Shown here one piece after another: positions 1-64,000 of a DNA stretch of 64,000 nucleotides. The position numbers were made by a program, and so were the translations under genes. Source of the DNA: Maribacter algarum (ex Zhang et al. 2020). GTDB lineage: Bacteria; Bacteroidota; Bacteroidia; Flavobacteriales; Flavobacteriaceae. How positions within the stretch are numbered: position 1 is the first letter of the stretch; each line of letters starts with the position of its first letter. The notes under the pieces were generated by a model. It was given only the letters and a program-made list of their open reading frames with translations, was not told the origin of the DNA and ran no database searches. The stretch spans positions 806,001-870,000 of the forward strand of contig NZ_VATY01000002.1 in NCBI RefSeq assembly GCF_005885635.1, given 5' to 3'.

Positions 1-425
1 ATCAACATCATAATGAATGCGCATATATAGGTAGAAGTGAAATAGACTGAAAACAAATAGCCCGTATCCGATAGAATTTCCGTTATCGATTCTTGAACAA
101 AATCTGTTCGAATAAAGGGCTCTACGATATGTACAATACTTATTCTACCTAATGCAGAAAATACATAAATAGAAACTAATAACGATAGCCCGAAAAAAAG
201 ATACTTCTTTTTGTATAATAATTGGGGCAACTGGTAATAGTTGAACACATAGGCTGCCAGTATTTGGGCAGGTAAAAATGCCAAATTGGTAATAAGATGT
301 GGTCTTATAGTACCTGTGTTTAAGGCAGCCATGACTGTGAATAAACAGCTAAGGCCTGCCCAAAACAGCAAATGTTGAAGCCATCTTTTTTGAAAGACCT
401 TATCTAAGAGTGATTGTTTTTTCAT
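1..425 (-). CDS. LytS/YehU-like sensor histidine kinase, N-terminal part (cut by window edge)
   Basis: The minus strand is open from the ATG at 425-423 to the window edge, giving 141 residues with no stop. The translation begins MKKQSLLDKVFQKRWLQHLL and holds four hydrophobic segments (about residues 15-35, 45-68, 75-95 and 122-140). This is the usual 4-TM sensor part of Bacteroidota LytS-type kinases, whose kinase half would lie outside the window. The 338-residue kinase at 5354-6370 has the same layout and suggests the missing half. The kinase call rests on the membrane layout only, since no catalytic motif is visible. Confidence 0.7.
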   Translation of the reverse strand, partial: MKKQSLLDKVFQKRWLQHLLFWAGLSCLFTVMAALNTGTIRPHLITNLAFLPAQILAAYVFNYYQLPQLLYKKKYLFFGLSLLVSIYVFSALGRISIVHIVEPFIRTDFVQESITEILSDTGYLFSVYFTSTYICAFIMML

Positions 426-601
426 ACCCTATAAAAGTAAGTATTTAAGCTACTTGCATGAATAGAAATCTATGAACGCATGCTTCTCACACCTGGAAAA
501 GGGTTTTCTAATGACCAAATGCTTGGTGGGACAGAATCAACTTTTTAGAGGTCGGTTTGGCGCCTTGGTCGATTTTTAAATAAAGGAGTTGAACCCCCTG
601 T

Positions 602-609
602 TACATTTG
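602..609 (+). promoter_or_regulatory. possible Bacteroidota -7 element (TACATTTG)
   Basis: TACATTTG matches the TAnnTTTG -7 consensus of Bacteroidota sigma factors and lies 25 bases before the ATG of the ankyrin gene. No TTG is seen at the expected -33 distance, so this could be chance in AT-rich DNA. The rest of 426-634 shows no gene. Confidence 0.3.
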
Positions 610-634
610 TCTCATAATCATAAAACGAACAATC

Positions 635-1597
635 ATGAAAACTTTATTTGTAACAATCATCTCATTGCTAGCAGTTACTAGCAGCCTTCGGGCACAAAAA
701 TGCAAAGACCTCTTAGTAAGTGTACAAAACGAAAATTATGAGCAAGTGAAAAGCTTGCTTAAAACCGTAAACCCCAATTGCGCTTACGATGGTCAAATAC
801 AACCAAGAACACCACTGGGAATGGCCGCGTCAAACGGTAATTTGGAAATTGGAAAATTGCTATTTGAAAAAGGTGCAAAAGCTAGCTATCGCTATAAAAG
901 GGATGCTAGTGCGCTAATGATTGCGGCACAACGGGGAGATTATAACTTCTCAAAATACCTCATAGAAAAAGGAGCAAAAGTGAATCGAAAAGTAGATGGA
1001 GATGGTACTCCCTTGATGTCAGCGGTTAGTGGAGGCAATAAAGCAATTATTGCATTGCTTTTGGAATTAGGTGCAGACCCTAATGCAGAAGTTGAGGGTG
1101 ATGGAAATGCCATCATGATGGCAGGAAAATATGATCAGCTCGAGATTTTAAACCTGTTATTGGCCCATTCAGGGGATATCGATAAAGAAACCGTTGGTGA
1201 CGGTACAGCCTTGATACACGCAGCTGCACGTGGTAATATGACGATGGTAAAAGCCTTAGTGTCCCTTGGTGCAGATGTCGAAAAGTCTAGCGATCGAGAT
1301 GGAAATCCGCTCATCATGGCCGCTAAATATGGCCATTTGGATGTGGTACGTTTTCTTGTTGATTCCGGTGCCGATGTGAATGTACATGTGCCAGGAGATG
1401 AAACTCCTCTTATTGGGGCTGCATGGAATGGACATTTAGATGTGGTTACATTCCTTGTTGAAAAAGGGGCAGACATTAATAAAACCGTTCGAGATAGTTA
1501 TTCCATTCTTTCCGAAAGGAGAAATGCAATTAAAATGGCCAAGAGTGCAGGTCATGAAGAAGTTGTAGGATATCTAATCAGTAAAGGAGCAAAATAA
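635..1597 (+). CDS. secreted ankyrin-repeat protein
   Basis: A 320-residue protein with an N-terminal Sec signal peptide (hydrophobic core about 4-17, cleavage near LRAQ at 18-21), followed by about nine ankyrin repeats filling residues 22-320. The repeats show the usual TPL..AA..G....V..L...GAD pattern with a recurrent GDG spacer between units. Ankyrin solenoids bind protein partners and the signal peptide puts this one in the periplasm or outside. The serine hydrolase gene starts 24 bases after its stop, so the two are probably co-transcribed and the ankyrin protein may partner or restrain that enzyme (inference). No catalytic motif is present. Confidence 0.9.
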   Translation: MKTLFVTIISLLAVTSSLRAQKCKDLLVSVQNENYEQVKSLLKTVNPNCAYDGQIQPRTPLGMAASNGNLEIGKLLFEKGAKASYRYKRDASALMIAAQRGDYNFSKYLIEKGAKVNRKVDGDGTPLMSAVSGGNKAIIALLLELGADPNAEVEGDGNAIMMAGKYDQLEILNLLLAHSGDIDKETVGDGTALIHAAARGNMTMVKALVSLGADVEKSSDRDGNPLIMAAKYGHLDVVRFLVDSGADVNVHVPGDETPLIGAAWNGHLDVVTFLVEKGADINKTVRDSYSILSERRNAIKMAKSAGHEEVVGYLISKGAK

Positions 1598-1621
1598 CAA
1601 TTGCATTATAAATGAATTACC

Positions 1622-3025
1622 ATGTATTATAAAATAATAGTTCCACTAATTCTTTTGTTTTTTCAAGGCCGTTTGAATAGTACAGCGCAAGAGGTAAAAC
1701 CTGATTCCAAACGGGCTGAGCTTGAAAAACTGGCCAAGGTATTTTTACAGCAAACAAAGGCACCCGGAATTTCCATTGCCGTACGTAAAGATGGAAAAAC
1801 CATCTACGCCGAGGGATTTGGGTATGCCAATGTTGAGGAGCGAATACTGATGGAACCTAATATTCTACTAAGAACCGCATCAGTGGCCAAAGTAATAACC
1901 GCAACCGCATTGGGCATTTTAGCAACGGAAGGGAAGCTTGATTTTGATGCACCTATAAAAAAGTATGTTCCCTATATTCCCAAAATTTATGCTGATTTAA
2001 CTACGCGCCAATTAGCTGGTCATACCTCTGGAATGAAGCATAGACCAAAGGGTGAACGATTTAAAAAGAAGCAATACAACAACTTGCAAGAAACGGTATT
2101 GTTAATGAAAGCCCCGCTCCTATTTGAACCAGACACGGAATACAAATATTCAACACATGCCTATAACCTGCTCGGTGCCGTTATAGAAGGAGCCTCAGGT
2201 ATGACCTATTTTGATTACATGAATGAAGCCGTTTTTAAGCCTTTGGGGATGACTAATACTTTTGTCGAGCATATAAATTCTCTTACTAAAAAAGACGCCC
2301 AATTGTATGCAATCAAAAATGGAAAAGTAGGTATAGATAAGCTTACCAATGCCAGCTATAAAGTACCTGGGGCAGGATTTAGAACTACACCAACCGATTT
2401 GGTTACGATGATGGACGCGTATTTGAATGGTATGATTACGAAAGGTATCACTGAGGAAATGTTCAAAAGCAATCAGTTAAAAAATGGCTCAAAAACCAGA
2501 GTTGGCATATCTTGGCGTTCCTCCATAGACCCTTTTGATAATGTAGTAATTGAGCACGCAGGTAGCTGGCGTGGTGCTAGAACGGTACTTGTGTACTATC
2601 CCAAAGAGAATATGAGCATTAGTATAATGCTCAATGCAGATTGTCCTGTACTTATAGAGGAAACCGCTCATCTTTTTGCCCAGGCTATTCGAAATAACAC
2701 CAAAGAAGCATCCGCTATCAATTTGGTTAATGAAAGGATAGTATTGACCTTAAACTCCTCAAAAAAACAAGAAACTTATGAGGGGACATTTAGCTTTAAT
2801 TCTGAAATTGGGTTACTAAAAACCAATAGTACTGGATATTTACAGGATAATCCTATCTTGTATTTAGGAAGTGCAAATGATTATGCACTAGCGACCTCGT
2901 TTGGTCTTCTATATGTACACCTCACAAGTGAAAAGGTTTTAAAAGGGCGCATTTTTGGGTATTACAATAGGCTTAATAAGAGTCCTAAAGATGAAATTCC
3001 CCTGGCGACTTTTGAAAATTTATGA
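1622..3025 (+). CDS. serine hydrolase of the beta-lactamase/LACTB (class C, S12) family
   Basis: A 467-residue exported protein (signal peptide about 1-23, ending STAQ). The catalytic SxxK box is S87-V-A-K90 and the second box is Y176-S-T, where LACTB-like enzymes also have YST rather than the YSN of true beta-lactamases. A H-A-G-S-W-R-G segment near residue 310 corresponds to the third (KTG-like) element. The last 100 residues are an extra C-terminal domain. The family includes D,D-peptidases, esterases and LACTB-type proteases, and the substrate cannot be told. It follows the ankyrin gene closely on the same strand. Confidence 0.88.
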   Translation: MYYKIIVPLILLFFQGRLNSTAQEVKPDSKRAELEKLAKVFLQQTKAPGISIAVRKDGKTIYAEGFGYANVEERILMEPNILLRTASVAKVITATALGILATEGKLDFDAPIKKYVPYIPKIYADLTTRQLAGHTSGMKHRPKGERFKKKQYNNLQETVLLMKAPLLFEPDTEYKYSTHAYNLLGAVIEGASGMTYFDYMNEAVFKPLGMTNTFVEHINSLTKKDAQLYAIKNGKVGIDKLTNASYKVPGAGFRTTPTDLVTMMDAYLNGMITKGITEEMFKSNQLKNGSKTRVGISWRSSIDPFDNVVIEHAGSWRGARTVLVYYPKENMSISIMLNADCPVLIEETAHLFAQAIRNNTKEASAINLVNERIVLTLNSSKKQETYEGTFSFNSEIGLLKTNSTGYLQDNPILYLGSANDYALATSFGLLYVHLTSEKVLKGRIFGYYNRLNKSPKDEIPLATFENL

Positions 3026-3088
3026 TGGCGACGAATTACTTCCATTTCGCATATAGTACACTCCCCGTTGCCATCGGCTCACGTAATG

Positions 3089-3117
3089 AATAAACCCGAT
3101 ACAATTTCGGGTTTATT
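3089..3117. terminator. bidirectional hairpin terminator
   Basis: AATAAACCCGA (3089-3099), a 7-base loop, then TCGGGTTTATT (3107-3117): a perfect 11-bp stem with A/T-rich flanks on both sides. It lies between convergent genes ending at 3025 and 3146 and can serve both strands. Confidence 0.8.
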
Positions 3118-3145
3118 AATATTAGGGTTACTGTTTTTATAAGCA

Positions 3146-5131
3146 TTACTGCTTAACAAACGCAGGTATAATAATTTCAGAAATTTTGTTCATTATTTTA
3201 TCATCTTCGCCATCATGGCCAGAAATTACCATGGTTAAATCAAGTTCTTCTATCACGATGACGCGTTGTCCTCCACCACCCCAAGCGAATGCAGCATCAT
3301 AGCTTTTATCATTAACTTTTACAGGTGTTTGATACCAAAAATAACCATAACGATAGTCTTTAGGCATCCAATCTTGAGTGGGTTTTACAATTCCACTAGT
3401 AGCCTTGGCAAGATATGCTGCGGAAATAAGCTGCTCTCCGTCTAGTTTACCTTTATTGAGTACCAGATTACCTAATTTGAGCATATCCCGAGACATTATA
3501 CTTACGCGCCACCCCGCTTCCGGTAAGCCGCTAATATGATTTGACCATTCAAAATTTGTAATATCGAGTTTGTCAAGTAGCTCAGTTTTGATAAAGTCTT
3601 GAGCTGTTCCCGGGACAACGGCATCAATGACTGTCATCACAAGCATAGGATTGAAATTGCCATACAAATACGTTTGAGATTCATTTGTTATAGGCTCACT
3701 TTGTTCAAGAAGCGTCTGAACCAACCCTTGCCCCTTTAATCGAAGGGAATCCAACTCAATTTCTTTCCATTTATCACTATCTATAGTCAATCCGCCTTGC
3801 ATGGTCAATGCTTTATGGAGTGTGATTTTTTCGGCGCCTTTGGTCAATTTTTCAGGATTAACATCTTTTAGAAAGCGAATCAAAGGTTTGTCTAAATCTT
3901 CAATGGAGAGGTAACCCATTTGAATCGCTCTACCCAAGACCAAGCTGGTATATGCTTTCACAGCTGATGCTTGGCCGTGAGGCAAGTTGACACGGCCTTT
4001 TTTATAATAGGATTCAAAAACTAATTTGTTTTTATGTGAAATGAGCAGGGCGTCATAGTTTCCATACTTCCCTCTAAATATCTCTTGGGAAAGGCTGAGG
4101 ATTTCGTTTATATCATTGCTATCTACGGATAAAGTATCAACCAATATTCCATCTTTTCTATCTTCAGGTGTTGTGCTAATAAATGGTTTGTTCAGATGAG
4201 GAATATCCCAGAATGAGACCTCAGGGTTTTTACTTGAAATAGGACTCATCATGGATGATAACCAAGCGACACTTTGCACAGCAACTCTTGGGAAAGCGGT
4301 GTCGTGGTCACCTTCCAAGGTTTTATTTTGTACAGATAAGCTTAAATTTTTTCTACCATCGAATAATTTTAAAAATTCGTCGATAGGTTCTGCCGTATCT
4401 TTTTCTAAAGTGCCATGGGCAATAAATACGTTAGCATGCAATGGAATGTTTTTATGGGATTTGGAAGCCTCCAATTTGGAGTTAATTTCAGTCAAGTACG
4501 GGATGAGACCTTTGTCCAATGGACTACCTAGAATGTAACTATCAAAAGTATCAGGTTTTGTCAGTAAAATATAAGCACCAAATGCCCCACTTAAGGAGTA
4601 GCCAAAATAGCTATGGCTGTTTGGGTCAGTATGATAGTTTTTTTCCACATATTGCATGACTTCATTGCGAATAAAGGCCAAGTGATTTTTAGCTTGACCA
4701 AATTTCAATTTGGGATGATTCGGGTTGGATTTTTCCCAGAATGAATAATCGGTAAATCGGCTGGCGTGCGCTCCATATTGTTCGTTTAAATCTTCAGCTA
4801 TGTCCTTCTGCCAAGAAATTCCAACTAAAATTACATCTTCAAGCATGTATTCTGCCGCGCCAGAAAGCATTTCAAGATGCCACATAGCATCTGTATAATA
4901 AAGGACAGGATAGGTTTTGTTTTCATCCTCGGAATAATCTTCGGGCAACTCTATATAAAGTTCATAGTTTCGTGCTGTCCTTGAATCTTTTATTGGGACG
5001 ACCTGAATTTGTGGTAATACCAAGGGAGTTCCTTCTTCATTTGATGAAATTGCTTTTACGTCATTTTCCTGACCAAAGGAAGAATTTGTAAATAGAATCA
5101 GGGTTAGTAATACTAGTTTAATTGCTCTCAT
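3146..5131 (-). CDS. secreted two-enzyme fusion: esterase (alpha/beta hydrolase) + serine beta-lactamase-like domain
   Basis: A 661-residue protein with a signal peptide (about 1-20). Residues 50-295 are an esterase-D/IroE-like alpha/beta hydrolase: GYSLSG at 177-182 gives nucleophile S179, and GDHDTAF supplies the likely catalytic H276. Residues 345-655 are a beta-lactamase-fold hydrolase with S389-A-V-K392 as the SxxK box, a YGN box near residue 491 and a GGGGQ stretch near 633. Both active sites look intact. Enzymes of each type often act on cell-wall, siderophore or polysaccharide esters, and a shared substrate is inference. It is divergent from the LytS/LytTR operon, with 222 bases between. 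Confidence 0.88.
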   Translation of the reverse strand: MRAIKLVLLTLILFTNSSFGQENDVKAISSNEEGTPLVLPQIQVVPIKDSRTARNYELYIELPEDYSEDENKTYPVLYYTDAMWHLEMLSGAAEYMLEDVILVGISWQKDIAEDLNEQYGAHASRFTDYSFWEKSNPNHPKLKFGQAKNHLAFIRNEVMQYVEKNYHTDPNSHSYFGYSLSGAFGAYILLTKPDTFDSYILGSPLDKGLIPYLTEINSKLEASKSHKNIPLHANVFIAHGTLEKDTAEPIDEFLKLFDGRKNLSLSVQNKTLEGDHDTAFPRVAVQSVAWLSSMMSPISSKNPEVSFWDIPHLNKPFISTTPEDRKDGILVDTLSVDSNDINEILSLSQEIFRGKYGNYDALLISHKNKLVFESYYKKGRVNLPHGQASAVKAYTSLVLGRAIQMGYLSIEDLDKPLIRFLKDVNPEKLTKGAEKITLHKALTMQGGLTIDSDKWKEIELDSLRLKGQGLVQTLLEQSEPITNESQTYLYGNFNPMLVMTVIDAVVPGTAQDFIKTELLDKLDITNFEWSNHISGLPEAGWRVSIMSRDMLKLGNLVLNKGKLDGEQLISAAYLAKATSGIVKPTQDWMPKDYRYGYFWYQTPVKVNDKSYDAAFAWGGGGQRVIVIEELDLTMVISGHDGEDDKIMNKISEIIIPAFVKQ

Positions 5132-5353
5132 GCATTTTCTTTTAATAGTGTTGCTGTATTCTTGAAAATATAAAATCCTTTAGGGAATTAAATGATTCCT
5201 AAAAATAGTCCATAATTCACGTGTGATTTTTGAAATTGTATAAACACAAGAATTAAATGACAAAACCATTTCGTCATTGATAAAAGCCTTTTGTAAGAAA
5301 TTCAGAAGATTTGTAGTTGTAGATCGTATCTTTATTAGCTATTCAAATAGTTC

Positions 5354-6370
5354 ATGTTTAAAAAATCCTTAAAGAATACCATACTCCTTAATATAGGTGC
5401 CTTTTTATTGGTAGCCATGCTTGAAATATTAGGTGGGTGGATATCCAGAGATAAATATGATAGCGATTATGCCTTTTATGTATGGCAGTTAGGGTTTGCA
5501 ATAAGTATTATGGCGGTTATATGGGCCAATCATTTTATCCTTATCCCACTTTTTTATGATAAAAAAAAGTACTTTTTATATGGTCTGCTCCTTATAGGTA
5601 CCATATTGCTAACCTCTTATTTAAAAGGATATTCTCCAACAAGCTGGGTTGGTGTCTATAAAATGTTCTTTTTTCTTATTTATACCACCGGAACTGGAAT
5701 GGCTGCTTTTTTTCTGAGAAGAAGTATCCTATTTCGAAGAAAAAATGACGAGAAGGAAAAATTACAAAAAGAGATGGAGCTTAACTATTTAAAAGAACAG
5801 GTGAATCCACATTTTTTATTCAATTCATTGAATAGTATTTATTCATTGTCGAGACAGCAATCGCCTGAAACTCCCGATCTTGTGATGCAGCTTTCTGAGC
5901 TCATGCGATATCAATTGGAAAGTGCCAAAAAAGATACAGTCCTTTTAAAAGAAGAGCTTGAATTCATAGAAAATTATTTGTTACTTGAAGAGAAAAGGCT
6001 AAGCGGCAGATGCAACATAGAATATTTAATTAAAGGAACTATTAAACCATTAAGAATTGCTCCCATGCTACTCATTCCTTTTGTTGAAAATGCCATTAAA
6101 CATGGGGCACAAAGTACCAATGAACAAAGCAATATTGATATTTTCGCCTCCTTGAAAAATTCGACACTTCATTTTTTAGTGCGCAACTCAAAGCCTTTAG
6201 GAAGTGTATCCGCTTCAGAAAGAAAAGGAATGGGGCTTGAGAATGTAAAAAGACGCTTAAATCTATTGTATCCTGGTTCTCACGAATTGAAAATCAAGGA
6301 AGCAGAAACTGAATATGACGTAAACTTATCCATAGATTTAACCGTTTCGGCCGTAAAGAATAAGGAATGA
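5354..6370 (+). CDS. LytS/YehU-family sensor histidine kinase
   Basis: A 338-residue membrane kinase with four TM segments (about 9-27, 44-66, 73-90 and 103-122), a short coiled stretch and a His_kinase domain. The phospho-acceptor H153 lies in NPHFLFNSLN. The N box is FVENAIKHG (N246) and a GMGLENVKRR G-box follows near residue 295. The stop overlaps the start of the next gene by four bases (ATGA), so it is co-translated with its LytTR regulator. The signal sensed is unknown. A sequence close to the -7 consensus (TATCTTTA, 5327-5334) lies 19 bases upstream. Confidence 0.93.
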   Translation: MFKKSLKNTILLNIGAFLLVAMLEILGGWISRDKYDSDYAFYVWQLGFAISIMAVIWANHFILIPLFYDKKKYFLYGLLLIGTILLTSYLKGYSPTSWVGVYKMFFFLIYTTGTGMAAFFLRRSILFRRKNDEKEKLQKEMELNYLKEQVNPHFLFNSLNSIYSLSRQQSPETPDLVMQLSELMRYQLESAKKDTVLLKEELEFIENYLLLEEKRLSGRCNIEYLIKGTIKPLRIAPMLLIPFVENAIKHGAQSTNEQSNIDIFASLKNSTLHFLVRNSKPLGSVSASERKGMGLENVKRRLNLLYPGSHELKIKEAETEYDVNLSIDLTVSAVKNKE

Positions 6371-7062
6371 TTAAAGTTGGAATCGTAGATGACGAAATTT
6401 TAGCACGTAAGGTGCTGGAAGAGTATTGCTCTAAAATTGAAACTATGGAACTGGCCATCAGCACAGGTAATCCACTTGAGTTTATCAATTTTATGCAGCA
6501 AAGCCAAGTCGATCTCATATTTCTGGATATTGAGATGCCCGAGCTGAATGGAATGGAAATATTACGGTCTATGTTACACCCCCCCAAGGTTATTCTCACT
6601 ACGGCGTATTCTGAATATGCCTTAGAAAGTTATGACTACGGCGTGGTCGATTATTTATTAAAACCTATTAAGATTGAACGTTTTCTCAAGGCCATCAACA
6701 AAGTTTCAACTTCAAAGCTAGCTACTTCTAAAAAGCAAAGCGGAAGTGAAGATCTGCAGATAAAGCATGACGGCATTCCTGTCAATATTTCATTCAAATC
6801 AATTCTATATATTCAGAGTTTTGGTAATTATTTGAAAATTTTTACGGATTCGAGAATGTATCTTATTTCTGATACCCTTATTAATATCAGCACATTATTA
6901 TCTGAAAATTTCCAACGTACCCATAAATCATATATTACCAATTTAGAAAGAGTTACAAAAGCTACTAGAACACATTTACTCCTTGAAAACAAAAAAATTC
7001 CTGTGAGTGCCATGTATAAAATTATTGTTCTTGAAAAATTAGAACTTTTGGCAAAATTGTAA
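6367..7062 (+). CDS. LytTR-family response regulator
   Basis: A 231-residue regulator. The receiver domain (1-115) has the acidic pair D8-D9, phospho-acceptor D54 in IFLDIEMPEL and the conserved K99 in LLKPIK. A LytTR DNA-binding domain spans about 128-228 and shows the typical SILYIQSFGNYLKIFT strand. It forms a two-gene operon with the kinase before it (4-base overlap). Target genes cannot be read from the sequence; the divergent esterase/beta-lactamase fusion is a candidate by position only. Confidence 0.94.
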   Translation: MIKVGIVDDEILARKVLEEYCSKIETMELAISTGNPLEFINFMQQSQVDLIFLDIEMPELNGMEILRSMLHPPKVILTTAYSEYALESYDYGVVDYLLKPIKIERFLKAINKVSTSKLATSKKQSGSEDLQIKHDGIPVNISFKSILYIQSFGNYLKIFTDSRMYLISDTLINISTLLSENFQRTHKSYITNLERVTKATRTHLLLENKKIPVSAMYKIIVLEKLELLAKL

Positions 7063-7292
7063 AACTGTTCGTGCCATTCTAAATACTCCTGCCCTATCAA
7101 AAGTCAGTAAAAGAGCTTTTATTAATCGCGAGTTGTTTGTTAGTAAATGTGCTCATGAAGCCGGCAAACAACTTCGTTGCATAACCTCGTGAGAAGACCC
7201 CCTTTTGAAATTACAAAGTCAATAAACGTATAAGGTATTTCTCAAAACTGCAACATTTGCACTTTTTTCATGTCTTTATTAAAACCGACCCT

Positions 7293-8117
7293 ATGAAAAA
7301 TTTAATTTTTATCGTATTTCTATTTATTCTTTCATGTTCAATTAAGACAAAAAAACCCTCTGAGGTAACTGTAATTGGCACGGTTCACTTTCCCACAGAA
7401 TATGTAAATGCTGATTCTATTTATAAGGCCTTACAAAGAGTGAAGCCTGATATAATTGCCATGGAAGCTGATTCATCTGTCTTTAACACTGACTTCAGTT
7501 TTAAAAAAACCTATGACGAAAATGAGTATAATGCAGTCTTGAAGTATTTAGAGTCTAACCCCGAAACCATGATTCGGCCTATTGGTTTTGAAGGTAGAAA
7601 CGATTATAGAAAAAAGATAGGCATTTATTCAGAAGCCGGATTTGTATATGAAGCAATGTACGACTTATTGGATGATGAAAAACTTTCTAATCCGCATTCA
7701 GATATGCTCTTGCATTATGAGAATCTTTGGGCTGTTACTGAAGTTTTTAAAAAAGAAACCCTGACCAATATCAATCATTCATTTGTTGACCGGCTTATCG
7801 ATTCGGTCAATGCCTATCAATATGTAAAAACACGGGATATTGTAAAAACAAGGCCTGAGTTTGAAATCAAAATTATGGGCGCTGATGGGGATTCAGTATC
7901 CTTGAAAAGCTATTTTGAAAAATGGATTCGGTTTGAAGGTACACAACGAAATGAGGCACTGGCAAATAATCTCATCCATTTAGTTGAACTGTATCCACAA
8001 AAAAGAATTGTAGCGCTTACTGGTTTTAAGCATCGCTCTTATATAATTAATAGTTTAAAAAGAGTTCAAAAAGAACTCGGATTTAATTATCAGGAGTTTT
8101 ACGAATTTGAACAATAA
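7293..8117 (+). CDS. TraB/GumN-like lipoprotein
   Basis: I place the start at the ATG at 7293 because it gives a clean lipoprotein signal, MKNLIFIVFLFILSC with C15 as lipid site. An in-frame ATG at 7257 only adds a polar stretch before it. The 274-residue product has the VIGTVHF motif after the signal, an acidic DIIAMEAD segment and a late ALTGFKHRSYI segment. These recall the GxxH...E...H layout of the TraB/GumN/Tiki superfamily, some members of which are metal-dependent proteases. Assignment is by motif pattern only; the substrate is unknown. It appears monocistronic. Confidence 0.65.
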   Translation: MKNLIFIVFLFILSCSIKTKKPSEVTVIGTVHFPTEYVNADSIYKALQRVKPDIIAMEADSSVFNTDFSFKKTYDENEYNAVLKYLESNPETMIRPIGFEGRNDYRKKIGIYSEAGFVYEAMYDLLDDEKLSNPHSDMLLHYENLWAVTEVFKKETLTNINHSFVDRLIDSVNAYQYVKTRDIVKTRPEFEIKIMGADGDSVSLKSYFEKWIRFEGTQRNEALANNLIHLVELYPQKRIVALTGFKHRSYIINSLKRVQKELGFNYQEFYEFEQ

Positions 8118-8179
8118 TATATTTTTCAGCAAACTATTTTAAAAATTCCGAAACAAGAATCCCTTACTGATACAAGCAT

Positions 8180-9058
8180 TTAATTCTCATTATCTATTTC
8201 TTCATTTAACACCGATTTTAAGCCATTTTTAAGTTCGTAAATAGACTTTACTTCATCGGCATCTAACGGTATATCAAGAACTGAGAGCTCATCAATAAAA
8301 CCAATGTAGCCAAGGCCTAACATGATTTTTCCTTCCTCGGGATCCCAGGTAAAGGGATCATTAATATCTTTTATTTTACCTTGAAGCTTACCGTTTATAT
8401 ATAATTTAAATTCAGATTTTGTTTTTGTATTTACCTTGGAAAAAACCATTGCAACATGTGTCCACGTTTTAGACTGAAATGGTGACGGATTTACTGTAAC
8501 TGTGCGCTTTTCCCAATCGGCTTCATCGCTGTCATTATTCGGGTCCCATACCGCCAAATCACCCATGGCTCCATATCTAAATTGCCTCGGATTATGATCT
8601 GTAAAATCTACCCACAAACCTGCATCACTCCATTTAGAATCTGTAATGCAAATAGGATCGCAATAATGGGGCGCTAGTTCTTTGTTGGGGTCTAATCGTA
8701 ACCAAAAAGATATGGTTCCGCTCCATGATGTATTATTGTAGCCTACATTTTTATATGCCTTATAAAAAATAGCCGAAGTTTTCGCCTCTTTAAAGTGAAT
8801 TGCATCGCCACTAAGTCCTTTTTCTTTCGCTAAAACAACATTAGAATCGTTCAAACCAATGGTAGCCTTAGCTGCCTCTTTATAATTTTCAGCTGTATAG
8901 ATATTTGCATCTCCAACGGCAATATCTGCAGTTATTTTTCCGTCAAAAGAACTGTAAAAAAGGACATGGTCTTTTAAAGGGTTATTTTGCGAAAAAGTGA
9001 GATTGGTCATTAGTACAAAGAATAACCCAGCGGTGGACAAAAGCCTATTTATTTTCAT
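8180..9058 (-). CDS. secreted LamG/concanavalin-like domain protein
   Basis: A 292-residue protein with a signal peptide (about 1-23, ending TFSQ) and a single LamG (laminin-G/concanavalin-like jelly-roll) domain over about 30-275. Typical pieces are WSGTISFWLRL, KTWTHVAMVFSK, KLYINGKLQG and GFIDELSVLDIPLDADEV. Such domains bind carbohydrate or protein on the cell surface. There is no T9SS C-terminal domain and no catalytic motif. It is 28 bases downstream of the racemase gene on the same strand and may share its transcript. Confidence 0.82.
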   Translation of the reverse strand: MKINRLLSTAGLFFVLMTNLTFSQNNPLKDHVLFYSSFDGKITADIAVGDANIYTAENYKEAAKATIGLNDSNVVLAKEKGLSGDAIHFKEAKTSAIFYKAYKNVGYNNTSWSGTISFWLRLDPNKELAPHYCDPICITDSKWSDAGLWVDFTDHNPRQFRYGAMGDLAVWDPNNDSDEADWEKRTVTVNPSPFQSKTWTHVAMVFSKVNTKTKSEFKLYINGKLQGKIKDINDPFTWDPEEGKIMLGLGYIGFIDELSVLDIPLDADEVKSIYELKNGLKSVLNEEIDNEN

Positions 9059-9086
9059 GATTTTTTACCAAGTATAAAGTTCATAG

Positions 9087-9782
9087 TTAATTTTTCACGC
9101 TCCATTCACTAGCTTTATAAGCGTGAATTTTTCCAGTATCAAATATGGGAATGGGTGAATCTAATTCTGAAATTAGAATCGGCAATTCTGTACAGCCAAG
9201 AATAACACCTTCTGCGCCCTGAATTTGCAATTTATTAATAATCTCAACAATTTTTTGTTTTGAATCTTCTGTAAATTGTCCTTTTACTAATTCTTTATAA
9301 ATAATTTCATGAACTACCTGTCTATCATTCGTTTCAGGAATCGGAACTTCAAGTCCGAAATCATTTATCAAGGTCTTTGTATAAAAATCTTTTTCCATAG
9401 TAAATTTTGTACCTAATAAGCCTACTTTTTTTAAACCTAAGTCGCGTATGGCTTCACCAGTAGTTGTAGCAATATGCAAAAAAGGAATATTTATGTTTTC
9501 AGAGATATAGTGACTTACTAAATGTATGGTGTTCGTACAAAGTAGAATAATATCTGCACCTGCCCTTTCTAGATTTTGCGCCGCTTGTTTCATAAGCTCT
9601 CCAATGGCCTTCCAATCACTTTTAAACGTTAACTTTTCAATTTCTGAAAAATCTACAGATACCATTACACATTTTGCCGAATGTGAGCCTCCTAATAAAC
9701 CTTTTACATTGGTATTTAAAAACTCATAATACAGTTTTGAGGATTCCCAACTCATACCACCTATCAAACCTATTGTTTTCAT
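9087..9782 (-). CDS. aspartate/glutamate racemase family protein
   Basis: A 231-residue cytoplasmic enzyme beginning MKTIGLIGGMSWESSKLYY, the signature of the YgeA/RacX branch of the Asp/Glu racemase family. The two acid/base cysteines are in LLCTNT (about residue 81) and LGCTEL (about residue 196), both present, so a cofactor-independent racemase is expected. The preferred amino acid is not determined by these motifs. It is divergently transcribed from a MetR-like LysR regulator 125 bases away, which suggests regulation by it. Confidence 0.9.
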   Translation of the reverse strand: MKTIGLIGGMSWESSKLYYEFLNTNVKGLLGGSHSAKCVMVSVDFSEIEKLTFKSDWKAIGELMKQAAQNLERAGADIILLCTNTIHLVSHYISENINIPFLHIATTTGEAIRDLGLKKVGLLGTKFTMEKDFYTKTLINDFGLEVPIPETNDRQVVHEIIYKELVKGQFTEDSKQKIVEIINKLQIQGAEGVILGCTELPILISELDSPIPIFDTGKIHAYKASEWSVKN

Positions 9783-9855
9783 ACATGTCTTTTGTTCGAA
9801 ATTATTGATATCATAAACACTTTAATGGAAAGTAGATTGAATACTTTTGGGGTCA

Positions 9856-9876
9856 TAGTTGATATTTTTTCAACTA
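9856..9876. promoter_or_regulatory. likely LysR (MetR-type) operator between racemase and regulator
   Basis: TAGTTGA-N7-TCAACTA is a perfect inverted repeat in the 125-bp divergent intergenic region. Its core TGATATTTTTTCA fits the MetR consensus TGAANNTNNTTCA at all but one defined position. LysR regulators usually bind such T-N11-A repeats between themselves and their target gene. Binding is inferred, not shown. Confidence 0.55.
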
Positions 9877-9895
9877 CATAGATTATTCAGTCTTG

Positions 9896-9903
9896 TATCT
9901 TTG
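9896..9903 (+). promoter_or_regulatory. possible -7 element (TATCTTTG) very close to the LysR start codon
   Basis: A perfect TAnnTTTG match ends four bases before the ATG at 9908. If it is used, transcription would start at or just inside the start codon and the mRNA would be leaderless. No TTG sits at a good -33 distance, so a chance match is possible. Confidence 0.3.
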
Positions 9904-9907
9904 ACAT

Positions 9908-10798
9908 ATGGAGTTAAAATATTTCAGATTGATAAAAACCATTACAGAGGAAGGTAGTATTGCCAATGCTACTGAGCGCCTCTTTTTAACGCAGTCAGCT
10001 TTAAGTCATCAGTTACGTGAGTTAGAAGATCGATTAGGTTTTAAGGTTTTTCATAGAACAAGGAATACATGGGAACTTACCCAAGAAGGTTCAGAACTGT
10101 ATAAATTGGCTAATAAGCTATTCGCATCTATCGATGAAGGTTTTAGCATCATAAAACATATTAAAGAAGGTTCGAAAGGTTCCATTAAGTTAAGTGCTGA
10201 ATGTCAATCCTTTTTTCATTCGATTCCGGCTTTTATTCAAAAAATGGCAATTCTTTATCCAGAAATTGACATAGATGTTTCCCTTGGGGCAACCCATCAA
10301 ACCATATCACAAGTACTATCTGAGGATATAGACATTGCTATTGTGACATCAAAACCCGAATCAGACGACCTTTTAAGTTTACCCATATTCAAAGATGAAG
10401 TTCTTGCCATTATGCACCAAGAGCATCATTTAAATAAGCTAGAATATCTAGATGCAAGTCATTTTGAAAATGTGCATTTGTTGATTAATTCTTTCCCATT
10501 GGAAGGAGTTGCCGTTTATGAAAAATTTCTAAAACCCAATAAAATAAATCCTATTAAAATTTCCGCAATTCCGTTTACAGAAATCACCTTATCAATGATA
10601 AACGCCAACATGGGAATTATGTGTGCTCCACAATGGCAATTAGGTCCGTTTAAATTATCCAAAGAATTGGTATTTAAACGTATTGGAAAAAATGGTTTAA
10701 AACGAAAACATTACTTGGTTGTAAAAAAGGAACATCGTAATAAAAAGTATATACACGATTTCATATCTAGTTTTGAAGAAGATTTTTCAGTGGAATAA
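9908..10798 (+). CDS. LysR-family transcriptional regulator, MetR-like
   Basis: A 296-residue regulator with a winged HTH at about 1-60. The segment TQSALSHQLRELEDRLGFKVF is close to that of enterobacterial MetR. A LysR substrate-binding domain covers about 88-290. The ATG at 9908 fits the standard LysR N-terminus, where the HTH starts near residue 3. It is divergent from the racemase gene with an inverted repeat between them that resembles a MetR site, so it probably controls the racemase and itself. The inducer is unknown and control of methionine genes cannot be tested here. Confidence 0.9.
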   Translation: MELKYFRLIKTITEEGSIANATERLFLTQSALSHQLRELEDRLGFKVFHRTRNTWELTQEGSELYKLANKLFASIDEGFSIIKHIKEGSKGSIKLSAECQSFFHSIPAFIQKMAILYPEIDIDVSLGATHQTISQVLSEDIDIAIVTSKPESDDLLSLPIFKDEVLAIMHQEHHLNKLEYLDASHFENVHLLINSFPLEGVAVYEKFLKPNKINPIKISAIPFTEITLSMINANMGIMCAPQWQLGPFKLSKELVFKRIGKNGLKRKHYLVVKKEHRNKKYIHDFISSFEEDFSVE

Positions 10799-10903
10799 CC
10801 ATTTCCAAAGTACTGTCTTCCCTCCTATTATAGATACGTTTATAGGGCTACTTCTTAAAAATGAAAATTACATAAGAGTTTATGAAAACACTATTTTAGA
10901 GCA

Positions 10904-12589
10904 TTAACCATTATTAAATGACCAATCATAATTTACAATCAAGTCATTTATTTTTGAGATGGTCTCGTTGGAGACTGCTGAAGTCCCCGGGTTATTTAAA
11001 TAGTTAATATATCCGTTCATAATAGCATCAGATACTATTTGGTCGTACATCAGATTAACTATTTCATCAAGTTCAGTTTCATTAAATTGATTGTCCCCAA
11101 TGTTTAAATGGGATATTTTGGTATTCAGTGAGATATCAAGATTGCTGAAATTATTGTTCTTAATATACAGTCGCTCTAAGTCAAGATTAGCAGATAAATC
11201 TATAGTGGTCAAACTATTCTCTTCTATATACAAATCTTTCAATTTTACATTTGTTGATAAATCAAGGGAGGTCAATTGATTCGTATACAAATCGACGCGA
11301 ACGAGATTTGTGTTTTTTGATAAGTCTATGTTTTGAAGGTTATTTGCACCTAGGTTGATTTCCGTTAAGGCTAGATTTGGTGAAATATCAATAGTCGTTA
11401 TTCCATTGTTTGCAACATCAAACCGTTCCAAATTCAAATTATTCGAAAAATCGATACTTGTTAGCCCATTGTCTCGTGCTAGAACATGCTTTAATTTGGA
11501 ATTATTGGTAAGGTCTAGGGCTGAAATTTGATTACCATTAACCCAAAGGGTTTCCACATCAGGGTTCTCTGAGATGTCGATTTCCGTTAACTGATTGTAG
11601 CGTACCAAAACTGATTTTAAATTCGGATTGTTATTCAAATCTAAACTTGTAATCTGATTGTAACCAAGCCCTAAGGTTTCCAATGCCAAATTTTCAGACG
11701 TATTCAGGACTGTAAGGTTGCCCGAGTACAGCAGGCAAGATTTAAGTAATGTCAATTTTTCTATGGAAACGGAAGTGAGATGGCTTTGCCAATCGCTTTC
11801 CTGGTTACTGCCAAATTCCAGGAGTTCAATTGCCTCAATGGCCCCACTAATATTTATCATATATGTACCATTCTGCGAATACGTATGCGATATTTTGTTT
11901 TCAATACCAGAATCATTTATAGTAGATACATATTCTTCTATTACCCCATCTCCCCAGTCTACCAAGTATGTAGAACCGGTAATAGATTTTAAATTTAGGA
12001 TTTTAGGAGTAAGTCCATTAGAATCATCTACTGTTAGGCTAAAGAAATCAGTACTTTGAGGAAAAGTCAAAGTTAGTCCTGTATACCCAAAATCAACTGA
12101 AGTATATCCAGCGGCATTAATATTTTCAGTAGGCACTTCTTTGATTTCATCTGCTGAAACAACAAAATTAAAAGGTAAGGGCTTAGTTGCGAATTGGGCT
12201 AAGGCAGAATCTACTTTCGGGGCCAACGAAATCACTACATCATTGGCATCGGTCACAATGAATTCCGTTACAGTATAGGTGCCGGATTCTAAAGTAATTT
12301 CAGGAGTCACATAGCTATCGCCATCTTGTATCAACGCTAACTTTTCCCTTGTAAGAATAGTATTTCCGTCAGAATCATTTACACTCAAGAGCACAAATGC
12401 TGGTTCTAAGTTATTTTGTTTACCCGTGGATGAGCTTATCGCTTTTAATTCCTTTACATCAATACGAAATACTTGTTTTCCTTCTGTTGCTACGGTTACC
12501 TTATCTACTGGCACAACGGGTTCTTCATTGTCTGAAGAACATGAAACAGCTAAAAAGACTATTAGTAGTATGAACACTATTCTTTTCAT
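10904..12589 (-). CDS. leucine-rich-repeat lipoprotein
   Basis: A 561-residue surface or periplasmic lipoprotein: signal with lipobox FLAVSC (C17), then a beta-rich region (about 28-165) that recalls DUF4493/DUF4382-type domains of Bacteroidota lipoproteins. A segment containing LVDWGDG and HTYSQNGTY follows, like a PKD strand pair, at about 195-250. From about 260 to 520 there are roughly twelve 21-residue leucine-rich repeats of the form LTSLDLSNN.NLK.L...N, as in flavobacterial internalin-like proteins. A role in surface binding is likely. No sorting domain is present and it stands alone. Confidence 0.82.
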   Translation of the reverse strand: MKRIVFILLIVFLAVSCSSDNEEPVVPVDKVTVATEGKQVFRIDVKELKAISSSTGKQNNLEPAFVLLSVNDSDGNTILTREKLALIQDGDSYVTPEITLESGTYTVTEFIVTDANDVVISLAPKVDSALAQFATKPLPFNFVVSADEIKEVPTENINAAGYTSVDFGYTGLTLTFPQSTDFFSLTVDDSNGLTPKILNLKSITGSTYLVDWGDGVIEEYVSTINDSGIENKISHTYSQNGTYMINISGAIEAIELLEFGSNQESDWQSHLTSVSIEKLTLLKSCLLYSGNLTVLNTSENLALETLGLGYNQITSLDLNNNPNLKSVLVRYNQLTEIDISENPDVETLWVNGNQISALDLTNNSKLKHVLARDNGLTSIDFSNNLNLERFDVANNGITTIDISPNLALTEINLGANNLQNIDLSKNTNLVRVDLYTNQLTSLDLSTNVKLKDLYIEENSLTTIDLSANLDLERLYIKNNNFSNLDISLNTKISHLNIGDNQFNETELDEIVNLMYDQIVSDAIMNGYINYLNNPGTSAVSNETISKINDLIVNYDWSFNNG

Positions 12590-12742
12590 AGGAAAGTAAA
12601 TTTAAAATTATGGAATACAAGTTTTTAACGTAAAACAACTGAGCAAAGTATAACACAAAAAAATAAGATGAACAATTCCATTATTAAGGCATGATGCTAT
12701 ATTGGCGGCACCTACATATTCATCAAAAACTGTTATAAAATA

Positions 12743-12766
12743 AACCACGGCGAAAGGGCCGTGGTT
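12743..12766 (-). terminator. Rho-independent terminator of the glycoside hydrolase gene
   Basis: AACCACGGC (12743-12751), a 6-base loop, then GCCGTGGTT (12758-12766): a 9-bp GC-rich stem. On the minus strand it is followed by a T-rich run (TTATTTTAT), and it lies about 45 bases past the stop of the minus-strand gene at 12809. Confidence 0.85.
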
Positions 12767-12808
12767 CATCTATGTTGAAACAAAGTTTAATGCTCGTGTC
12801 AGTTCCGT

Positions 12809-15800
12809 CTATCGTTTGACAACTTTAAAATTTCGTTGCACTCCCTTTTGCAACACTTTAACTGTGTAAATACCATCGGGATATCCTGTAAAATTCAACT
12901 CAGGATTTCCTTGGTCTGTTTTGAAAGTACTTATAACTCGACCCATAAAATCTATAACCATAATATCCATTTCTCCCTGCGGTATACCCGCTATGTTGAA
13001 CCTGCCCAAAGTAGGGTTGGGATAGACATTCCATATTTGATCACTTTCCGCTCTTGTGGGCTCCAGTACTAAAGATTCCTGTAAATCTTCCTTTTCTATT
13101 TCAGAAGATTCGGTCTTCGCGGTTGAAGCAATCGCTGTTTTGCCTCCATTAGCTTTTTTAAATAGGGAAAGTACTTCTTCTTGAGTAAGAGCTTTATTGA
13201 ATAAACGTACATCGTCCATAGCTCCTTTAAAGTACTCTTTACTCCATCCAGACCATCCAATCCAAGCGACACTTCTATCTCGCAAGCTTCCGGAAAAGGA
13301 TTCCGTATGAACATTTATTCCATTTATGTACCACTGCATTGCACTACCGTCAAATGTACAGGTTACCATTTGCCAAACATTATTTTGGATACTTCCTTGG
13401 CTAAGTAGTTTACTTCCGTTCGCAGTGGTAGTGACTTTAAAGCCGAGTTTTCCTCTATGAATGAACATCATGAATCCACCGGCTGTGCTACTACCAACTA
13501 GACCTTGGTACCCACCTTCTGCATTGATGGGTCTGACCCATGAGGACACCGAAAAACCAGATTGCAAATTATCGTCGATATCGGGAAGTCGAATATAATC
13601 GTCAGACCCATCAAATATCAATGCACCTTCGATTTGACCAATTGTTTTGTCATTATTGAAGGTAATTCCTTTTTCAAGCTTGCCGTCACGGTCTTGTCCA
13701 CTAGTATCTTTCGCATTTGTTCCATTTGTTTCATCCAGTGGCCAGTGACCAACCAAGCTATCTAATTCAAGTGGTTCACTTTCTTCTATCTCTTCAACTA
13801 TATCTTCTTCTTCTTCTTCTTCTTCCACCTCTTCGCTAATTGGAGTCTCTACTATCTCAATGGCATTGATAATAGGATGCCTAGTACCTCCATCGGATGC
13901 CAAAGAAGAGAAATCTATGTCAAGTATTCCATCAGAAACATTTACCTTATACGTTCTTGTGAGAAGGGTTTCTGCCCCGACTTCTGCGAATACATCCAAA
14001 TTGTCTTCCAAGAGCTCACCCTCAAAACGGATATCGAAAACACGTTTACCTGCTCCGCCGCTACCTCCACCGGTGGCACCGAACCAAAGCTCTGCGAAAT
14101 GGAGCTCTACTGTATATTCTCCATCGTCTAATGGAATGTCATAATTCATCACCTGTGACCTACTATAGCGAAAAGTCTTGTAGGGATCTTCGAGACCCGT
14201 CTGGGGCCTATCTAATTCACGGCCGGTATCGAAATACGTGTCCGCCGAAAATGAATCGCCATCATGAAAAACCTCTTCTCCACCTGAATTGATTCGAAGG
14301 ACAAAATCATTATTTGTCTCAATTTCTACAGCAGCATCTGATTGAATTCGATACGCCCAATTTTTTGTACGATCCTTGTTTGGTACCGTAGGTGTTTGCA
14401 GGGTACCCTTATCGTCTGTCTTAATATCGTCAGCAAAAATCCATTTTCCATTGGTCACATCCCACCATTCGAACGCATAGCTTTGCGACGCTATTAGGTT
14501 TGTAATCTTGGGAAGTACACTTGGACTAGATCTGGAATCAGCAGTAAAAAACCCTAAAGCAAACTTTTTGTCATCAGATATCGACAAGGTATGTATAAAG
14601 CCTTGACTATCGCTTAGATTCGTATGTGCTGCAGGTTTCAATTGCCGATAGTCGTGTCCTGCGTCTAATATAAAATTTCTTAAATGCCCCATGGACTGTG
14701 ATTCGAAGGAGTTTAATGCGTTTTTCTGAGGATCATTATTAGGCACAATTGTACCCCCATCGGATTGTCTCCTTCCGGTTGCCGTCGCTGCTCCCGAATA
14801 CCAAGCATCTCCCCACGCATGACCTGCCAAACCACCACTCAGCACAGAACCATACATTTGCATTTGCGCCATGGTGATATCAGTAAGCCCTTGATTAATC
14901 TCATTACTGGAATGTAAGCCCCAACCCGGGTAAAAAGGTTCTAAATTGAGGGCGGGTTTAGTCGATTTTTGGGAATTGTGTATGTTCCGAAGCCATTCGT
15001 GCATGGTTTCATCCCTTTCCGCATTACTTACATTTTGTACATCCAATGCATTCGGCATATCTTTCTCCCAATTGTTTAGCGTTGTATTGAAAGACATTGC
15101 CGTTCTAGGCTGTCCATAAGGCATTTGATTTCCAAGCTGTTTACTTAGTTTATTGTGTGCGTCTTTAACCAATTCACGCCAATTGGGATATATTGAACCT
15201 TGACTGTCATGGTGTACCCAACTAAAAATCATATTGTAACAACCATAACGCGCCCATAAATATCTGATGTAATTATAAAAAGCATCTTTTTCGTTCTGAG
15301 GACGAAACGGCCAGCGCTCATGTCGTCTTACGGATTCGAACAAAGTCACGAATCCCTGATCAGACAAAAATTGCATTCTTTTGTCTACAGCTTGCCAGTA
15401 TTCTGGTATGATCTTTTTGTAGTCGACTTCTGGATAGGCATCAGTAACGGGCTGCCCTGGTACTTTCATTTGGAAAGGACTCTCTCCGCTAGGAGCTATT
15501 TTCTTGCCCCAGGTTGCACTTGCCCACAAACCTGATTTAGTACCTGGGCGGTCTAAGTTTCGTCCTTGTTGTTCTATATAGCTATCATCGGGAAAACTCG
15601 CAATTACGTTTAGTCCGTTAAATCCTTGATTTTTTCGAGTTAAAATGTAGTCTTTAAATGATATCCCGGTAATGTCATTTGCGTTATCAAAGCCAAATAC
15701 TGCGGTCAATGCAGACCATGAAGTATCTGCCGTATAGAAAAATGGGGTGCCATCGGCGTATTGCAAAGTTCGGTTTGTAACTGGATCAACTTGTATAAAC

Positions 15801-16207
15801 CCGCGGTTATTAGGGTTTGCACTTACATCTGCGGCATTCGCAGTAAACGAACCACTTTTGCCAAGAAAGCCCTGGTCTGCATTGCCGACGGTCTCATTGA
15901 TTATATTCCAAGTCCAGTTTCCTGGGGAGGTAGCAACCAATCGGGCACGAAAAACGTTTCCGCCGTCCCAAAATATAGGGATTCGATATACCTGACTTGA
16001 TTCAGATTTTTTTAATTCGACCCATACATCCACATCCATATAGGGGTTATTATACTGTTGTTGACTAATAAATTCGACTTCAACAACTTCCATGACGGCA
16101 TGTGTTTTGGTCTGGGCGAAGGCAGCAATATTTGTATAGCTGCATAGCACTACGAGTAGAAAAAATCTGTAAATAGTAGAAATTCTTGATTCCATAGGGG
16201 GATTCAT
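12809..16207 (-). CDS. secreted multidomain glycoside hydrolase (DUF5060-DUF4038-malectin-LamG-T9SS type A)
   Basis: A 1132-residue exported enzyme. In order: signal peptide (about 5-31), DUF5060 beta-sandwich (35-130), DUF4038 apiosidase-like TIM barrel (about 135-510), a collagen-binding-like C-terminal barrel partner (525-610), a malectin domain (635-790) and a glutamate-rich linker (793-815). A LamG domain (820-1010) and a T9SS type A sorting domain starting VYPNPTLGRF (about 1062-1132) complete it. DUF4038 is the fold of GH140 apiosidase and relatives, so a plant or algal polysaccharide substrate is likely. Specificity is not readable. Starts at M1 or M5 are both possible. Secretion would use the T9SS. 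The gene stands alone with its own terminator. Confidence 0.88.
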   Translation of the reverse strand: MNPPMESRISTIYRFFLLVVLCSYTNIAAFAQTKTHAVMEVVEVEFISQQQYNNPYMDVDVWVELKKSESSQVYRIPIFWDGGNVFRARLVATSPGNWTWNIINETVGNADQGFLGKSGSFTANAADVSANPNNRGFIQVDPVTNRTLQYADGTPFFYTADTSWSALTAVFGFDNANDITGISFKDYILTRKNQGFNGLNVIASFPDDSYIEQQGRNLDRPGTKSGLWASATWGKKIAPSGESPFQMKVPGQPVTDAYPEVDYKKIIPEYWQAVDKRMQFLSDQGFVTLFESVRRHERWPFRPQNEKDAFYNYIRYLWARYGCYNMIFSWVHHDSQGSIYPNWRELVKDAHNKLSKQLGNQMPYGQPRTAMSFNTTLNNWEKDMPNALDVQNVSNAERDETMHEWLRNIHNSQKSTKPALNLEPFYPGWGLHSSNEINQGLTDITMAQMQMYGSVLSGGLAGHAWGDAWYSGAATATGRRQSDGGTIVPNNDPQKNALNSFESQSMGHLRNFILDAGHDYRQLKPAAHTNLSDSQGFIHTLSISDDKKFALGFFTADSRSSPSVLPKITNLIASQSYAFEWWDVTNGKWIFADDIKTDDKGTLQTPTVPNKDRTKNWAYRIQSDAAVEIETNNDFVLRINSGGEEVFHDGDSFSADTYFDTGRELDRPQTGLEDPYKTFRYSRSQVMNYDIPLDDGEYTVELHFAELWFGATGGGSGGAGKRVFDIRFEGELLEDNLDVFAEVGAETLLTRTYKVNVSDGILDIDFSSLASDGGTRHPIINAIEIVETPISEEVEEEEEEEDIVEEIEESEPLELDSLVGHWPLDETNGTNAKDTSGQDRDGKLEKGITFNNDKTIGQIEGALIFDGSDDYIRLPDIDDNLQSGFSVSSWVRPINAEGGYQGLVGSSTAGGFMMFIHRGKLGFKVTTTANGSKLLSQGSIQNNVWQMVTCTFDGSAMQWYINGINVHTESFSGSLRDRSVAWIGWSGWSKEYFKGAMDDVRLFNKALTQEEVLSLFKKANGGKTAIASTAKTESSEIEKEDLQESLVLEPTRAESDQIWNVYPNPTLGRFNIAGIPQGEMDIMVIDFMGRVISTFKTDQGNPELNFTGYPDGIYTVKVLQKGVQRNFKVVKR
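13804..13824. repeat. (CTT)7 trinucleotide repeat coding for the Glu-rich linker
   Basis: Seven exact CTT units on the + strand (AAG on the coding strand) encode part of the acidic linker between the malectin and LamG domains of the glycoside hydrolase. Changes in copy number would alter linker length without shifting the frame. Confidence 0.8.
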
Positions 16208-16243
16208 TTAATTAGGTTAATAAATAAAGTTCACTTGAAGAAT

Positions 16244-16407
16244 TGGATATTGGGGTCCAAGGGTTTGGGGTACTAAAAATTATGGGTCGACAGGGCTAAT
16301 GGGGTTTGGGGGTTATAAAATACAATGAGATAAGCTGGATATTGGAATCCAGGGTACTAGAAAAATGGAGTCATAGGTTGAGCGGGATTAGTGGGGTTCA
16401 TGGGGTT
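16244..16407 (+). repeat. two diverged G-rich direct repeats upstream of the glycoside hydrolase
   Basis: The 504-base gap 16208-16711 holds no gene. It does carry two imperfect copies of about 70 bases starting TGGATATTGG at 16244 and again at 16336. The copies share GGTACTA, ATGG-TC and a tail with several G runs. Copy A is richest in G runs. The + strand is strongly G-biased here in an otherwise AT-rich genome. Function is unknown. Confidence 0.65.
16284..16312 (+). other. potential G-quadruplex motif
   Basis: GGG (16284-16286), GGG (16293-16295), GGGG (16301-16304) and GGGGG (16308-16312) are separated by loops of 6, 5 and 3 bases. This satisfies the usual four-tract G3+ N1-7 rule. It is on the strand opposite the coding strand of the hydrolase gene, about 80-105 bases before its start. 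Folding is not shown. Confidence 0.55.
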
Positions 16408-16653
16408 TTGGAAGTTTTCCGATAGTACTTACGGTATAATAGACTGTTTTGGATGCCGCTTAACCGATTTTTCTCACATTTTAGCCGTTATATATCGATT
16501 CAAAAAGTGTTAGACCCTTATTTTCCCTATTGTATTGCGGTGATTTAATAAGGTTTCGTTTACCAACCAATTTTTTAAAAGATTGTCAATCATCATATTA
16601 AAATAGAATTAAGGGAGATACTAGCAGCGACGCACCATTTCTATTAGAGGCTT

Positions 16654-16661
16654 TATATTTG
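16654..16661 (+). promoter_or_regulatory. possible -7 element (TATATTTG)
   Basis: A perfect TAnnTTTG match 50 bases before the ATG at 16712, in front of the single-domain helicase-like gene. No clear -33 TTG is seen. Confidence 0.35.
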
Positions 16662-16711
16662 TAGAGCTGAAAAGCTTTTATTTTTCACTTCCATTATATA
16701 TTCATTCATAT

Positions 16712-17329
16712 ATGCCCTTTAAAAAATTACATGCCCATATTCAGGAAAGAATGATATTTCAATCGATTGAAGAGCCCACTTCTTTTCAAAGTAAAAGTAT
16801 TCCCGTAATTAAAAGTGGTGCGAATGTCTATTGTATAGCTCCAAAAGGCAGCGGGAAGACGACTACGCTTATCTTGACCATCTTGCAGAAATTGAAATGC
16901 GAAGCTATTGGAAATGCACCACGAGCGGTTGTTTTGGTTGAAAACAAGGAAAAGGCTTTGGCCCTGTACCGTACTTTTTTAGACTATACCAAACAAACCT
17001 CGCTACGGGTTTATGTGGGCTATGAACAATTGCATATCGATGTGCAAAAATCAGAAATCTTTGAAGGTATAGATATTCTTATTACTACTCCGAAGAGTAT
17101 GAACAAACTGTTTTTATTAAATGGGGTAAGCACTTCGCAACTAAAACTATTGAGTATAGACGACGCTGAATTTCTCATTCAAAAGTCCGAATATGATGCT
17201 ATCATGTCGATTACGCAAAGTATCCTGAAATGCCAGTATGTATTGTACACGGAAAAAATGCATCCCAGGCTGAAGCGTTTTGAAGAATATTTCATGGAAC
17301 GTGCACGGCTTATTGAAATAAAAAAGTAA
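16712..17329 (+). CDS. DEAD-box-helicase-like protein with only the first RecA domain
   Basis: A 205-residue protein that aligns by motif with the N-terminal RecA-like domain of DEAD-box helicases. It has Q26 of a Q motif (PTSFQSKSIPVI), Walker A APKGSGKT (43-50), a TTPKSM motif-Ib-like stretch (125-130) and motif II altered to IDDAEF (149-154). The SAT motif and the whole second RecA domain (motifs IV-VI) are missing, and the ORF ends cleanly. Helicase activity is therefore unlikely without a partner, but ATP binding is plausible. A small domain protein of its own kind rather than a fresh truncation is suggested by the intact ends (inference). Confidence 0.75.
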   Translation: MPFKKLHAHIQERMIFQSIEEPTSFQSKSIPVIKSGANVYCIAPKGSGKTTTLILTILQKLKCEAIGNAPRAVVLVENKEKALALYRTFLDYTKQTSLRVYVGYEQLHIDVQKSEIFEGIDILITTPKSMNKLFLLNGVSTSQLKLLSIDDAEFLIQKSEYDAIMSITQSILKCQYVLYTEKMHPRLKRFEEYFMERARLIEIKK

Positions 17330-17370
17330 TACGCTAAAGAAGATCTCTTTTATTTTTCAGGAAATGTATA

Positions 17371-18090
17371 TCACTCCTTAACAAATACCATGCAATGCTG
17401 CCAAGGGAGGTTGTCAATGTTTTGTTTTAGCCTGAGTCCCGCTGCTTTCATTTCCTTGACTGCCTGAGCTTGGGTCATTTTATGAAGTAGCTTTATAGGA
17501 ACAGTATCATCTTCACCCCGATACTCAATAAGAAAGAGTTTAGCGTCTTTTCGCATTGCTTTTTTAAGGGATGCGATTACCTCGACCGGATAACTGAGTT
17601 CGTGATACACATCGACAATAAGTATTTTATCTACGGAGTTCTCAGGCAGATTGACACTCTTCTCACTTCCCTTTATAATTTCAATATTCTTACTACTCCC
17701 CTTTTCCTTTTTACTTCGGAGCTCAGCCAACATTTCATCTTGGATGTCAACTGCATATATCAATCCGTTTTTCGCTTTGGGTGCCATTTTAAAAACATGA
17801 TAACCTGAACCTGCTCCGATATCGGCAATTGTATCTTCGAATTGAATATCTAGATTTTTCAATAGAACAGAGGTGTTTTCCTCCTTTTCGCGTTCAGGTC
17901 GTTCAAGCCAACGCATTCCTTGAAATCCCATCACATGGGCAATTTCACGCCCCAAATACCATTTTCCAATTCCGTTTGGGTCACCAGACTTGTAGGTATA
18001 TCTGTCTTGCACTGTAACCTCTTGGGCAAGAATGGCACCAGAGAATAGGGTAAGCGTAAAAATATAGAGGAATTTCGTCGTTTTTTTCAT
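17371..18090 (-). CDS. exported class I SAM-dependent methyltransferase-like protein
   Basis: I chose the ATG at 18090 because it gives a proper signal peptide (MKKTTKFLYIFTLTLFSGAILAQ). An upstream in-frame ATG at 18129 would bury it. The 239-residue product has the Rossmann motif I DIGAGSGYHVF, acidic AVDIQDEM, a late LIVDVYHEL motif and C-terminal LIEYRGED, as in class I methyltransferases. An enzyme needing SAM behind a Sec signal is odd, since SAM is cytoplasmic. It has a paralogue at 49968-50624 with the same layout. The substrate is unknown. Confidence 0.82.
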   Translation of the reverse strand: MKKTTKFLYIFTLTLFSGAILAQEVTVQDRYTYKSGDPNGIGKWYLGREIAHVMGFQGMRWLERPEREKEENTSVLLKNLDIQFEDTIADIGAGSGYHVFKMAPKAKNGLIYAVDIQDEMLAELRSKKEKGSSKNIEIIKGSEKSVNLPENSVDKILIVDVYHELSYPVEVIASLKKAMRKDAKLFLIEYRGEDDTVPIKLLHKMTQAQAVKEMKAAGLRLKQNIDNLPWQHCMVFVKE

Positions 18091-18215
18091 GCTAAGTGAA
18101 ATCTGCAGGTGTACTAAAAGTCCGCCCATTGCGACAAGAATTTACAAATTTCTTAGCCAAAATCACAAAACGTTAAAAGATAAGTGAAACAAGAGCTTGA
18201 AAGAATTGGAACTGA

Positions 18216-19070
18216 CTAGCGACTTCCCCGTTTGGTGGCTTCAACCAATTTGTCATCTTGCCATTGGCCACCAGTAACTATGGCACCATCTGTTCCGAAA
18301 AATTGACCTTCACCGCTGCGTTTATCGTCTTGCCATTCACCTTCATACTTTTCACCATTGGGCCAATAGTAAGTTCCGAAACCATTGCGTTTGTCACTAT
18401 TGTAGGTTCCAACATAGTATTGTCCGTCCGACCAATAAAATGTGCCTTCACCATGACGACGATTGTTCTTCCATTCCCCTTCATAGCGACTTCCCGTATC
18501 TAAAAGAGCAATACCATAACCATTGGCTTTCCCATTTTTTACCTCACCAACATAATGCATTTGATTTCCCTTAAGGCTTTTGAATTGTAGGTATTCGCCA
18601 AAGGACTTTTTCTTCAACAAACCACGTAAACGTGCCAATTGTACTTTGGTCTTTTCCAAAGTAAAATTTAAGGAATCCATTTTTCTAATCTCTTGTGAAG
18701 TTGCAATCAGAGAAATAGCGAGACTATCGGTATCCTTTTCGATTTCCTTTTTCGCCTTGTTTCCTGCAGCTTCCACATGTAATAATTTTTCAGCTAAGGC
18801 TATTCGCACGGGAATACCCATTTTATTTTCATGATGGATTTTCAGTGTTTCGTTGTACGAACTCAAAGCTGTGTCATAATCTCCTTTTAAAAGCATAGAA
18901 TCTATATGCACCAACTCTTCGTAGTCATGAAGCTCTTCAGTTAAATTGGACTGTTGTTCTTCAATTTGGTTCAATTGAAGCTTCAAGCTTTTCGTCTTGT
19001 AAAAGAAGAAGACGGCTGCTACGGTTGTAATTCCTAGGAGGAAAAGGACACTATATTTCTTAAAATTCAT
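18216..19070 (-). CDS. membrane-anchored MORN-repeat protein
   Basis: A 284-residue protein with one N-terminal TM helix (about 7-24), a coiled-coil-like stretch (28-50), a helical middle and about four MORN repeats near residues 175-270 (YEGEWKNNRRHGEGTFYW, YVGTYNSDKRNGFGTYYW and similar). MORN repeats are contact modules in membrane-associated proteins. It is the third gene of a likely minus-strand operon (651-residue protein, DUF2490 protein, this gene), 34 bases after the preceding one. The shared MORN-like segments with the first gene support a common job. No enzyme motif is seen. Confidence 0.82.
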   Translation of the reverse strand: MNFKKYSVLFLLGITTVAAVFFFYKTKSLKLQLNQIEEQQSNLTEELHDYEELVHIDSMLLKGDYDTALSSYNETLKIHHENKMGIPVRIALAEKLLHVEAAGNKAKKEIEKDTDSLAISLIATSQEIRKMDSLNFTLEKTKVQLARLRGLLKKKSFGEYLQFKSLKGNQMHYVGEVKNGKANGYGIALLDTGSRYEGEWKNNRRHGEGTFYWSDGQYYVGTYNSDKRNGFGTYYWPNGEKYEGEWQDDKRSGEGQFFGTDGAIVTGGQWQDDKLVEATKRGSR

Positions 19071-19104
19071 ATCTCGGTTACAAAGTGAACACCTTACATA
19101 CGAG

Positions 19105-19932
19105 TTAATCGTTCAAATGGATTTCGGGAAGTTTATTTTTTACTTTTCTAAAGTCTGGGGAATAGTAAAGGTGGATACGCCCGGTATAACTTTGCTTATA
19201 AATCCCTCCGTTTTTCAAGTCCTGACCCATCGAATACATAAAACCTGCAGCTACTGTTAATCGCGGTGTTAGTATGTATCCCAAGGTCGTTGTCAATCGT
19301 AGATCTTCTAATGGACTAGCCACTACCGTTTTTCCACTCTGCATAATCAATTCCGCTTCTGGAGAAATATACAGTGTTTTCGGTTTTAATTTATCGTGAT
19401 TCAGAGGTACTTTAGCACGTAGCATATACCGCCATCTATTTCTATAGATGTATTCGCTATTTTCCTTAAAACTCTGGGTCCAACGATGCTCTATACGAAT
19501 GCGATGATAAATCATGGCGCGATATACTTCTTGCGCGAACTGATATTGATGCCAAATTCGAAACTCAGGAACAACATTGCGATCTTCTGATTCGAAGTCT
19601 GTATTAAAGTTAATTCGCAGTACGCCACCTAAGCTGAAATTGACCTTTTTTGAATAAATATAACCTAAAGCATGACGGTTATAGATTTGGGCAATTTGCC
19701 CAATATGATTGACGCTACCGGTTTCGTCAAATCTGAAATGGGTCTGGGCATCCCAAAATAGACGCTTTGAAATCCTGATTTTACCATAGGTATTGAACCA
19801 CATTTTTGTTACAGGTTCTTTGTACTTCGATTCTATGGGAATCACTTGTTCTTCCGTTTCCTGCGCCCTGCTGATAGTGCAAATAAAACAAAGAAATATA
19901 GCCGGCAAAACACTTTTATTCAACTTCTTCAT
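19105..19932 (-). CDS. DUF2490 outer-membrane-like protein
   Basis: A 275-residue exported protein (signal about 1-23, ending ISRAQ) rich in alternating beta strands with aromatic residues, e.g. WFNTYGKIRISKRLFWDAQ and RWRYMLRAKVPLN. It fits DUF2490, a Bacteroidota family predicted to form an outer-membrane beta barrel. It starts three bases after the stop of the 651-residue gene, so translation is likely coupled. A second DUF2490 protein is at 54551-55249. Its function is unknown. Confidence 0.82.
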   Translation of the reverse strand: MKKLNKSVLPAIFLCFICTISRAQETEEQVIPIESKYKEPVTKMWFNTYGKIRISKRLFWDAQTHFRFDETGSVNHIGQIAQIYNRHALGYIYSKKVNFSLGGVLRINFNTDFESEDRNVVPEFRIWHQYQFAQEVYRAMIYHRIRIEHRWTQSFKENSEYIYRNRWRYMLRAKVPLNHDKLKPKTLYISPEAELIMQSGKTVVASPLEDLRLTTTLGYILTPRLTVAAGFMYSMGQDLKNGGIYKQSYTGRIHLYYSPDFRKVKNKLPEIHLND

Positions 19933-19935
19933 AGC

Positions 19936-21891
19936 TTACTCTTCAGCTTTGATAGGTTGAACATTAAATAGTTGTATGATGGTCTTCGGATTTTCTTCAC
20001 GCCGCAATTTGCGTTCTAATTTTTTTGTGTCCTCTTCACGCAACAGCAACATTTTTTGGTAGCTACCTTGTATTTCATTTTCTAATACAACGATGCTTTC
20101 GCAATTCAATTCTTGGGATGCCGTTTTCAAGAAATAAGGCACAAGTACCTTTTTATAGGCCGAGGTGAGACGTTTCTTCACATCTTCATCCATTAATACT
20201 GCCATAAATGGGTTCCAAACGGAATCTTGGTACAGGGAATCTATTTCTATTACTTGTGTCGGGAGTTCGGCGACCGAGCTTGATAAATTTGAAAGGTGTG
20301 TAAAACAATTATTTATAATGGTACCATACTGAAACTTTTCTTTTGAATCTTCAATAAGGGCATACTTGCTTAATGATTCGTCGGCAAGATTTTGGATGTT
20401 TTGTAGGGCTTTGGCATATTCTATTGGAAGAGTAGCTTTAACGGAATCTATTTGTTCCATCAGAGCTTCATTCTTTAGAATAAGACGTTCTTCTAAATCA
20501 ATGAGTTCTTGCTCTTGCTCGGCATTAAACAGCTGTTCAGAGAGTTTATTCTTAATGGAATTTAAGCTAAGGTTGGCATAACTTACCAGCTGTTTTATCG
20601 TAGCGATATCATTACCCGTGAAATCTAAATCGGAAGCATTTGGTAATAGGAAAGACTTTTGCGTACCTATACTATCAATTGACACATTGATAACGGTAGA
20701 TGGTCGTGTTTTAGACCATATCCTTGAAATATAGGTGTCCCTTTTTATAAACTGGAGTAAATCTCTACGTCCAAGGCGCACAAAGTCTTTTGTAGGATCT
20801 AAAAAGTCCTTTTGAATCTTAGCAATGCAATTATAATAAAACTGGGTGTTCTCATCAGAGCGTTTAAGAATGTTTAAATGACTGTTATTTAAAAGTGACT
20901 TACTGATTTCCTCTGCTTTCTTATATTCAGTAACTAGTATTTTGAGATTTGCCTGTTCCAGGGTGTCCAAGGGAAAAGAAGGCACTTGTACTTTAAACTT
21001 TGGTTTGAAGTCTGAAGTACCTAATTTGGATAGAATCCCATCAATTTTTTCATAGTAGCCAGCATTGGCAGCTAAAACATTGGGAAGACCTTCAGAGAAG
21101 CTTTCCGATATTTGACCAGGGCCTAGGCTAATTCGTAAAACTTCAATGAAATCTTTATCTAGATTGATGATTTCATAATCGTCTTCATTAATTCCGTAAA
21201 CCGGAATATCTTTTTCTATACCATCTTCATCAATCTGTTGAATTTTCCGCAACAAACCTTCTTCAAAGAACCAACTTTCAGTGTTTTCGATGACATTTAC
21301 ATTGTAGGATGTCCATTCATCGTGTGCCAATCCATTTCTTAAAAAACGCCCTACTAGGATGACATCTTCGTTCTCAATTTGAAAATTACGTTGGGGCACT
21401 CCATTTTCGAAGGTAATATCACTTTTGAAGAGTCTTTTTTCTTTTTCTGAATCTTTGATTTGATTCACTTGGTAAGTCCATAATCCATCAGGTTTTCCGT
21501 TTTTCAGGTCACCACTTCCCTCCTCTTGCCTGCCGCTAATTAGTACCCGATATTCAAAGTTGACTACATTACTTTGGCTATCGGATTGAAATTCACCAAA
21601 TTGAAAACGCCAAGCATCAGTTGCTACACCATCTGTAAACTTCCCTTTAAATAAAAAGGAAATGTCTTGTTTCTCTAATAGCGCTTGTAAACTGGAACGC
21701 TTCAACTGGAAGGGACCGTCAAGTAAGGTATCGTTTTCTACGATTTTATAGGAATATAGGGCATCACCAGTGTAGTTCTGAACTTGTAAAGGGCCTTGAT
21801 ATTCAAACCGCTCTTGGGCAGACACTAATGCCGTTATTCCCAGAAAGCAAGCTATTGAAAGTAATCGTAATTTGATTTCGGTCAGAATCAT
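19936..21891 (-). CDS. secreted protein of unknown function with MORN-like N-terminus and helical C-terminus
   Basis: A 651-residue protein with a signal peptide (about 1-25). The N-terminal 250 residues are beta-rich and contain GDLKNGKPDGLWTYQV and GRFLRNGLAHDEWTSY, which resemble MORN-like wedge repeats. Residues 300-640 are mainly charged helices with heptad-like leucines (about 440-520), suggesting coiled coils. I do not recognise a family. It heads the operon with the DUF2490 and MORN genes, so an envelope complex is a reasonable guess. Confidence 0.75.
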   Translation of the reverse strand: MILTEIKLRLLSIACFLGITALVSAQERFEYQGPLQVQNYTGDALYSYKIVENDTLLDGPFQLKRSSLQALLEKQDISFLFKGKFTDGVATDAWRFQFGEFQSDSQSNVVNFEYRVLISGRQEEGSGDLKNGKPDGLWTYQVNQIKDSEKEKRLFKSDITFENGVPQRNFQIENEDVILVGRFLRNGLAHDEWTSYNVNVIENTESWFFEEGLLRKIQQIDEDGIEKDIPVYGINEDDYEIINLDKDFIEVLRISLGPGQISESFSEGLPNVLAANAGYYEKIDGILSKLGTSDFKPKFKVQVPSFPLDTLEQANLKILVTEYKKAEEISKSLLNNSHLNILKRSDENTQFYYNCIAKIQKDFLDPTKDFVRLGRRDLLQFIKRDTYISRIWSKTRPSTVINVSIDSIGTQKSFLLPNASDLDFTGNDIATIKQLVSYANLSLNSIKNKLSEQLFNAEQEQELIDLEERLILKNEALMEQIDSVKATLPIEYAKALQNIQNLADESLSKYALIEDSKEKFQYGTIINNCFTHLSNLSSSVAELPTQVIEIDSLYQDSVWNPFMAVLMDEDVKKRLTSAYKKVLVPYFLKTASQELNCESIVVLENEIQGSYQKMLLLREEDTKKLERKLRREENPKTIIQLFNVQPIKAEE

Positions 21892-22024
21892 TTGGTAATA
21901 GAATGTGTTTTGTCCGTACGTAAAAGGTATTGTACGAAAAAGTTCCTGCTTTGGATTTTTAGAAAGACTAACTTTTGTATAATTGGCAAAAGAACCTCAA
22001 CTTTTTGGCATTCCAGTACAGGAT

Positions 22025-23221
22025 TTAATTGCTCGCCAGAAGTTTGTCGTCATAGGTCACTCGATAAATCGCATCTCCAAAATCATCGGAAATCAATAGC
22101 GAACCGTCTTCTAAAAATAAAAGGTCAACCGGTCTGCCAAACCGTTCTTGTTCCGCTTTGTCAAGCCATCCCTCTAAAAAGGTATCATAGGCAACGGACT
22201 TTCCATCTTCCAATTTCACTAGGGATATTTTGTAGCCCACTTTTTTAGAACGATTCCAAGAGCCGTGTTCAGCTATGAACGCATATTGCTTGTATTTCTC
22301 TGGAAACATATCCCCAGTATAAAATTTGACCCCTAAAGGAGCGACATGTGCACCCATAGCTTGCACGGGCGCTACAAAATCTTCGCAGGGACGATGGCCT
22401 CCGAATTCAGGGTCTTTCACTACTCCTCCGTGACAAAATGGATAACCGAAATGTTGCCCTGCTTCTGTTACACGATTCAATTCACAAGGTGGAATATCAT
22501 CGCCCAGCATATCCCTTCCATTGTCGGTGAAATACATCTCTTTACTTTCCGGATGCCAAGTAAAACCGACTGTATTCCGAACACCATGTGCATAAATTTC
22601 GCGATTGCTTCCATCAGGGTCCATTCGGGTAATACTAGCAAAACGCTTGTCCGATACTGTAGAATCGCAAATATTACAGGGAGCACCAACCGGAACATAT
22701 AGTTTATCGTCTGGTCCGAAAGCTATATATTTCCATCCATGGTGGAACTCAGTAGGGTAATCATCATATATAACTTCAGGTTTTGGTACACTATCTAACT
22801 GGGCTTCGATATTGTCATATCTTAGCAATCGACCGACCTCTGCAACATAAAGTGCTCCTTTCCTCAGGGCAATGCCATTTGGTGCCTGCAAGCCAGTGTC
22901 CAAAACGATAACATTGTCAGCTCTAAAATCTTTGTCGCGATCTTGAATGGCGTAGACCTTACCTTCATTTCGGGTTCCTACGAAAAGTGTTCCGTCATCA
23001 CCCATTGCCATTGAACGCGCACCGTCAATACTATCGGCATAAACCTCGATTTTAAATCCTTCAGGAAGTTTTAGTTTTTCAATCGGAAGTACAGAAGCAG
23101 ATTCTTCATATTGCACCAATGGTACGGCTTCTTGGGTCTTCTCCCCTTCTTTGCAGGAAGAGCATGTTATAAAAAGTACCGATAACAATAAATTTAGAAT
23201 GGAATAGAGCGAAGTTTTCAT
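22025..23221 (-). CDS. PQQ-dependent sugar (sorbosone) dehydrogenase family lipoprotein
   Basis: A 398-residue lipoprotein (lipobox LFITC, C20) with a six-bladed beta-propeller of the GDH/sorbosone dehydrogenase type. Marks are LPEGFKIEVYADSIDGARSMAM, VPVGAPCNICDSTVSDKRFA, MYFTDNGRD and AFIAEHGSWNRS. The family oxidises sugars in the periplasm using PQQ, although some members lack activity. It lies beside the epimerase, DUF1080 and Gfo/Idh genes of the sugar island and could feed or parallel them. A good promoter lies just upstream. Confidence 0.9.
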   Translation of the reverse strand: MKTSLYSILNLLLSVLFITCSSCKEGEKTQEAVPLVQYEESASVLPIEKLKLPEGFKIEVYADSIDGARSMAMGDDGTLFVGTRNEGKVYAIQDRDKDFRADNVIVLDTGLQAPNGIALRKGALYVAEVGRLLRYDNIEAQLDSVPKPEVIYDDYPTEFHHGWKYIAFGPDDKLYVPVGAPCNICDSTVSDKRFASITRMDPDGSNREIYAHGVRNTVGFTWHPESKEMYFTDNGRDMLGDDIPPCELNRVTEAGQHFGYPFCHGGVVKDPEFGGHRPCEDFVAPVQAMGAHVAPLGVKFYTGDMFPEKYKQYAFIAEHGSWNRSKKVGYKISLVKLEDGKSVAYDTFLEGWLDKAEQERFGRPVDLLFLEDGSLLISDDFGDAIYRVTYDDKLLASN

Positions 23222-23243
23222 AAGTGTTTCTTATTTGGCCTCT

Positions 23244-23273
23244 CAAAAATAGTATCTTCTGGTCAATTAGCAA
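23244..23273 (-). promoter_or_regulatory. promoter of the sugar dehydrogenase gene
   Basis: On the minus strand TTG (23273-23271), a 19-base spacer and TATTTTTG (23251-23244) match the Bacteroidota -33/-7 consensus. The predicted start of transcription is near 23237, about 16 bases before the ATG at 23221. Confidence 0.6.
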
Positions 23274-23373
23274 CGGTATTGACTATAAATCCCTTGGGTT
23301 AAAATCGTTTTGTACAGAAGGCAATATCAATTGCATTTTATTCCTATTTTAGCAGAGAACTAGTATTACGATA

Positions 23374-24246
23374 ATGAAAAAAGCAATCCAAAGAGTATTT
23401 CAGGCTACATTAATTCTAACTTTTATAACAACGCACAACATTTTCGCACAAGATCAAACAGGCGGTTTGGCTCTTTATACGGTGCGCGATGATATGGGAA
23501 CCAATGCTAAAGCAACCCTTCAGGCTGTGGCAGAAACAGGTTATAAAAATATTGAAGCTGCAGGATACAAGGATGGTTCGTACTACGGAATGTCCCCGAA
23601 AGACTTTAAAGCTTATGTAAAAAAATTAAACTTAAAAACGGTCAGTACGCATCAGTCCGCTGTGACTTTAGATAACATGAATGCCATGTTCGCAGATGCC
23701 AAAACTGCGGGATTTAAATATTTTGTAGTGCCTATTCCGCCGATGGGATGGTTCAAATATGATAATGCAACAGCAACGATGAGCATGAACTGTACTGTTG
23801 AAGAGCTTGCAAAAACTCTTGATGTTATGGGTGAAAACGCTCGAAAAGCTGGATTGAAACTATTATATCATAATCATGACTTTGAATTCATGAAAAATGA
23901 TAAGGGTATTGTACCTATTGATTATCTCTTGGAAAATTGTAATCCCAAATATGTGAATTTTCAAATGGATCTTTTTTGGGTAACAAAAGCAGGTGCAGAC
24001 CCACTAGCCTATTTTAAAAAATATCCAAAGCGTTTTAAAATGTGGCATGTGAAAGATATGGATGAGCAAGGTCGTTTCGCCCCAGTCGGTAAGGGAACCA
24101 TTGATTTCAAAAAGATTCTTGCGCAAAAGAAATTATCGGGAATGAAATATTTTATGGTAGAACAAGACCAAACCTTTGATGACATGAAACCCCTTGACGC
24201 AATTAAAATTAGCCATCAGGGAATTAAAACAATTGGTTTTAAGTAA
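23374..24246 (+). CDS. exported sugar phosphate isomerase/epimerase-like TIM barrel (Sec signal)
   Basis: A 290-residue protein with a Sec signal peptide (1-26, ending NIFAQ) and an AP-endonuclease-2/xylose-isomerase-like TIM barrel. Conserved metal-site segments are LYHNHDFEF, FQMDLFWV, MWHVKDMD and FMVEQDQ. Exported members of this fold act on oxidised sugars, including 3-keto-glycosides, rather than on phosphorylated ones. It is the tail-to-tail neighbour and paralogue of 24249-25160, with only two bases between the stops. Confidence 0.88.
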   Translation: MKKAIQRVFQATLILTFITTHNIFAQDQTGGLALYTVRDDMGTNAKATLQAVAETGYKNIEAAGYKDGSYYGMSPKDFKAYVKKLNLKTVSTHQSAVTLDNMNAMFADAKTAGFKYFVVPIPPMGWFKYDNATATMSMNCTVEELAKTLDVMGENARKAGLKLLYHNHDFEFMKNDKGIVPIDYLLENCNPKYVNFQMDLFWVTKAGADPLAYFKKYPKRFKMWHVKDMDEQGRFAPVGKGTIDFKKILAQKKLSGMKYFMVEQDQTFDDMKPLDAIKISHQGIKTIGFK

Positions 24247-24248
24247 GC

Positions 24249-25160
24249 TTATAAGTACTTCTGTAAATTCTCTTTGAAATAGGCCGCACTATCTGCAATA
24301 CTCTTCATTGAATTAACTGCGTAATTACCACCTTGCTCTATGTAGTAATATTGTAAGGCGTCCTTTTCTATATTGGATAGCATATCCACATAATCTATTG
24401 ATCCGTTGCCCATTTCGGTATAGTCTCTGGTAACTTTATCCATATCCTTAACATGCCACATTACGTAACGCCCTGGGTTATCCGCAATAAGTTGTTTTGG
24501 ACTTTTTTTCGAAGAATGTTCTACCCAATACATATCCATTTGGAGTTTTACCAACTCCGGGTCCGTATCATATAAAATGGTATCATAACCGTTTTCTCCA
24601 TGATGGTCTGTAAATTCAAAATCATGGTTGTGATAAGCAAAACCCAATCCACCTTTATTTACTATCTCACCCATTTTGTTTAGCTTTTCAGACAATCGTT
24701 TGAAGCCATCCATATTTCTATATTCAGGTGCCAACCAGGGCCAGGTAATATATTTTGCTCCTATCAGATGAGAACCTTCAATACATTGCTCAAGATAGCC
24801 TTGTAGCTCCTCAAAAGGTTTCATGAAATAGCTTGAGAAATCATAATGGCCGCTAGTTACTGTAAAGTCCAAATCATCGATTACATTTTTAAATTCCTTA
24901 GCCTTCATACCATAATATGTGCCATTTTCACCATCATATCCAAACAGTTCCGAATCTTCGTAACCCAAGGCCCGAACTTTCTTTAAGGTGTCAATGGGGT
25001 CTTCTGCCATTGCGTCACGAATGGTGAAGAGTTGAAGCCCCATTTTAAATTTTGATTTACTTTCCATGGAAAAACTTGATATTGGTAACATTGCTGCAGA
25101 GAGCAACAAACCGGATTTTTTTACAAAATTTCTTCTGCTATTCGTTTTTAGACTGTTCAT
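24249..25160 (-). CDS. Tat-exported sugar phosphate isomerase/epimerase-like TIM barrel
   Basis: A 303-residue protein with a twin-arginine signal (SRRNFVKKSGLLLSAAML) and the same TIM-barrel motifs as its neighbour: FAYHNHDFEF, LQMDMYWV, MWHVKDMD and YYIEQGGN. Tat export suggests folding with a metal in the cytoplasm. With the Tat-exported Gfo/Idh oxidoreductase nearby it fits a periplasmic keto-sugar pathway. The substrate is not determined. Confidence 0.9.
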   Translation of the reverse strand: MNSLKTNSRRNFVKKSGLLLSAAMLPISSFSMESKSKFKMGLQLFTIRDAMAEDPIDTLKKVRALGYEDSELFGYDGENGTYYGMKAKEFKNVIDDLDFTVTSGHYDFSSYFMKPFEELQGYLEQCIEGSHLIGAKYITWPWLAPEYRNMDGFKRLSEKLNKMGEIVNKGGLGFAYHNHDFEFTDHHGENGYDTILYDTDPELVKLQMDMYWVEHSSKKSPKQLIADNPGRYVMWHVKDMDKVTRDYTEMGNGSIDYVDMLSNIEKDALQYYYIEQGGNYAVNSMKSIADSAAYFKENLQKYL

Positions 25161-25193
25161 CTGAACCTTGTTGGATTAATTTGTTACGAAAGT

Positions 25194-25201
25194 CAAATAT
25201 A
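25194..25201 (-). promoter_or_regulatory. possible -7 element (TATATTTG) for the Tat epimerase gene
   Basis: A perfect TAnnTTTG on the minus strand, about 33 bases before the ATG at 25160. No TTG lies at the normal -33 distance. Confidence 0.35.
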
Positions 25202-25281
25202 ATCTTAATTCTCTCTTATACCGTTTTGATTATTAAATCTAACTAATCCGTAAATTGTAGTAATGAATTTAAACGGTTCAA

Positions 25282-26019
25282 ATGCTTACTGAGAAAGAAG
25301 TCGAAGCTTTAGATAGAGATGGATACCTTCCTCTAGGACAACTGTTACCAGACTCTGAAGTGCTAATGGTAAACAAACGAATTGATGAATTGATTGCCTT
25401 GGAAGGAGAAAATGCCGGATCAGAATTGTTCGACTCGAAATATATTCGTCATCCTAAGGAAGTAGGTGCCGATCGTTTGGCGAATTTGGTGAATAAGGGT
25501 TCAATTTTTGATATTTTCTACACGCAGCCAAAAGTTCTTGCTGCAATTGAAGCGGTTTTAGGAAATCAATTCAAGCTTTCGTCATTAAATTATAGAGCTG
25601 CAAAACCGGGCTTAGGACTTCAAAACTTGCACGTCGACTACGGAAACACCGTTCCAAATGGTGGCTACAAAGTCTGCAATACTATTTGGCTTTTAGATGA
25701 TTTTACCAAAAACAATGGGGCTACGCGAATTGTACCGGGCACACATAAAGCGAAACAGCTACCTCAAGACGCAATTAGAGATCCCAGTCTTCCGCATCCT
25801 GATGAGATTTTGATTCAAGCCTCTGCAGGGTCGGTATTTGTTTTCAACTCACATGTTTGGCATGGCGGTACCACAAACAAAACAGATAAATATCGAAGAA
25901 GTATCCATAGTTATTTTTGTACTTCAGATCAACCACAACAGCTTGATCAAAAGCAATATATTAGCTCCGAGACACGTAATAGAATCGGTCAAAAGGCTCA
26001 GAAAATATTAGATGTTTAA
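25282..26019 (+). CDS. phytanoyl-CoA dioxygenase (PhyH) family protein
   Basis: A 245-residue cytoplasmic Fe(II)/2-oxoglutarate oxygenase-like protein. The iron ligands are H117-x-D119 in NLHVDYGN and H194 in HVWHGGTTN, and an R in KYRRSIHSYF probably binds 2-oxoglutarate. The family hydroxylates very varied small molecules. It has no signal peptide, unlike its neighbours, and sits between the epimerase and DUF1080 genes in the opposite direction to them. The substrate is unknown. Confidence 0.9.
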   Translation: MLTEKEVEALDRDGYLPLGQLLPDSEVLMVNKRIDELIALEGENAGSELFDSKYIRHPKEVGADRLANLVNKGSIFDIFYTQPKVLAAIEAVLGNQFKLSSLNYRAAKPGLGLQNLHVDYGNTVPNGGYKVCNTIWLLDDFTKNNGATRIVPGTHKAKQLPQDAIRDPSLPHPDEILIQASAGSVFVFNSHVWHGGTTNKTDKYRRSIHSYFCTSDQPQQLDQKQYISSETRNRIGQKAQKILDV

Positions 26020-26032
26020 ATAAAAAATTCTT

Positions 26033-26776
26033 CTAAAGCTTTTTCACCATCTGCTTTTCTGAGGTAACTCCGGATGGTAATTCGATAAGTTTGAAATTAC
26101 GGAATTGAATTTCTGCTCCTTCTGATTCCAAACATAGATAGCCCTTTTTTATAGTAGAATTTCGGATGCCATTAACGAACTTTCCGTTCACTGAAAGTTT
26201 GATTGTTCCATCCACGCAAACTACAGTATAGTTATTCCAAATTTCTTTGCCCTTCGCCCTATTTTCTATGGATTTACTACGTGTTCCTCTCGGATTATCA
26301 GGAATAGTCTCCACTCCGCCTACCCCAAAAAGTTCTCCGTGGACATAGGCTATAGGTGGTTTTTTACCGTCACGCAAATTCAAGTTGACCCAGTCCAATT
26401 CCAGCATCTGTACTTCCACTCCTCCAGGTAATCTTGACTCAGGATCCGGAGTAGCATCACTCCAAACGAAAACACCAGAATTCCCGCCAGCCTCCATATG
26501 CCTCCACTCTATCTTTAAAATAAAGTTTTCATATTGCTTTTCAGATCGCATCACGCCAATTGGAAGTCCTTTGCAAATAAGAAGATCCTCCTCTGTATGC
26601 CAGGTGTCATCATCCGTATTTACATTAATCCAATTGATAGGCTGTTTAACTACCTTGGTATTTGAGACTAGCGTATCCAATGGTATTTCGGTTCCAAAAA
26701 TAATATCGGGTTCTTGTCCATAAAGGGTAAAACTGAGCCCTAGTAAACAAACAAAAGGAATGATAAGTATCTTCAT
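26033..26776 (-). CDS. DUF1080 (3-keto-disaccharide hydrolase-like) secreted protein
   Basis: A 247-residue protein with a signal peptide (about 1-20, ending LYGQ) and a DUF1080 concanavalin-like domain. Signature pieces are [40 protein letters not shown] and [25 protein letters not shown]1080 proteins cleave or eliminate 3-keto-glycosides. It starts eight bases after the Gfo/Idh/MocA gene, so the oxidoreductase and hydrolase are in one operon, which fits oxidation followed by cleavage. A second DUF1080 protein is at 49247-49930. Confidence 0.9.
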
Positions 26777-26784
26777 GATGTGGT

Positions 26785-28104
26785 CTATATAAATTTCGTT
26801 TTACCGGGAACCGCTATTGGTGTCATAGCGTACTCATAGTTCCAATCGTAATCTTTGAAGTCCGGACCAAGTGATTCATTGGAATTGAGCGCTTCTTCCC
26901 AACCAATTTCCTGTCCTGTATAGCCTGCAGTCCGCGCAAGAATCGCCATCATGGTACTACCAGCCATTTTTTCTCCATCATTCACTGCCTCACCGCTTCG
27001 TATTGCTGCAAAAAGTTGATCGTGCTCCGCTTGAAACATATCATTCTTTTCCCCCCGATATTCCCAAGGATTTTTGCCCGTTAATTTGGCCTTCCCGTAT
27101 AGGTTGAGTTGTGCGCTTCCATCGGAACCAAAAACTTCAAGTGTATTACGACCTTTCGTATTGGCCTGTTGCCTAGTAAATAGACATGCTTTTGAACCAT
27201 TTGCATATTCGTATTCTATCGCGAAATGATCATAGATATTGCCGTATTTCTCATCTACCCTTACTTGTCTACCACCCGTGCCTACTGCTTTTATAGGCAT
27301 TTCATCGCCCATCGACCAAGCAATCAAATCACAACTATGCACAGATTGCTCTACTATAAAATCTCCAGATAGCCAATTGTAATAATACCAATTGCGCATT
27401 TGATGGGTCATTTCTGTCCAGTTCGGTTGACGATCTTTGAACCAAAGCTCACCTCCGTGACGAAATGCGTTTACAGACCTTATTTCTCCAATCTCACCCT
27501 TATGGACTCGCTCTAAGGTTGCCTTGTTCATTAAGTCATGACGAAAGCAAAAGCCAGATACGACATTTAGATTTTTTACCTTGGCTTGTTTTGCAGCTCC
27601 AAGAACTTTTCGAATACCAGGCGCATCAACAGCTACTGGTTTTTCACAAAAAACATGTTTGTTTGCATTGATTGCAGCGACAAAATGGTCTGGTCTAAAA
27701 GCTGGAGGTGTTGTTAACAGTACAACATCAACGCCCGAATCAATAACTTTTTGATACGCATCAAAACCAATGAACTTATTCGCTTTGTCCATCTTGAGTT
27801 GATCTGGCTTAAGTTTTATAAGTTCTGCTAAGGAACTTTCAAGACGGTCTTCGAAAACATCTCCCATGGCCGTTAATACAACATTTGGATCGGCATGCAA
27901 AGCTTGGGAAGCCGCACCGGTTCCTCGACCTCCGCATCCAATAAGGCCTACTTTTATAATGGAATCCTTAAAGGTTGGTCTTGAGCCATAAATGGCTGAA
28001 GGATACGCTATTGAACTTCCAACTAGTACTATTCCTGATTTTTTAAGAAATTCTCTACGACCTGAATTGGAATCGTTTTTTTTGATTTTATCAGCCATAT
28101 TCAT
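26785..28104 (-). CDS. Tat-exported Gfo/Idh/MocA family oxidoreductase
   Basis: A 439-residue protein with a Tat signal ([18 protein letters not shown]), a Rossmann NAD(P)-binding domain ([10 protein letters not shown], about 53-62), the EKPVAVD catalytic loop and a Gfo/Idh C-terminal sheet. Tat-exported members carry a tightly held nicotinamide and oxidise sugars, often at C3. Some relatives are GH109-type glycosidases, which cannot be excluded here. It heads a two-gene operon with DUF1080 (8-base gap). Starts at M1 or M3 are possible. Confidence 0.9.
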
Positions 28105-28245
28105 AAGGTTTTGGAAATGTGCTGATTAAATATACTCAATATTCCATCTACGCCAAAAGATGTGCCGATTTGGTGTTGCTGAAGCAATCAAAAATAATCG
28201 TCGATGTCGCCGATGCAATTTCGGACTTTGTAGGATAAATTGAAA

Positions 28246-29850
28246 TCAAATTCGCGAAGCAATTAAATTATTGGGAATATTTAACTGCTCTTCCGAAAGA
28301 CCTACTGTTTTTAAAAAGCCGTTTGAGAATAACTTTTGCATGTCTTCTGATAAAAGCGCACTTCTAAAGGTCTTCCAAGTCGATGCATCGGCGCCATACA
28401 TATGATCTACAAGTCCGTTGAAACCCCAATCCGAATTTTTACCCCAGTGCATGGTAAAAGGAATATTATTTCCCTTCAAGGCCTGAATCATCTTTTTTGA
28501 AATTTCCTTAAGACCAATTAGTTTTTTTGATTTCTTCCATAACACACCATCTATTTCAATCATGCATGTTATTGGAAATCGCGAAAAAGCCAGGGTTGCT
28601 TTTGATTTTTTTACGAATCGCATGGCAAATATGCCCGGAATGGGGCCATCGTTTTTGGTGACATCTGCAAGAATTTTCAAAGCTTTTGAGGAGTCCTTAT
28701 GATCTACACCAAATGAAATAGCGAACGCCGGACCTTGATAAGGAGCATCCCAAAAGGTTTCTGCAAGTGTACCTATTGATACTTCATCGACATTTGGCAG
28801 GATAGCTTTTTCAAGACTTTTAATGAACAGTGGAATTGTTTTTGGAAATTGTCTACTAATCTGAATTATCAGGTTTATCAAATCTCCATACAAAGATGTT
28901 TTAATAACTGGAAACGGGTCCGGATAGGATTGCCTGTATGGCTTTTTGTACATGCATTCCACAACATATTTGCCATCATCTTTATATTGATTTATAAAAA
29001 TTTTATAGTGATAGGGCGTTTTCCCTTTTCCATTAACATCGGTTTCTCCTTCGATTTTGAAAGTAGAGTTTTTAAAATTCATGGTCTCTGCCAATTTCAA
29101 CGCAATCTTCTTATCTATCTTTCTGACATATCTTTTTAGCAAGAATAAATTTTGAGCTTCAATGACTACTCCATGAATAAAACCAAAGGCTCCTAATCCA
29201 ACGAGCGCAGCATTGAAAAGCTCGTCATTTCGAATTATTCTTGCCTTCAATTTTTGACCAAAGACATCATTAAGGGCAGGTTTGGTATGTCGCTCTAAAT
29301 AAACAATATCTCCAGGGTTGGGTCCAATAATCAAATTTAGTCCAACTACATAATCCTGTACAGAGCCTACGCCAAAGGCGGAACCATGGACTCCGGTTGA
29401 TATACACCCCGCTATAGTCTGACCATTACTAGCGCCGGTGGTCTTTAGTGATTTTCCATGGCTAGCTAGTTTTCCTGACACCTCTTTTATGGTATTCCCA
29501 CATTGAAACAAAAATAGATTTGAGGCATTATACGATGACATAGAATGCAGGTCTTGATCTGCAAATGTAAAATTCAAATTCATCGCACCATTGAAATGCA
29601 TACGATCCTTTTGATGGGCAACATTATTCATTGACCATGCTGAGCCATAGGCACGAAAGCCCTCACTTTGATTTTTAGCCTCTGTTATAAGTCGCTGTAT
29701 TTCTTTTGCTGCATCATTGTAGCGATCAAGTTTTGATGGCATTATACCAGAACCCTCTAATTTTGTTTTGTATAAAATTTTCAGAGGAAAAGGACCATTA
29801 TTATGAAGCGTATCCCATTTGTTAAGCGGATGTTTTGTAGTTGTTGCCAT
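28246..29850 (-). CDS. FAD-linked oxidase (aldonolactone-oxidase-like)
   Basis: A 534-residue protein without a signal peptide. Residues about 40-235 form a VAO-type FAD-binding domain: GASNGQTIAGCISTGVHGSA carries the GVHGS motif, where a His often binds FAD covalently. LVGLGAFGFIHGVVIEA closes this domain. The rest resembles the substrate domain of D-arabinono-1,4-lactone oxidases and other sugar/alcohol oxidases. It is followed in reverse order by a small lipoprotein gene six bases upstream, so the pair is probably co-transcribed. Confidence 0.85.
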   Translation of the reverse strand: MATTTKHPLNKWDTLHNNGPFPLKILYKTKLEGSGIMPSKLDRYNDAAKEIQRLITEAKNQSEGFRAYGSAWSMNNVAHQKDRMHFNGAMNLNFTFADQDLHSMSSYNASNLFLFQCGNTIKEVSGKLASHGKSLKTTGASNGQTIAGCISTGVHGSAFGVGSVQDYVVGLNLIIGPNPGDIVYLERHTKPALNDVFGQKLKARIIRNDELFNAALVGLGAFGFIHGVVIEAQNLFLLKRYVRKIDKKIALKLAETMNFKNSTFKIEGETDVNGKGKTPYHYKIFINQYKDDGKYVVECMYKKPYRQSYPDPFPVIKTSLYGDLINLIIQISRQFPKTIPLFIKSLEKAILPNVDEVSIGTLAETFWDAPYQGPAFAISFGVDHKDSSKALKILADVTKNDGPIPGIFAMRFVKKSKATLAFSRFPITCMIEIDGVLWKKSKKLIGLKEISKKMIQALKGNNIPFTMHWGKNSDWGFNGLVDHMYGADASTWKTFRSALLSEDMQKLFSNGFLKTVGLSEEQLNIPNNLIASRI

Positions 29851-29856
29851 TGTCGA

Positions 29857-30222
29857 TTAATTAGGATTTTCTTTCATACAGACATATTTGATTTTCACCT
29901 TGCGCTTTCTTCCAAAGGTTACGGCGCTAAGAAGTACACTCCCAAATGTATTTCTGTATTCCACAGTGTGCAATTTCCCAGAAGGGCATAAATCACTCTT
30001 TTTGATAAGTAAAGTGAAATCTTTTGTGGTGGCATTGATGCTAATAGTAGTATCTAGCTCAATAACTGCCATTCCCCTATAATAGTCCTCACGTACTAAT
30101 GGCACTTCGGGTTCGTAAGCTCCTTCAATACTTCTTAAACGAACTGAGTAGCACCCCTGAAGTAATAGGGATATACTAAAAAGGGTAAATACTAAAAAAA
30201 AGAAAGCTCTTGTAAGTTTCAT
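29857..30222 (-). CDS. small lipoprotein of unknown function
   Basis: A 121-residue protein with a lipobox LLLQGC (C24) and a short beta-rich domain ending in basic KRKVKIKYVCMKENPN. No family is recognised. Its stop is six bases before the FAD-oxidase start, so it is probably the first gene of that operon. The 235 bases upstream (30223-30457) show no gene. Confidence 0.7.
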   Translation of the reverse strand: MKLTRAFFFLVFTLFSISLLLQGCYSVRLRSIEGAYEPEVPLVREDYYRGMAVIELDTTISINATTKDFTLLIKKSDLCPSGKLHTVEYRNTFGSVLLSAVTFGRKRKVKIKYVCMKENPN

Positions 30223-30457
30223 GGCCGCCCCTTTATGTTCTCTACAAGCACATTAGAGTAGGTTGCAAGGGGAACCTAGAACTGGTTAGGTTAGCAATGT
30301 ATTATTTTTCTTATGGTTTTATAAGAGGAATTGTATAGATGGATTGGGATTTTGTATGAATAGTATCCCTTTGGCTAAATTATAGAATTGAAAAAGCCCT
30401 ACAAACCAGCATGGACCCTGAAATTGTAAAGCTCTTTCTACAAAAAGTGTTTGAGTA

Positions 30458-32392
30458 TTAAATTTTTACGATAATAAATTCTGTTCTTCTGTTACGTGTA
30501 TGTTCTTCTTCTTCACATTCGACATTGTCTACACAACGATTTAAGATGATGTTTTCACCTTGACCATCAAGGCGCAAACGATATTCAGATATTCCATTTC
30601 GCATTAAATAAGCGGCTGTTGCAAAAGAGCGGTCTTTTGAAAGACTTAGGTTATATGCATTTCTACCGCGACTATCCGCATGTGAGACTACTTTGACATG
30701 AACATTAGGATACCTTTTGAGATATGATACGACTTGGTCTAACTCGAGCTTATTGCGGTCTAAAGTCTCTGTTTTATTGAGTTTATAGAAAATGGGGTCA
30801 AGCCCTAAAATACTGATAACATCGCTGCCTATTTTTGGAGCAATGTTTCGCATCTTGATTTCAATTGATGGTTTGGTTTCATCCCATGAAGCCTTGAAAT
30901 CTTGAGCTTTGGCCATGTAATCGGTTTTACTGACATTGATAGTATACAATACATCAGCACAGTCAAAATTAGAACTTATCATTCCATTGGCATCTGTCTT
31001 ATTCGAAATTACAATATCTCCTTCCGGATTTTTAAACTCTACTAGTGAAGCTGCTAAAAGTTCATTGCTCTTATCGTCCTTTACAGTAAGTTGAAAGTTT
31101 CCAAAACAATTCCCTACCAGGGATTTGCTTTCAATAAACGTATATATGTCATCATCTCCTTTTCCCCCCTCACGGTTTGAAGCGAAGAATCCTTTTCCCG
31201 TAGACTCATCAATGATAAAAGTCATGTCGTCTGCCGGGCCATTTACTGGAGTCCCCAAGTTGATTACTTTGTTGTTCAGTACTTTTCCCGTCGCGAAAAT
31301 ATCTAGTCCGCCCAATCCCAAATGACCATCGGAGGCGAAGTATAAAACTCCTTTTTCAGTTACATGTGGAAAGGTTTCTCTTCCCTCAGTATTGATATTT
31401 GAACCCATATTTGCAGGAATACCAAAACTACCATCGGGATTAATATCTACCTTAAAGATGTCGGACATCCCTCTAGTACCGGGCATATCAGAAGCAAAAT
31501 ATAGTTTTGTTTCATCATGACTTAAGGCAGGATGGGCTACAGAGTAGCTATCATCATTAAAAGGCAACTCTTCAATATCACGCCAGTTTCCTTTCGCGTC
31601 CATCCGAGCACGGAATATCTTTAAGCGTACCTGACCTGTGGTATCGGTTTTGAATCCAATTCCCTCAACATTGTTCCTCGTAAAATAGACCGTACTTCCA
31701 TCTTTTGTAAAAGTCGCTGTTGATTCATGCAATTGGGCGTCCAATTTTCTTGAAAAGACTTCAGGTTTATAGAGTTGGCCGTCTTCCATTATGGCTGCCT
31801 TTATTAAGGTTAGGTAAGATTGACCTGTCCATTTATTTTTTGTCTCGGTGCTATTACCATTTCCTCTAGCGGAGGAGAATACCAGTTCATTCTTATAAAA
31901 AGCAGGAGCAAAATCAGCCTGCGGGGAGTTTGCACCAATATTTGCTAAGGAATAACGCCCAGAGGTTGCGGTAATGTCACGAAGGTATTCTGGTAAAGCA
32001 CTTAATTTCGCTGCTCTTGAATCATTTTCTTTGAGTTCGCGAAGTTCTTTCAATAATTTGTCTGCCCCTTCAAAATCATTACTATTTTTTAGGGCGGATG
32101 CCGTACGCGCATAGTATTCCGCAGGAACATTCTTACTCAGGGACAACATCTTCTGATACGATTTCAAAGCGTTTTTCAAATCGGAATTATAGTAGTAACT
32201 ATCCCCAAGTTTTTGATACACATCGAAGTCAGCTTTACCAGCGTCGACGATTTGTTCATATAAACCAATAGCATCTTTATAAGCAAGGTTTTCGTAATGT
32301 TTGTCTGCCTTTTTAAGCAAACGTTTTTGTGCGATTACTGAGCCTACACCAAGAACTAGAAAAAAGAATAGAAGTGTGATTATTTTTTGCAT
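30458..32392 (-). CDS. OmpA-family protein with TPR, PD40 and carboxypeptidase-regulatory domains
   Basis: A 644-residue envelope protein: signal (1-21), tetratricopeptide helices (about 22-125) and a PD40/WD40-like beta propeller (about 155-425). A carboxypeptidase-regulatory-like beta domain (about 445-515) and an OmpA C-terminal peptidoglycan-binding domain (about 530-644) follow, with VKVVSHADSRGRNAYNLSLS. This order is that of the T9SS-associated PorE-like proteins that follow porP/sprF genes in Flavobacteriia. It starts 20 bases after the PorP/SprF gene. Confidence 0.9.
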   Translation of the reverse strand: MQKIITLLFFFLVLGVGSVIAQKRLLKKADKHYENLAYKDAIGLYEQIVDAGKADFDVYQKLGDSYYYNSDLKNALKSYQKMLSLSKNVPAEYYARTASALKNSNDFEGADKLLKELRELKENDSRAAKLSALPEYLRDITATSGRYSLANIGANSPQADFAPAFYKNELVFSSARGNGNSTETKNKWTGQSYLTLIKAAIMEDGQLYKPEVFSRKLDAQLHESTATFTKDGSTVYFTRNNVEGIGFKTDTTGQVRLKIFRARMDAKGNWRDIEELPFNDDSYSVAHPALSHDETKLYFASDMPGTRGMSDIFKVDINPDGSFGIPANMGSNINTEGRETFPHVTEKGVLYFASDGHLGLGGLDIFATGKVLNNKVINLGTPVNGPADDMTFIIDESTGKGFFASNREGGKGDDDIYTFIESKSLVGNCFGNFQLTVKDDKSNELLAASLVEFKNPEGDIVISNKTDANGMISSNFDCADVLYTINVSKTDYMAKAQDFKASWDETKPSIEIKMRNIAPKIGSDVISILGLDPIFYKLNKTETLDRNKLELDQVVSYLKRYPNVHVKVVSHADSRGRNAYNLSLSKDRSFATAAYLMRNGISEYRLRLDGQGENIILNRCVDNVECEEEEHTRNRRTEFIIVKI

Positions 32393-32412
32393 GATTAAAC
32401 TTTGAGGTTGTA

Positions 32413-33360
32413 TTAAAAGAATCTGGGATATACTATTTTTCGTTTGTTGAACAATTCAACACGTAAGACGAGCTCGTATGAGCCTGCATTAAATTGGGTT
32501 GCTCCAAGAGAACTTGGTTCCCAATCATATGCAAAGCCTAATAAAAATGATTGTTTGATGCGATATGCCGCTTGTGCACTCACTCCTGAACCCCAACGAT
32601 ATGCAAGGCCTAAAGTCAGCTTTTCCTTAATTAAGAAATTGGTGGAAATATCTACTTGTAAAGGTGCTCCGGTAACTAATTTAACCAATCCTGCGGGCTT
32701 GAATTTTAAATTAGGGTTTAGCTGAAACACATAACCTGAAATCAAGTATAAATTGATACGTTCAGATGCTAAACTTGTAAACCCATTAGTGTCATCAGCC
32801 GATTTATCAAAATGTTTTGTTTCCAAAATGTTTGGCGCTGATAATCCTAAGTAAAAATTATTGGTGTAATAAAAGGCGCCTAACCCGAAATTGGGCGAGA
32901 ACTTATTATCGATATTATCATCTATCAAAACATCATTACTGGAATATTCATTTAAGGTCTCGAAATCGATATTTAATAGATGCCCTCCTGCTTTCAATCC
33001 AAAAGCTAGTTTCCCTTTTTTAGAAATTAGCATGGTGTACGAGTAATCAATATCAAAATAGGTTTCTTGAATAGGTCCAATTTTGTCATTCACGATGGAT
33101 ACTCCTATCCCTGAATTGCTTAGATTTCCCAAGGGAGTGTCAAAGGTCAAGGTTTGTGTTTCAGGGGCGCCTCCCACGCCAATCCATTGATTTCTATACA
33201 AGGCCGTAAGGGTCAGCCCATCCCTTGAACCAGCATATGCAGGGTTAATACTTAGCGTATTATACATGTATTGCGTGTACTGCGCTTCTTGTTGCGTATA
33301 CGATTGAAGACCTATTAGGAAAAACAGGATGAGAATATAATATTTAAAATGCGTTTTCAT
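32413..33360 (-). CDS. PorP/SprF-family type IX secretion membrane protein
   Basis: I chose the ATG at 33360, which gives the signal MKTHFKYYILILFFLIGLQS. An in-frame ATG at 33402 adds a poor N-terminus. The 315-residue product shows the family start QEAQYTQYMYNTLSINPAYAGSRDG, with the conserved NPAYAG, followed by a beta-barrel pattern. PorP/SprF proteins anchor type-B T9SS cargo at the outer membrane. It lies between the type-B cargo gene and the OmpA gene, the usual order. Confidence 0.92.
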   Translation of the reverse strand: MKTHFKYYILILFFLIGLQSYTQQEAQYTQYMYNTLSINPAYAGSRDGLTLTALYRNQWIGVGGAPETQTLTFDTPLGNLSNSGIGVSIVNDKIGPIQETYFDIDYSYTMLISKKGKLAFGLKAGGHLLNIDFETLNEYSSNDVLIDDNIDNKFSPNFGLGAFYYTNNFYLGLSAPNILETKHFDKSADDTNGFTSLASERINLYLISGYVFQLNPNLKFKPAGLVKLVTGAPLQVDISTNFLIKEKLTLGLAYRWGSGVSAQAAYRIKQSFLLGFAYDWEPSSLGATQFNAGSYELVLRVELFNKRKIVYPRFF

Positions 33361-33419
33361 TAGGCACGATTTAATTGGGATGATACGTTGACATACCATC
33401 ATTCTTTTTCTAGTTTGGG

Positions 33420-34700
33420 TTACCGGTTAATGTATAGGAAGTCTGATTGTTTTTTGATTTTTCCATCTGGAGTTTCATAGGAAAGGACATAGAAGTATAC
33501 ACCTTCGGGCAGTTGGTCACCTTTAGACACGGCAGTGACACTTGTGGATTCTCCACTGAAGAAGCGACCTCCTTTCCCATAGTCCTTTGTCTTGTAGACT
33601 ATTCCGCCCCATCGGTTGAAAACTTCTAGCTCGTTCGCTATCATCTTGTCAAGACCGTTAATGATGAAGACATCATTTTCGCCATCGCCATTTGGTGTTA
33701 GCGCATTAAAAATCTCAATGCCATCTTCAGCATTTGGATCGCTGTTGTTTTCCTCTAGATAGTCAGGAATACCGTCGTTATCAATATCTCCCAATTCATC
33801 TAAAGTCAGCACACCATCCCCATCATCATCATCATCTAAATAATTGGGAATACCATCACCATCTGAATCGTCATTGGTTGGGTTTCCATCGCCATCAATA
33901 TCTTCATCTATGGTATTTACTCCATCTCCGTCATCATCCATATCAAGATAATCGGGTATGCCATCTTCATCTGAATCGTCATTGGTTGGGTCTCCATCTC
34001 CATTTGTATCTTCATCTATGGTGGGTATTCCATCACCATCATCATCGATGTCTAAATAGTTGGGAAGCCCATCTGAATCAGTATCATCATTGGTAGGGTC
34101 TCCATCCATATTGACATCTTCGTCAATAGTATTTATAGTATCTCCATCATCATCTAAATCTAGATAATCAAGAATTCCATCGGAATCACTATCGTCATTT
34201 AAAGGGTTTCCATCTCCGTTTACATCTTCGATTTCAGTGATTACATGGTCGTTGTCATCGTCTATATCCTGAAAATCAGGAATACCGTCTTCATCACTAT
34301 CTTGCAATGTGTAATTGATTGTCTGCGCATCTGGTTGACTTTGCACTTGATCCGGAATTCCGTCCGTACCAAATGGACCATCAAGAATACCATCATTGTT
34401 CGGGTCTTCCGCCCCACTTCCAGATTCCACTGCATCTAAAATCCCATCTCCATCGGCATCTAAGTCCATTCCATCTACTTCTCCGTCCATGTCAGTATCC
34501 CTATTCGGGTCACCTTCTTCTTCTAAGGCATCAGGAATACCATCGTTATCATCATCTAAATCATCCGCATCAGGTACACCATCTCCGTCAAAATCACGTA
34601 CATTAATCATGATGTTGACCAATGCTGAATTTGAATCGCCATTACTGTCGTTTAAAGTGTATTGAAAAACATCAGCTCCGAAGAAATTTCGTTCGGGCAC
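33420..34700 (-). CDS. C-terminal part of a frameshifted type-B T9SS cargo (TSP3 repeats + gliding-motility C-terminal domain)
   Basis: A 426-residue frame that continues the ORF at 34652-36895 in another frame. Its first residues MPERNFFGADVFQYTL look like the end of a cadherin/Ig-like repeat, not a true N-terminus. Residues 37-318 are calcium-binding thrombospondin type-3-like repeats (DGDGIPDxxDxDDDGDG), including 36-residue tandem units. Residues 328-426 are the type-B sorting domain (FNALTPNGDGENDVF ... SDFLYINR). On its own it has no signal peptide, so export would need the frame to be restored. Confidence 0.85.
   Translation of the reverse strand: MPERNFFGADVFQYTLNDSNGDSNSALVNIMINVRDFDGDGVPDADDLDDDNDGIPDALEEEGDPNRDTDMDGEVDGMDLDADGDGILDAVESGSGAEDPNNDGILDGPFGTDGIPDQVQSQPDAQTINYTLQDSDEDGIPDFQDIDDDNDHVITEIEDVNGDGNPLNDDSDSDGILDYLDLDDDGDTINTIDEDVNMDGDPTNDDTDSDGLPNYLDIDDDGDGIPTIDEDTNGDGDPTNDDSDEDGIPDYLDMDDDGDGVNTIDEDIDGDGNPTNDDSDGDGIPNYLDDDDDGDGVLTLDELGDIDNDGIPDYLEENNSDPNAEDGIEIFNALTPNGDGENDVFIINGLDKMIANELEVFNRWGGIVYKTKDYGKGGRFFSGESTSVTAVSKGDQLPEGVYFYVLSYETPDGKIKKQSDFLYINR
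33801..34196. repeat. 108-bp tandem coding repeats
   Basis: About 3.7 copies of a 36-codon unit, with a more diverged unit before them (34197-34304), encode the repeat DDSDxDGIPxYLDxDDDGDG followed by xxTIDEDxNGDGxPTN. Amino-acid identity between units is high. Such DNA is prone to copy-number change by recombination. Confidence 0.75.
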
Positions 34701-36895
34701 GTATTCAAAAACTCATCACTAATCTCTGTGACAGTGCCATTGGAAGGCTGTGAAGTAATATCGTAATTGTCGGTATCTCCGCCATCAAGGCCAATAAGGT
34801 CGTTAAGAGAAACATCAATTTGATTGTCAAGGCCTGCGGAACTATTCTGGTTAATTTCCAAAACATCATTCGAAGCGACAGGAATTGTATTGGAATCTCT
34901 ATAATCTACATCGGCCCCAGGAGATTGTTTGTCTGGTAAAATCGTAGGGTCGTCTATATTTCCATTGACATCTGTATAGCCATTTGTAATATCTGTAACG
35001 GCATCTAATCCATCTTTATCTAAATCACTTTGAGTAAGTTGAAGTTCCGTTTCAAAAGTATCAGTTAAGGTGTCGTTATCACTGTCTACATCCAAGAAAT
35101 CAGGGAATAAATCACCATCTTTGTTTACGGGATTCAATCCCCCTGGATAATTGATGTCAACACCTTCAGCATCAAAAATGGCAGCTGGTGATACATAGGA
35201 ATTTGTTAGTTGGGCCTCTATATTATCAGGGATACCATCTCCGTCAGAATCAAGGTCATCTTGATTAATAATCCCATCTAAATCAATATCGAATTGGTCG
35301 CTGATGTTATCGTTATTAAAGTCAACAAAGCCTGAAAAATCGATATCCGCAAAATCAAAGATACCATCTCCGTCTTCATCTGCCATTGGAAAGAGACCCT
35401 GCTGTTCTACAGAATCAAGAATACCGTCATCATCGTCATCAAGATCGTCAAGATCAATAACCCCATCCCCATCGATATCTTGACAGCCATCAGAAATTCC
35501 ATTTAAATCTGCATCAGGACCAACCTCTTGGAAATCAGGAACTCCATTTGTAAAAAGATCTCTCGGTGTGGTATACCCTTGATCCATTTCACCGCTGGTA
35601 ACAGCACCAAACATATTTATAGTGACAGGAAAGGCTGAACCCAAATACCCATCTGGCATCGCCCCAGGAAGCGCATCTATAAAACCTGCTTCTGAGGTAT
35701 CATAGCAACCATCTTTATCAGAATCTAGCTCTAATCTGTCTGGAGTGAAGTTATTATCGGTATCGGTTTCACTAAAACGGTACCTACCACTATTTTCTTC
35801 CCCTGGCCCTTGCAAGTTATCTATCATACCATCATCACTAACTGCACCTATGATTCGCCCATCTTTATCAATGGGTTGTCCATGGCCAGCTTCAATAGCG
35901 TCGTAGATTCCATCGTTATCGGAGTCAACATCCTGATAATCTTTTATACCATCACCATCAGTATCAGGTGCAAATTCAAATTGAAGATTGATATCTGGAG
36001 CATTAAAACTTGAAATCGAACATTCATCGAAAAAAAGCGAATATTGTCTTGCAAAAGCCTGCTCGGTGGTCTTAATCAACTGAAATGTAAAATCTACGCT
36101 TTCAACGTTATTGATTTGCCAGAAACCTTGATATAAAGGATTAGTTCCAATGGAATTTTGATTAGCTGTACCATCTGCAGCAAATTCAATTACTCCTCCA
36201 CCCATATCGACAACGTCAATAGCAGTAGGGTTGTCAAGCGCATAAATACTTGGGCTATAGACTATATATGATTCCTTAACCACGTCTGAGGAATCAACGT
36301 CGTTAATTATCCCTCCAAAACTTTCTATCATTCTTGGGTTGTTGGTACCAGCGTCTACAAAACGAATATTGTATGTAATTCTTGGCTTTCCTATGCCGGA
36401 AAAAGTCATGTTGGGTTGAAATGCATCCACAAAACCTTCGTCAGTGTCATCAAGTTCATTAATAACCCCATCTACCATTTCAACTATGGTAAGCAAAGCG
36501 TCTGTTGCATCTATCGGGTTTACATCCGTAAAACGAAATACTTCACCCACCTCAAATAAACCATCACCATCACCAGACTCCTCTACAAAGTCAATGAATT
36601 TAAGTCTTGAGCCATTACACGTAAGAGGGTCGATTTGGACACCACCGACTTCTTCGTAATCTGATATTCCGTCATTGTCGTCATCTTGATCCTCTTCATC
36701 AGGAATACCGTCTCCATCAAAATCCATAAAGAATTCTTCCAGTAACATACTGGACTTTGATGCTATGTTACTTTCTATTACAAAATCACTATTTTTAGAA
36801 AAGAAGTTGGTTTCGAAAGTATCAGAAATTGATCCAAAAATTAAGCTTATTAGCGCTAAAGAAGTAAAAGTGCTTCTTAAATAATAAAAGTGCAT
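34652..36895 (-). CDS. N-terminal part of a frameshifted type-B T9SS cargo with TSP3 repeats
   Basis: A 747-residue frame with a signal peptide (about 1-25), a beta-sandwich region (about 75-290) and many DGDG-rich TSP3-like repeats (about 310-640). The start of a cadherin-like domain follows (about 660-730). It loses sense after GTVTEISD, where the other frame continues as VFEYVPERNFFG. The two frames together would give a protein of about 1160 residues ending in the type-B sorting domain. The gene precedes PorP/SprF and OmpA genes, the classic cargo-porter-anchor set. It may be a pseudogene or a sequencing error. Confidence 0.85.
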   Translation of the reverse strand: MHFYYLRSTFTSLALISLIFGSISDTFETNFFSKNSDFVIESNIASKSSMLLEEFFMDFDGDGIPDEEDQDDDNDGISDYEEVGGVQIDPLTCNGSRLKFIDFVEESGDGDGLFEVGEVFRFTDVNPIDATDALLTIVEMVDGVINELDDTDEGFVDAFQPNMTFSGIGKPRITYNIRFVDAGTNNPRMIESFGGIINDVDSSDVVKESYIVYSPSIYALDNPTAIDVVDMGGGVIEFAADGTANQNSIGTNPLYQGFWQINNVESVDFTFQLIKTTEQAFARQYSLFFDECSISSFNAPDINLQFEFAPDTDGDGIKDYQDVDSDNDGIYDAIEAGHGQPIDKDGRIIGAVSDDGMIDNLQGPGEENSGRYRFSETDTDNNFTPDRLELDSDKDGCYDTSEAGFIDALPGAMPDGYLGSAFPVTINMFGAVTSGEMDQGYTTPRDLFTNGVPDFQEVGPDADLNGISDGCQDIDGDGVIDLDDLDDDDDGILDSVEQQGLFPMADEDGDGIFDFADIDFSGFVDFNNDNISDQFDIDLDGIINQDDLDSDGDGIPDNIEAQLTNSYVSPAAIFDAEGVDINYPGGLNPVNKDGDLFPDFLDVDSDNDTLTDTFETELQLTQSDLDKDGLDAVTDITNGYTDVNGNIDDPTILPDKQSPGADVDYRDSNTIPVASNDVLEINQNSSAGLDNQIDVSLNDLIGLDGGDTDNYDITSQPSNGTVTEISDEFLNTCPNEISSELMFFNTL
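34708..34718 (-). other. site of the one-base frameshift in the T9SS cargo gene
   Basis: On the coding strand the sequence reads ATT AGT GAT GAG TTTTTG AATACG. Adding one G after GAT gives GAT GGA GTT TTT GAA TAC GTG, i.e. SDGVFEYVPERN, a smooth join into the downstream frame. The loss therefore lies next to a run of five T, between 34713 and 34718. Confidence 0.8.
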
Positions 36896-37115
36896 TTTTA
36901 GTTGGGTTATGTGTTTAATCCATCTAAAAACGCCGATGTATTACAAATATTGTCGATGAACTACATAATTTGTAGTATTTTATTTACAATTTTTGATATG
37001 AAATAATGTATTGGTTTAAAGCCTATTGCCGTTTCTCTGTATTTTACTGATGAATAATTCCATTTAAGTTGACAGGAATTTTTGAATTTTACCTTTTAGT
37101 TACAAAAGCAAAAAA

Positions 37116-38129
37116 ATGACCATAATTTCATATAAAAAATTAATGTCGGTATTTGAATCGATACTTTTAAAAACAGGATTATCAAATACCGATGCTACTC
37201 GCTGTGCAAAAATATTTGCGGATTCCACTGTGGATGGCTATCATTCCCATGGAATTAATCGTTTCCCTGTATTTCTTAAAACCATAACCGATGGTTATGT
37301 TAAGTTAGACGCTAAACCCAAACTTCAATTGTCACTTGGTAATTTCGAACGTTGGGATGGACGATTAGGTCCTGGGCCTTTAACGGCTCACTTTTGTATG
37401 AATCGAGCCATCGAACTGGCGAAAGAAAGTGGAATGGGCTGCGTTGCGCTTCAAAACGGTAGCCATTGGATGCGTGGAGGATCTTACGGGTGGCAAGCTG
37501 CGGAAGCGGGCTGCATAGCCATGTGTTTCACGAACACTATGCCCAATATGCCTTCATGGGGAGCTAAGGAGGCTAACACGGGTAACAATCCGTTGATTAT
37601 GGCTGTACCAAATACCGAGGGGCACATAGTTTTGGATATGTCGCTATCACAGTTCTCTTATGGGAAAATGGAAAAGTATGCGATGGATGGAAAAGAACTT
37701 CCTTTTGATGGCGGATTTGATTCCGAAGGAGAACCTACTACGGACCCAAAGGCAATATTAAGAACTAAGCGCCTTTTACCAACAGGGTACTGGAAAGGTT
37801 CGGGAATGTCAATTCTGGTAGATTTAATGGTTACGCTACTTTCTTCAGGAAAATCAACGGCAAAAATTGGGGAACTCGAAGCGGAGTATGGACTTTCGCA
37901 GGTATTTATTTGCTTTGACACCGAACAAATGAATGATGGAGCTAGGCATAAGGAGTTAGTTGATGAAATTATTAATCACATCACCAATGCTATGTCTGAG
38001 CAAGAAGGAAAGTCTATCGAATATCCGGGTAGCCAAACCGTGAAAAGAAGAACTGAACATATGAAAAATGGTATTCCCGTAAATGACAAAGTTTGGGAAG
38101 AACTCCTCGCTTTACAAAATCAAACATAA
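37116..38129 (+). CDS. dlgD: 2,3-diketo-L-gulonate reductase-like Ldh-family oxidoreductase
   Basis: A 337-residue NAD(P)H reductase of the malate/L-lactate dehydrogenase-2 family. It is close in sequence to E. coli DlgD/YiaK along its full length: DGYHSHGINRFPVFL, NGSHWMRGGSYGWQAAE, PSWGAKEANTGNNPLI and LLPTGYWKGSGMS are nearly shared. DlgD reduces 2,3-diketo-L-gulonate to 3-keto-L-gulonate. Relatives act on other 2-keto acids or cyclic imines, so the true substrate in this cassette may differ. The stop overlaps the next start (TAATG). It is the first gene of a probable six-gene operon. Confidence 0.85.
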   Translation: MTIISYKKLMSVFESILLKTGLSNTDATRCAKIFADSTVDGYHSHGINRFPVFLKTITDGYVKLDAKPKLQLSLGNFERWDGRLGPGPLTAHFCMNRAIELAKESGMGCVALQNGSHWMRGGSYGWQAAEAGCIAMCFTNTMPNMPSWGAKEANTGNNPLIMAVPNTEGHIVLDMSLSQFSYGKMEKYAMDGKELPFDGGFDSEGEPTTDPKAILRTKRLLPTGYWKGSGMSILVDLMVTLLSSGKSTAKIGELEAEYGLSQVFICFDTEQMNDGARHKELVDEIINHITNAMSEQEGKSIEYPGSQTVKRRTEHMKNGIPVNDKVWEELLALQNQT

Positions 38130-39151
38130 TGAAAAGAAAAATTAAGGCCGATAAGGTCAGATGGGGTATCCTTGGTGTTGGTGATGTTTGTGAAGTAAAA
38201 AGTGCTCCCGCCATGCAGAAAATAGCCAATTCCGATGTGGTTGCTGTTATGCGACGTAGCGGAGAAAAGGCTAAAGATTATGCGGAACGACATGGAGTGG
38301 GTACCTGGTATGATAATGCGGATGAATTAATCAATGATCCGAATGTAAATGCTATCTATATCGCAACGCCCCCAAATGCTCATAAAGATTTGGCAATTAA
38401 AGCGGCCAAATCTGGTAAGCCGATATATGTTGAGAAACCTATGGCCCGGACAACTGTTGAGTGCCAAGAAATGATAGATGTATGTAAACAGGCTAATGTC
38501 CCTTTATACATTGCCTATTACCGAAGGAAACTTCCCAACTTTGAAAAACTGAAATCGTTTTTGGATGACAATGCTATTGGTGATATCAGAATGGTAAATG
38601 TACAAATGTTCAAAACGCTCGACCCAGATATTGTTGCAAACATCACGTCTTCAATGCAGACGAATTGGCGTATAGACCCGAACGTTTCTGGTGGTGGTTA
38701 CTTTTTTGATTTGGCAGCACATCAATTGGATTATTTGGATTATGTTTTGGGACCTGTTAAATCAGTGGCAGGTTTTGCAGGAAATCAAGCCAGAAAATAT
38801 CATGCCGCTGACATTATCTCTTCGAGTTTTGTTTTTCAAAATGGAATCATTGGCTCTGGTTCTTGGTGTTTTACCGTTGACGACGTATCAGAAAAAGATC
38901 AAATGACCTTTATTGGTTCGAAGGGACAAATAACGATCTCATTCTTTGGAGAGCCGAAGATTTTTCTTGAAAAATCTGGTTATCCTTTGGAAACTTTTGA
39001 GTTTGAACTCCCCTATCACATCCAACAACCCTTAATACAGACCATTGTTGATGATTTGTTAGGATATGGAATATGCCCTAGTACGGGCGATTCGGCCATC
39101 AGAACCAATTGGGTTATGGAACAGATGACCAAGAATTATTACGCTAAATAA
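38129..39151 (+). CDS. cytoplasmic Gfo/Idh/MocA family dehydrogenase
   Basis: The ATG at 38129 overlaps the dlgD stop by one base and is preferred to the in-frame ATG at 38093 inside dlgD. The 340-residue product has a Rossmann GILGVGDV motif and the YVEKPMARTT catalytic loop (EKP with Lys). It ends with a standard C-terminal sheet domain (DFDLAAHQLDYLDYVLG-like stretch). There is no signal peptide. The family oxidises or reduces sugars or inositols with NAD(P). Translational coupling to dlgD suggests work on a related keto compound. Confidence 0.9.
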   Translation: MKRKIKADKVRWGILGVGDVCEVKSAPAMQKIANSDVVAVMRRSGEKAKDYAERHGVGTWYDNADELINDPNVNAIYIATPPNAHKDLAIKAAKSGKPIYVEKPMARTTVECQEMIDVCKQANVPLYIAYYRRKLPNFEKLKSFLDDNAIGDIRMVNVQMFKTLDPDIVANITSSMQTNWRIDPNVSGGGYFFDLAAHQLDYLDYVLGPVKSVAGFAGNQARKYHAADIISSSFVFQNGIIGSGSWCFTVDDVSEKDQMTFIGSKGQITISFFGEPKIFLEKSGYPLETFEFELPYHIQQPLIQTIVDDLLGYGICPSTGDSAIRTNWVMEQMTKNYYAK

Positions 39152-39158
39152 TATATTT

Positions 39159-39524
39159 ATGAAAATAGTATGGAAAGTTTTACAGGTCTTATTATCAATT
39201 TTCTTGATTTATGCAGGAATACAACATTTTTTAAAACCTGAATTCTACGAACCCTTTGTACCAACTTTTCTTCCAGCAAAGACAATGATGGTTTATGCAT
39301 CGGGAATTGTTGAAATCGTATTGGGTGTTTTGATGTTTATTCCAAAGTACACTAAACTAGGTGCAACGGGAGTGATTTTATTGATGCTGATTTTCTTACC
39401 TATTCATATTTCAGATGTCTTTTCTGATATTCCAGCAATTGGAAACCATGATGCAGCTCTCATACGATTGCCCTTCCAGTTTTTGTTTATCGCCTGGGCT
39501 TATGCGGTTCGCAGGTTCGTATAA
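39159..39524 (+). CDS. DoxX-family small membrane protein
   Basis: A 121-residue protein with four TM helices (about 5-22, 42-62, 68-88 and 98-117). The segment FLIYAGIQHFLKPEFYEPFVP is typical of DoxX/DUF417-like proteins. Its start is seven bases after the Gfo/Idh stop, so it belongs to the same operon. A membrane redox or transport role is possible but not shown. Confidence 0.82.
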   Translation: MKIVWKVLQVLLSIFLIYAGIQHFLKPEFYEPFVPTFLPAKTMMVYASGIVEIVLGVLMFIPKYTKLGATGVILLMLIFLPIHISDVFSDIPAIGNHDAALIRLPFQFLFIAWAYAVRRFV

Positions 39525-39655
39525 AAACAAAGAGGAATTTTTCATTTTTTAAAAGCAGTACGGACAATCGCTATATGCTGAACTGACAAAAATTGGTTTG
39601 GTGTATGGAGATTTTTTCTTTATGCCTACTTTTAATGCTGCAAAGAAAATTCTTT

Positions 39656-40612
39656 ATGACTACAGTAATTGAACTAGAAGAAATCAAATCCCTTTTAAAA
39701 AATGTAGATGTGGTTACCGCTATGTCCGAAGGGTTTGTTCAGTATAGCAATGGGAATACAGTTGTGCCACCAGTTGGTGAGCTTTTATTTGATAATCCTC
39801 CAGGAGATGTTCATATAAAATATGGATATATTAAAAAAGACGATTTCTATGTCATTAAAATTGCTTCCGGTTTTTACGAAAATAAGAATTTAGGACTCCC
39901 ATCTAGCCAGGGCATAATGTTGTTATTCAATCAAAAGACAGGACAAACCGTAGCCGTTTTGTTGGATGAAGGATACTTAACTGATGTACGAACTGCTGCT
40001 GCCGGAGCTGTTGCTGCCAAATATTTTGCACCAAAAAATATTGAAGGCATTGGTATTCTAGGAACGGGCATTCAAGCTAAAATGCAATTGCAGTACCTTC
40101 AGAAAACCAAACCATGTAAATCCGTTTGGGTTTGGGGAAGAACAGCTGAGAATGTGCTTCGGTTTAAAGAAGAAATGGGTGATAAATTCGACATTCATAT
40201 TGCAGAATCAGCGCTCGACGTTACCCAAAATTGCAATTTGATTGTAACCACTACCCCATCTGAACTAGCCTTAATTACAGCTGATAATATTCGACCAGGC
40301 ACTCATATTACTGCAGTGGGTTCCGATACATCAGAGAAACAAGAGTTGGACGGCTCTGTTCTTAAAAAAGCGAATATCGTTGTGGCCGACAGCATTCCAC
40401 AAAGTAAAAGTAGAGGCGAGATTTACCAAGCAGTCTCTAATGGGTTTATTACCGAAGATAAAATCATGGAACTGGGGAATGCAATTCAAAATTCCGATTT
40501 ACAACGGACTAGTGAAGAACAGATAACTGTTGTTGACTTAACCGGAGTTGCTGTTCAAGATATTATGATTACAACCGCTGTTTATGAAAAATATAAAGAA
40601 GAAAACGCCTAG
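39656..40612 (+). CDS. ornithine cyclodeaminase/mu-crystallin family enzyme
   Basis: I chose the ATG at 39656 (MTTVIELEEIKSLL), which matches the family N-terminus. The in-frame ATG at 39593 adds an unusual hydrophobic tail. The 318-residue product has the conserved VRTAAAGAVAAKYFA and the Rossmann GILGTGIQAKMQLQYL. TTTPSE and VVDLTGVAVQD follow. Family members include ornithine cyclodeaminase, L-alanine dehydrogenase, ketimine reductases and diaminopropionate synthase partners. It directly abuts the threonine-synthase-like gene (stop TAG then ATG), implying coupled translation. Confidence 0.88.
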   Translation: MTTVIELEEIKSLLKNVDVVTAMSEGFVQYSNGNTVVPPVGELLFDNPPGDVHIKYGYIKKDDFYVIKIASGFYENKNLGLPSSQGIMLLFNQKTGQTVAVLLDEGYLTDVRTAAAGAVAAKYFAPKNIEGIGILGTGIQAKMQLQYLQKTKPCKSVWVWGRTAENVLRFKEEMGDKFDIHIAESALDVTQNCNLIVTTTPSELALITADNIRPGTHITAVGSDTSEKQELDGSVLKKANIVVADSIPQSKSRGEIYQAVSNGFITEDKIMELGNAIQNSDLQRTSEEQITVVDLTGVAVQDIMITTAVYEKYKEENA

Positions 40613-42070
40613 ATGATGCAATTTGTAAGCAATACAGGCGGAGGAATTCCAGTAGATTTGGAAACTGCTATTCTTGATGGTTTTGCTTCCGATGGCGGAT
40701 TGTATGTCCCTTCAGAACTTCCTAAGATATCTTTGGAGCAACTAAAAAAATGGAGGGATTTAGCCTATGTAGATTTGGCCTTTGAAATTTTATCTCTTTT
40801 TATTAACCGCTCCGTCATTTCGGAGTTTGAATTAAAGAAATTGCTGAAGGATGCCTATACTCCTTTTGAGAAGCCTGAGGTAATTCCACTATACAAAATG
40901 GAGTCTCAAAAGGACATCCATATCATGGAATTGTTTTATGGCCCTACTATTTCTTTTAAGGATGTTGGTTTGGCCTTCCTTGTGAATTTGGTGGATTTCT
41001 TTTTGAAGAGGAAAAATGAATTTAAATCACTCATAGTCGCGACTACAGGCGATACAGGACCTGCAACGGCCTATTTTACCGCTGGGAAGTCAAATTTATC
41101 TGCCTGGGTATTATATCCAAAAGGATTGATTACTGAAGAACAAGAACGGCAGATGACTACTTTGACGCATTCAAATATTCATCCCGTAGGAGTATCGAAT
41201 TGTCTTGATGGAGGAGATGACCTGGATTTGGTGATTGCAAATCTGTATGCGAATATTCAGTTTAAGGAGAAAGTCCATTTGTCTAGTGTAAACTCCATCA
41301 ATTGGGGTCGTGTAATGATGCAAACAGTTCATTATTTCTACGGATACCTAAAAGTTGTGGAGACTATCGGAGAAGAAATCAATATGTCTGTACCTTCTGG
41401 AGCATTTGGGAATTTATGCGCAGGCGGATTAGCTCGTAAAATGGGATTACCCATAGATAAATATGTAATCGCAAATAACACGAATGCCTGTCTCCATCGG
41501 ATATTTTCCGAAGGTGTGTTTTCAAAACAACCCATTTTTGAAACGCCTTCTTCAGCCATTGATATTCTGATACCCTATAACTTTTGGCGCTTTTTGTATT
41601 TCTGTGTAGATGAAGATGCAACCAAAATTAAAAAGTGGTCTGATGAATTTAAGACATTCGGGAAAGTTGAGTTTGATAAAGAAACCCTTGCGGCTTATTC
41701 TGAGGGATTCTTGACCGCAAGCATTTCGGATGAACGAACACTTGAGGTAATCAAGGAAGTATATACTACTGAAAACTATTTGCTTGATCCGCATGGAGCA
41801 GTGGCTCTAGCGGCCGTACATGACTTAAAAGATATACTTGGGGATAAAAAATTAGTATGTTTAGCTACTGCTCATCCTGCGAAATTTCCGCAGGTTATGA
41901 AAGATGCTTTGCAGGTAAAAACTATTTCTGAAAAGGGAAAACACCCTTCCATAGAAAAAGCCAAAACACTCCGTGAAAAAGTATATTTGATTGATTGTTA
42001 CCATTTGGAAGAAGAACTCTTGTGCCGAATGAATGCCGACTGGGATTTAAAACATAATACACACAATTAG
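40613..42070 (+). CDS. thrC: threonine synthase-like PLP enzyme
   Basis: A 485-residue fold-type II PLP enzyme. The Schiff-base lysine is K116 in GPTISFKDVG, and TTGDTGPA is the phosphate-binding loop. The N-terminus SDGGLYVPSELPKIS matches threonine synthases, which turn O-phosphohomoserine into threonine. The gene is adjacent to a homoserine-kinase-like gene (one base apart) and an OCD-family gene, not to a homoserine dehydrogenase. It may be the genuine threonine synthase or a paralogue for a related phosphorylated amino acid. Confidence 0.85.
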   Translation: MMQFVSNTGGGIPVDLETAILDGFASDGGLYVPSELPKISLEQLKKWRDLAYVDLAFEILSLFINRSVISEFELKKLLKDAYTPFEKPEVIPLYKMESQKDIHIMELFYGPTISFKDVGLAFLVNLVDFFLKRKNEFKSLIVATTGDTGPATAYFTAGKSNLSAWVLYPKGLITEEQERQMTTLTHSNIHPVGVSNCLDGGDDLDLVIANLYANIQFKEKVHLSSVNSINWGRVMMQTVHYFYGYLKVVETIGEEINMSVPSGAFGNLCAGGLARKMGLPIDKYVIANNTNACLHRIFSEGVFSKQPIFETPSSAIDILIPYNFWRFLYFCVDEDATKIKKWSDEFKTFGKVEFDKETLAAYSEGFLTASISDERTLEVIKEVYTTENYLLDPHGAVALAAVHDLKDILGDKKLVCLATAHPAKFPQVMKDALQVKTISEKGKHPSIEKAKTLREKVYLIDCYHLEEELLCRMNADWDLKHNTHN

Positions 42071-42071
42071 C

Positions 42072-43013
42072 ATGTCCCAGTATTCTGTATTAAACCAACA
42101 TAATATTGATGAAATTTGCGATTGGTACGACATCGAAAAGGTAACATCATTTTCAGTTTTAAGTGGGGGTTCAGAGAATACAAACTATCTCGTCACCGCC
42201 GAGAATCAACGCTATGTTCTAACTATTTGCGAACAAAAAACAAAACAAAGTGCTCAGGAGTTAGCCTATTTATTAGAGTACCTGGCGCAAAATACATTCA
42301 AAACTTCAAAACTATTACGGACAGTTACCGATGAACCTATTTCTAATTGGAAGGGCAAACCAGTAATGCTAAAGGTGTTCATTGACGGAGAGATTATCGA
42401 GAACCTTACCGCCACTTTGCTAGAGACTATTGGTACAGAGATAGGAAGATTACATAAAATAGAAGCTCCTAGTTATTTGCCAAAAGTGTTGGCCTATGGA
42501 AAAGAGTATTTCCGCGAAGTTAGCACCTACGCTGCCGGTTCAGCCTTTGAAGCGTGGTTAAAGGAAATCGAGGATTATATAGAACCCTACTTTTCAGAAA
42601 ACTTACCCAAATGCCTTATCCATAGTGATATTTTCTTCAGCAATATTGTAATAAATCCAGCTGAAAATGATGTTTGTATTATGGATTTTGAAGAGGCTGC
42701 AAATTACTTTCGCATTTTTGATATCGGTATGACTTTAGTCGGACTCTGTTCTGATGAAGAAACCTTGAACCTAAATAAAGCCAATAATCTTCTTAATGGC
42801 TATCAGAAAGAAATCGAATTAAATGAATTAGAAAGGTTTTCACTACAAGCATTCACTGTTTACGCTGCTGCTTCAATGACTTTTTGGAGACATCGAAATT
42901 TTAATCATGTCAATCCTGACCCGAAAATGTATGACCATTATTTAGGATTAAAAGTTATCGCAGACGCTGTGAAGGATATTCCAAGGAACAATTTTTCAGG
43001 AATTTTCTACTGA
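42072..43013 (+). CDS. homoserine kinase type II-like (APH-fold) kinase
   Basis: A 313-residue aminoglycoside-phosphotransferase-fold kinase. It begins with a SGGSENTNYLV glycine loop like that of pseudomonad ThrB. The catalytic loop is HSDIFFSN (H184, D186, N191) and the metal site is DFEEA (D205). That family phosphorylates homoserine. It sits one base after the thrC-like stop, so the kinase would feed the synthase. This unusual kinase type in a Bacteroidota (which normally use GHMP ThrB) suggests a second or specialised pathway (inference). Confidence 0.83.
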   Translation: MSQYSVLNQHNIDEICDWYDIEKVTSFSVLSGGSENTNYLVTAENQRYVLTICEQKTKQSAQELAYLLEYLAQNTFKTSKLLRTVTDEPISNWKGKPVMLKVFIDGEIIENLTATLLETIGTEIGRLHKIEAPSYLPKVLAYGKEYFREVSTYAAGSAFEAWLKEIEDYIEPYFSENLPKCLIHSDIFFSNIVINPAENDVCIMDFEEAANYFRIFDIGMTLVGLCSDEETLNLNKANNLLNGYQKEIELNELERFSLQAFTVYAAASMTFWRHRNFNHVNPDPKMYDHYLGLKVIADAVKDIPRNNFSGIFY

Positions 43014-43954
43014 TTGTCATTATCAGTTTTAGAAGACACCTTGCCAAATCTTGAAAAAAGGGTCAATTTCTTCTTCGTATTTATGAAATAAACTCCTGTT
43101 AACAATACTGCCGCTGCAATAATCGACTGTAAGGTAATTTGTTCGTTTAGAAAATACCATCCCAATAGTAAAGCAATAATAGGATTCACATAAGTTGAAG
43201 TAGCTACCTTCTCGGGAGAAACTTGCCGTAATAGATAGTTAAAAGATGTGAAGGCTATAATGCTTCCAAAAACAATCAATAGCAGCATTGTATAGATTAC
43301 CTTTGGGCTCCATTCTATAGGAAAAGACCAAGGTTCACTGAAGGCAAGACTGAACCCAACGAGCATAATTCCACCTGTAAACATTTGATAACCTGTGTTG
43401 ACCAAATAGTTTTTTGGTAAGTCCGCTTTACCGACAAAAAGACTTCCATATCCCCAGCTAATCATGCAGAAAAGAATCATTACCATGCCTAAAATGGAGT
43501 TCTCTTGGTTTAAAATCTGCTTCTGACTTACCAAAAGATAAATCCCGACGATTCCTAAAAACACCCCTACCATTGACATGAGTTGAATCCTTTTACCCTG
43601 AAAAATCAACATCAGTATAAGTACGACTAGGGGTTGTGCAGATATTTCAAGCGCTGCCAAACCTGTGTCTACATATTTCAAGGCCCATACGACTACCCCG
43701 TTTCCGAAGCTCAGAAATAGGAAACCAGCTATCACGGTATTTAAAAGCTGTTTTCTGGTAATGGCGATTGAAACTCCAACAAATTTACAAATCACAAAAA
43801 TCAAGAGTCCTGCAGTGATAAAACGGACCGCAGCCAACATAAAGGGAGGCAATTCCGTTACTGCTATTTTATTCAATAGATAGGTAGACCCCCAAATGAC
43901 ATAAATGGAGAAAAAAGCGAGAACAACTAAAAGGGTATTTTTGGATTTCTTCAT
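43007..43954 (-). CDS. EamA/DMT-family transporter
   Basis: A 315-residue membrane protein with about ten TM helices in two EamA repeats (N-terminal repeat about 10-145, C-terminal about 160-295). IYVIWGSTYLLNKIAV is the typical opening. EamA proteins export amino acids, purines and other metabolites. Its end overlaps the end of the kinase gene by seven bases on the other strand. Its start overlaps the M14 peptidase stop by four bases (ATGA), so peptidase and transporter are co-translated. Confidence 0.9.
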   Translation of the reverse strand: MKKSKNTLLVVLAFFSIYVIWGSTYLLNKIAVTELPPFMLAAVRFITAGLLIFVICKFVGVSIAITRKQLLNTVIAGFLFLSFGNGVVVWALKYVDTGLAALEISAQPLVVLILMLIFQGKRIQLMSMVGVFLGIVGIYLLVSQKQILNQENSILGMVMILFCMISWGYGSLFVGKADLPKNYLVNTGYQMFTGGIMLVGFSLAFSEPWSFPIEWSPKVIYTMLLLIVFGSIIAFTSFNYLLRQVSPEKVATSTYVNPIIALLLGWYFLNEQITLQSIIAAAVLLTGVYFINTKKKLTLFSRFGKVSSKTDNDNQ

Positions 43955-45174
43955 TCGGCAAGTAGCAATTCCATCATGGCGCGAGCTGATTCTCTTCCTT
44001 TGGTAGCAATAAAATCCCTTGGCGTGTCATCGCCAATTTCGTAGGTGATACCGGTAGCTCCAAATTGCCGATTGAACCAAGCGCTTGAGGTAGGTCTTTC
44101 ATTCATACCTGGACTTTCATTAATATCTTCTAATCCTACGGCAACTCTAATCTTTTCGAGCCAAGCTTTCGTAAATTCAGGTATCTTTCTTTCAATGCTC
44201 TGGTCTGGGGTATAGTACACATCCCGATAGGTAGAGTGAAAATCAAGTCCGAGCACCACATCATTCTTGTTGCTTACGGTTTCGCCAACCATATGACTTG
44301 TAACCTGCGCTATTTCTGGTTGATGATATTGACTCCAATCCCTATTTAAGTCAACTCCCCCTGTATTATGACGATAGTGTCCCAAATCAACTCCATCAGG
44401 ATTCATTAATGGGTATACCATCACACGATACTTTTCTAAAAATCCATTGTCAGCTCCTTCTTCGATTATAGTTTCTACAAACGATTTCATACATAAAAAA
44501 CCAGTAACTTCAGGTGGGTGTTGTCTGCTAATAATCAAAACAGTCGGCTTTTTCTCATAAGTACCTTTTGTTAAATTCAAATGGTATAAGTCTCTACCCA
44601 AAGCACTCTTGCCTGCTGATTTTTGAGTTACCGAAGTGTTCTGTGCCATTTTCTTCACCCATTCTCCTACCCTTCTATGGTCTTGTATTTCTTGGGCTGC
44701 TACCCATAAAGTATCTTTTCCGACTTTCAACTTCAATTGGGCGTTAGTACTATCTACATTTCGTTGCACCAATGTTGAATCAAGTAGAGTCCAGTTTTCT
44801 CCGTCTTTACTAAGTTTTGGCGAATACCGATGTTTTGCTCCGTTCGAATATTCCAGATTAAGGTAGACATCACGCTCCGTTTCCGAACATAGTTTAAAGG
44901 CAAACCAAGGACTTGGGTTTATGGGAAAGTTCTCAGGCCAGATGTTTACAGTATAGGTGGAATCATTGTCTTGAGTCATGCTATTTAGTCTTGCTGCTGG
45001 AAAGTCGTTGCGGGCGCTTAGTCCGTCAAAATGATAAATCTTTTTCTTTTGATAAGAAATAGGCCGTTTGGTCGTGTCAACAGGTCTCGCATATTCATGC
45101 TTTGAGGCTGTTAAAGAAGATGTGCTTTTGCAGCCAAGGCTCAGCACGAATAGCAATAGCAGTATTTTTTTCAT
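43951..45174 (-). CDS. M14-family zinc carboxypeptidase lipoprotein
   Basis: A 407-residue lipoprotein (lipobox LSLGC, C15). An N-terminal beta domain (about 45-165) precedes the M14 catalytic domain. The zinc ligands are H219 and E222 in RQHPPE and the later H in LDFHSTYRD (about 313). GVDLNRDWSQYH carries the Asn-Arg substrate-binding pair. The C-terminal TYEIGDDTP supplies the catalytic Glu. It resembles M14 peptidases with an Ig-like N-terminal domain. It shares an operon with the EamA transporter (4-base overlap). Confidence 0.9.
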   Translation of the reverse strand: MKKILLLLFVLSLGCKSTSSLTASKHEYARPVDTTKRPISYQKKKIYHFDGLSARNDFPAARLNSMTQDNDSTYTVNIWPENFPINPSPWFAFKLCSETERDVYLNLEYSNGAKHRYSPKLSKDGENWTLLDSTLVQRNVDSTNAQLKLKVGKDTLWVAAQEIQDHRRVGEWVKKMAQNTSVTQKSAGKSALGRDLYHLNLTKGTYEKKPTVLIISRQHPPEVTGFLCMKSFVETIIEEGADNGFLEKYRVMVYPLMNPDGVDLGHYRHNTGGVDLNRDWSQYHQPEIAQVTSHMVGETVSNKNDVVLGLDFHSTYRDVYYTPDQSIERKIPEFTKAWLEKIRVAVGLEDINESPGMNERPTSSAWFNRQFGATGITYEIGDDTPRDFIATKGRESARAMMELLLAE

Positions 45175-45188
45175 GGATGGTTTTAAAG

Positions 45189-45215
45189 CAAAACTAAAGT
45201 AGGGAAATTTATCAA
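45189..45215 (-). promoter_or_regulatory. promoter of the M14 peptidase/EamA operon
   Basis: Minus strand: TTG (45215-45213), a 16-base spacer, then TAGTTTTG (45196-45189), close to the Bacteroidota -33/-7 consensus. Transcription would start near 45182, giving a very short leader before the ATG at 45174. Confidence 0.5.
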
Positions 45216-45249
45216 GTTAAAAGCTACCTTTACTGTCAACTTTCTACCT

Positions 45250-46107
45250 ATGCACCCCAGTAATATTCACAATACTCCTTATGATTTTGAGGCCCTTTCA
45301 GGAAAGCATCCTGAGCTTAGTTCTTACGTTTTTAGGAACTCCAATGATGCTCAAACTATAGATTTTGCGAATCCGAGTGCAGTTTTAGCTTTAAACAAGG
45401 CCATTTTGAAGCATTCTTACGGATTGGTAGACTGGAATATTCCAGAAGGCTATCTATGTCCACCAATTCCTGGTCGAGCAGACTACATACATCATATCTC
45501 CTCTATTTTGAAAGAAGAAGGGATTGATGGGACAAGTAAAGGCTTGGATATTGGTGTGGGCGCCAATTGTATTTATCCCATTTTAGGGGCTCAAATATAT
45601 AATTGGCAAATGGTTGGAAGTGATATAGACGAGAAGGCCGTACTAGCTGCAAGGTCGAATGTAGAAAGCAATCCTCAAATATCTAAATCCATAGAAATAA
45701 GACATCAGAAGGATAATGCGAATATATTTAAGGGTGTCATTGAACCTGATGAATATTTTCATTTTACACTATGCAATCCACCTTTCTACAAGTCTAAAGA
45801 ACATGCGGAAAAAGAAACGATAAAAAAGCAGAAGAATCTGGGTTATTCCGAAGAAACCAAACGTAATTTTGGCGGACAGGCCAATGAACTTTGGTGTAAT
45901 GGTGGTGAAGCTCTCTTTTTAAAGCGGATGATAAAGCAAAGTGTGCATTTTAAAAAGCAAGTAGGTGTCTTTACGTGTTTGGTTTCGAAATCTGAGCATT
46001 TACCAAAAATTAAAAAACAATTAAAGAAACTCGCGGCAGAATATTACACTGTTGAAATAGAACATGGGAATAAAAAAAGCAGAATTATAGTCTGGAAATT
46101 TAATTAA
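45250..46107 (+). CDS. rlmF: 23S rRNA (adenine(1618)-N(6))-methyltransferase RlmF
   Basis: A 285-residue methyltransferase that follows E. coli RlmF closely. The N-terminus is MHPSNIHNTPYDFEAL, with YLCPPIPGRADYIHHI (69-84), motif I LDIGVGANCIYP (99-110) and the N6-adenine motif NPPF (176-179) in its expected context. It methylates A1618 of 23S rRNA. It stands alone between divergent and convergent neighbours. Confidence 0.95.
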   Translation: MHPSNIHNTPYDFEALSGKHPELSSYVFRNSNDAQTIDFANPSAVLALNKAILKHSYGLVDWNIPEGYLCPPIPGRADYIHHISSILKEEGIDGTSKGLDIGVGANCIYPILGAQIYNWQMVGSDIDEKAVLAARSNVESNPQISKSIEIRHQKDNANIFKGVIEPDEYFHFTLCNPPFYKSKEHAEKETIKKQKNLGYSEETKRNFGGQANELWCNGGEALFLKRMIKQSVHFKKQVGVFTCLVSKSEHLPKIKKQLKKLAAEYYTVEIEHGNKKSRIIVWKFN

Positions 46108-46149
46108 TGTTTAGAATTATATGAATTAGTATAATTAATTTAATTTTAA

Positions 46150-47505
46150 CTATTTACGTTTATTTCTTTTGTTGTAGTTCTTATCACCTTTGGTCTTTCG
46201 TTTTTTATATTTTTTCTCGATGATTCGTTTGTAAGAACCGCCTTGGTTGATACGCTTATTTTTGTCCTTTTTCTCATGAAAACTAGCGCCGCGCTCATCA
46301 TCCTTCGATGATTTCCCCGGATTATCACGCTCCTTTATTTTCGAAGTTTCGGCAGGAGTTAATCTTGTGGCGATTTCAACAGCTTCTGGAAGTTTGAGTT
46401 GTGGTATCTCATGCTTCATTAAATCTTCAATTGCTTCTTTGGCCGGTTTCTCCTTTTCTGTAAAGAATAAAAGAGAAGCGCCTTTTTCTTCCGCCCTTCC
46501 AGTTCTGCCTATTCGGTGCATATAGTTTTCAGGGAATATGGGCGTATCAAAGTTGATAACATGTGAGATTCGGTCTAAATCCAGTCCGCGCGCCATGACA
46601 TCAGTTGTAATCAATATTCTGTTCTCTCCTTCTTCAAATTGTTTGATAGAACGGAGTCGATAGTTTTGTGTTTTGTTGGAATGTACGATGCAGGCTTCAC
46701 TTCCGAAGAATTCATCAATTTCCGTGAATAATCTATCTGCCGTTTTTTTGTTTAAGGTAAATACTAAAACTTTGCTAAAGAGATTTTTATCCTTAAACAA
46801 TTCAACTAATAAATTAACCTTAGTGTAAAAGTTGGGCACTGCATAACAATGCTGTGAAATGTTGTCTAATGGAGTTCCACTAACAGCAATTGTAATCTTT
46901 CTTGGGGCTTTGAAATAGTCATTGATAAGTTTGTCTACCTCTTGCGTCATGGTCGCAGAAAACATGATGTTCTGACGGCGTTGCGGCAGTAGGTCCATAA
47001 TATTGGTCAATTGAAACCGAAAACCTAAATCAAGCATGACATCTACTTCGTCAATCACCACTTTTTTGATGGACTTTGTTCGCAATGATCCACTAAGCAT
47101 CAAATCATATAATCTTCCAGGAGTGGCAACAATAATATCTGCACCTTCTGCTAAGGCCTCTTTCTGGCTGTTAATGTTGGTTCCGCCATAAACACCTAGG
47201 GTAGTAAGTGAGGTGTACTTTCCAAATTTCTCGATTTCCTCGACTACTTGTACTACTAATTCCCGCGTAGGCACTAAAACCAAAGCCCTTGGATGTTTTT
47301 CCTTAGAAAAAGGAAGCATTTGCAGAATAGGAAGCATGTAGGCGAAAGTTTTCCCAGTACCGGTTTGCGCAATACCCACCATGTCATTCCCTGAAAGAAT
47401 GACCGGAAATGATTTGGTCTGTATAGGTCTCGGATGTTCGAAGCCTAAATCAGCAATGGTCTTTCGTAAGGGAGTGGAAATTTTAAAATCGTCGAATGAA
47501 GACAT
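46150..47505 (-). CDS. DEAD-box RNA helicase, RhlE-like
   Basis: A 451-residue two-domain helicase: AQTGTGKT (46-53), PTREL (79-83), ATPGR, motif II DEVD (152-155), FSATM (about 178) and HRIGRTGR near residue 325. A lysine/arginine-rich tail (about 385-451) probably binds RNA. Motif II reads DEVD rather than DEAD, a conservative change in the third residue. RhlE-type helicases act in ribosome assembly and RNA turnover, often in the cold. A possible -7 element lies 35 bases upstream of the start. Confidence 0.92.
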   Translation of the reverse strand: MSSFDDFKISTPLRKTIADLGFEHPRPIQTKSFPVILSGNDMVGIAQTGTGKTFAYMLPILQMLPFSKEKHPRALVLVPTRELVVQVVEEIEKFGKYTSLTTLGVYGGTNINSQKEALAEGADIIVATPGRLYDLMLSGSLRTKSIKKVVIDEVDVMLDLGFRFQLTNIMDLLPQRRQNIMFSATMTQEVDKLINDYFKAPRKITIAVSGTPLDNISQHCYAVPNFYTKVNLLVELFKDKNLFSKVLVFTLNKKTADRLFTEIDEFFGSEACIVHSNKTQNYRLRSIKQFEEGENRILITTDVMARGLDLDRISHVINFDTPIFPENYMHRIGRTGRAEEKGASLLFFTEKEKPAKEAIEDLMKHEIPQLKLPEAVEIATRLTPAETSKIKERDNPGKSSKDDERGASFHEKKDKNKRINQGGSYKRIIEKKYKKRKTKGDKNYNKRNKRK

Positions 47506-47539
47506 GTATTATTGTTTTGAAAATCAAAGTATTTCAAAA

Positions 47540-47547
47540 CAAAGGTA
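47540..47547 (-). promoter_or_regulatory. possible -7 element (TACCTTTG) of the RhlE-like gene
   Basis: A perfect TAnnTTTG on the minus strand, 35 bases before the ATG at 47505. No TTG at the expected -33 distance. Confidence 0.35.
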
Positions 47548-47570
47548 CAACGCTTTATAAGTAAATACGA

Positions 47571-49124
47571 CTAGTCTAATGGAGGATGCCCATGAATCTT
47601 TTCAAAGACTTCATCAAAGTTCTGACGTAAATAGGCATTTAACTTCTTCTTGTAGTCATCTTTTAACCAAATAATGAAGTTACCCGTACTGCGGCTAATA
47701 CACTTCGCGTAGGTCTGTATACGCTGGTCAATATCGTCCTTTAACATTTTCGCTAAACCGAGGGCATCATAGACATCTTCACTGTTTTCGATACAAATTT
47801 TTGCATGTTGTTCTATGGACCGCTCCAAAACGACCTTAGAAGATTCTCCCTTGCTTGTCGCATCTACATATACCTGCTTGATATCGAAGTATACATCTTC
47901 AGATTTTGAAAACTCCTCACGCAACTCATCTGGCATTTCATGTTTAAATCTACCTTCAATAGTTTCGTCATCTGCAATGCGGTCCATATAGAAATTGGGC
48001 GATTTGAAAATGGTCTGCCAATCTAAATCAGCACCCCACGGCCCAAAACGATACATGTTGTTTCCTAAGTCAATCACCGTAAACTTCGATTTATTATTCA
48101 AAATACGAGAACCACGACCAATCATTTGATAATACAAAGTCAATGATTTGGTGGCACGATTTAGAATTATCGTATCAATTGTTGGCTCATCAAAACCTGT
48201 GGTAAGGATACTCACTGAGGTTAAAATGGCATCGGGAGTTTCTTTAAACCATTTCAGAATCTGTGCACGTTGCTTTTTGGTAGCCGTATTATCTAAGTGC
48301 ATAATGGGCAATCCAGCGGCGTTAAATGTATGATACACGTTGATGGAGGTATTAATTCCATTATTAAATATCAAGGTTTTCTTTCCTTTTGAATGCTTTT
48401 CATATGCTTTGAGAAGCTTTTCGAGCATTGCCGGACTAGAATATAAATCCTCAGAAGATTTCACTGTGTAGTCTCCATTGGAACCTATCTCAAGGGAAGT
48501 CAGCCCCATATCATATTGGAAAACTTCAGCTCGCGCCAGGAAATCGTTCTCGATAAGTGATTCAATCGTTTCACCAACAATAAGTTCATCGTAGTTACCT
48601 TTCATTGGTAACTCCTTATTTGAGCTCAAAGGCGTTGCTGTAACACCCAGAATAAAGGATTTCTCAAAAAACTTGAATAGCTTTGTGAAGGAATTGTAGT
48701 GCGCTTCATCAATAATCACCAAACCGACGTCAGAAATATCTAATTTATCATCATTTAGACGATTATTTAAGGTCTCGACCATGGCGACATAGCAGCTATA
48801 TTCCGCTTGGTCATCCAAATCAGCCTTGCTATCAACTACCTTATTTGTTACACCAAAACCTGTAAGCATCTCAGAGGTTTGGCGGCATAATTCAACCCGG
48901 TGTGTCATGACTAGCACCTTCTTGTTATGCTTTTTCAGATATTGCCGCACCATTTCAGAGAAAATAACTGTTTTTCCTCCTCCTGTTGGTAATTGATATA
49001 GTAGATGATGGTCTTCGGGTGCAGTTTCGAACTTATCGAAAATCTGGCTAATAGCACCTTGTTGGTATTCGTAAAGTTCTTTGTCGGTTTTTTTATTCTG
49101 TACTGCTGTTGCAATTTCCGCCAT
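47571..49124 (-). CDS. SF2 DEAD/DEAH helicase (ResIII/Ssl2-like)
   Basis: A 517-residue superfamily-2 helicase with LPTGGGKT (45-52), THRVEL, DEAH (139-142), GVTATP (about 159), TTGFDEP and QMIGRGSR (about 333) in the usual order. A C-terminal region of unknown fold follows (about 365-517). This layout is that of type III restriction/Ssl2-like DNA helicases seen widely in Bacteroidota. It may act in DNA repair. No nuclease or methylase partner is nearby. Confidence 0.9.
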   Translation of the reverse strand: MAEIATAVQNKKTDKELYEYQQGAISQIFDKFETAPEDHHLLYQLPTGGGKTVIFSEMVRQYLKKHNKKVLVMTHRVELCRQTSEMLTGFGVTNKVVDSKADLDDQAEYSCYVAMVETLNNRLNDDKLDISDVGLVIIDEAHYNSFTKLFKFFEKSFILGVTATPLSSNKELPMKGNYDELIVGETIESLIENDFLARAEVFQYDMGLTSLEIGSNGDYTVKSSEDLYSSPAMLEKLLKAYEKHSKGKKTLIFNNGINTSINVYHTFNAAGLPIMHLDNTATKKQRAQILKWFKETPDAILTSVSILTTGFDEPTIDTIILNRATKSLTLYYQMIGRGSRILNNKSKFTVIDLGNNMYRFGPWGADLDWQTIFKSPNFYMDRIADDETIEGRFKHEMPDELREEFSKSEDVYFDIKQVYVDATSKGESSKVVLERSIEQHAKICIENSEDVYDALGLAKMLKDDIDQRIQTYAKCISRSTGNFIIWLKDDYKKKLNAYLRQNFDEVFEKIHGHPPLD

Positions 49125-49149
49125 ATTGTCCTTTTCTTTTTCCGGACTG

Positions 49150-49157
49150 CAAAAATA
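49150..49157 (-). promoter_or_regulatory. possible -7 element (TATTTTTG) of the SF2 helicase gene
   Basis: A perfect TAnnTTTG on the minus strand, about 25 bases before the ATG at 49124. No clear -33 TTG. Confidence 0.35.
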
Positions 49158-49246
49158 CAGCTTTATAAGGGTTTACGGAATTATTACGTCGAAACTATCA
49201 AAGTAATCGCTATCGGATATATGCAATACATCGAAAAAACTAAAAT

Positions 49247-49930
49247 TTATTCGGTCAGTTGCGAAATTGGAGTAAGCACTACTTTTCTGAATTCAACTTC
49301 AGCCCCCTCGGCTTGAAGGGCAATTTGACCTTTATTGGCCGTGGCATTATACCCATGGTTGACCAAATCTCCATTTACCCAAACTTTTAATTCGTTATTT
49401 AAGCATTCTATGGACATGCTATTCCATTCCCCTAAAGGTTTTTCAGAACCATCGGTCAAATTCAATATTCTTCGTTTCTTGCCTTCTGTAATACCCCATT
49501 CCGATTTTGGTCCACGGCGTTCTAGCATATTATCGGTCGTAATGTCTTCGACGATACACCAAAAGTCTCCAGCATTTTCATGCATCATTTGTACTTCAAT
49601 AGATTTTGGAAACATCTTGTACAAAGACCTAGGAGTGGATGCAAATACTAAAACACCACAATTACCCGGTTGTCCGGCAAAACGATATTCGACTTCCAAT
49701 CTAAAATCTTTGTAGACGTCGTCTGTAATAATATGCCCTTGTGGCGTACCCAGACTCACAAGCATTCCATCTCGGACTATAAAAGGATTACGAGCGTCTG
49801 GTATACTATCCATTTTGGGAACATCAATGTGCCAGCCGGTCAAGTCTTTTCCATTGAAAAGGCTTTTGGAGTTTTGCGAAGAACATGATACAAGTATACT
49901 TAGTGTGAATAAGATGATTGGATTTTTCAT
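49247..49930 (-). CDS. DUF1080 lipoprotein (3-keto-glycoside hydrolase-like)
   Basis: A 227-residue lipoprotein (lipobox ILVSC, C16) that is almost all DUF1080. Marks are SLFNGKDLTGWHIDVP, RLEVEYRFAGQPGNCGVLVF, SIEVQMMHENAGDFWCI and GEWNSMSIECLNNELKVWVNG. It is a paralogue of 26033-26776 but is anchored rather than free. No oxidoreductase gene is adjacent here. It is 37 bases downstream of the exported methyltransferase gene on the same strand. Confidence 0.9.
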   Translation of the reverse strand: MKNPIILFTLSILVSCSSQNSKSLFNGKDLTGWHIDVPKMDSIPDARNPFIVRDGMLVSLGTPQGHIITDDVYKDFRLEVEYRFAGQPGNCGVLVFASTPRSLYKMFPKSIEVQMMHENAGDFWCIVEDITTDNMLERRGPKSEWGITEGKKRRILNLTDGSEKPLGEWNSMSIECLNNELKVWVNGDLVNHGYNATANKGQIALQAEGAEVEFRKVVLTPISQLTE

Positions 49931-49967
49931 AATTGGAAAAATATTGAGCTATGTTGGTTAAATTCTA

Positions 49968-50624
49968 CTAGCCAGTTGGAGTTTGTTCGGCAACAACTAT
50001 CCACATTTGTTTTTCTTCATTCTCTTGCCAATCACCAAAATCCTTGACTTCTTTGGTGACAGTAAACCCCGCTTGCTTAAGTTCTTCTTTTACATACTTT
50101 GATGATAGGGTATGTCCTCTTGCCTGTTCTTCCCTACTTTTTCCTCGCTTTTGTTCTTTTAGTTTTTCAAGAATAAGCACTTTTCCACTAGGTTTCAATG
50201 CTTTTTTGATATGACCTAAGACTTCCATGTAACCATCTATTTCGTGATAAGTATCCATCACAATAACCACATCTAGACTTCCTTTGGGTAATTTTGGATT
50301 GTCATAATCGCCTAAAATCACTTCTATGTTCCGTACTTTCCGCACTTTTGCATATTGCTTAAGCTTTTCCAACCGATATCCTTCAACATCAACAGCGAAA
50401 ACCTTTCCTGACTCCCCTACTCTTTTTGATAAATGAAAACTTAGATATCCCTCATGACATCCTATGTCAGCAACTTGATTCCCTTTTTCTATCCCTGCAA
50501 AATCAAAGATTTCAGAAACATTCATCCATGTATCCCTATCCTCCCAATCTTCTTGTGAATATTGGGCAGCAGCATTACTCAAACAAAACAAAAGAATATT
50601 TGCAAAAAGAAACTTCAGTGACAT
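49968..50624 (-). CDS. exported class I SAM-dependent methyltransferase-like protein (second copy)
   Basis: A 218-residue protein with a signal peptide (about 1-20, ending NAAAQ) and class I methyltransferase motifs: VADIGCHEGYLSFHL, KVFAVDVEGYRLEKL, VVIVMDTYHEIDGYMEVL and KVLILEKLKE. It is like 17371-18090 in length, signal and motif order. As there, a SAM-binding fold behind a signal peptide is unexpected. Substrate unknown. Confidence 0.82.
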   Translation of the reverse strand: MSLKFLFANILLFCLSNAAAQYSQEDWEDRDTWMNVSEIFDFAGIEKGNQVADIGCHEGYLSFHLSKRVGESGKVFAVDVEGYRLEKLKQYAKVRKVRNIEVILGDYDNPKLPKGSLDVVIVMDTYHEIDGYMEVLGHIKKALKPSGKVLILEKLKEQKRGKSREEQARGHTLSSKYVKEELKQAGFTVTKEVKDFGDWQENEEKQMWIVVAEQTPTG

Positions 50625-50771
50625 TTCTCTAAGATATTATATAAAGGTGTATATCGCTATTAAATTTCTCTTAAAGACCGTCTTTTAATCGTAGAAGATG
50701 AGCAGTTGATTGAATTTAACTATCCATATCTATTAGAATCCTTATATTTCGCTTTCGAGAAAAATTACGCT

Positions 50772-51371
50772 ATGAAATTGAAATTACTCCTATTGCTACT
50801 TTTTTTTGTAGTAAAAACAAATGCTCAGGATACATCACTTCGAGTTGAAACCAAAGATATTCCGAATCGTTTGGCATTTTATGCTGTCAATGAAAATGAA
50901 CAGGATTTTGATGTTCAAATAAAAATATCGGGCACAAACTTTAGGCAAAGTCAAGGCCGCCCTAGATGGATACGTGTTCCAGCAGCATCTAAAGTACACC
51001 TTAAGACAATCGTTTTGACCAGAGGGAAAAAACCAAATTACACCTATGATTTATTGGTTAATGACAGTCTCTCGAGGCGAGCTTTGAAAAAAGAATTTGA
51101 ACGGATTAAAATAAAGCCAAAGAAACCGATTACGCTTTATATAACAGACGCATGCCTTACTTGTGACAGTATTGTGAATCCATTGGATGCAAGCAATTAT
51201 AAGTATATCAAACACCTGCTAAGCGAAAAGCCTGAAATTGTAGATCAGTTGAAAAGCTACTTACCGGCCCCAATTGATTCTATCAAAGCACCTATCCTCA
51301 ATATAGGAGGACGTTTGTTCACACAAATTGAGACTTATGACAAGTTACTGGAGGAATTAAATAAAGAATAG
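50772..51371 (+). CDS. periplasmic protein with glutaredoxin-like CxxC C-terminal domain
   Basis: The ATG at 50772 gives a good signal peptide (MKLKLLLLLLFFVVKTNAQ). An in-frame ATG at 50706 does not. In the 199-residue product, residues 20-108 are a beta-rich region and residues 115-199 resemble a small thioredoxin-fold domain. It has YITDACLTCDSI (C128 and C131) and the glutaredoxin-like proline/GG loop APILNIGGRLF. A thiol-disulfide role is inferred. It is convergent with the next gene, with five bases between stops. Confidence 0.65.
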   Translation: MKLKLLLLLLFFVVKTNAQDTSLRVETKDIPNRLAFYAVNENEQDFDVQIKISGTNFRQSQGRPRWIRVPAASKVHLKTIVLTRGKKPNYTYDLLVNDSLSRRALKKEFERIKIKPKKPITLYITDACLTCDSIVNPLDASNYKYIKHLLSEKPEIVDQLKSYLPAPIDSIKAPILNIGGRLFTQIETYDKLLEELNKE

Positions 51372-51376
51372 GTACT

Positions 51377-52531
51377 TTATTTAATGTTCCCTTGTGTTAC
51401 CGTAAAATCAAAAGTTGCCTTCTCTTTTGTGGCCAACCAGAAGTTCTTTGTACTTCCCCAAGAGGCGTCCGGAGCAGCTTGTCTTGAGAAATTATCAAGA
51501 TTTGAGGTGACTTCATCCATCTTCTCTTGTGATATGGCTTCTGTGGAAATAACAATAGTGAGTGCTTTGAATACTTTTTGAGAATCAGCTGTTGAGGGTA
51601 CTCGTGCGCCATGTTCGTTGATAAGGTCCTGTGCGGTATAGATTCCTATGGCATCCGCCGTAAACTGACCATAAGCCTGTGTGCCTTCGGGATTTACCGC
51701 CACCTGAATAGGTTCAAGTTCATCAGCTCCTATTAATCCCATTGCATAAAGTTCTAAGTCGCCATAGATAACGGAATTTCCTCCATTAGCAAAAGCACCG
51801 AATCCATTTTGTCCGTTGAGTTTTCCTTGATAGGTGTTGTTGCCAAGGTCTTCGATTTCGTCAAAGCCACCCAGTTGTCCTGCAACGCTGGCATAGCCCC
51901 AATGACCACCTACGGTTGTCGGAATAATTCCTTTATTACCCCAAGAATGTGCTATTTCGTGCAAAAAGGGTCCACTTTTAATATATTCTGTTCTTGGCAT
52001 ATAAATGATGCTTTTCAATTTCCCTTCGGAACCATAAGTCGCAGAATTATCATAGGTATTTGACCCAAGCCCCTGTACTTGATTTTGAACCAAGGTAGAT
52101 CTGCCGAAAAACAAGTCCGGCGGTTTTACAGCTTCTACAGATAGAATAATGATATAATCAAAATCATCTTTAAAATACTGATATGCTTTTTCGGAAACCT
52201 GCTTCAAATTCCCTTCTCCTTCAAGAAATAGATTGTAGTCTGATTGTGGTAAAACATAATTGGCAACCGACCTAGTGGCATCAAGAGTAAAGTCTTGATT
52301 AAATACAACGGCACCTGTTGGGGGTATATCCATGGTGTCAGAAGAGTTATCATTTGAAGTGTCGTCGTTTGAGCTGTCATCATTCATTTCTTCAGTATCC
52401 TCAGAAACTGCATCCTCCTGTTCAGTAAGTATACTTGCATCTTTACTGCATGACGTGATATAAAATAGAAATGCGAAAACAAATAGATAAGGTAGTGTAA
52501 ACGAAATACGATGTGGGCCAATAGTTTTCAT
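51377..52531 (-). CDS. zincin-like (HExxH) lipoprotein
   Basis: A 384-residue lipoprotein (lipobox YITSC, C28), an acidic/Ser-Asn linker (about 40-70) and a domain with HEIAHSW (191-197), the zinc-binding HExxH helix of metallopeptidases. GGHWGYAS about ten residues later could give the third ligand (His). I recognise no named peptidase family. The linker suggests surface display away from the membrane. Confidence 0.75.
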   Translation of the reverse strand: MKTIGPHRISFTLPYLFVFAFLFYITSCSKDASILTEQEDAVSEDTEEMNDDSSNDDTSNDNSSDTMDIPPTGAVVFNQDFTLDATRSVANYVLPQSDYNLFLEGEGNLKQVSEKAYQYFKDDFDYIIILSVEAVKPPDLFFGRSTLVQNQVQGLGSNTYDNSATYGSEGKLKSIIYMPRTEYIKSGPFLHEIAHSWGNKGIIPTTVGGHWGYASVAGQLGGFDEIEDLGNNTYQGKLNGQNGFGAFANGGNSVIYGDLELYAMGLIGADELEPIQVAVNPEGTQAYGQFTADAIGIYTAQDLINEHGARVPSTADSQKVFKALTIVISTEAISQEKMDEVTSNLDNFSRQAAPDASWGSTKNFWLATKEKATFDFTVTQGNIK

Positions 52532-52991
52532 TGTTGGGACATTTGGAATAGGTCCTTATATAACCCCTTTTCTTCTTATTTATTTCCTTGGGAAAATAAT
52601 ACTCGATAAAGTGCAATTGATAAAAGCCCTACCCTATTTTGATTGCTTTTACTAAAGCCCGTTTGTTTGATTTCCATGTATTTTTATAATATCCTAAATT
52701 TTAACAGAAGAGTTGCTTTCGCAGATATTCAGTTTAAAATATTGGTAATCAATGTTTTAAATATTAATGGCTTATCGTTATAAATCAAATACTGTTAAAT
52801 ATTCCATAAAATGGTACCTTTTTATGCATAGTACTGTAACAAAAATATTTGCGACTCGTCTATTAGGTGTAAGTCAATTGGAAACAACCAAAAAACAATT
52901 CATCATTTCAATTCGACAGTTCAGAAACATCAATTAGAAAGAACGATAAAAAAACAACAATTTTACACCATCAATAAAAAACAACAGTATT
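52532..52991 (+). other. A/C-rich leader region before the tiny-ORF array
   Basis: No conventional gene is seen. The distal half (from about 52880) is strongly A/C-rich and G-poor on the + strand, like flavobacterial mRNA leaders. It contains a 37-codon ORF at 52824-52937 (MHSTVTKIFATRLLGVSQLE...) of unclear reality. A near-consensus -7 element AATATTTG is at 52844-52851. The proximal part 52532-52810 shows nothing I can name. Confidence 0.35.
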
Positions 52992-53108
52992 ATGAAAACT
53001 TTACATCCACATCAATTAAGACCAAAAGTATATTTCACATTAGGCTTTGGCTGGAATACAGATAGACTGTATGACCAAAGAATAAAAGGCAAGAATATTC
53101 AATCGTAA
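52992..53108 (+). CDS. tiny protein ORF 1 (38 residues), unknown
   Basis: ATG at 52992 after an A-rich leader (AATAAAAAACAACAGTATT), stop TAA at 53106-53108. The 38-residue product starts MKTLHPHQLRPKVYFTLGFG and continues WNTDRLYDQRIKGKNIQS. It is basic, with one Trp followed by Asn and several Arg, like ORFs 2-4. It has no TM segment. It opens an array of four ORFs in one direction. Too short for routine gene calling; translation is inferred from the array pattern. Confidence 0.5.
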   Translation: MKTLHPHQLRPKVYFTLGFGWNTDRLYDQRIKGKNIQS

Positions 53109-53128
53109 TCGAACCATTAGTTAATAAT

Positions 53129-53170
53129 CAATCATTTAAAAACAAACATCATGGAAATTTTAAACAAACA
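53129..53170 (+). repeat. leader repeat, copy 1 (in front of and into tiny ORF 2)
   Basis: A 42-bp segment that recurs at 53261-53302 with two mismatches. It covers TTAAAAACAAACATC, the ATG and the first codons (M-E-x-L-N-K). The A/C-rich stretch before ATG probably acts as translation enhancer in place of a Shine-Dalgarno. Confidence 0.8.
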
Positions 53171-53234
53171 ATACAAGCTTGGAAAGGAAATCACCAAAAG
53201 TAACACTTGGAACAACAGAAGAAGATTTAGATAA
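53151..53234 (+). CDS. tiny protein ORF 2 (27 residues), paralogue of ORF 3
   Basis: ATG at 53151, stop TAA at 53232-53234. The product is MEILNKQYKLGKEITKSN followed by TWNNRRRFR at its end. It shares M-E-x-L-N-K-x-Y, S-[NS]-x-W-N-N and [RK]-R-[FY]-R-stop with ORF 3, and the two share a 42-bp leader repeat. The C-terminus is very basic. No known small-protein family is recognised; a nucleic-acid or ribosome contact is only a guess from charge. Confidence 0.6.
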   Translation: MEILNKQYKLGKEITKSNTWNNRRRFR

Positions 53235-53260
53235 ATCTATTTACAATCAAAATTCATCAT

Positions 53261-53302
53261 CAATCACTTAAAAACAAACATCATGGAAAATTTAAACAAA
53301 CA
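53261..53302 (+). repeat. leader repeat, copy 2 (in front of and into tiny ORF 3)
   Basis: Second copy of the 42-bp segment of 53129-53170, 132 bases downstream. The differences are a T/C before the A-rich stretch and a T/A in codon 3 of the ORF. Confidence 0.8.
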
Positions 53303-53369
53303 TTACGTAGTAAAATCATCAGAAACATCAAAAAGCGACATCTGGAACAATAAACGCCGTTACAGATAG
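53283..53369 (+). CDS. tiny protein ORF 3 (28 residues), paralogue of ORF 2
   Basis: ATG at 53283, stop TAG at 53367-53369. The product begins MENLNKHYVVKSSETSKS and ends DIWNNKRRYR. Differences from ORF 2 include conservative changes (R/K, F/Y) and a preserved reading frame despite DNA divergence in the middle, which suggests selection on protein. It follows the second leader repeat. Confidence 0.6.
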   Translation: MENLNKHYVVKSSETSKSDIWNNKRRYR

Positions 53370-53400
53370 TCGAGGGTATAACCCTTTAAGACTAGAAATC

Positions 53401-53505
53401 ATGAAAACAATCATCAATCAATCATCGATAGTATCAACAACCTCAGTATTTTTCTCAGAGTCTAATCATCTCGATAGAATTCGTTGGACAGATTTAAAAT
53501 GTTAA
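53401..53505 (+). CDS. tiny protein ORF 4 (34 residues), unknown
   Basis: ATG at 53401, stop TAA at 53503-53505. The product begins MKTIINQSSIVSTTSVFFSE and ends SNHLDRIRWTDLKC. Like ORF 1 it begins MKT[LI] and has a V-[FY]-F then a D-R-[LI] segment, so ORFs 1 and 4 may be distant relatives. It is the last ORF before the strong hairpin at 53540-53571. Confidence 0.5.
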   Translation: MKTIINQSSIVSTTSVFFSESNHLDRIRWTDLKC

Positions 53506-53539
53506 CTCCGCTCATCACGGAATTTGAACCTATCAAAGT

Positions 53540-53571
53540 AAAGGCCCGTACTTCATCAAGTACGGGCCTTT
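53540..53571. terminator. strong hairpin terminator after the tiny-ORF array
   Basis: AAAGGCCCGTACTT (53540-53553), loop CATC, then AAGTACGGGCCTTT (53558-53571): a perfect 14-bp stem followed by ATATTTTTG. It ends the + strand array and can also end the minus-strand gene that stops at 53630. Confidence 0.92.
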
Positions 53572-53629
53572 ATATTTTTGTATTAGCTTACCTCTACCCT
53601 AATGGGTACATTTCAGGTATATTTCAATT

Positions 53630-54424
53630 CTAGTCTTTCAAAGATATTTCTTCGTCTGTTCCATCAGGATATGTGAGGGTTGCGATATCATCGCAAGTTC
53701 CGTCTCCGAAATCAACATCCACTTTGAGTCCGTTTTTATTCAACTGCATAATTCCTTTTCCGACATAATCACAGGCTCCGGTAATTTCAAGGGCAGTGGT
53801 AATATTGACAACGTAAGTATTACCATCAGCCTTTACGGTCCAATCACCAGCTATGGTTAATCCGCTATTTTCCAGATTATTAAAATCAAAAACGAATCCT
53901 AGAGTTTTAGATCCTGTTTCCTCAATTATAGAACCATCTTTAAGCTTAATGCTCATATCACTTGTCACCGAGAATGAAAGTCCGCTTTGACCATCACCAC
54001 TAATTATGAAGCCTCGGGTTCCATTGATTTCATAATCACCAACCATCAAATCCGTATAGGTTGCTGAAAAAGAGTTTTCTTGCCCCTCAGTATAGGCTAT
54101 GCTTATACTACCGGTAATCATTTCTCCACCTTCGTAGCTACAGTTATCGAAAGTAACGGTAAATCCAGTATCTGTGAATTCGGTTACATGACAATCTTCT
54201 AATCGAGATGATTTACCTGATATTCCACTATTGAAAACATCTGCGATAATATTATCGGCAGCTCCAGATATATCGTCAGTATTTAAAATTGTTTTCACTT
54301 CAGTTGAAGACACTTGTTGGTCTTCCACCTGCGGGTTATAATCATCTTCGCTACAGCTAAAAACAACTAGAGCAAGACCACTGAAAAGAAGAAACTTGGT
54401 TGCTGATTTAAATAAGGTTTGCAT
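53630..54424 (-). CDS. beta-rich lipoprotein of unknown function
   Basis: A 264-residue lipoprotein (lipobox VVFSC, C24) followed by SEDDYNPQ. The rest alternates polar/hydrophobic strands (e.g. GFTVTFDNCSYEGGEMITGSI, TYTDLMVGDYEINGTRG) with four to five cysteines. It resembles a repeated beta-sandwich with no known active site. No family is recognised. It stands alone and ends at the shared hairpin. Confidence 0.75.
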   Translation of the reverse strand: MQTLFKSATKFLLFSGLALVVFSCSEDDYNPQVEDQQVSSTEVKTILNTDDISGAADNIIADVFNSGISGKSSRLEDCHVTEFTDTGFTVTFDNCSYEGGEMITGSISIAYTEGQENSFSATYTDLMVGDYEINGTRGFIISGDGQSGLSFSVTSDMSIKLKDGSIIEETGSKTLGFVFDFNNLENSGLTIAGDWTVKADGNTYVVNITTALEITGACDYVGKGIMQLNKNGLKVDVDFGDGTCDDIATLTYPDGTDEEISLKD

Positions 54425-54550
54425 TCTATTATAGATTTAAAGGGTTACATCTATAATTCTGAACGGAACAACATAAACTTTAGTGTTTTTTAGGACTAAC
54501 AAACGACGAATGACACAAAATATTAACAAAATTTATGTTTATCTTAAAAC

Positions 54551-55249
54551 TTAAAGATTTTCGAAAGTATATTTATACTTCAAACCGATAATATGCTGAT
54601 TATCAGAATTTTCATTATTGATGTCACTTTCACGACGATAGTATACTCCCAAATCCCCAGCTTTTTTAAAGCTATACGATGTACCTAGGGTGATACGATA
54701 TTTATCAAGCTCGGTGTCTTCGTTTTTTTCGAATCTACTGAATAGTTCCACAGCCAATTCAGGATCAAGTGGCCAGTTTTTGATTTTGTATTCAACCCCA
54801 GTTTTAAAACGAAGTCTATTTATGGGAAAGTTATCTTGGTCGTCTGATACTCCAAGTTCTCTTTTATTTTGATAACGCAATCGATACCCCAATCTAATAT
54901 CACCAAGCTTATGTTTGTAATCCGCATCAATGTGAAACCTGAAATGGTTCTCATACCCCTGAATTCTTCCTATATTATCATTTTCACGAATATACCTCAG
55001 TGCTAGTGCTATCCTAAACCCTTTCAATAACTTCCGTCTGACAAAAAATTCGGAGAAGTATTCATCTACTACAGAAATATTAGATTTCAGTCGAAACTGA
55101 CCTTCCAACCCCAAATCCCAATTATCATCCAAATCGTAACCAAGCTGTAGCGATGTCCATGAAGCTAAATCATTTTCTTTTTGCGCAAAAACAGAGGTGA
55201 ATGTCAAGATAAGCACAAGTGCGGGGTACAAAACTTTAGTAAACTTCAT
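54551..55249 (-). CDS. DUF2490 outer-membrane-like protein (second copy)
   Basis: A 232-residue exported protein (signal about 1-22, ending VFAQ) with the DUF2490 strand pattern: WTSLQLGYDLDDNWDLGLEG, RIALALRYIREND and RYQNKRELG. It should form an outer-membrane barrel. It is like 19105-19932 but has no operon partners. It probably shares direction but not transcript with the type-B cargo gene 69 bases upstream. Confidence 0.82.
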   Translation of the reverse strand: MKFTKVLYPALVLILTFTSVFAQKENDLASWTSLQLGYDLDDNWDLGLEGQFRLKSNISVVDEYFSEFFVRRKLLKGFRIALALRYIRENDNIGRIQGYENHFRFHIDADYKHKLGDIRLGYRLRYQNKRELGVSDDQDNFPINRLRFKTGVEYKIKNWPLDPELAVELFSRFEKNEDTELDKYRITLGTSYSFKKAGDLGVYYRRESDINNENSDNQHIIGLKYKYTFENL

Positions 55250-55318
55250 AGTTATGCAACTTTAATACTTATGAAATAGTATACCAAAACAAATAATAAA
55301 TTGATTTGCTACGATAAT

Positions 55319-56848
55319 CTATCGTTTCAATAGAAAATAGCCTTTAATCGCAGGAGCGTTTACCAGTTCGACAGAATACCAATATGAAGCGGCTGGAAGA
55401 TTTTTTCCGTTTAGTGTGCCATCCCAGCCTTGCCCCTCTCCTAGTTGCCTTAACAGCTTACCGTAACGATCATAAACAAAGATTTTATTTACACTAATGT
55501 TCTCTGTTGAATTAATGGTCCATAAATCATTGAATCCATCATTGTTAGGAGTAAAAAACTTTGGAATTTCATTTTCCAAATTCATGGGATCAGGGCCTTC
55601 AATCCTAAATGAAATAATTGGGCAAGTTTCAGAAATTTCATCCCCTTTGTAAGTATCAACCTTTACATATATGGTGGCTCCTATGGGAAGGTCATCTGAT
55701 AATTCATATGTGGTGCTATTTCCTACATCTTCCATACTTAAAATATCGGTGCCATTCAAAGAGGTTCCAATTGATAGTATAAACCCATCAGTATTCGGTA
55801 CTTCGCTCCATTCAAATGTGGTATTCGGACTCACCCCAGACGAACGGTTGACAGGAAAAACCCATTCGGAACAATCTGGCAATGGTAAAGGGTCTCCAGT
55901 TGTAAAGGTGATAGCTTCACAACCCACAGCATTGCCTTGAGCGTTATATGGAATCATTGTAACAAAATATCTAGTGCGCGGTTTAAAATTTGGTGGTTTA
56001 AAATTAGTGCCATTTCCAACATCTTCTTCCCTGAGAATGAATTCCCCATCAGCTTCATCCTCCCTAATGGTCATAAGATAACCCGTGGCGGTGAAGTCTC
56101 GAATCCAAGTTATATTCGCATTTACAGGAACCAGTTCCGTACCGTCTTGAGGATTTATAATTTGGGTACATCTAGGCACCGTTGCACTTGTGGTGGTAAA
56201 TCGAAGCTCAGAACAGGATGTATTGCTTCCGGAAGCATTGTACGGTGTAATTACAATAAAAACCGCGGTGAGAACTGCGAATCCGCCTGGGTATTGGTAT
56301 GAGTTAGTATTACCAACATCTAAATCATCAATGATGTCATTACTTCCTGAGGAGCTTCCTATTGTAATACGATAGCCTGTGGCGTTGGTAGAAGTTGTCC
56401 ATTCGATTGCAGTATCCAAAGGCACATCGACAGCTCCTTCTATAGGTACGACTAAGCCAACGCAATCAGGAACCTGAGTAGTCGTAGTCGTAAAACTTAC
56501 TTCCGCGCAATTGATATTTTGCCCATCAGTATTTTCAGGAATGATTTTGACAAAAATGGTCTGTCCAAGGGGTAGGTTATTGGGTAAATCATATTCGGTA
56601 ACATTACCGACATTTACATTATCTAAAATATCGGTTGCCCCCGAAGAAGTGCCAGCAACTAAAACATAACTTTCAGCTCTAGCGGATGCAACCCATTCAA
56701 AATTGATATCCAAGGCAACATTGGTGCCGCCATTTGAAGGAATGCTCAAGGCAGCACAAGCGGGAGTTTGGCTAAAACCATTCCAGGACCAGCAAACAAG
56801 TGCTATTAAAAAAACAGTCTTGGAGGAAAAAGGAATTCCCATTTTCAT
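55319..56848 (-). CDS. type-B T9SS cargo with fibronectin-III-like repeats
   Basis: A 509-residue secreted protein: signal (about 1-26, ending GFSQ), four fibronectin-III/Ig-like repeats of about 100 residues, and a type-B sorting domain. The repeats share PxNGxxxVxxxxxxEWxxxxxAxxYxxxxGTSSGxxDIxD and span about 28-425. The sorting domain (about 428-509) has FFTPNNDGFNDLWTI and YWYSVELVN...GYFLLKR. Each repeat carries a Cys before its first strand. The repeats suggest an adhesin or surface scaffold. A partner PorP/SprF gene is not next to it. Confidence 0.9.
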   Translation of the reverse strand: MKMGIPFSSKTVFLIALVCWSWNGFSQTPACAALSIPSNGGTNVALDINFEWVASARAESYVLVAGTSSGATDILDNVNVGNVTEYDLPNNLPLGQTIFVKIIPENTDGQNINCAEVSFTTTTTQVPDCVGLVVPIEGAVDVPLDTAIEWTTSTNATGYRITIGSSSGSNDIIDDLDVGNTNSYQYPGGFAVLTAVFIVITPYNASGSNTSCSELRFTTTSATVPRCTQIINPQDGTELVPVNANITWIRDFTATGYLMTIREDEADGEFILREEDVGNGTNFKPPNFKPRTRYFVTMIPYNAQGNAVGCEAITFTTGDPLPLPDCSEWVFPVNRSSGVSPNTTFEWSEVPNTDGFILSIGTSLNGTDILSMEDVGNSTTYELSDDLPIGATIYVKVDTYKGDEISETCPIISFRIEGPDPMNLENEIPKFFTPNNDGFNDLWTINSTENISVNKIFVYDRYGKLLRQLGEGQGWDGTLNGKNLPAASYWYSVELVNAPAIKGYFLLKR

Positions 56849-57079
56849 AGTACACTTTCTTCTTGCGAGCGGATGAGATCGTGTTCTTTTGAACTAAAAT
56901 AAAAGTACATATACTATATAACCGCCGCTCAACCTATTTTCTTTTTTAGGCAAACAACTAATATAGAAAAAATATGTTACGGGAATATCACGACTATTAT
57001 TCTGAGGCCCATAATAACATCAAAACCCAATGAATATGTATATATCAGGATATAAGGTCGTGAATAAATTTAATGAAGT

Positions 57080-57532
57080 TTAGGTTTTCTTTACACGAAC
57101 TGCATTCATGCCTTTCATACCTCTTTCAAGCTCAAAGGAAACTTTGTCATTCTCAGCTATTTCGTCAATCAAACCGCTAACATGCACAAAATATTTCTCG
57201 TTATTTTCAGAATCAATGATAAAACCAAAGCCTTTGGAAGTATCAAAGAAAGATACTTTTCCATTTCTGATGGGGTCTTCCTCTTCTTGTTCTTCTTTTT
57301 TTGGAATACCTAAAACTATACTTTCAGCATCAACTTTAACCTTTTTTGTCGGATCTGGGGGAGTGTCCGTGAAGTGTCCGTTTTCATCGACGTATATCAG
57401 TTGATCTTCGAAGGAAGCCCCAACCTTAGAATTTGCCTGACGCTCTGCTTTTTTCTTCGCTTTTTCCTCTCGTTTTTTTAATCGTTTTTTCTCACGTTCT
57501 TTTTTACCGTAAGTTTCTTGTGCTCTAGCCAT
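57080..57532 (-). CDS. cold-shock-domain protein with basic N-terminal extension
   Basis: A 150-residue protein: a lysine/arginine/glutamate-rich helix (1-35), a middle linker (40-85) and a C-terminal cold-shock domain (88-150). The RNA-binding motifs are KGFGFI (100-105) and YFVHVSG (114-120). Standard CspA proteins are about 70 residues, so the extension is extra and probably binds RNA as well. A good promoter 85 bases upstream gives a leader of about 78 bases, consistent with cold-regulated mRNA structure. Confidence 0.92.
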   Translation of the reverse strand: MARAQETYGKKEREKKRLKKREEKAKKKAERQANSKVGASFEDQLIYVDENGHFTDTPPDPTKKVKVDAESIVLGIPKKEEQEEEDPIRNGKVSFFDTSKGFGFIIDSENNEKYFVHVSGLIDEIAENDKVSFELERGMKGMNAVRVKKT

Positions 57533-57616
57533 AGTTTATCTTCTGTGTAGTTTTAAATTTTCAATAGCCAAATAGCGACGATTGAACAAAGGTTTAACTG
57601 CCTTTCAGGACTTTTT

Positions 57617-57647
57617 CAAATATAGCCCCGTAGATAGAGCTTAGCAA
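57617..57647 (-). promoter_or_regulatory. promoter of the cold-shock-domain gene
   Basis: Minus strand: TTG (57647-57645), a 20-base spacer and TATATTTG (57624-57617), a match to the Bacteroidota -33/-7 consensus. The start of transcription would be near 57610, leaving about 78 bases of leader before the ATG at 57532. Confidence 0.6.
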
Positions 57648-57735
57648 GAACTTTGCCAAATACTTGTTAACTATATGCCGTTTTTAGGTGAATTGACCAC
57701 TTGTACCTGATGAAATACAACATAAATTTTATAAA

Positions 57736-57747
57736 ATCGTATACGAT
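57736..57747. promoter_or_regulatory. likely GntR-family operator (ATCGTATACGAT)
   Basis: A perfect 12-bp palindrome, 16 bases before the GntR start. It fits the ATnGTATACnAT type of site used by FadR/FCD-branch GntR regulators, so autoregulation is likely. It lies just upstream of the possible -7 element, where a bound protein would block RNA polymerase. Confidence 0.65.
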
Positions 57748-57751
57748 ATAC

Positions 57752-57759
57752 TATATTTA
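57752..57759 (+). promoter_or_regulatory. possible -7 element (TATATTTA) of the GntR gene
   Basis: It differs from TAnnTTTG only in the last base and ends four bases before the ATG at 57764, the same distance as seen for the LysR gene. The mRNA might be leaderless. Confidence 0.3.
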
Positions 57760-57763
57760 GTGC

Positions 57764-58399
57764 ATGTTAGTAAAGACTAGTTTTCGAGATCAGGTACGTG
57801 AATTTCTTCTTAATGAGATGAAACAAGGCAACCTGCATGAGGGACAAACCATAAATTTAGCGGCTCTAGCGCGTAAGCTTGATGTTAGTGTTACCCCTAT
57901 TCGTGAGGCTCTTACCCAATTACAACAATCTCGTATTATAACGGCAGTCCCCAATCGTGGTTTCATTATTTCAGAACTGAGTCTAAAGGAAGCAAAAGAT
58001 CTTTATGAATTAGTTGCCGATTTAGAGGTATTGGCTATCGAGAATTCTGAATTCGATACTGAATCAATTGAGCAACTCAAAACCCAACAATTGGTATTTA
58101 AAAATGCTGAAGATACGGTTGCTCGAATCAATGCAAAATTAGGCTTCCATAAGTTGCTTACTCAAAAGTACGGCAATAGCCTTGCCCAACATATTCTTGA
58201 CGACCTAAAGATTCGCATTTTCTTTTACGAGCGAGAGTTTATGGCCGATGACCTATTGTATTCAAAGTCTGACAATCAACATGACGCTATAATCTCTGCT
58301 ATTGAAGATGATAATGTACCTACTGCGGCTTTGGTGCTAAAAATGAATTGGATGCTTATTTTGGATTATATACAACGACAATTGTGGGAAGTTTTATAA
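57764..58399 (+). CDS. GntR-family (FCD domain) transcriptional regulator
   Basis: A 211-residue regulator: winged HTH (about 5-70, with LAALARKLDVSVTPIREALTQL) and an FCD effector domain (about 75-205), which in most relatives binds a metal and an organic acid. A palindrome of GntR type is 16 bases upstream. A small membrane-protein gene follows 15 bases later and is probably in the same operon. Target genes and ligand are unknown. Confidence 0.92.
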   Translation: MLVKTSFRDQVREFLLNEMKQGNLHEGQTINLAALARKLDVSVTPIREALTQLQQSRIITAVPNRGFIISELSLKEAKDLYELVADLEVLAIENSEFDTESIEQLKTQQLVFKNAEDTVARINAKLGFHKLLTQKYGNSLAQHILDDLKIRIFFYEREFMADDLLYSKSDNQHDAIISAIEDDNVPTAALVLKMNWMLILDYIQRQLWEVL

Positions 58400-58414
58400 G
58401 AACATTTCTATTTT

Positions 58415-58786
58415 ATGGATCGAACAAAAGTAAAACTTCTTAATAATTATCAACTTATTCAATTAGCTCAGAACAACATATTGGATAAGGAAACTCTAAT
58501 TCTTGTAAGGAAAGAAATAACTTCAAGGAATATTTCCACAATAGAGCTTAAAGAATTACAAAGACGCCATGATTCATCGCTAGATGGAGCACAGGCCCAG
58601 CTTAATGAGAATAACTGGCATCCTTTTTATACTGCCTTTTCCTGGAAGCGACACTTTAAACATATTGCCCTTTTAAAGGCATTCGGCAGAAATAAGGATG
58701 CAAAGGTTTATCAGCTTAATTTTTATGTTGGAATGGGAATGTATATGCTAATTTTTGTTCTCTTAATTTTTCTCATCGCTAAATAG
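58415..58786 (+). CDS. small protein with C-terminal TM helix, unknown
   Basis: A 123-residue protein with a charged helical region (about 1-60), a basic patch (FSWKRHFKHIALLKAFG, 70-86) and one TM helix at about 103-122 (YVGMGMYMLIFVLLIFLIAK). No family is recognised. Co-transcribed with the GntR regulator; it is convergent with the DUF1295 gene, with three bases between the stops. Confidence 0.7.
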   Translation: MDRTKVKLLNNYQLIQLAQNNILDKETLILVRKEITSRNISTIELKELQRRHDSSLDGAQAQLNENNWHPFYTAFSWKRHFKHIALLKAFGRNKDAKVYQLNFYVGMGMYMLIFVLLIFLIAK

Positions 58787-58789
58787 CAC

Positions 58790-59650
58790 CTACCAAAACT
58801 TAGGAATTAATTTCGGCACTCTTTTCTTGTAAGCCCCATACTTCGGTTTACGTTCAAGCATTCGGTCTTCTTTCAAGGGAATGGATATTACAATGAACAA
58901 GCATAACATCATGATTGAACCAACAATAGTAATTGCTGAGGTGCCGAATGAATATCCGATTAAGAAAATTCCAAACCAAAATATAATCTCTCCCAAATAA
59001 TTCGGATTTCTTGATCGTCCCCAGATCCCAGCATCCAGTAGGTCTTCGGGTTTCGGGTCTTTTCTTTTTCGAAATTTAGCCAATTGATTATCTGCAAAGT
59101 ACTCAAGGGCTACACCAGATAGGCAAATTAGCATTCCCACAAAGAATAACCATGTGTATTGCATTGTGGAGCCAAAAACATCAAATAATGGCCACATAGC
59201 CGAAAATACCATGGCAGTCGGGAAAAGATGTATGCCGAAAAAATTAACCAAAGGATAAAATGAGCCTGTTTGCTCGGCAAGGTCTCTATAGCGCCAATCT
59301 TCTTGCTCAAAACCGGACCAAGATCGAACCCAATTCAAGGTCAATCGCCAAGACCAAATACTTACCGTTAAAAACGTTAGCAAATGGTATATGGTGAGCG
59401 CCTGATAATTATTGTAACAAAGCAAAATGACAGTGTAGAAGGGAATTACGCTCCAATACGCATCATAAACTGAACTATTTTTTTTAATTACTGAGAAAAC
59501 ATAACACACAACAGTCATAACAAAACTGACCACCATAAAAACAAATATTTGACTGTTAATCGGTATGTATTTCCAAGTCAAAACGCCACTAAGACCTATT
59601 AGCATATAGATAGCAGCAATTTGTATGAGATGATTGGTTCTAGTTTTCAA
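58790..59650 (-). CDS. DUF1295 (steroid 5-alpha reductase/ICMT-like) membrane protein
   Basis: A 286-residue protein with about seven TM helices. It carries the DUF1295 signature GIWGRSRNPNYLGEIIFWFG (about 228-247), with an RxPNY-like NADPH site, and an acidic DWRYRDL stretch. The fold is that of steroid 5-alpha reductases and isoprenylcysteine methyltransferases; a lipid or isoprenoid reductase role is possible. It starts 11 bases after the penicillin acylase stop and is probably in the same operon. Confidence 0.88.
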   Translation of the reverse strand: MKTRTNHLIQIAAIYMLIGLSGVLTWKYIPINSQIFVFMVVSFVMTVVCYVFSVIKKNSSVYDAYWSVIPFYTVILLCYNNYQALTIYHLLTFLTVSIWSWRLTLNWVRSWSGFEQEDWRYRDLAEQTGSFYPLVNFFGIHLFPTAMVFSAMWPLFDVFGSTMQYTWLFFVGMLICLSGVALEYFADNQLAKFRKRKDPKPEDLLDAGIWGRSRNPNYLGEIIFWFGIFLIGYSFGTSAITIVGSIMMLCLFIVISIPLKEDRMLERKPKYGAYKKRVPKLIPKFW

Positions 59651-59661
59651 ATAGAAATATT

Positions 59662-62010
59662 TTATTTATCCTCTGGCACCAGCATTATTCTAGATTCAGT
59701 TACTTTCATAATTTTTTCTTTGGAATAATAGGCTGGAAAATAGGCGTTCTTGGACCACATTTCATGAAGGTTACCATAGTACTTGCTCTCCGGATTGCCC
59801 GACTGCCCTGGTGAATTTATCATCAAGGTTTTATCCCAATCACTTAAATCGGCGATGAATTTAAAGCTCCCGCCACTTACTTGATTATCATTATTTCCGG
59901 TTGAATTGGGTGTAAAACTATTTCCACCCCGAGGGAAAGTACCTAGATCTATTTTGGCCTGCAAACTATCATTTACAAAAGCTGATAAGGCATTTTTCAT
60001 TGTCGAATGTTTAAAATTTGCCTGTCCATATTTCCATTTGGCCATATCACCACCCAGCTTCTTTTCTAGAGCATTAATGGTACTTGCCAAAGTATTTTGA
60101 AGGAACTCCTCTTTATTCAATTTCTCAAAACTGGGGCCGAAAGTCTGACCATCCATTTCCAACCAAGAAATAATTTTTTCTAATTGAAGGGATATCAAAC
60201 CGTTCACTTCCTCAGGAATAAAAGCATTTTCCGCTTCTTGACGAATAATACGTTCCCACATGGCATAGATACCTGCTTCGACTGAATTTCCATCCAAAAT
60301 ATAATCCCATTTCAAAAGCCTGTTTTTTATCTCCTCCCCCTTTTCAGATGGTATTTTGATATTTTGGAGCATGGGGACTATAGTCCGTGCGGGAATGGAA
60401 AGATAATCTGATTGTAGCTCTTCCATATCCTTCATGGTAAAGCTTTTTTCTTGAGATAATACTGCGTCTATTCGCTTTCCTCGGTAGGAATCTGCCCAAA
60501 TGTAATTCAAGGTCTTTTGATGCTTATAGTCAGCTGATGTAACGTTTTGATTCGCCGTTGCCAAATAGCCTTTTTCTGGATTGTAACTATTTGGGCGTTC
60601 ACTAATCGGTAAATACCCCTCCCAATCGTAACTACCATCCCCGGGAACTGGAACCAAACCACTATGGGACTTACGTATGGGAGTAATGCCTACAGCTTGC
60701 CATCCTATATTTCCTTTTTTATCTGCCCAAACCATATTCTCCGCGGGAATGTTGCTATAGGTACAGGCTTCTTTGAATTCTTCCCAAGTTTGCGATTGGT
60801 CCATCCGCAGGGAAGCCAAATAAGGGGCTCCCCCTTTTTCCAACCAAGCGCATTTTACGGCGTAGGCTTTATGATTTACAGAATCGATATAGGTAACCGG
60901 ACCATGAATCGAATAGCGTAGCGTGGTTTTCACGGTTTCTTGTCCTTTAATCTGAATTTCATCTTGAATTTCTTTCATAGAAACCCATTCATCTTTGTAT
61001 TTATACTCCGATAGGTTTTGGGGGTTTAAATCATATACGTATAAATCCTCTCCATCGGTTCTGAAAATCGTCAATCCCCATGCACCATATTCGTTGTGAC
61101 CAATGGAAATACCCGGAATTTCAGGCTCTCCCCCTCCTATTACATTCCAACCTGGTGCTACTAAATGCACCATATATCTTAGCGATGGCAAAGCAACTCT
61201 TCGGTGCGGGTCATTTGCCAATAGTGGATAACCGCTTTCTGTTTTTGATCCGGTTACTGCCCAATTATTACTACCATCGTCTAAATAGTCCTTGTCAATA
61301 TCTTGCTCTTCGAAAACAACACCACTTGCATAGGCTTTGTGTAAGGCCAAAATATCTTCGGAAAGTACACTTGCATCAATTTTTGGGTCAAGGGAAATGT
61401 TTGGTTCATTCGGATGGAACCACATGAGTTCTTTTACTTTCGCTTCACCTATTTTAGCTACTGCCATTCCATATTGCAATTCACGATTTACATTCCCTTT
61501 TAGGCCTTGGTGTCTTGAAATCACAACATCAGGTGTCCATTTTTTTGGAAGGATATCTAAAATTCTAAATTCTATGGGAAGATTGTCAGGTGTCTTTAGC
61601 ATCTCCTCGATATAGGCATTCACACCATCAGTATAGGCATTGATGATTTCGGAACCTTCGGGATGATAGTGATTCAACTCTTCTTCTAAATTGCCACGAA
61701 ATTGAAATAAACGTGTTCCTATATCCCTTTTCAATTCATCGGGACCTAGAATCTCCGCTACGGTTCCTGTTGCTTGCCTACGCCAAATTTCGAACTGAAA
61801 AAGCCGGTCTTTAGCGGCTGCATAACCCTGTGCAAAGAAAAGGTCTTTTTGATTTTTAGCGTAGATATGATTAACACCCCATTGGTCTCGTAAAATTTCA
61901 ACAGGTTCAGAAAGGCCAACAATAGAAATTTGATTTTCTTTTTGAGATAACTTACAAGCAGATACGAGTAGAAGTAGTAGGCAGAGCCTACAAAATTTCA
62001 GAAGGGGCAT
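59662..62010 (-). CDS. penicillin-acylase-family (Ntn hydrolase) lipoprotein
   Basis: A 782-residue lipoprotein (lipobox LLVSAC, C19) of the penicillin G acylase/cephalosporin acylase/AHL-acylase family. DDGSNNWAV at 244-252 gives S247, the N-terminal nucleophile after self-cleavage, so residues before it would be the alpha chain and spacer. Further family pieces are LLANDPHR and YSIHGPV. The precursor length is typical. Natural substrates may be acyl-homoserine lactones, lipopeptides or beta-lactams. The operon continues into DUF1295. Confidence 0.92.
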   Translation of the reverse strand: MPLLKFCRLCLLLLLVSACKLSQKENQISIVGLSEPVEILRDQWGVNHIYAKNQKDLFFAQGYAAAKDRLFQFEIWRRQATGTVAEILGPDELKRDIGTRLFQFRGNLEEELNHYHPEGSEIINAYTDGVNAYIEEMLKTPDNLPIEFRILDILPKKWTPDVVISRHQGLKGNVNRELQYGMAVAKIGEAKVKELMWFHPNEPNISLDPKIDASVLSEDILALHKAYASGVVFEEQDIDKDYLDDGSNNWAVTGSKTESGYPLLANDPHRRVALPSLRYMVHLVAPGWNVIGGGEPEIPGISIGHNEYGAWGLTIFRTDGEDLYVYDLNPQNLSEYKYKDEWVSMKEIQDEIQIKGQETVKTTLRYSIHGPVTYIDSVNHKAYAVKCAWLEKGGAPYLASLRMDQSQTWEEFKEACTYSNIPAENMVWADKKGNIGWQAVGITPIRKSHSGLVPVPGDGSYDWEGYLPISERPNSYNPEKGYLATANQNVTSADYKHQKTLNYIWADSYRGKRIDAVLSQEKSFTMKDMEELQSDYLSIPARTIVPMLQNIKIPSEKGEEIKNRLLKWDYILDGNSVEAGIYAMWERIIRQEAENAFIPEEVNGLISLQLEKIISWLEMDGQTFGPSFEKLNKEEFLQNTLASTINALEKKLGGDMAKWKYGQANFKHSTMKNALSAFVNDSLQAKIDLGTFPRGGNSFTPNSTGNNDNQVSGGSFKFIADLSDWDKTLMINSPGQSGNPESKYYGNLHEMWSKNAYFPAYYSKEKIMKVTESRIMLVPEDK

Positions 62011-62074
62011 AGAAAATGGTTAACCAGTTGGATTCTAAAAATACGAAATTTTAAGAATCCCTAAAAAAGTTAAC

Positions 62075-62488
62075 CTACTTTCTGTCCTTTATCCGATACA
62101 TAAACTTTAATCCACTCCAATCTTTATCAACGGCGCAAACTTTGACATCTACTAATCCGTTTTTCAAAAGATACTCCCGAATATAATCACGATTTAAGTC
62201 TGTTTCGATTTTTGAACTGCCCTTAGGCCAACTTACCCAAAACATTCCCGTCATCTTTAGGGCTGGCTTCAACTTTATGGATTGTTTTTCAAAATCCGCT
62301 TTTTTCTTGCAGAACAAATGAATAAAATCAACCGATTCTTTTGGTGGATGCGTTACATAATTAACTTCAGGCATATCTTCGAAAAGTAAAATATAATGAG
62401 AAGGTTCATTTACTAGAAGTGTGGTATATCCCTCTTTAATTCCTAGCTTCCTTGCCAAAGGAGTAGTCGAATAGCCTGAAGAATTCAT
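62075..62488 (-). CDS. DUF3052 family protein
   Basis: A 137-residue cytoplasmic protein with the DUF3052 pattern: TTPLARKLGIKEGYTTLLV at the start, MFWVSWPKGSS in the middle and GLVDVKVCAVDKDWSGLKFM at the end. The function of the family is unknown. The last helix with VCAVDxxWSGLKF is the most conserved part. It stands alone between the penicillin acylase and sigma-factor operons. Confidence 0.85.
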   Translation of the reverse strand: MNSSGYSTTPLARKLGIKEGYTTLLVNEPSHYILLFEDMPEVNYVTHPPKESVDFIHLFCKKKADFEKQSIKLKPALKMTGMFWVSWPKGSSKIETDLNRDYIREYLLKNGLVDVKVCAVDKDWSGLKFMYRIKDRK

Positions 62489-62535
62489 GATAAAATCGTT
62501 TTCTCCAAGTTAGTAAATTTTAAAGGGGTAGCGAG

Positions 62536-63135
62536 CTATTCTAGTTCCTTTAATATATTTTCAGCAGATCTTGTAATACGATTATAACTACGATAACCCC
62601 AATAAGAACAGAAAACTACAAAGAAAACGGCAAAAACTATAGATAGGTTTGCCCAGATATTTCTTTCTACCCTAAAGAAATCTTTGTTTGACCATATTTT
62701 TGCAAATACTCCAGAGACCGCAAACATCAATATAAAGCTCAGAAAAATACCGAATTGTTGAAGTCTTAGAAGATTTCGTTTGGCCTTAGAATAATTAAGC
62801 AAAGTCTCTTTGTAATTCGTATTTGTAATATTCAAGTTCCGTATTTTTTTTAAGGAGTTTAAAACCAAGATTGGAAGAATGAAAAGCACTGACAATGTAA
62901 AGACTCCACATGCCTGCAAATACCAAGTATCTAATTTTTCAAAATTAACTATAATGTGAATTGCTATGCCAAAGCAAATTACGGCTCCTACTCTTTCATA
63001 ATTTGAAAGTGTTCTAAACTTATTGGTGTATCGTTCTTGTGTCATACTCATAATGATTTCGCTAGTTAATTTTTTTTGCTGTTCCAATTGGTCACTCATT
63101 TCAGACCACAGCGCTTTCATTTCTTCTATTTCCAT
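62536..63135 (-). CDS. membrane protein partner of the ECF sigma factor
   Basis: A 199-residue protein with a short cytoplasmic N-terminal helix (1-40) and four TM segments (about 47-65, 73-92, 124-144 and 160-178). It follows the ECF sigma gene by four bases, the place where anti-sigma factors are encoded. I see no zinc-binding or other known anti-sigma motif, so it is a candidate anti-sigma factor of non-standard type. Its topology leaves the N-terminal helix facing the sigma factor. Confidence 0.72.
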   Translation of the reverse strand: MEIEEMKALWSEMSDQLEQQKKLTSEIIMSMTQERYTNKFRTLSNYERVGAVICFGIAIHIIVNFEKLDTWYLQACGVFTLSVLFILPILVLNSLKKIRNLNITNTNYKETLLNYSKAKRNLLRLQQFGIFLSFILMFAVSGVFAKIWSNKDFFRVERNIWANLSIVFAVFFVVFCSYWGYRSYNRITRSAENILKELE

Positions 63136-63139
63136 AGTC

Positions 63140-63628
63140 TTATTGATTTACAATTTGTTGTTTTAATTTCTGTTTGATTCTTGAAATCCGAGTCCCTACA
63201 TTGCTGGGAGACAACCCGGTAATCTCCGCTATCTCCTCATATTTCTTCCCTTCCAATAGCAATAACATCAACCCTTTTTCAAGTACATTGAGTTGTTTGA
63301 TATGGGCATACATTAGTCTCAATCTTTCTTCAAATTCCGAGTCGTAGTTTTCTGTCTGTTGGAGAATTACTTTGTCTATTGAAACCGGATTTCCAATTCG
63401 CTTACTTTTCCTTAGTCTTGTGAGAGCTGTATTTAGGGCGATACGGTACATCCAGGTGCTGATTTTAGACTCCGCTCGAAAGGAGCCAAACGATTTCCAC
63501 AATTGGTACACAACATCCTGATACAAATCTTTCTGATCATCACGATTGTCGGTATACATCGTTGTGATTTTGAAAATCACACCTTCGTTTTCCTTAATGA
63601 TGCGAATAAATTCCGCTTCTTTTTGCAT
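63140..63628 (-). CDS. ECF-type RNA polymerase sigma factor
   Basis: A 162-residue sigma factor: region 2 (about 8-80, with DQKDLYQDVVYQLWKSF and WMYRIALNTALTRLRK) and region 4 (about 105-160, with LLEGKKYEEIAEITGLSPSN and GTRISRIKQKLK). It is missing regions 1 and 3, as ECF factors do. It is followed by a 4-TM protein gene. Its own target promoters cannot be read here; AT-rich sequence upstream shows no clear ECF-type box. Confidence 0.93.
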   Translation of the reverse strand: MQKEAEFIRIIKENEGVIFKITTMYTDNRDDQKDLYQDVVYQLWKSFGSFRAESKISTWMYRIALNTALTRLRKSKRIGNPVSIDKVILQQTENYDSEFEERLRLMYAHIKQLNVLEKGLMLLLLEGKKYEEIAEITGLSPSNVGTRISRIKQKLKQQIVNQ

Positions 63629-63718
63629 GCTTGGTTACTAGGTTTATGGTATTAGTATCCCATGCCTTGAAATTATCACAAAGATTTTTGAAAATAATAT
63701 GAAGAAGGATAAAAAAGA

Positions 63719-63985
63719 CTAGTTCCCTTTGGATAGAACGGTGTCAATGAAAGTCCTGATTACTGAAGGTAGATTATGTTCATCATAGACGGACCTTATT
63801 TCCTGGCCCTCTTCAATAATTTTGACATGATAGATAAAGCCATCATGTATCTCTCCTGAAGCTTCTGGTTTTACTTTTAGGGTTTGGAACAACTCTTTTT
63901 TCTCAGAACTTTCCAAACTTATTTCGCCATTGTATTGTTTAGGGATATTGGCGAATCCACCATTTATAAAAATCTCGTACTTCAT
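63719..63985 (-). CDS. emfourin-like small protein (protealysin-inhibitor family)
   Basis: An 88-residue protein beginning MKYEIFINGGFANIPKQYNG and ending DEHNLPSVIRTFIDTVLS. The GGFA start and the DExxxP...L.....L end resemble emfourin, the inhibitor of M4 protealysin-like proteases. A purine-rich GGGGAGG stretch sits directly before the ATG, which is unusual in this phylum. In another frame a TGA overlaps the start (ATGA), so an upstream gene outside the window may end here. In other genomes that neighbour is an M4 protease. Confidence 0.6.
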   Translation of the reverse strand: MKYEIFINGGFANIPKQYNGEISLESSEKKELFQTLKVKPEASGEIHDGFIYHVKIIEEGQEIRSVYDEHNLPSVIRTFIDTVLSKGN

Positions 63986-64000
63986 CCTCCCCTTCTTTTG

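Follow-up and report, generated by a model that had tools for sequence, protein, structure and literature searches.

Tandem arrays of micro-protein genes behind an ECF-type promoter in Flavobacteriaceae

Phage lambda N and HIV Rev are arginine-rich RNA-binding peptides in which a short Arg/Lys-rich segment carries a Trp residue. The micro-proteins reported here have a similar appearance (a likeness of composition rather than demonstrated descent) but are chromosomal and multi-copy. Tandem RiPP precursor genes are also short, and encode peptides that vary at the front and are conserved in a C-terminal core; the arrays differ from these in that no maturase was recognised by eye among the commonest neighbour families at the loci listed. 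Some DUF1127 proteins (which we take to be Pfam PF06568) are under alternative sigma control, and members such as YjiS, CcaF1 and the Agrobacterium SDPs are short and contain about 14% Arg, as do the A and B types of micro-protein described below. The passages of PMC12501420 describe CcaF1 as RNA-binding and PhoR, a sensor kinase, as bound by other DUF1127 proteins, and report that an experimental structure is lacking. Two surface-charged helices are a mark of DUF1127; in one B-type peptide two helices are predicted at low confidence. The arrays differ from DUF1127 in being tandem, in standing behind a promoter of their own, in the C-terminal core centred on a Trp, and in their occurrence in Flavobacteriaceae. 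As for the promoter, the closest described class is SM6 of F. psychrophilum, an ECF promoter class induced by low nutrients that has a CGT -10 box and stands before secretion genes, an ECF/anti-sigma pair and the RNA Rfp11 (passages of PMC9723704). The likeness lies in the CGT -10 box and in an ECF sigma/anti-sigma operon having the same motif, whereas TGTAAC is absent from the main text of that paper and its passages give no -35 letters, TAGTAC box or TTAAA region.

The window, the 64,000-nucleotide stretch of the Maribacter algarum genome that was analysed, contains four consecutive micro-ORFs on the plus strand (Table 1). An earlier note, made from the sequence alone, had described four such ORFs with gaps of 31-48 nt, one Trp in each peptide and a perfect 14-bp terminator hairpin, together forming one transcription unit. 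All four lie exactly where it had placed them, the gaps measure 42, 48 and 31 nt, each peptide has a single Trp, and a single transcription unit is likely. The hairpin proved slightly better than claimed, in that a repeat search gave arms of 15 perfectly complementary bases separated by a loop of 4 (53539-53572). The note had given each ORF an A-rich leader before its ATG; the leader of ORF4 is less A-rich than those of ORF1, ORF2 and ORF3. The note had overlooked the promoter (conserved over 52793-52870) and the leader preceding ORF1, as well as the spread of the arrays through the family and their tandem amplification. ORF2 and ORF3 have in common a 54-nt direct repeat (91%) that spans leader and start, and hence are paralogues. 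Both flanking genes, 51377-52531 and 53630-54424, are on the minus strand (ORF list), and with a limit of E 0.01 neither matched a Pfam model. Over the whole window Rfam gave no RNA family and ARAGORN no tRNA.

Table 1. Positions of the array features in the window
Feature	Position	Strand	Size or basis
Conserved region upstream of -35, TGTTAAA...GGTACC...TATGCA	52793-52828	+	BLAST matches, profile columns
TAGTAC box joined to ECF-type -35 (TGTAACA)	52829-52841	+	pattern; same -35 at ECF sigma/DUF4252 operon
ECF-type -10 (CGTCTA), 15 nt past TGTAACA	52857-52862	+	pattern, promoter profile
5' leader of ORF1	52863-52991	+	129 nt
Micro-ORF 1, C type, MKTLHPHQLRPKVYFTLGFGWNTDRLYDQRIKGKNIQS	52992-53108	+	38 aa; orthologues in L023, L099 and others
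Micro-ORF 2, A type, MEILNKQYKLGKEITKSNTWNNRRRFR	53151-53234	+	27 aa; A profile E 6.5e-9, partly by construction (a row of that profile)
Micro-ORF 3, A type, MENLNKHYVVKSSETSKSDIWNNKRRYR	53283-53369	+	28 aa; A profile E 3.0e-13, partly by construction (a row of that profile)
Micro-ORF 4, D type, MKTIINQSSIVSTTSVFFSESNHLDRIRWTDLKC	53401-53505	+	34 aa; close counterparts in L023 and L099
Small hairpin TCCG-CTCATCA-CGGA after ORF4	53507-53521	+	weak, post hoc motif
Intrinsic terminator, then T run	53538-53573	+	16 pairs per terminator scan

The ORF list contains many ORFs of 20-40 aa on both strands of the window. As AT-rich sequence such as this yields many ORFs of such length by chance, the micro-ORFs as mere ORFs prove nothing and the case for them rests on comparison. 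Judged by such comparison, homology, frame-respecting substitutions and a common promoter set these four apart from chance ORFs. The earlier note had suggested a dN/dS analysis across relatives; when this was run, the substitutions respected the codon frame. Between the window and the corresponding array of G010 (L023), 126 aligned codons gave 38.0 changes in 71.0 synonymous sites and also 38.0 in 307.0 non-synonymous sites, a pooled dN/dS of 0.144 (taken alone, ORF1 and ORF2 are saturated at synonymous sites), with 18, 17 and 41 changes at the three codon positions. The corresponding values were 0.196 and 3, 4 and 12 for the comparison with L099, and 0.112 and 6, 9 and 48 for the six pairs among four tandem B-type copies in the M. 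algarum genome, pairs pooled in this way not being independent. Up to six codons are used for conserved Arg residues among 87 B-type and 109 A-type sequences; the motif residues were required by the selection rule, so their conservation is partly by construction, but the choice of codon is not. Moreover, of 111 neighbouring pairs of the same type and length, 20 have identical peptides, and 19 of these 20 differ in DNA. The micro-ORFs are almost certainly real protein-coding genes.

The same data bear on the possibility that the product is not a peptide but a small RNA, the ORFs within it being incidental. An SM6 ECF promoter drives the RNA Rfp11 in F. psychrophilum (passages of PMC9723704), and folding of the window transcript, terminator included, was somewhat better than that of shuffled sequences (z -2.2, 1 of 20 shuffles being equally good). 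Small hairpins are found in B-type arrays and after ORF4, the latter resembling hairpins at the stop codons of some B-type genes. Hairpins with the loop CTAATCA or alike, a motif defined after examples had been seen, number 24 in 55,166 array bases versus 5 in the 51,964 bases just downstream; 21 of the 24 are in B-type arrays and 3 follow D genes. ORF4 also shows few synonymous changes relative to L023 (pS 0.138) and so may be under a second constraint at the RNA level. Selection at the codon level, the identical tandem peptides encoded by different DNA and leaders of the well-translated kind (see below) argue against an RNA product, which we regard as improbable.

The micro-ORFs were sorted into types: A, to which ORF2 and ORF3 of the window belong (28 aa, resembling MRTLNNNQLTGTLNGTKSNQWNTKRRYR), B (37 aa, resembling MKASITKTATESKTGQYFSSFRNSKRAQWAQYRNFNR, some relatives having the ending SKRVQWASSRNHTH), C (GWNTDRxYDQ; window ORF1), D (RIRW; window ORF4) and E (43-44 aa, ending near WKGTKRYAH). 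Homologous ORFs, for which the earlier note had proposed a tblastn search, are present in many genera. Two of the outcomes that the note had named as refuting its proposal, a lack of homologues and substitutions that ignore the frame, were thus looked for and did not appear. Profile searches of 149 Flavobacteriaceae genomes from 148 genera found the A type in 63 and the B type in 19, using an A profile of 20 rows and a B profile of 18 rows, with both genome sets taken as the same 149; the sequences behind profiles A1 and A2 had been found by promoter or by BLAST and included those of M. algarum. Counted by hand, at least one type was present in 79 genomes, about half of the genera sampled, and neither in 70. 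Three genomes (G000, G061 and G131) have both; the A and B types are thus mostly mutually exclusive, which may be due to replacement or simply to lineage. By the same profiles G011, a genome of the same genus, has neither type. In a phylum sample of 296 genomes, whose share outside the family is not given, the A type matched in four, M. algarum included, all Flavobacteriaceae. The M. algarum genome has a second array, on contig C14, composed of four B-type genes, and arrays in general contain up to six micro-ORFs, up to five of one type. Shortened natural versions also occur with the core kept: one of 19 aa in L041, and one of 24 aa in G061, where three stand in tandem without a recognised promoter of the array kind.

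A DNA search of 59 genomes, M. algarum included, found similar DNA in 20, some matches being short and perhaps due to chance. The matches split into two parts, the upstream stretch 52793-52906 and the ORFs; those starting at about 52787-52805 came from 16 places in 10 genomes, the C14 array among them. At nearly all of 20 fetched places a long conserved promoter is followed by at least one tiny ORF, mostly in tandem. One of the fetched sequences, L040, ends too early to show the array plan. In the window the promoter has the form TGTAACA-N15-CGTCTA (52835-52862), and the profile consensus of 116 promoters is TTAAA-n-TTAAA-n-GTAC-TTTGTTATACA-TAGTACTGTAACAAAA-N12-TCGTCTATTA, in which the search boxes are fixed by construction and the remaining columns are not. 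Scanning named genomes for the promoter only gave at least 117 stretches; among the matches listed all were from Bacteroidota except one from Neobacillus, and most were from Flavobacteriaceae such as Maribacter, Winogradskyella, Aquimarina, Aequorivita, Algibacter and Arenibacter.

Promoter and peptides could then be used each to find the other. Starting from the promoter, 117 of 131 distinct sites chosen for the TAGTAC box among the matches listed (those of the window, L023-L042 and L089-L205, sites with the same first 120 nt being counted once) run straight into chains of micro-ORFs as defined by motif rules. The same rules gave one chain antisense, one upstream and one further downstream, the last control covering just those loci long enough for it. 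The 14 sites without a scored chain among the matches listed comprise four cut by the end of the locus (L040, L100, L101 and L127), four bearing a further micro-ORF type that the rules do not score (L103, L161, L182 and L202), three preceding a protein with repeats (L116, L159 and L198), two preceding a 71-residue hydrophobic protein (L113 and L142) and the Neobacillus match, which has no array (L156). Counting the unscored micro-ORF type, 121 of the 131 sites among the matches listed lead to micro-ORFs and five to other genes. Starting from the peptides, TGTAACA-N14-16-CGTC lies no more than 900 nt upstream at 51 of 60 profile-found loci (45 distinct promoter sequences; the 60 include several from one array), the TAGTAC box is present at 43 of the 60 and an antisense promoter at none. 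Of the nine remaining loci, three have one-base variants of TGTAACA (L223, L233 and L241), one is a later copy within an array and has a changed -10 (L247), and five have no clear version of the promoter (L213, L220, L221, L225 and L228).

The arrays resemble an SM6-like regulon as defined here in that they combine a CGTC -10 with a TGTAAC -35 at fixed spacing, this -35 being a definition of the present analysis, and the same promoter form stands before an ECF sigma operon in the same genome. TGTAACA-N15-CGTCTW has seven sites in the M. algarum genome, versus one for the reversed control pattern. Two of the seven are the arrays (window and C14), and a third (L075) precedes an operon encoding an ECF sigma factor (Pfam Sigma70_r2, E 1.8e-14; Sigma70_r4_2, E 6.7e-17), a 144-aa protein and two DUF4252 proteins. 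The 144-aa protein is in the anti-sigma position and by eye has one hydrophobic stretch; it gave no Pfam match. Two further sites (L077 and L078) precede proteins lacking a Pfam match, another (L079) precedes a 379-aa membrane-type protein, and L076 falls within the region of a long ORF. Hence not every site of this form is a promoter. The sigma operon with the same promoter form was seen by eye in five relatives (L080, L081, L082, L084 and L085). As ECF operons are usually autoregulated, the sigma factor of the DUF4252 operon is the best candidate for the arrays. The promoter form is observed, and it is very probable that an ECF sigma factor acts on it to drive the arrays; other ECF factors may have the same promoter form. 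DUF4252 is no discriminator of arrays, since it is found in 143 of the 149 genomes; the six genomes that lack it are all absent from the array lists, but five of these genomes are small.

Leaders of the micro-ORFs have a characteristic composition. Over 287 leaders A was present at -3 in 93%, at -6 in 65%, at -11 in 90%, at -12 in 94% and at -13 in 90%, with 3.7% G, compared with 41%, 39%, 54%, 50% and 45% A and 11.3% G for 46 window ORFs of at least 200 aa, a mechanical set in which some starts may be wrong and some ORFs spurious. The passages of PMC6847099 report for F. johnsoniae that initiation is raised by A at -3, -6, -12 and -13. The composition of the micro-ORF leaders suggests strong translation.

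The peptides themselves were assigned to types by motif rules, a few scored ORFs (up to 57-60 aa) beginning at an upstream in-frame ATG. The 130 distinct A peptides have a median length of 28 aa, a charge of +6 and 14.3% Arg, and the 91 B peptides a median of 37 aa, a charge of +7 and 13.7% Arg. The C (15), D (6) and E (18) peptides have less Arg (8.3-9.4%), and D is weakly basic (median +1.5). The description of the four window peptides as basic needs a small amendment, in that three are clearly basic and the fourth is not clearly so. Conservation is strongest in a short segment at the C-terminus that is rich in Arg and Lys and carries one Trp (WNSKRRYR or SKRxxWxxxR). Counted from the end, this Trp is residue 8 in 112 of 130 A peptides and residue 9 in 86 of 91 B peptides. 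An AlphaFold model of one B-type peptide, built with 26 sequences, has helices at residues 9-17 and 25-36 with pLDDT blocks of 54 and 59 in the first half and 79 and 77 in the second; the model is weak (mean pLDDT 66.6, pTM 0.29), and gives a hint that the C-terminal segment of the B type is possibly helical.

In agreement with the earlier view that the peptides match no known family, searches of Pfam, NCBIfam and PHROGs with five of them (the four window ORFs and one B type) gave no convincing match. Membership of DUF1127 was considered, and Pfam gave no match to it for the same five peptides at E up to 10. ORF4 gave a chance-like LisH_2 hit (E 0.033) that failed the cut-off. A sequence search of solved structures gave chance-like matches (best E 0.081 and 1) and no related structure, and among 47 stretches matched in a viral scan with the B profile and one pattern there was no relative. 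The array system was not found described in the literature searched, supplements apart, or in Pfam, NCBIfam or PHROGs.

Being cationic and small, the peptides might be type I toxins or antimicrobial peptides. As the earlier note had judged, no hydrophobic helix is present: GRAVY is -1.49 for A and -1.21 for B, and the top 15-residue means are 0.76 and 0.96, so a membrane helix of the toxin kind is lacking. Tandem copies, up to five of one type, also speak against a toxin, as do the lack of an Rfam family in the window, of PHROGs matches for the five peptides and of a viral relative of the B type. Hence we consider a toxin or antimicrobial role scarcely credible. A secreted signal, one form of the signalling role that the note had offered, is disfavoured on hydropathy only.

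The fixed place of the Trp in the A type also recalls peptides that regulate the gene behind them as leaders or by nascent-chain arrest, and there are loci at which a terminator-like hairpin overlaps the last A gene and is followed by a further ORF of 43-44 aa. In the window, however, the terminator is followed by a gene on the opposite strand rather than by a co-directional gene; several near-identical copies in a row are unsuited to such a role, and C-terminal extensions of the peptides occur. Control by leader peptides is therefore highly unlikely.

Genomic neighbours were compared by clustering proteins of at least 90 aa at 117 named loci among the matches listed, families being named by eye. 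The commonest family, a secreted-type protein mostly upstream on the opposite strand, is found at 29 of the 117 loci listed, and an ExbD-like gene at 19, being the next co-directional gene at 14. MFS-like transporters occur at 6, EamA-like transporters at 8 and dipeptidase-like proteins at 10 of the loci listed, as judged by eye. There is no constant partner gene beside the arrays at these 117 listed loci, where neighbours differ from locus to locus, and no RiPP-type maturase was recognised by eye among the 22 commonest families.

These neighbours bear on the proposal of the earlier note that the peptides are RiPP-like precursors, which would be modified at Trp, Lys or Arg and exported. WN-x-K resembles cyclophane RiPP cores, the genes are short and tandem, and the peptides have a variable N-terminus and a conserved C-terminal core with Trp; the transporter and dipeptidase-like neighbours would also be in keeping with precursors. 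However, radical-SAM or other maturases were not recognised by eye among the 22 commonest families at the loci listed, the transporters and dipeptidase stand at just 6-10 of the 117 in mixed positions or orientations, and the conserved core is the most charged part of the peptide. The lack of a recognised maturase among these commonest families and of a constant partner speaks against RiPP precursors, and we now disfavour this proposal as very improbable.

A further reading is that the cationic C-terminus docks on an acidic protein surface (membrane, sensor kinase or transcription machinery) rather than on RNA. The conserved Trp and aromatic residues would suit a protein surface, at 14 of the loci listed the gene that comes next in the same direction is ExbD-like (by eye), and the sensor kinase PhoR is bound by DUF1127 proteins, which are similar in size and Arg content (passages of PMC12501420). 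Against it, no partner gene is conserved, the commonest neighbour family being present at 29 and ExbD-like genes at 19 of the 117 loci listed. We consider protein contact possible, if rather unlikely.

Protein-level selection, tandem amplification, translation-friendly leaders and a dedicated promoter of ECF form are all observed in these genes. In the mechanism that we propose, one polycistronic mRNA would be transcribed from the promoter by an ECF-type sigma factor, the A-rich start regions would favour translation and tandem duplication would raise the dose. With tandem copies and leaders of this kind soluble and mostly cationic peptides would flood the cell, probably when it is under stress. 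Their Arg/Lys-rich Trp segment would then dock on RNA or the ribosome, an acidic protein being the second choice, and the docked peptides would tune translation or RNA metabolism when nutrients or the envelope are under stress. Binding of the arginine-rich segment to RNA or the ribosome has, in our estimate from the sequences, a little less than an even chance. The best reading overall, to which we give an even chance, is that the arrays encode ECF-driven, strongly translated Arg-rich micro-proteins that bind RNA or an acidic partner and work in a DUF1127-like manner; the RiPP, toxin, small RNA and leader-peptide readings are less well supported than such micro-proteins. Counted against the best reading were the patchy spread, the failure of DUF4252 to track the arrays and the lower Arg content of the C, D and E types, as well as the chance that several ECF factors use this promoter form, the five peptide loci with no clear promoter, the five promoter sites before other genes, the L076 site, the weak AlphaFold model and the lack of a related solved structure.

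Presence in about half of the sampled genera, tandem multiplication and a stereotyped promoter point to a general need in these bacteria. The arrays would be sigma-controlled arginine-rich small proteins with a fair chance of being a kind of their own. More tentatively, they could constitute an undescribed family-wide stress system in which an ECF sigma factor, acting at an extended dedicated promoter, calls up tandem, near-identical micro-proteins of about 19-44 residues whose Arg-rich, Trp-anchored C-termini coat or remodel RNA or ribosomes, with the A and B types filling the same slot and mostly excluding each other. The arrays provide a handle on the role of ECF responses in marine Bacteroidota and on the targets of arginine-rich micro-proteins, and with small synthesisable peptides and a defined promoter both questions are directly testable.

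The leader of ORF1 has a likeness elsewhere in the genome: its part 52891-52984 resembles the leader of a lipoprotein-like gene (G000:C12:227937-228027, 72% DNA identity). As a guess, this part of the leader may contain a second promoter.

Within the same genome lies a second micro-ORF array (L031), composed of four B-type genes (encoding the family of about 37 residues), the first of which is set apart from the remaining three by 135 nt. This gap contains a GCATATTTGTACC-like element, present too in other B-type arrays, which is possibly a second promoter of the housekeeping type. A segment of the window array's leader has 72% DNA identity to the leader of a lipoprotein-like gene elsewhere in the genome (contig C12), and the two may share a second promoter.

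Coordinates of the features discussed
Feature	Position	Strand
Leader segment of window array	window 52891-52984	
Small hairpin, CTAATCA-loop kind	window 53507-53521	
Leader of lipoprotein-like gene	G000:C12:227937-228027	
Second array, L031	G000:C14, about 687280-688050	minus
Promoter of ECF sigma operon, L075	G000:C15:65939-65966	minus
L275 stretch, other Flavobacteriaceae genome	G061:C1:490500-494500	

Small hairpins with a CTAATCA or similar loop were found at or after stop codons (L031, L033, L036, L037, L149, L160 and others), and their stems vary by paired base changes (AATCG/CGATT, AGTCG/CGACT, ACCG/CGGT and TCGG/CCGA). At seven loci (L039, L090, L119, L131, L140, L191 and L205) a terminator-like hairpin reaches into an A-type gene (about 28 residues), whose KRRYR codons make up one of its arms; the two arms read AAAAGACGTTAC...GTAACGTCTTTT or a variant. 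Several of these loci have an E-type ORF (43-44 residues) downstream of the hairpin, where translation-coupled read-through is possible.

The smallest B-type core found was that of 24-residue, MRTTIFKNSKRIRWSEHRNYAIKS-like genes, three in tandem at L275, a stretch within which no array-type promoter was recognised. An additional, MTTLVSNTKSRRSFMTTEANSSQFSFSSKRRYF-like micro-ORF type lies behind the array promoter in Gramella/Christiangramia (L103, L161, L182 and L202).

The promoter form seen at the arrays also precedes other genes. At L075 it heads an operon encoding an ECF sigma factor, a putative anti-sigma factor and two DUF4252 proteins. A protein with LGFDTSKYLPEGFNAL-type repeats lies downstream of a TAGTAC-type promoter at L116, L159 and L198, and a similar protein of the window's genome follows a TGTAACA-N15-CGTCTT site (L078). 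In Eudoraea and Muriicola (L113 and L142) a 71-residue hydrophobic protein replaces the micro-ORFs behind the TAGTAC-type promoter.
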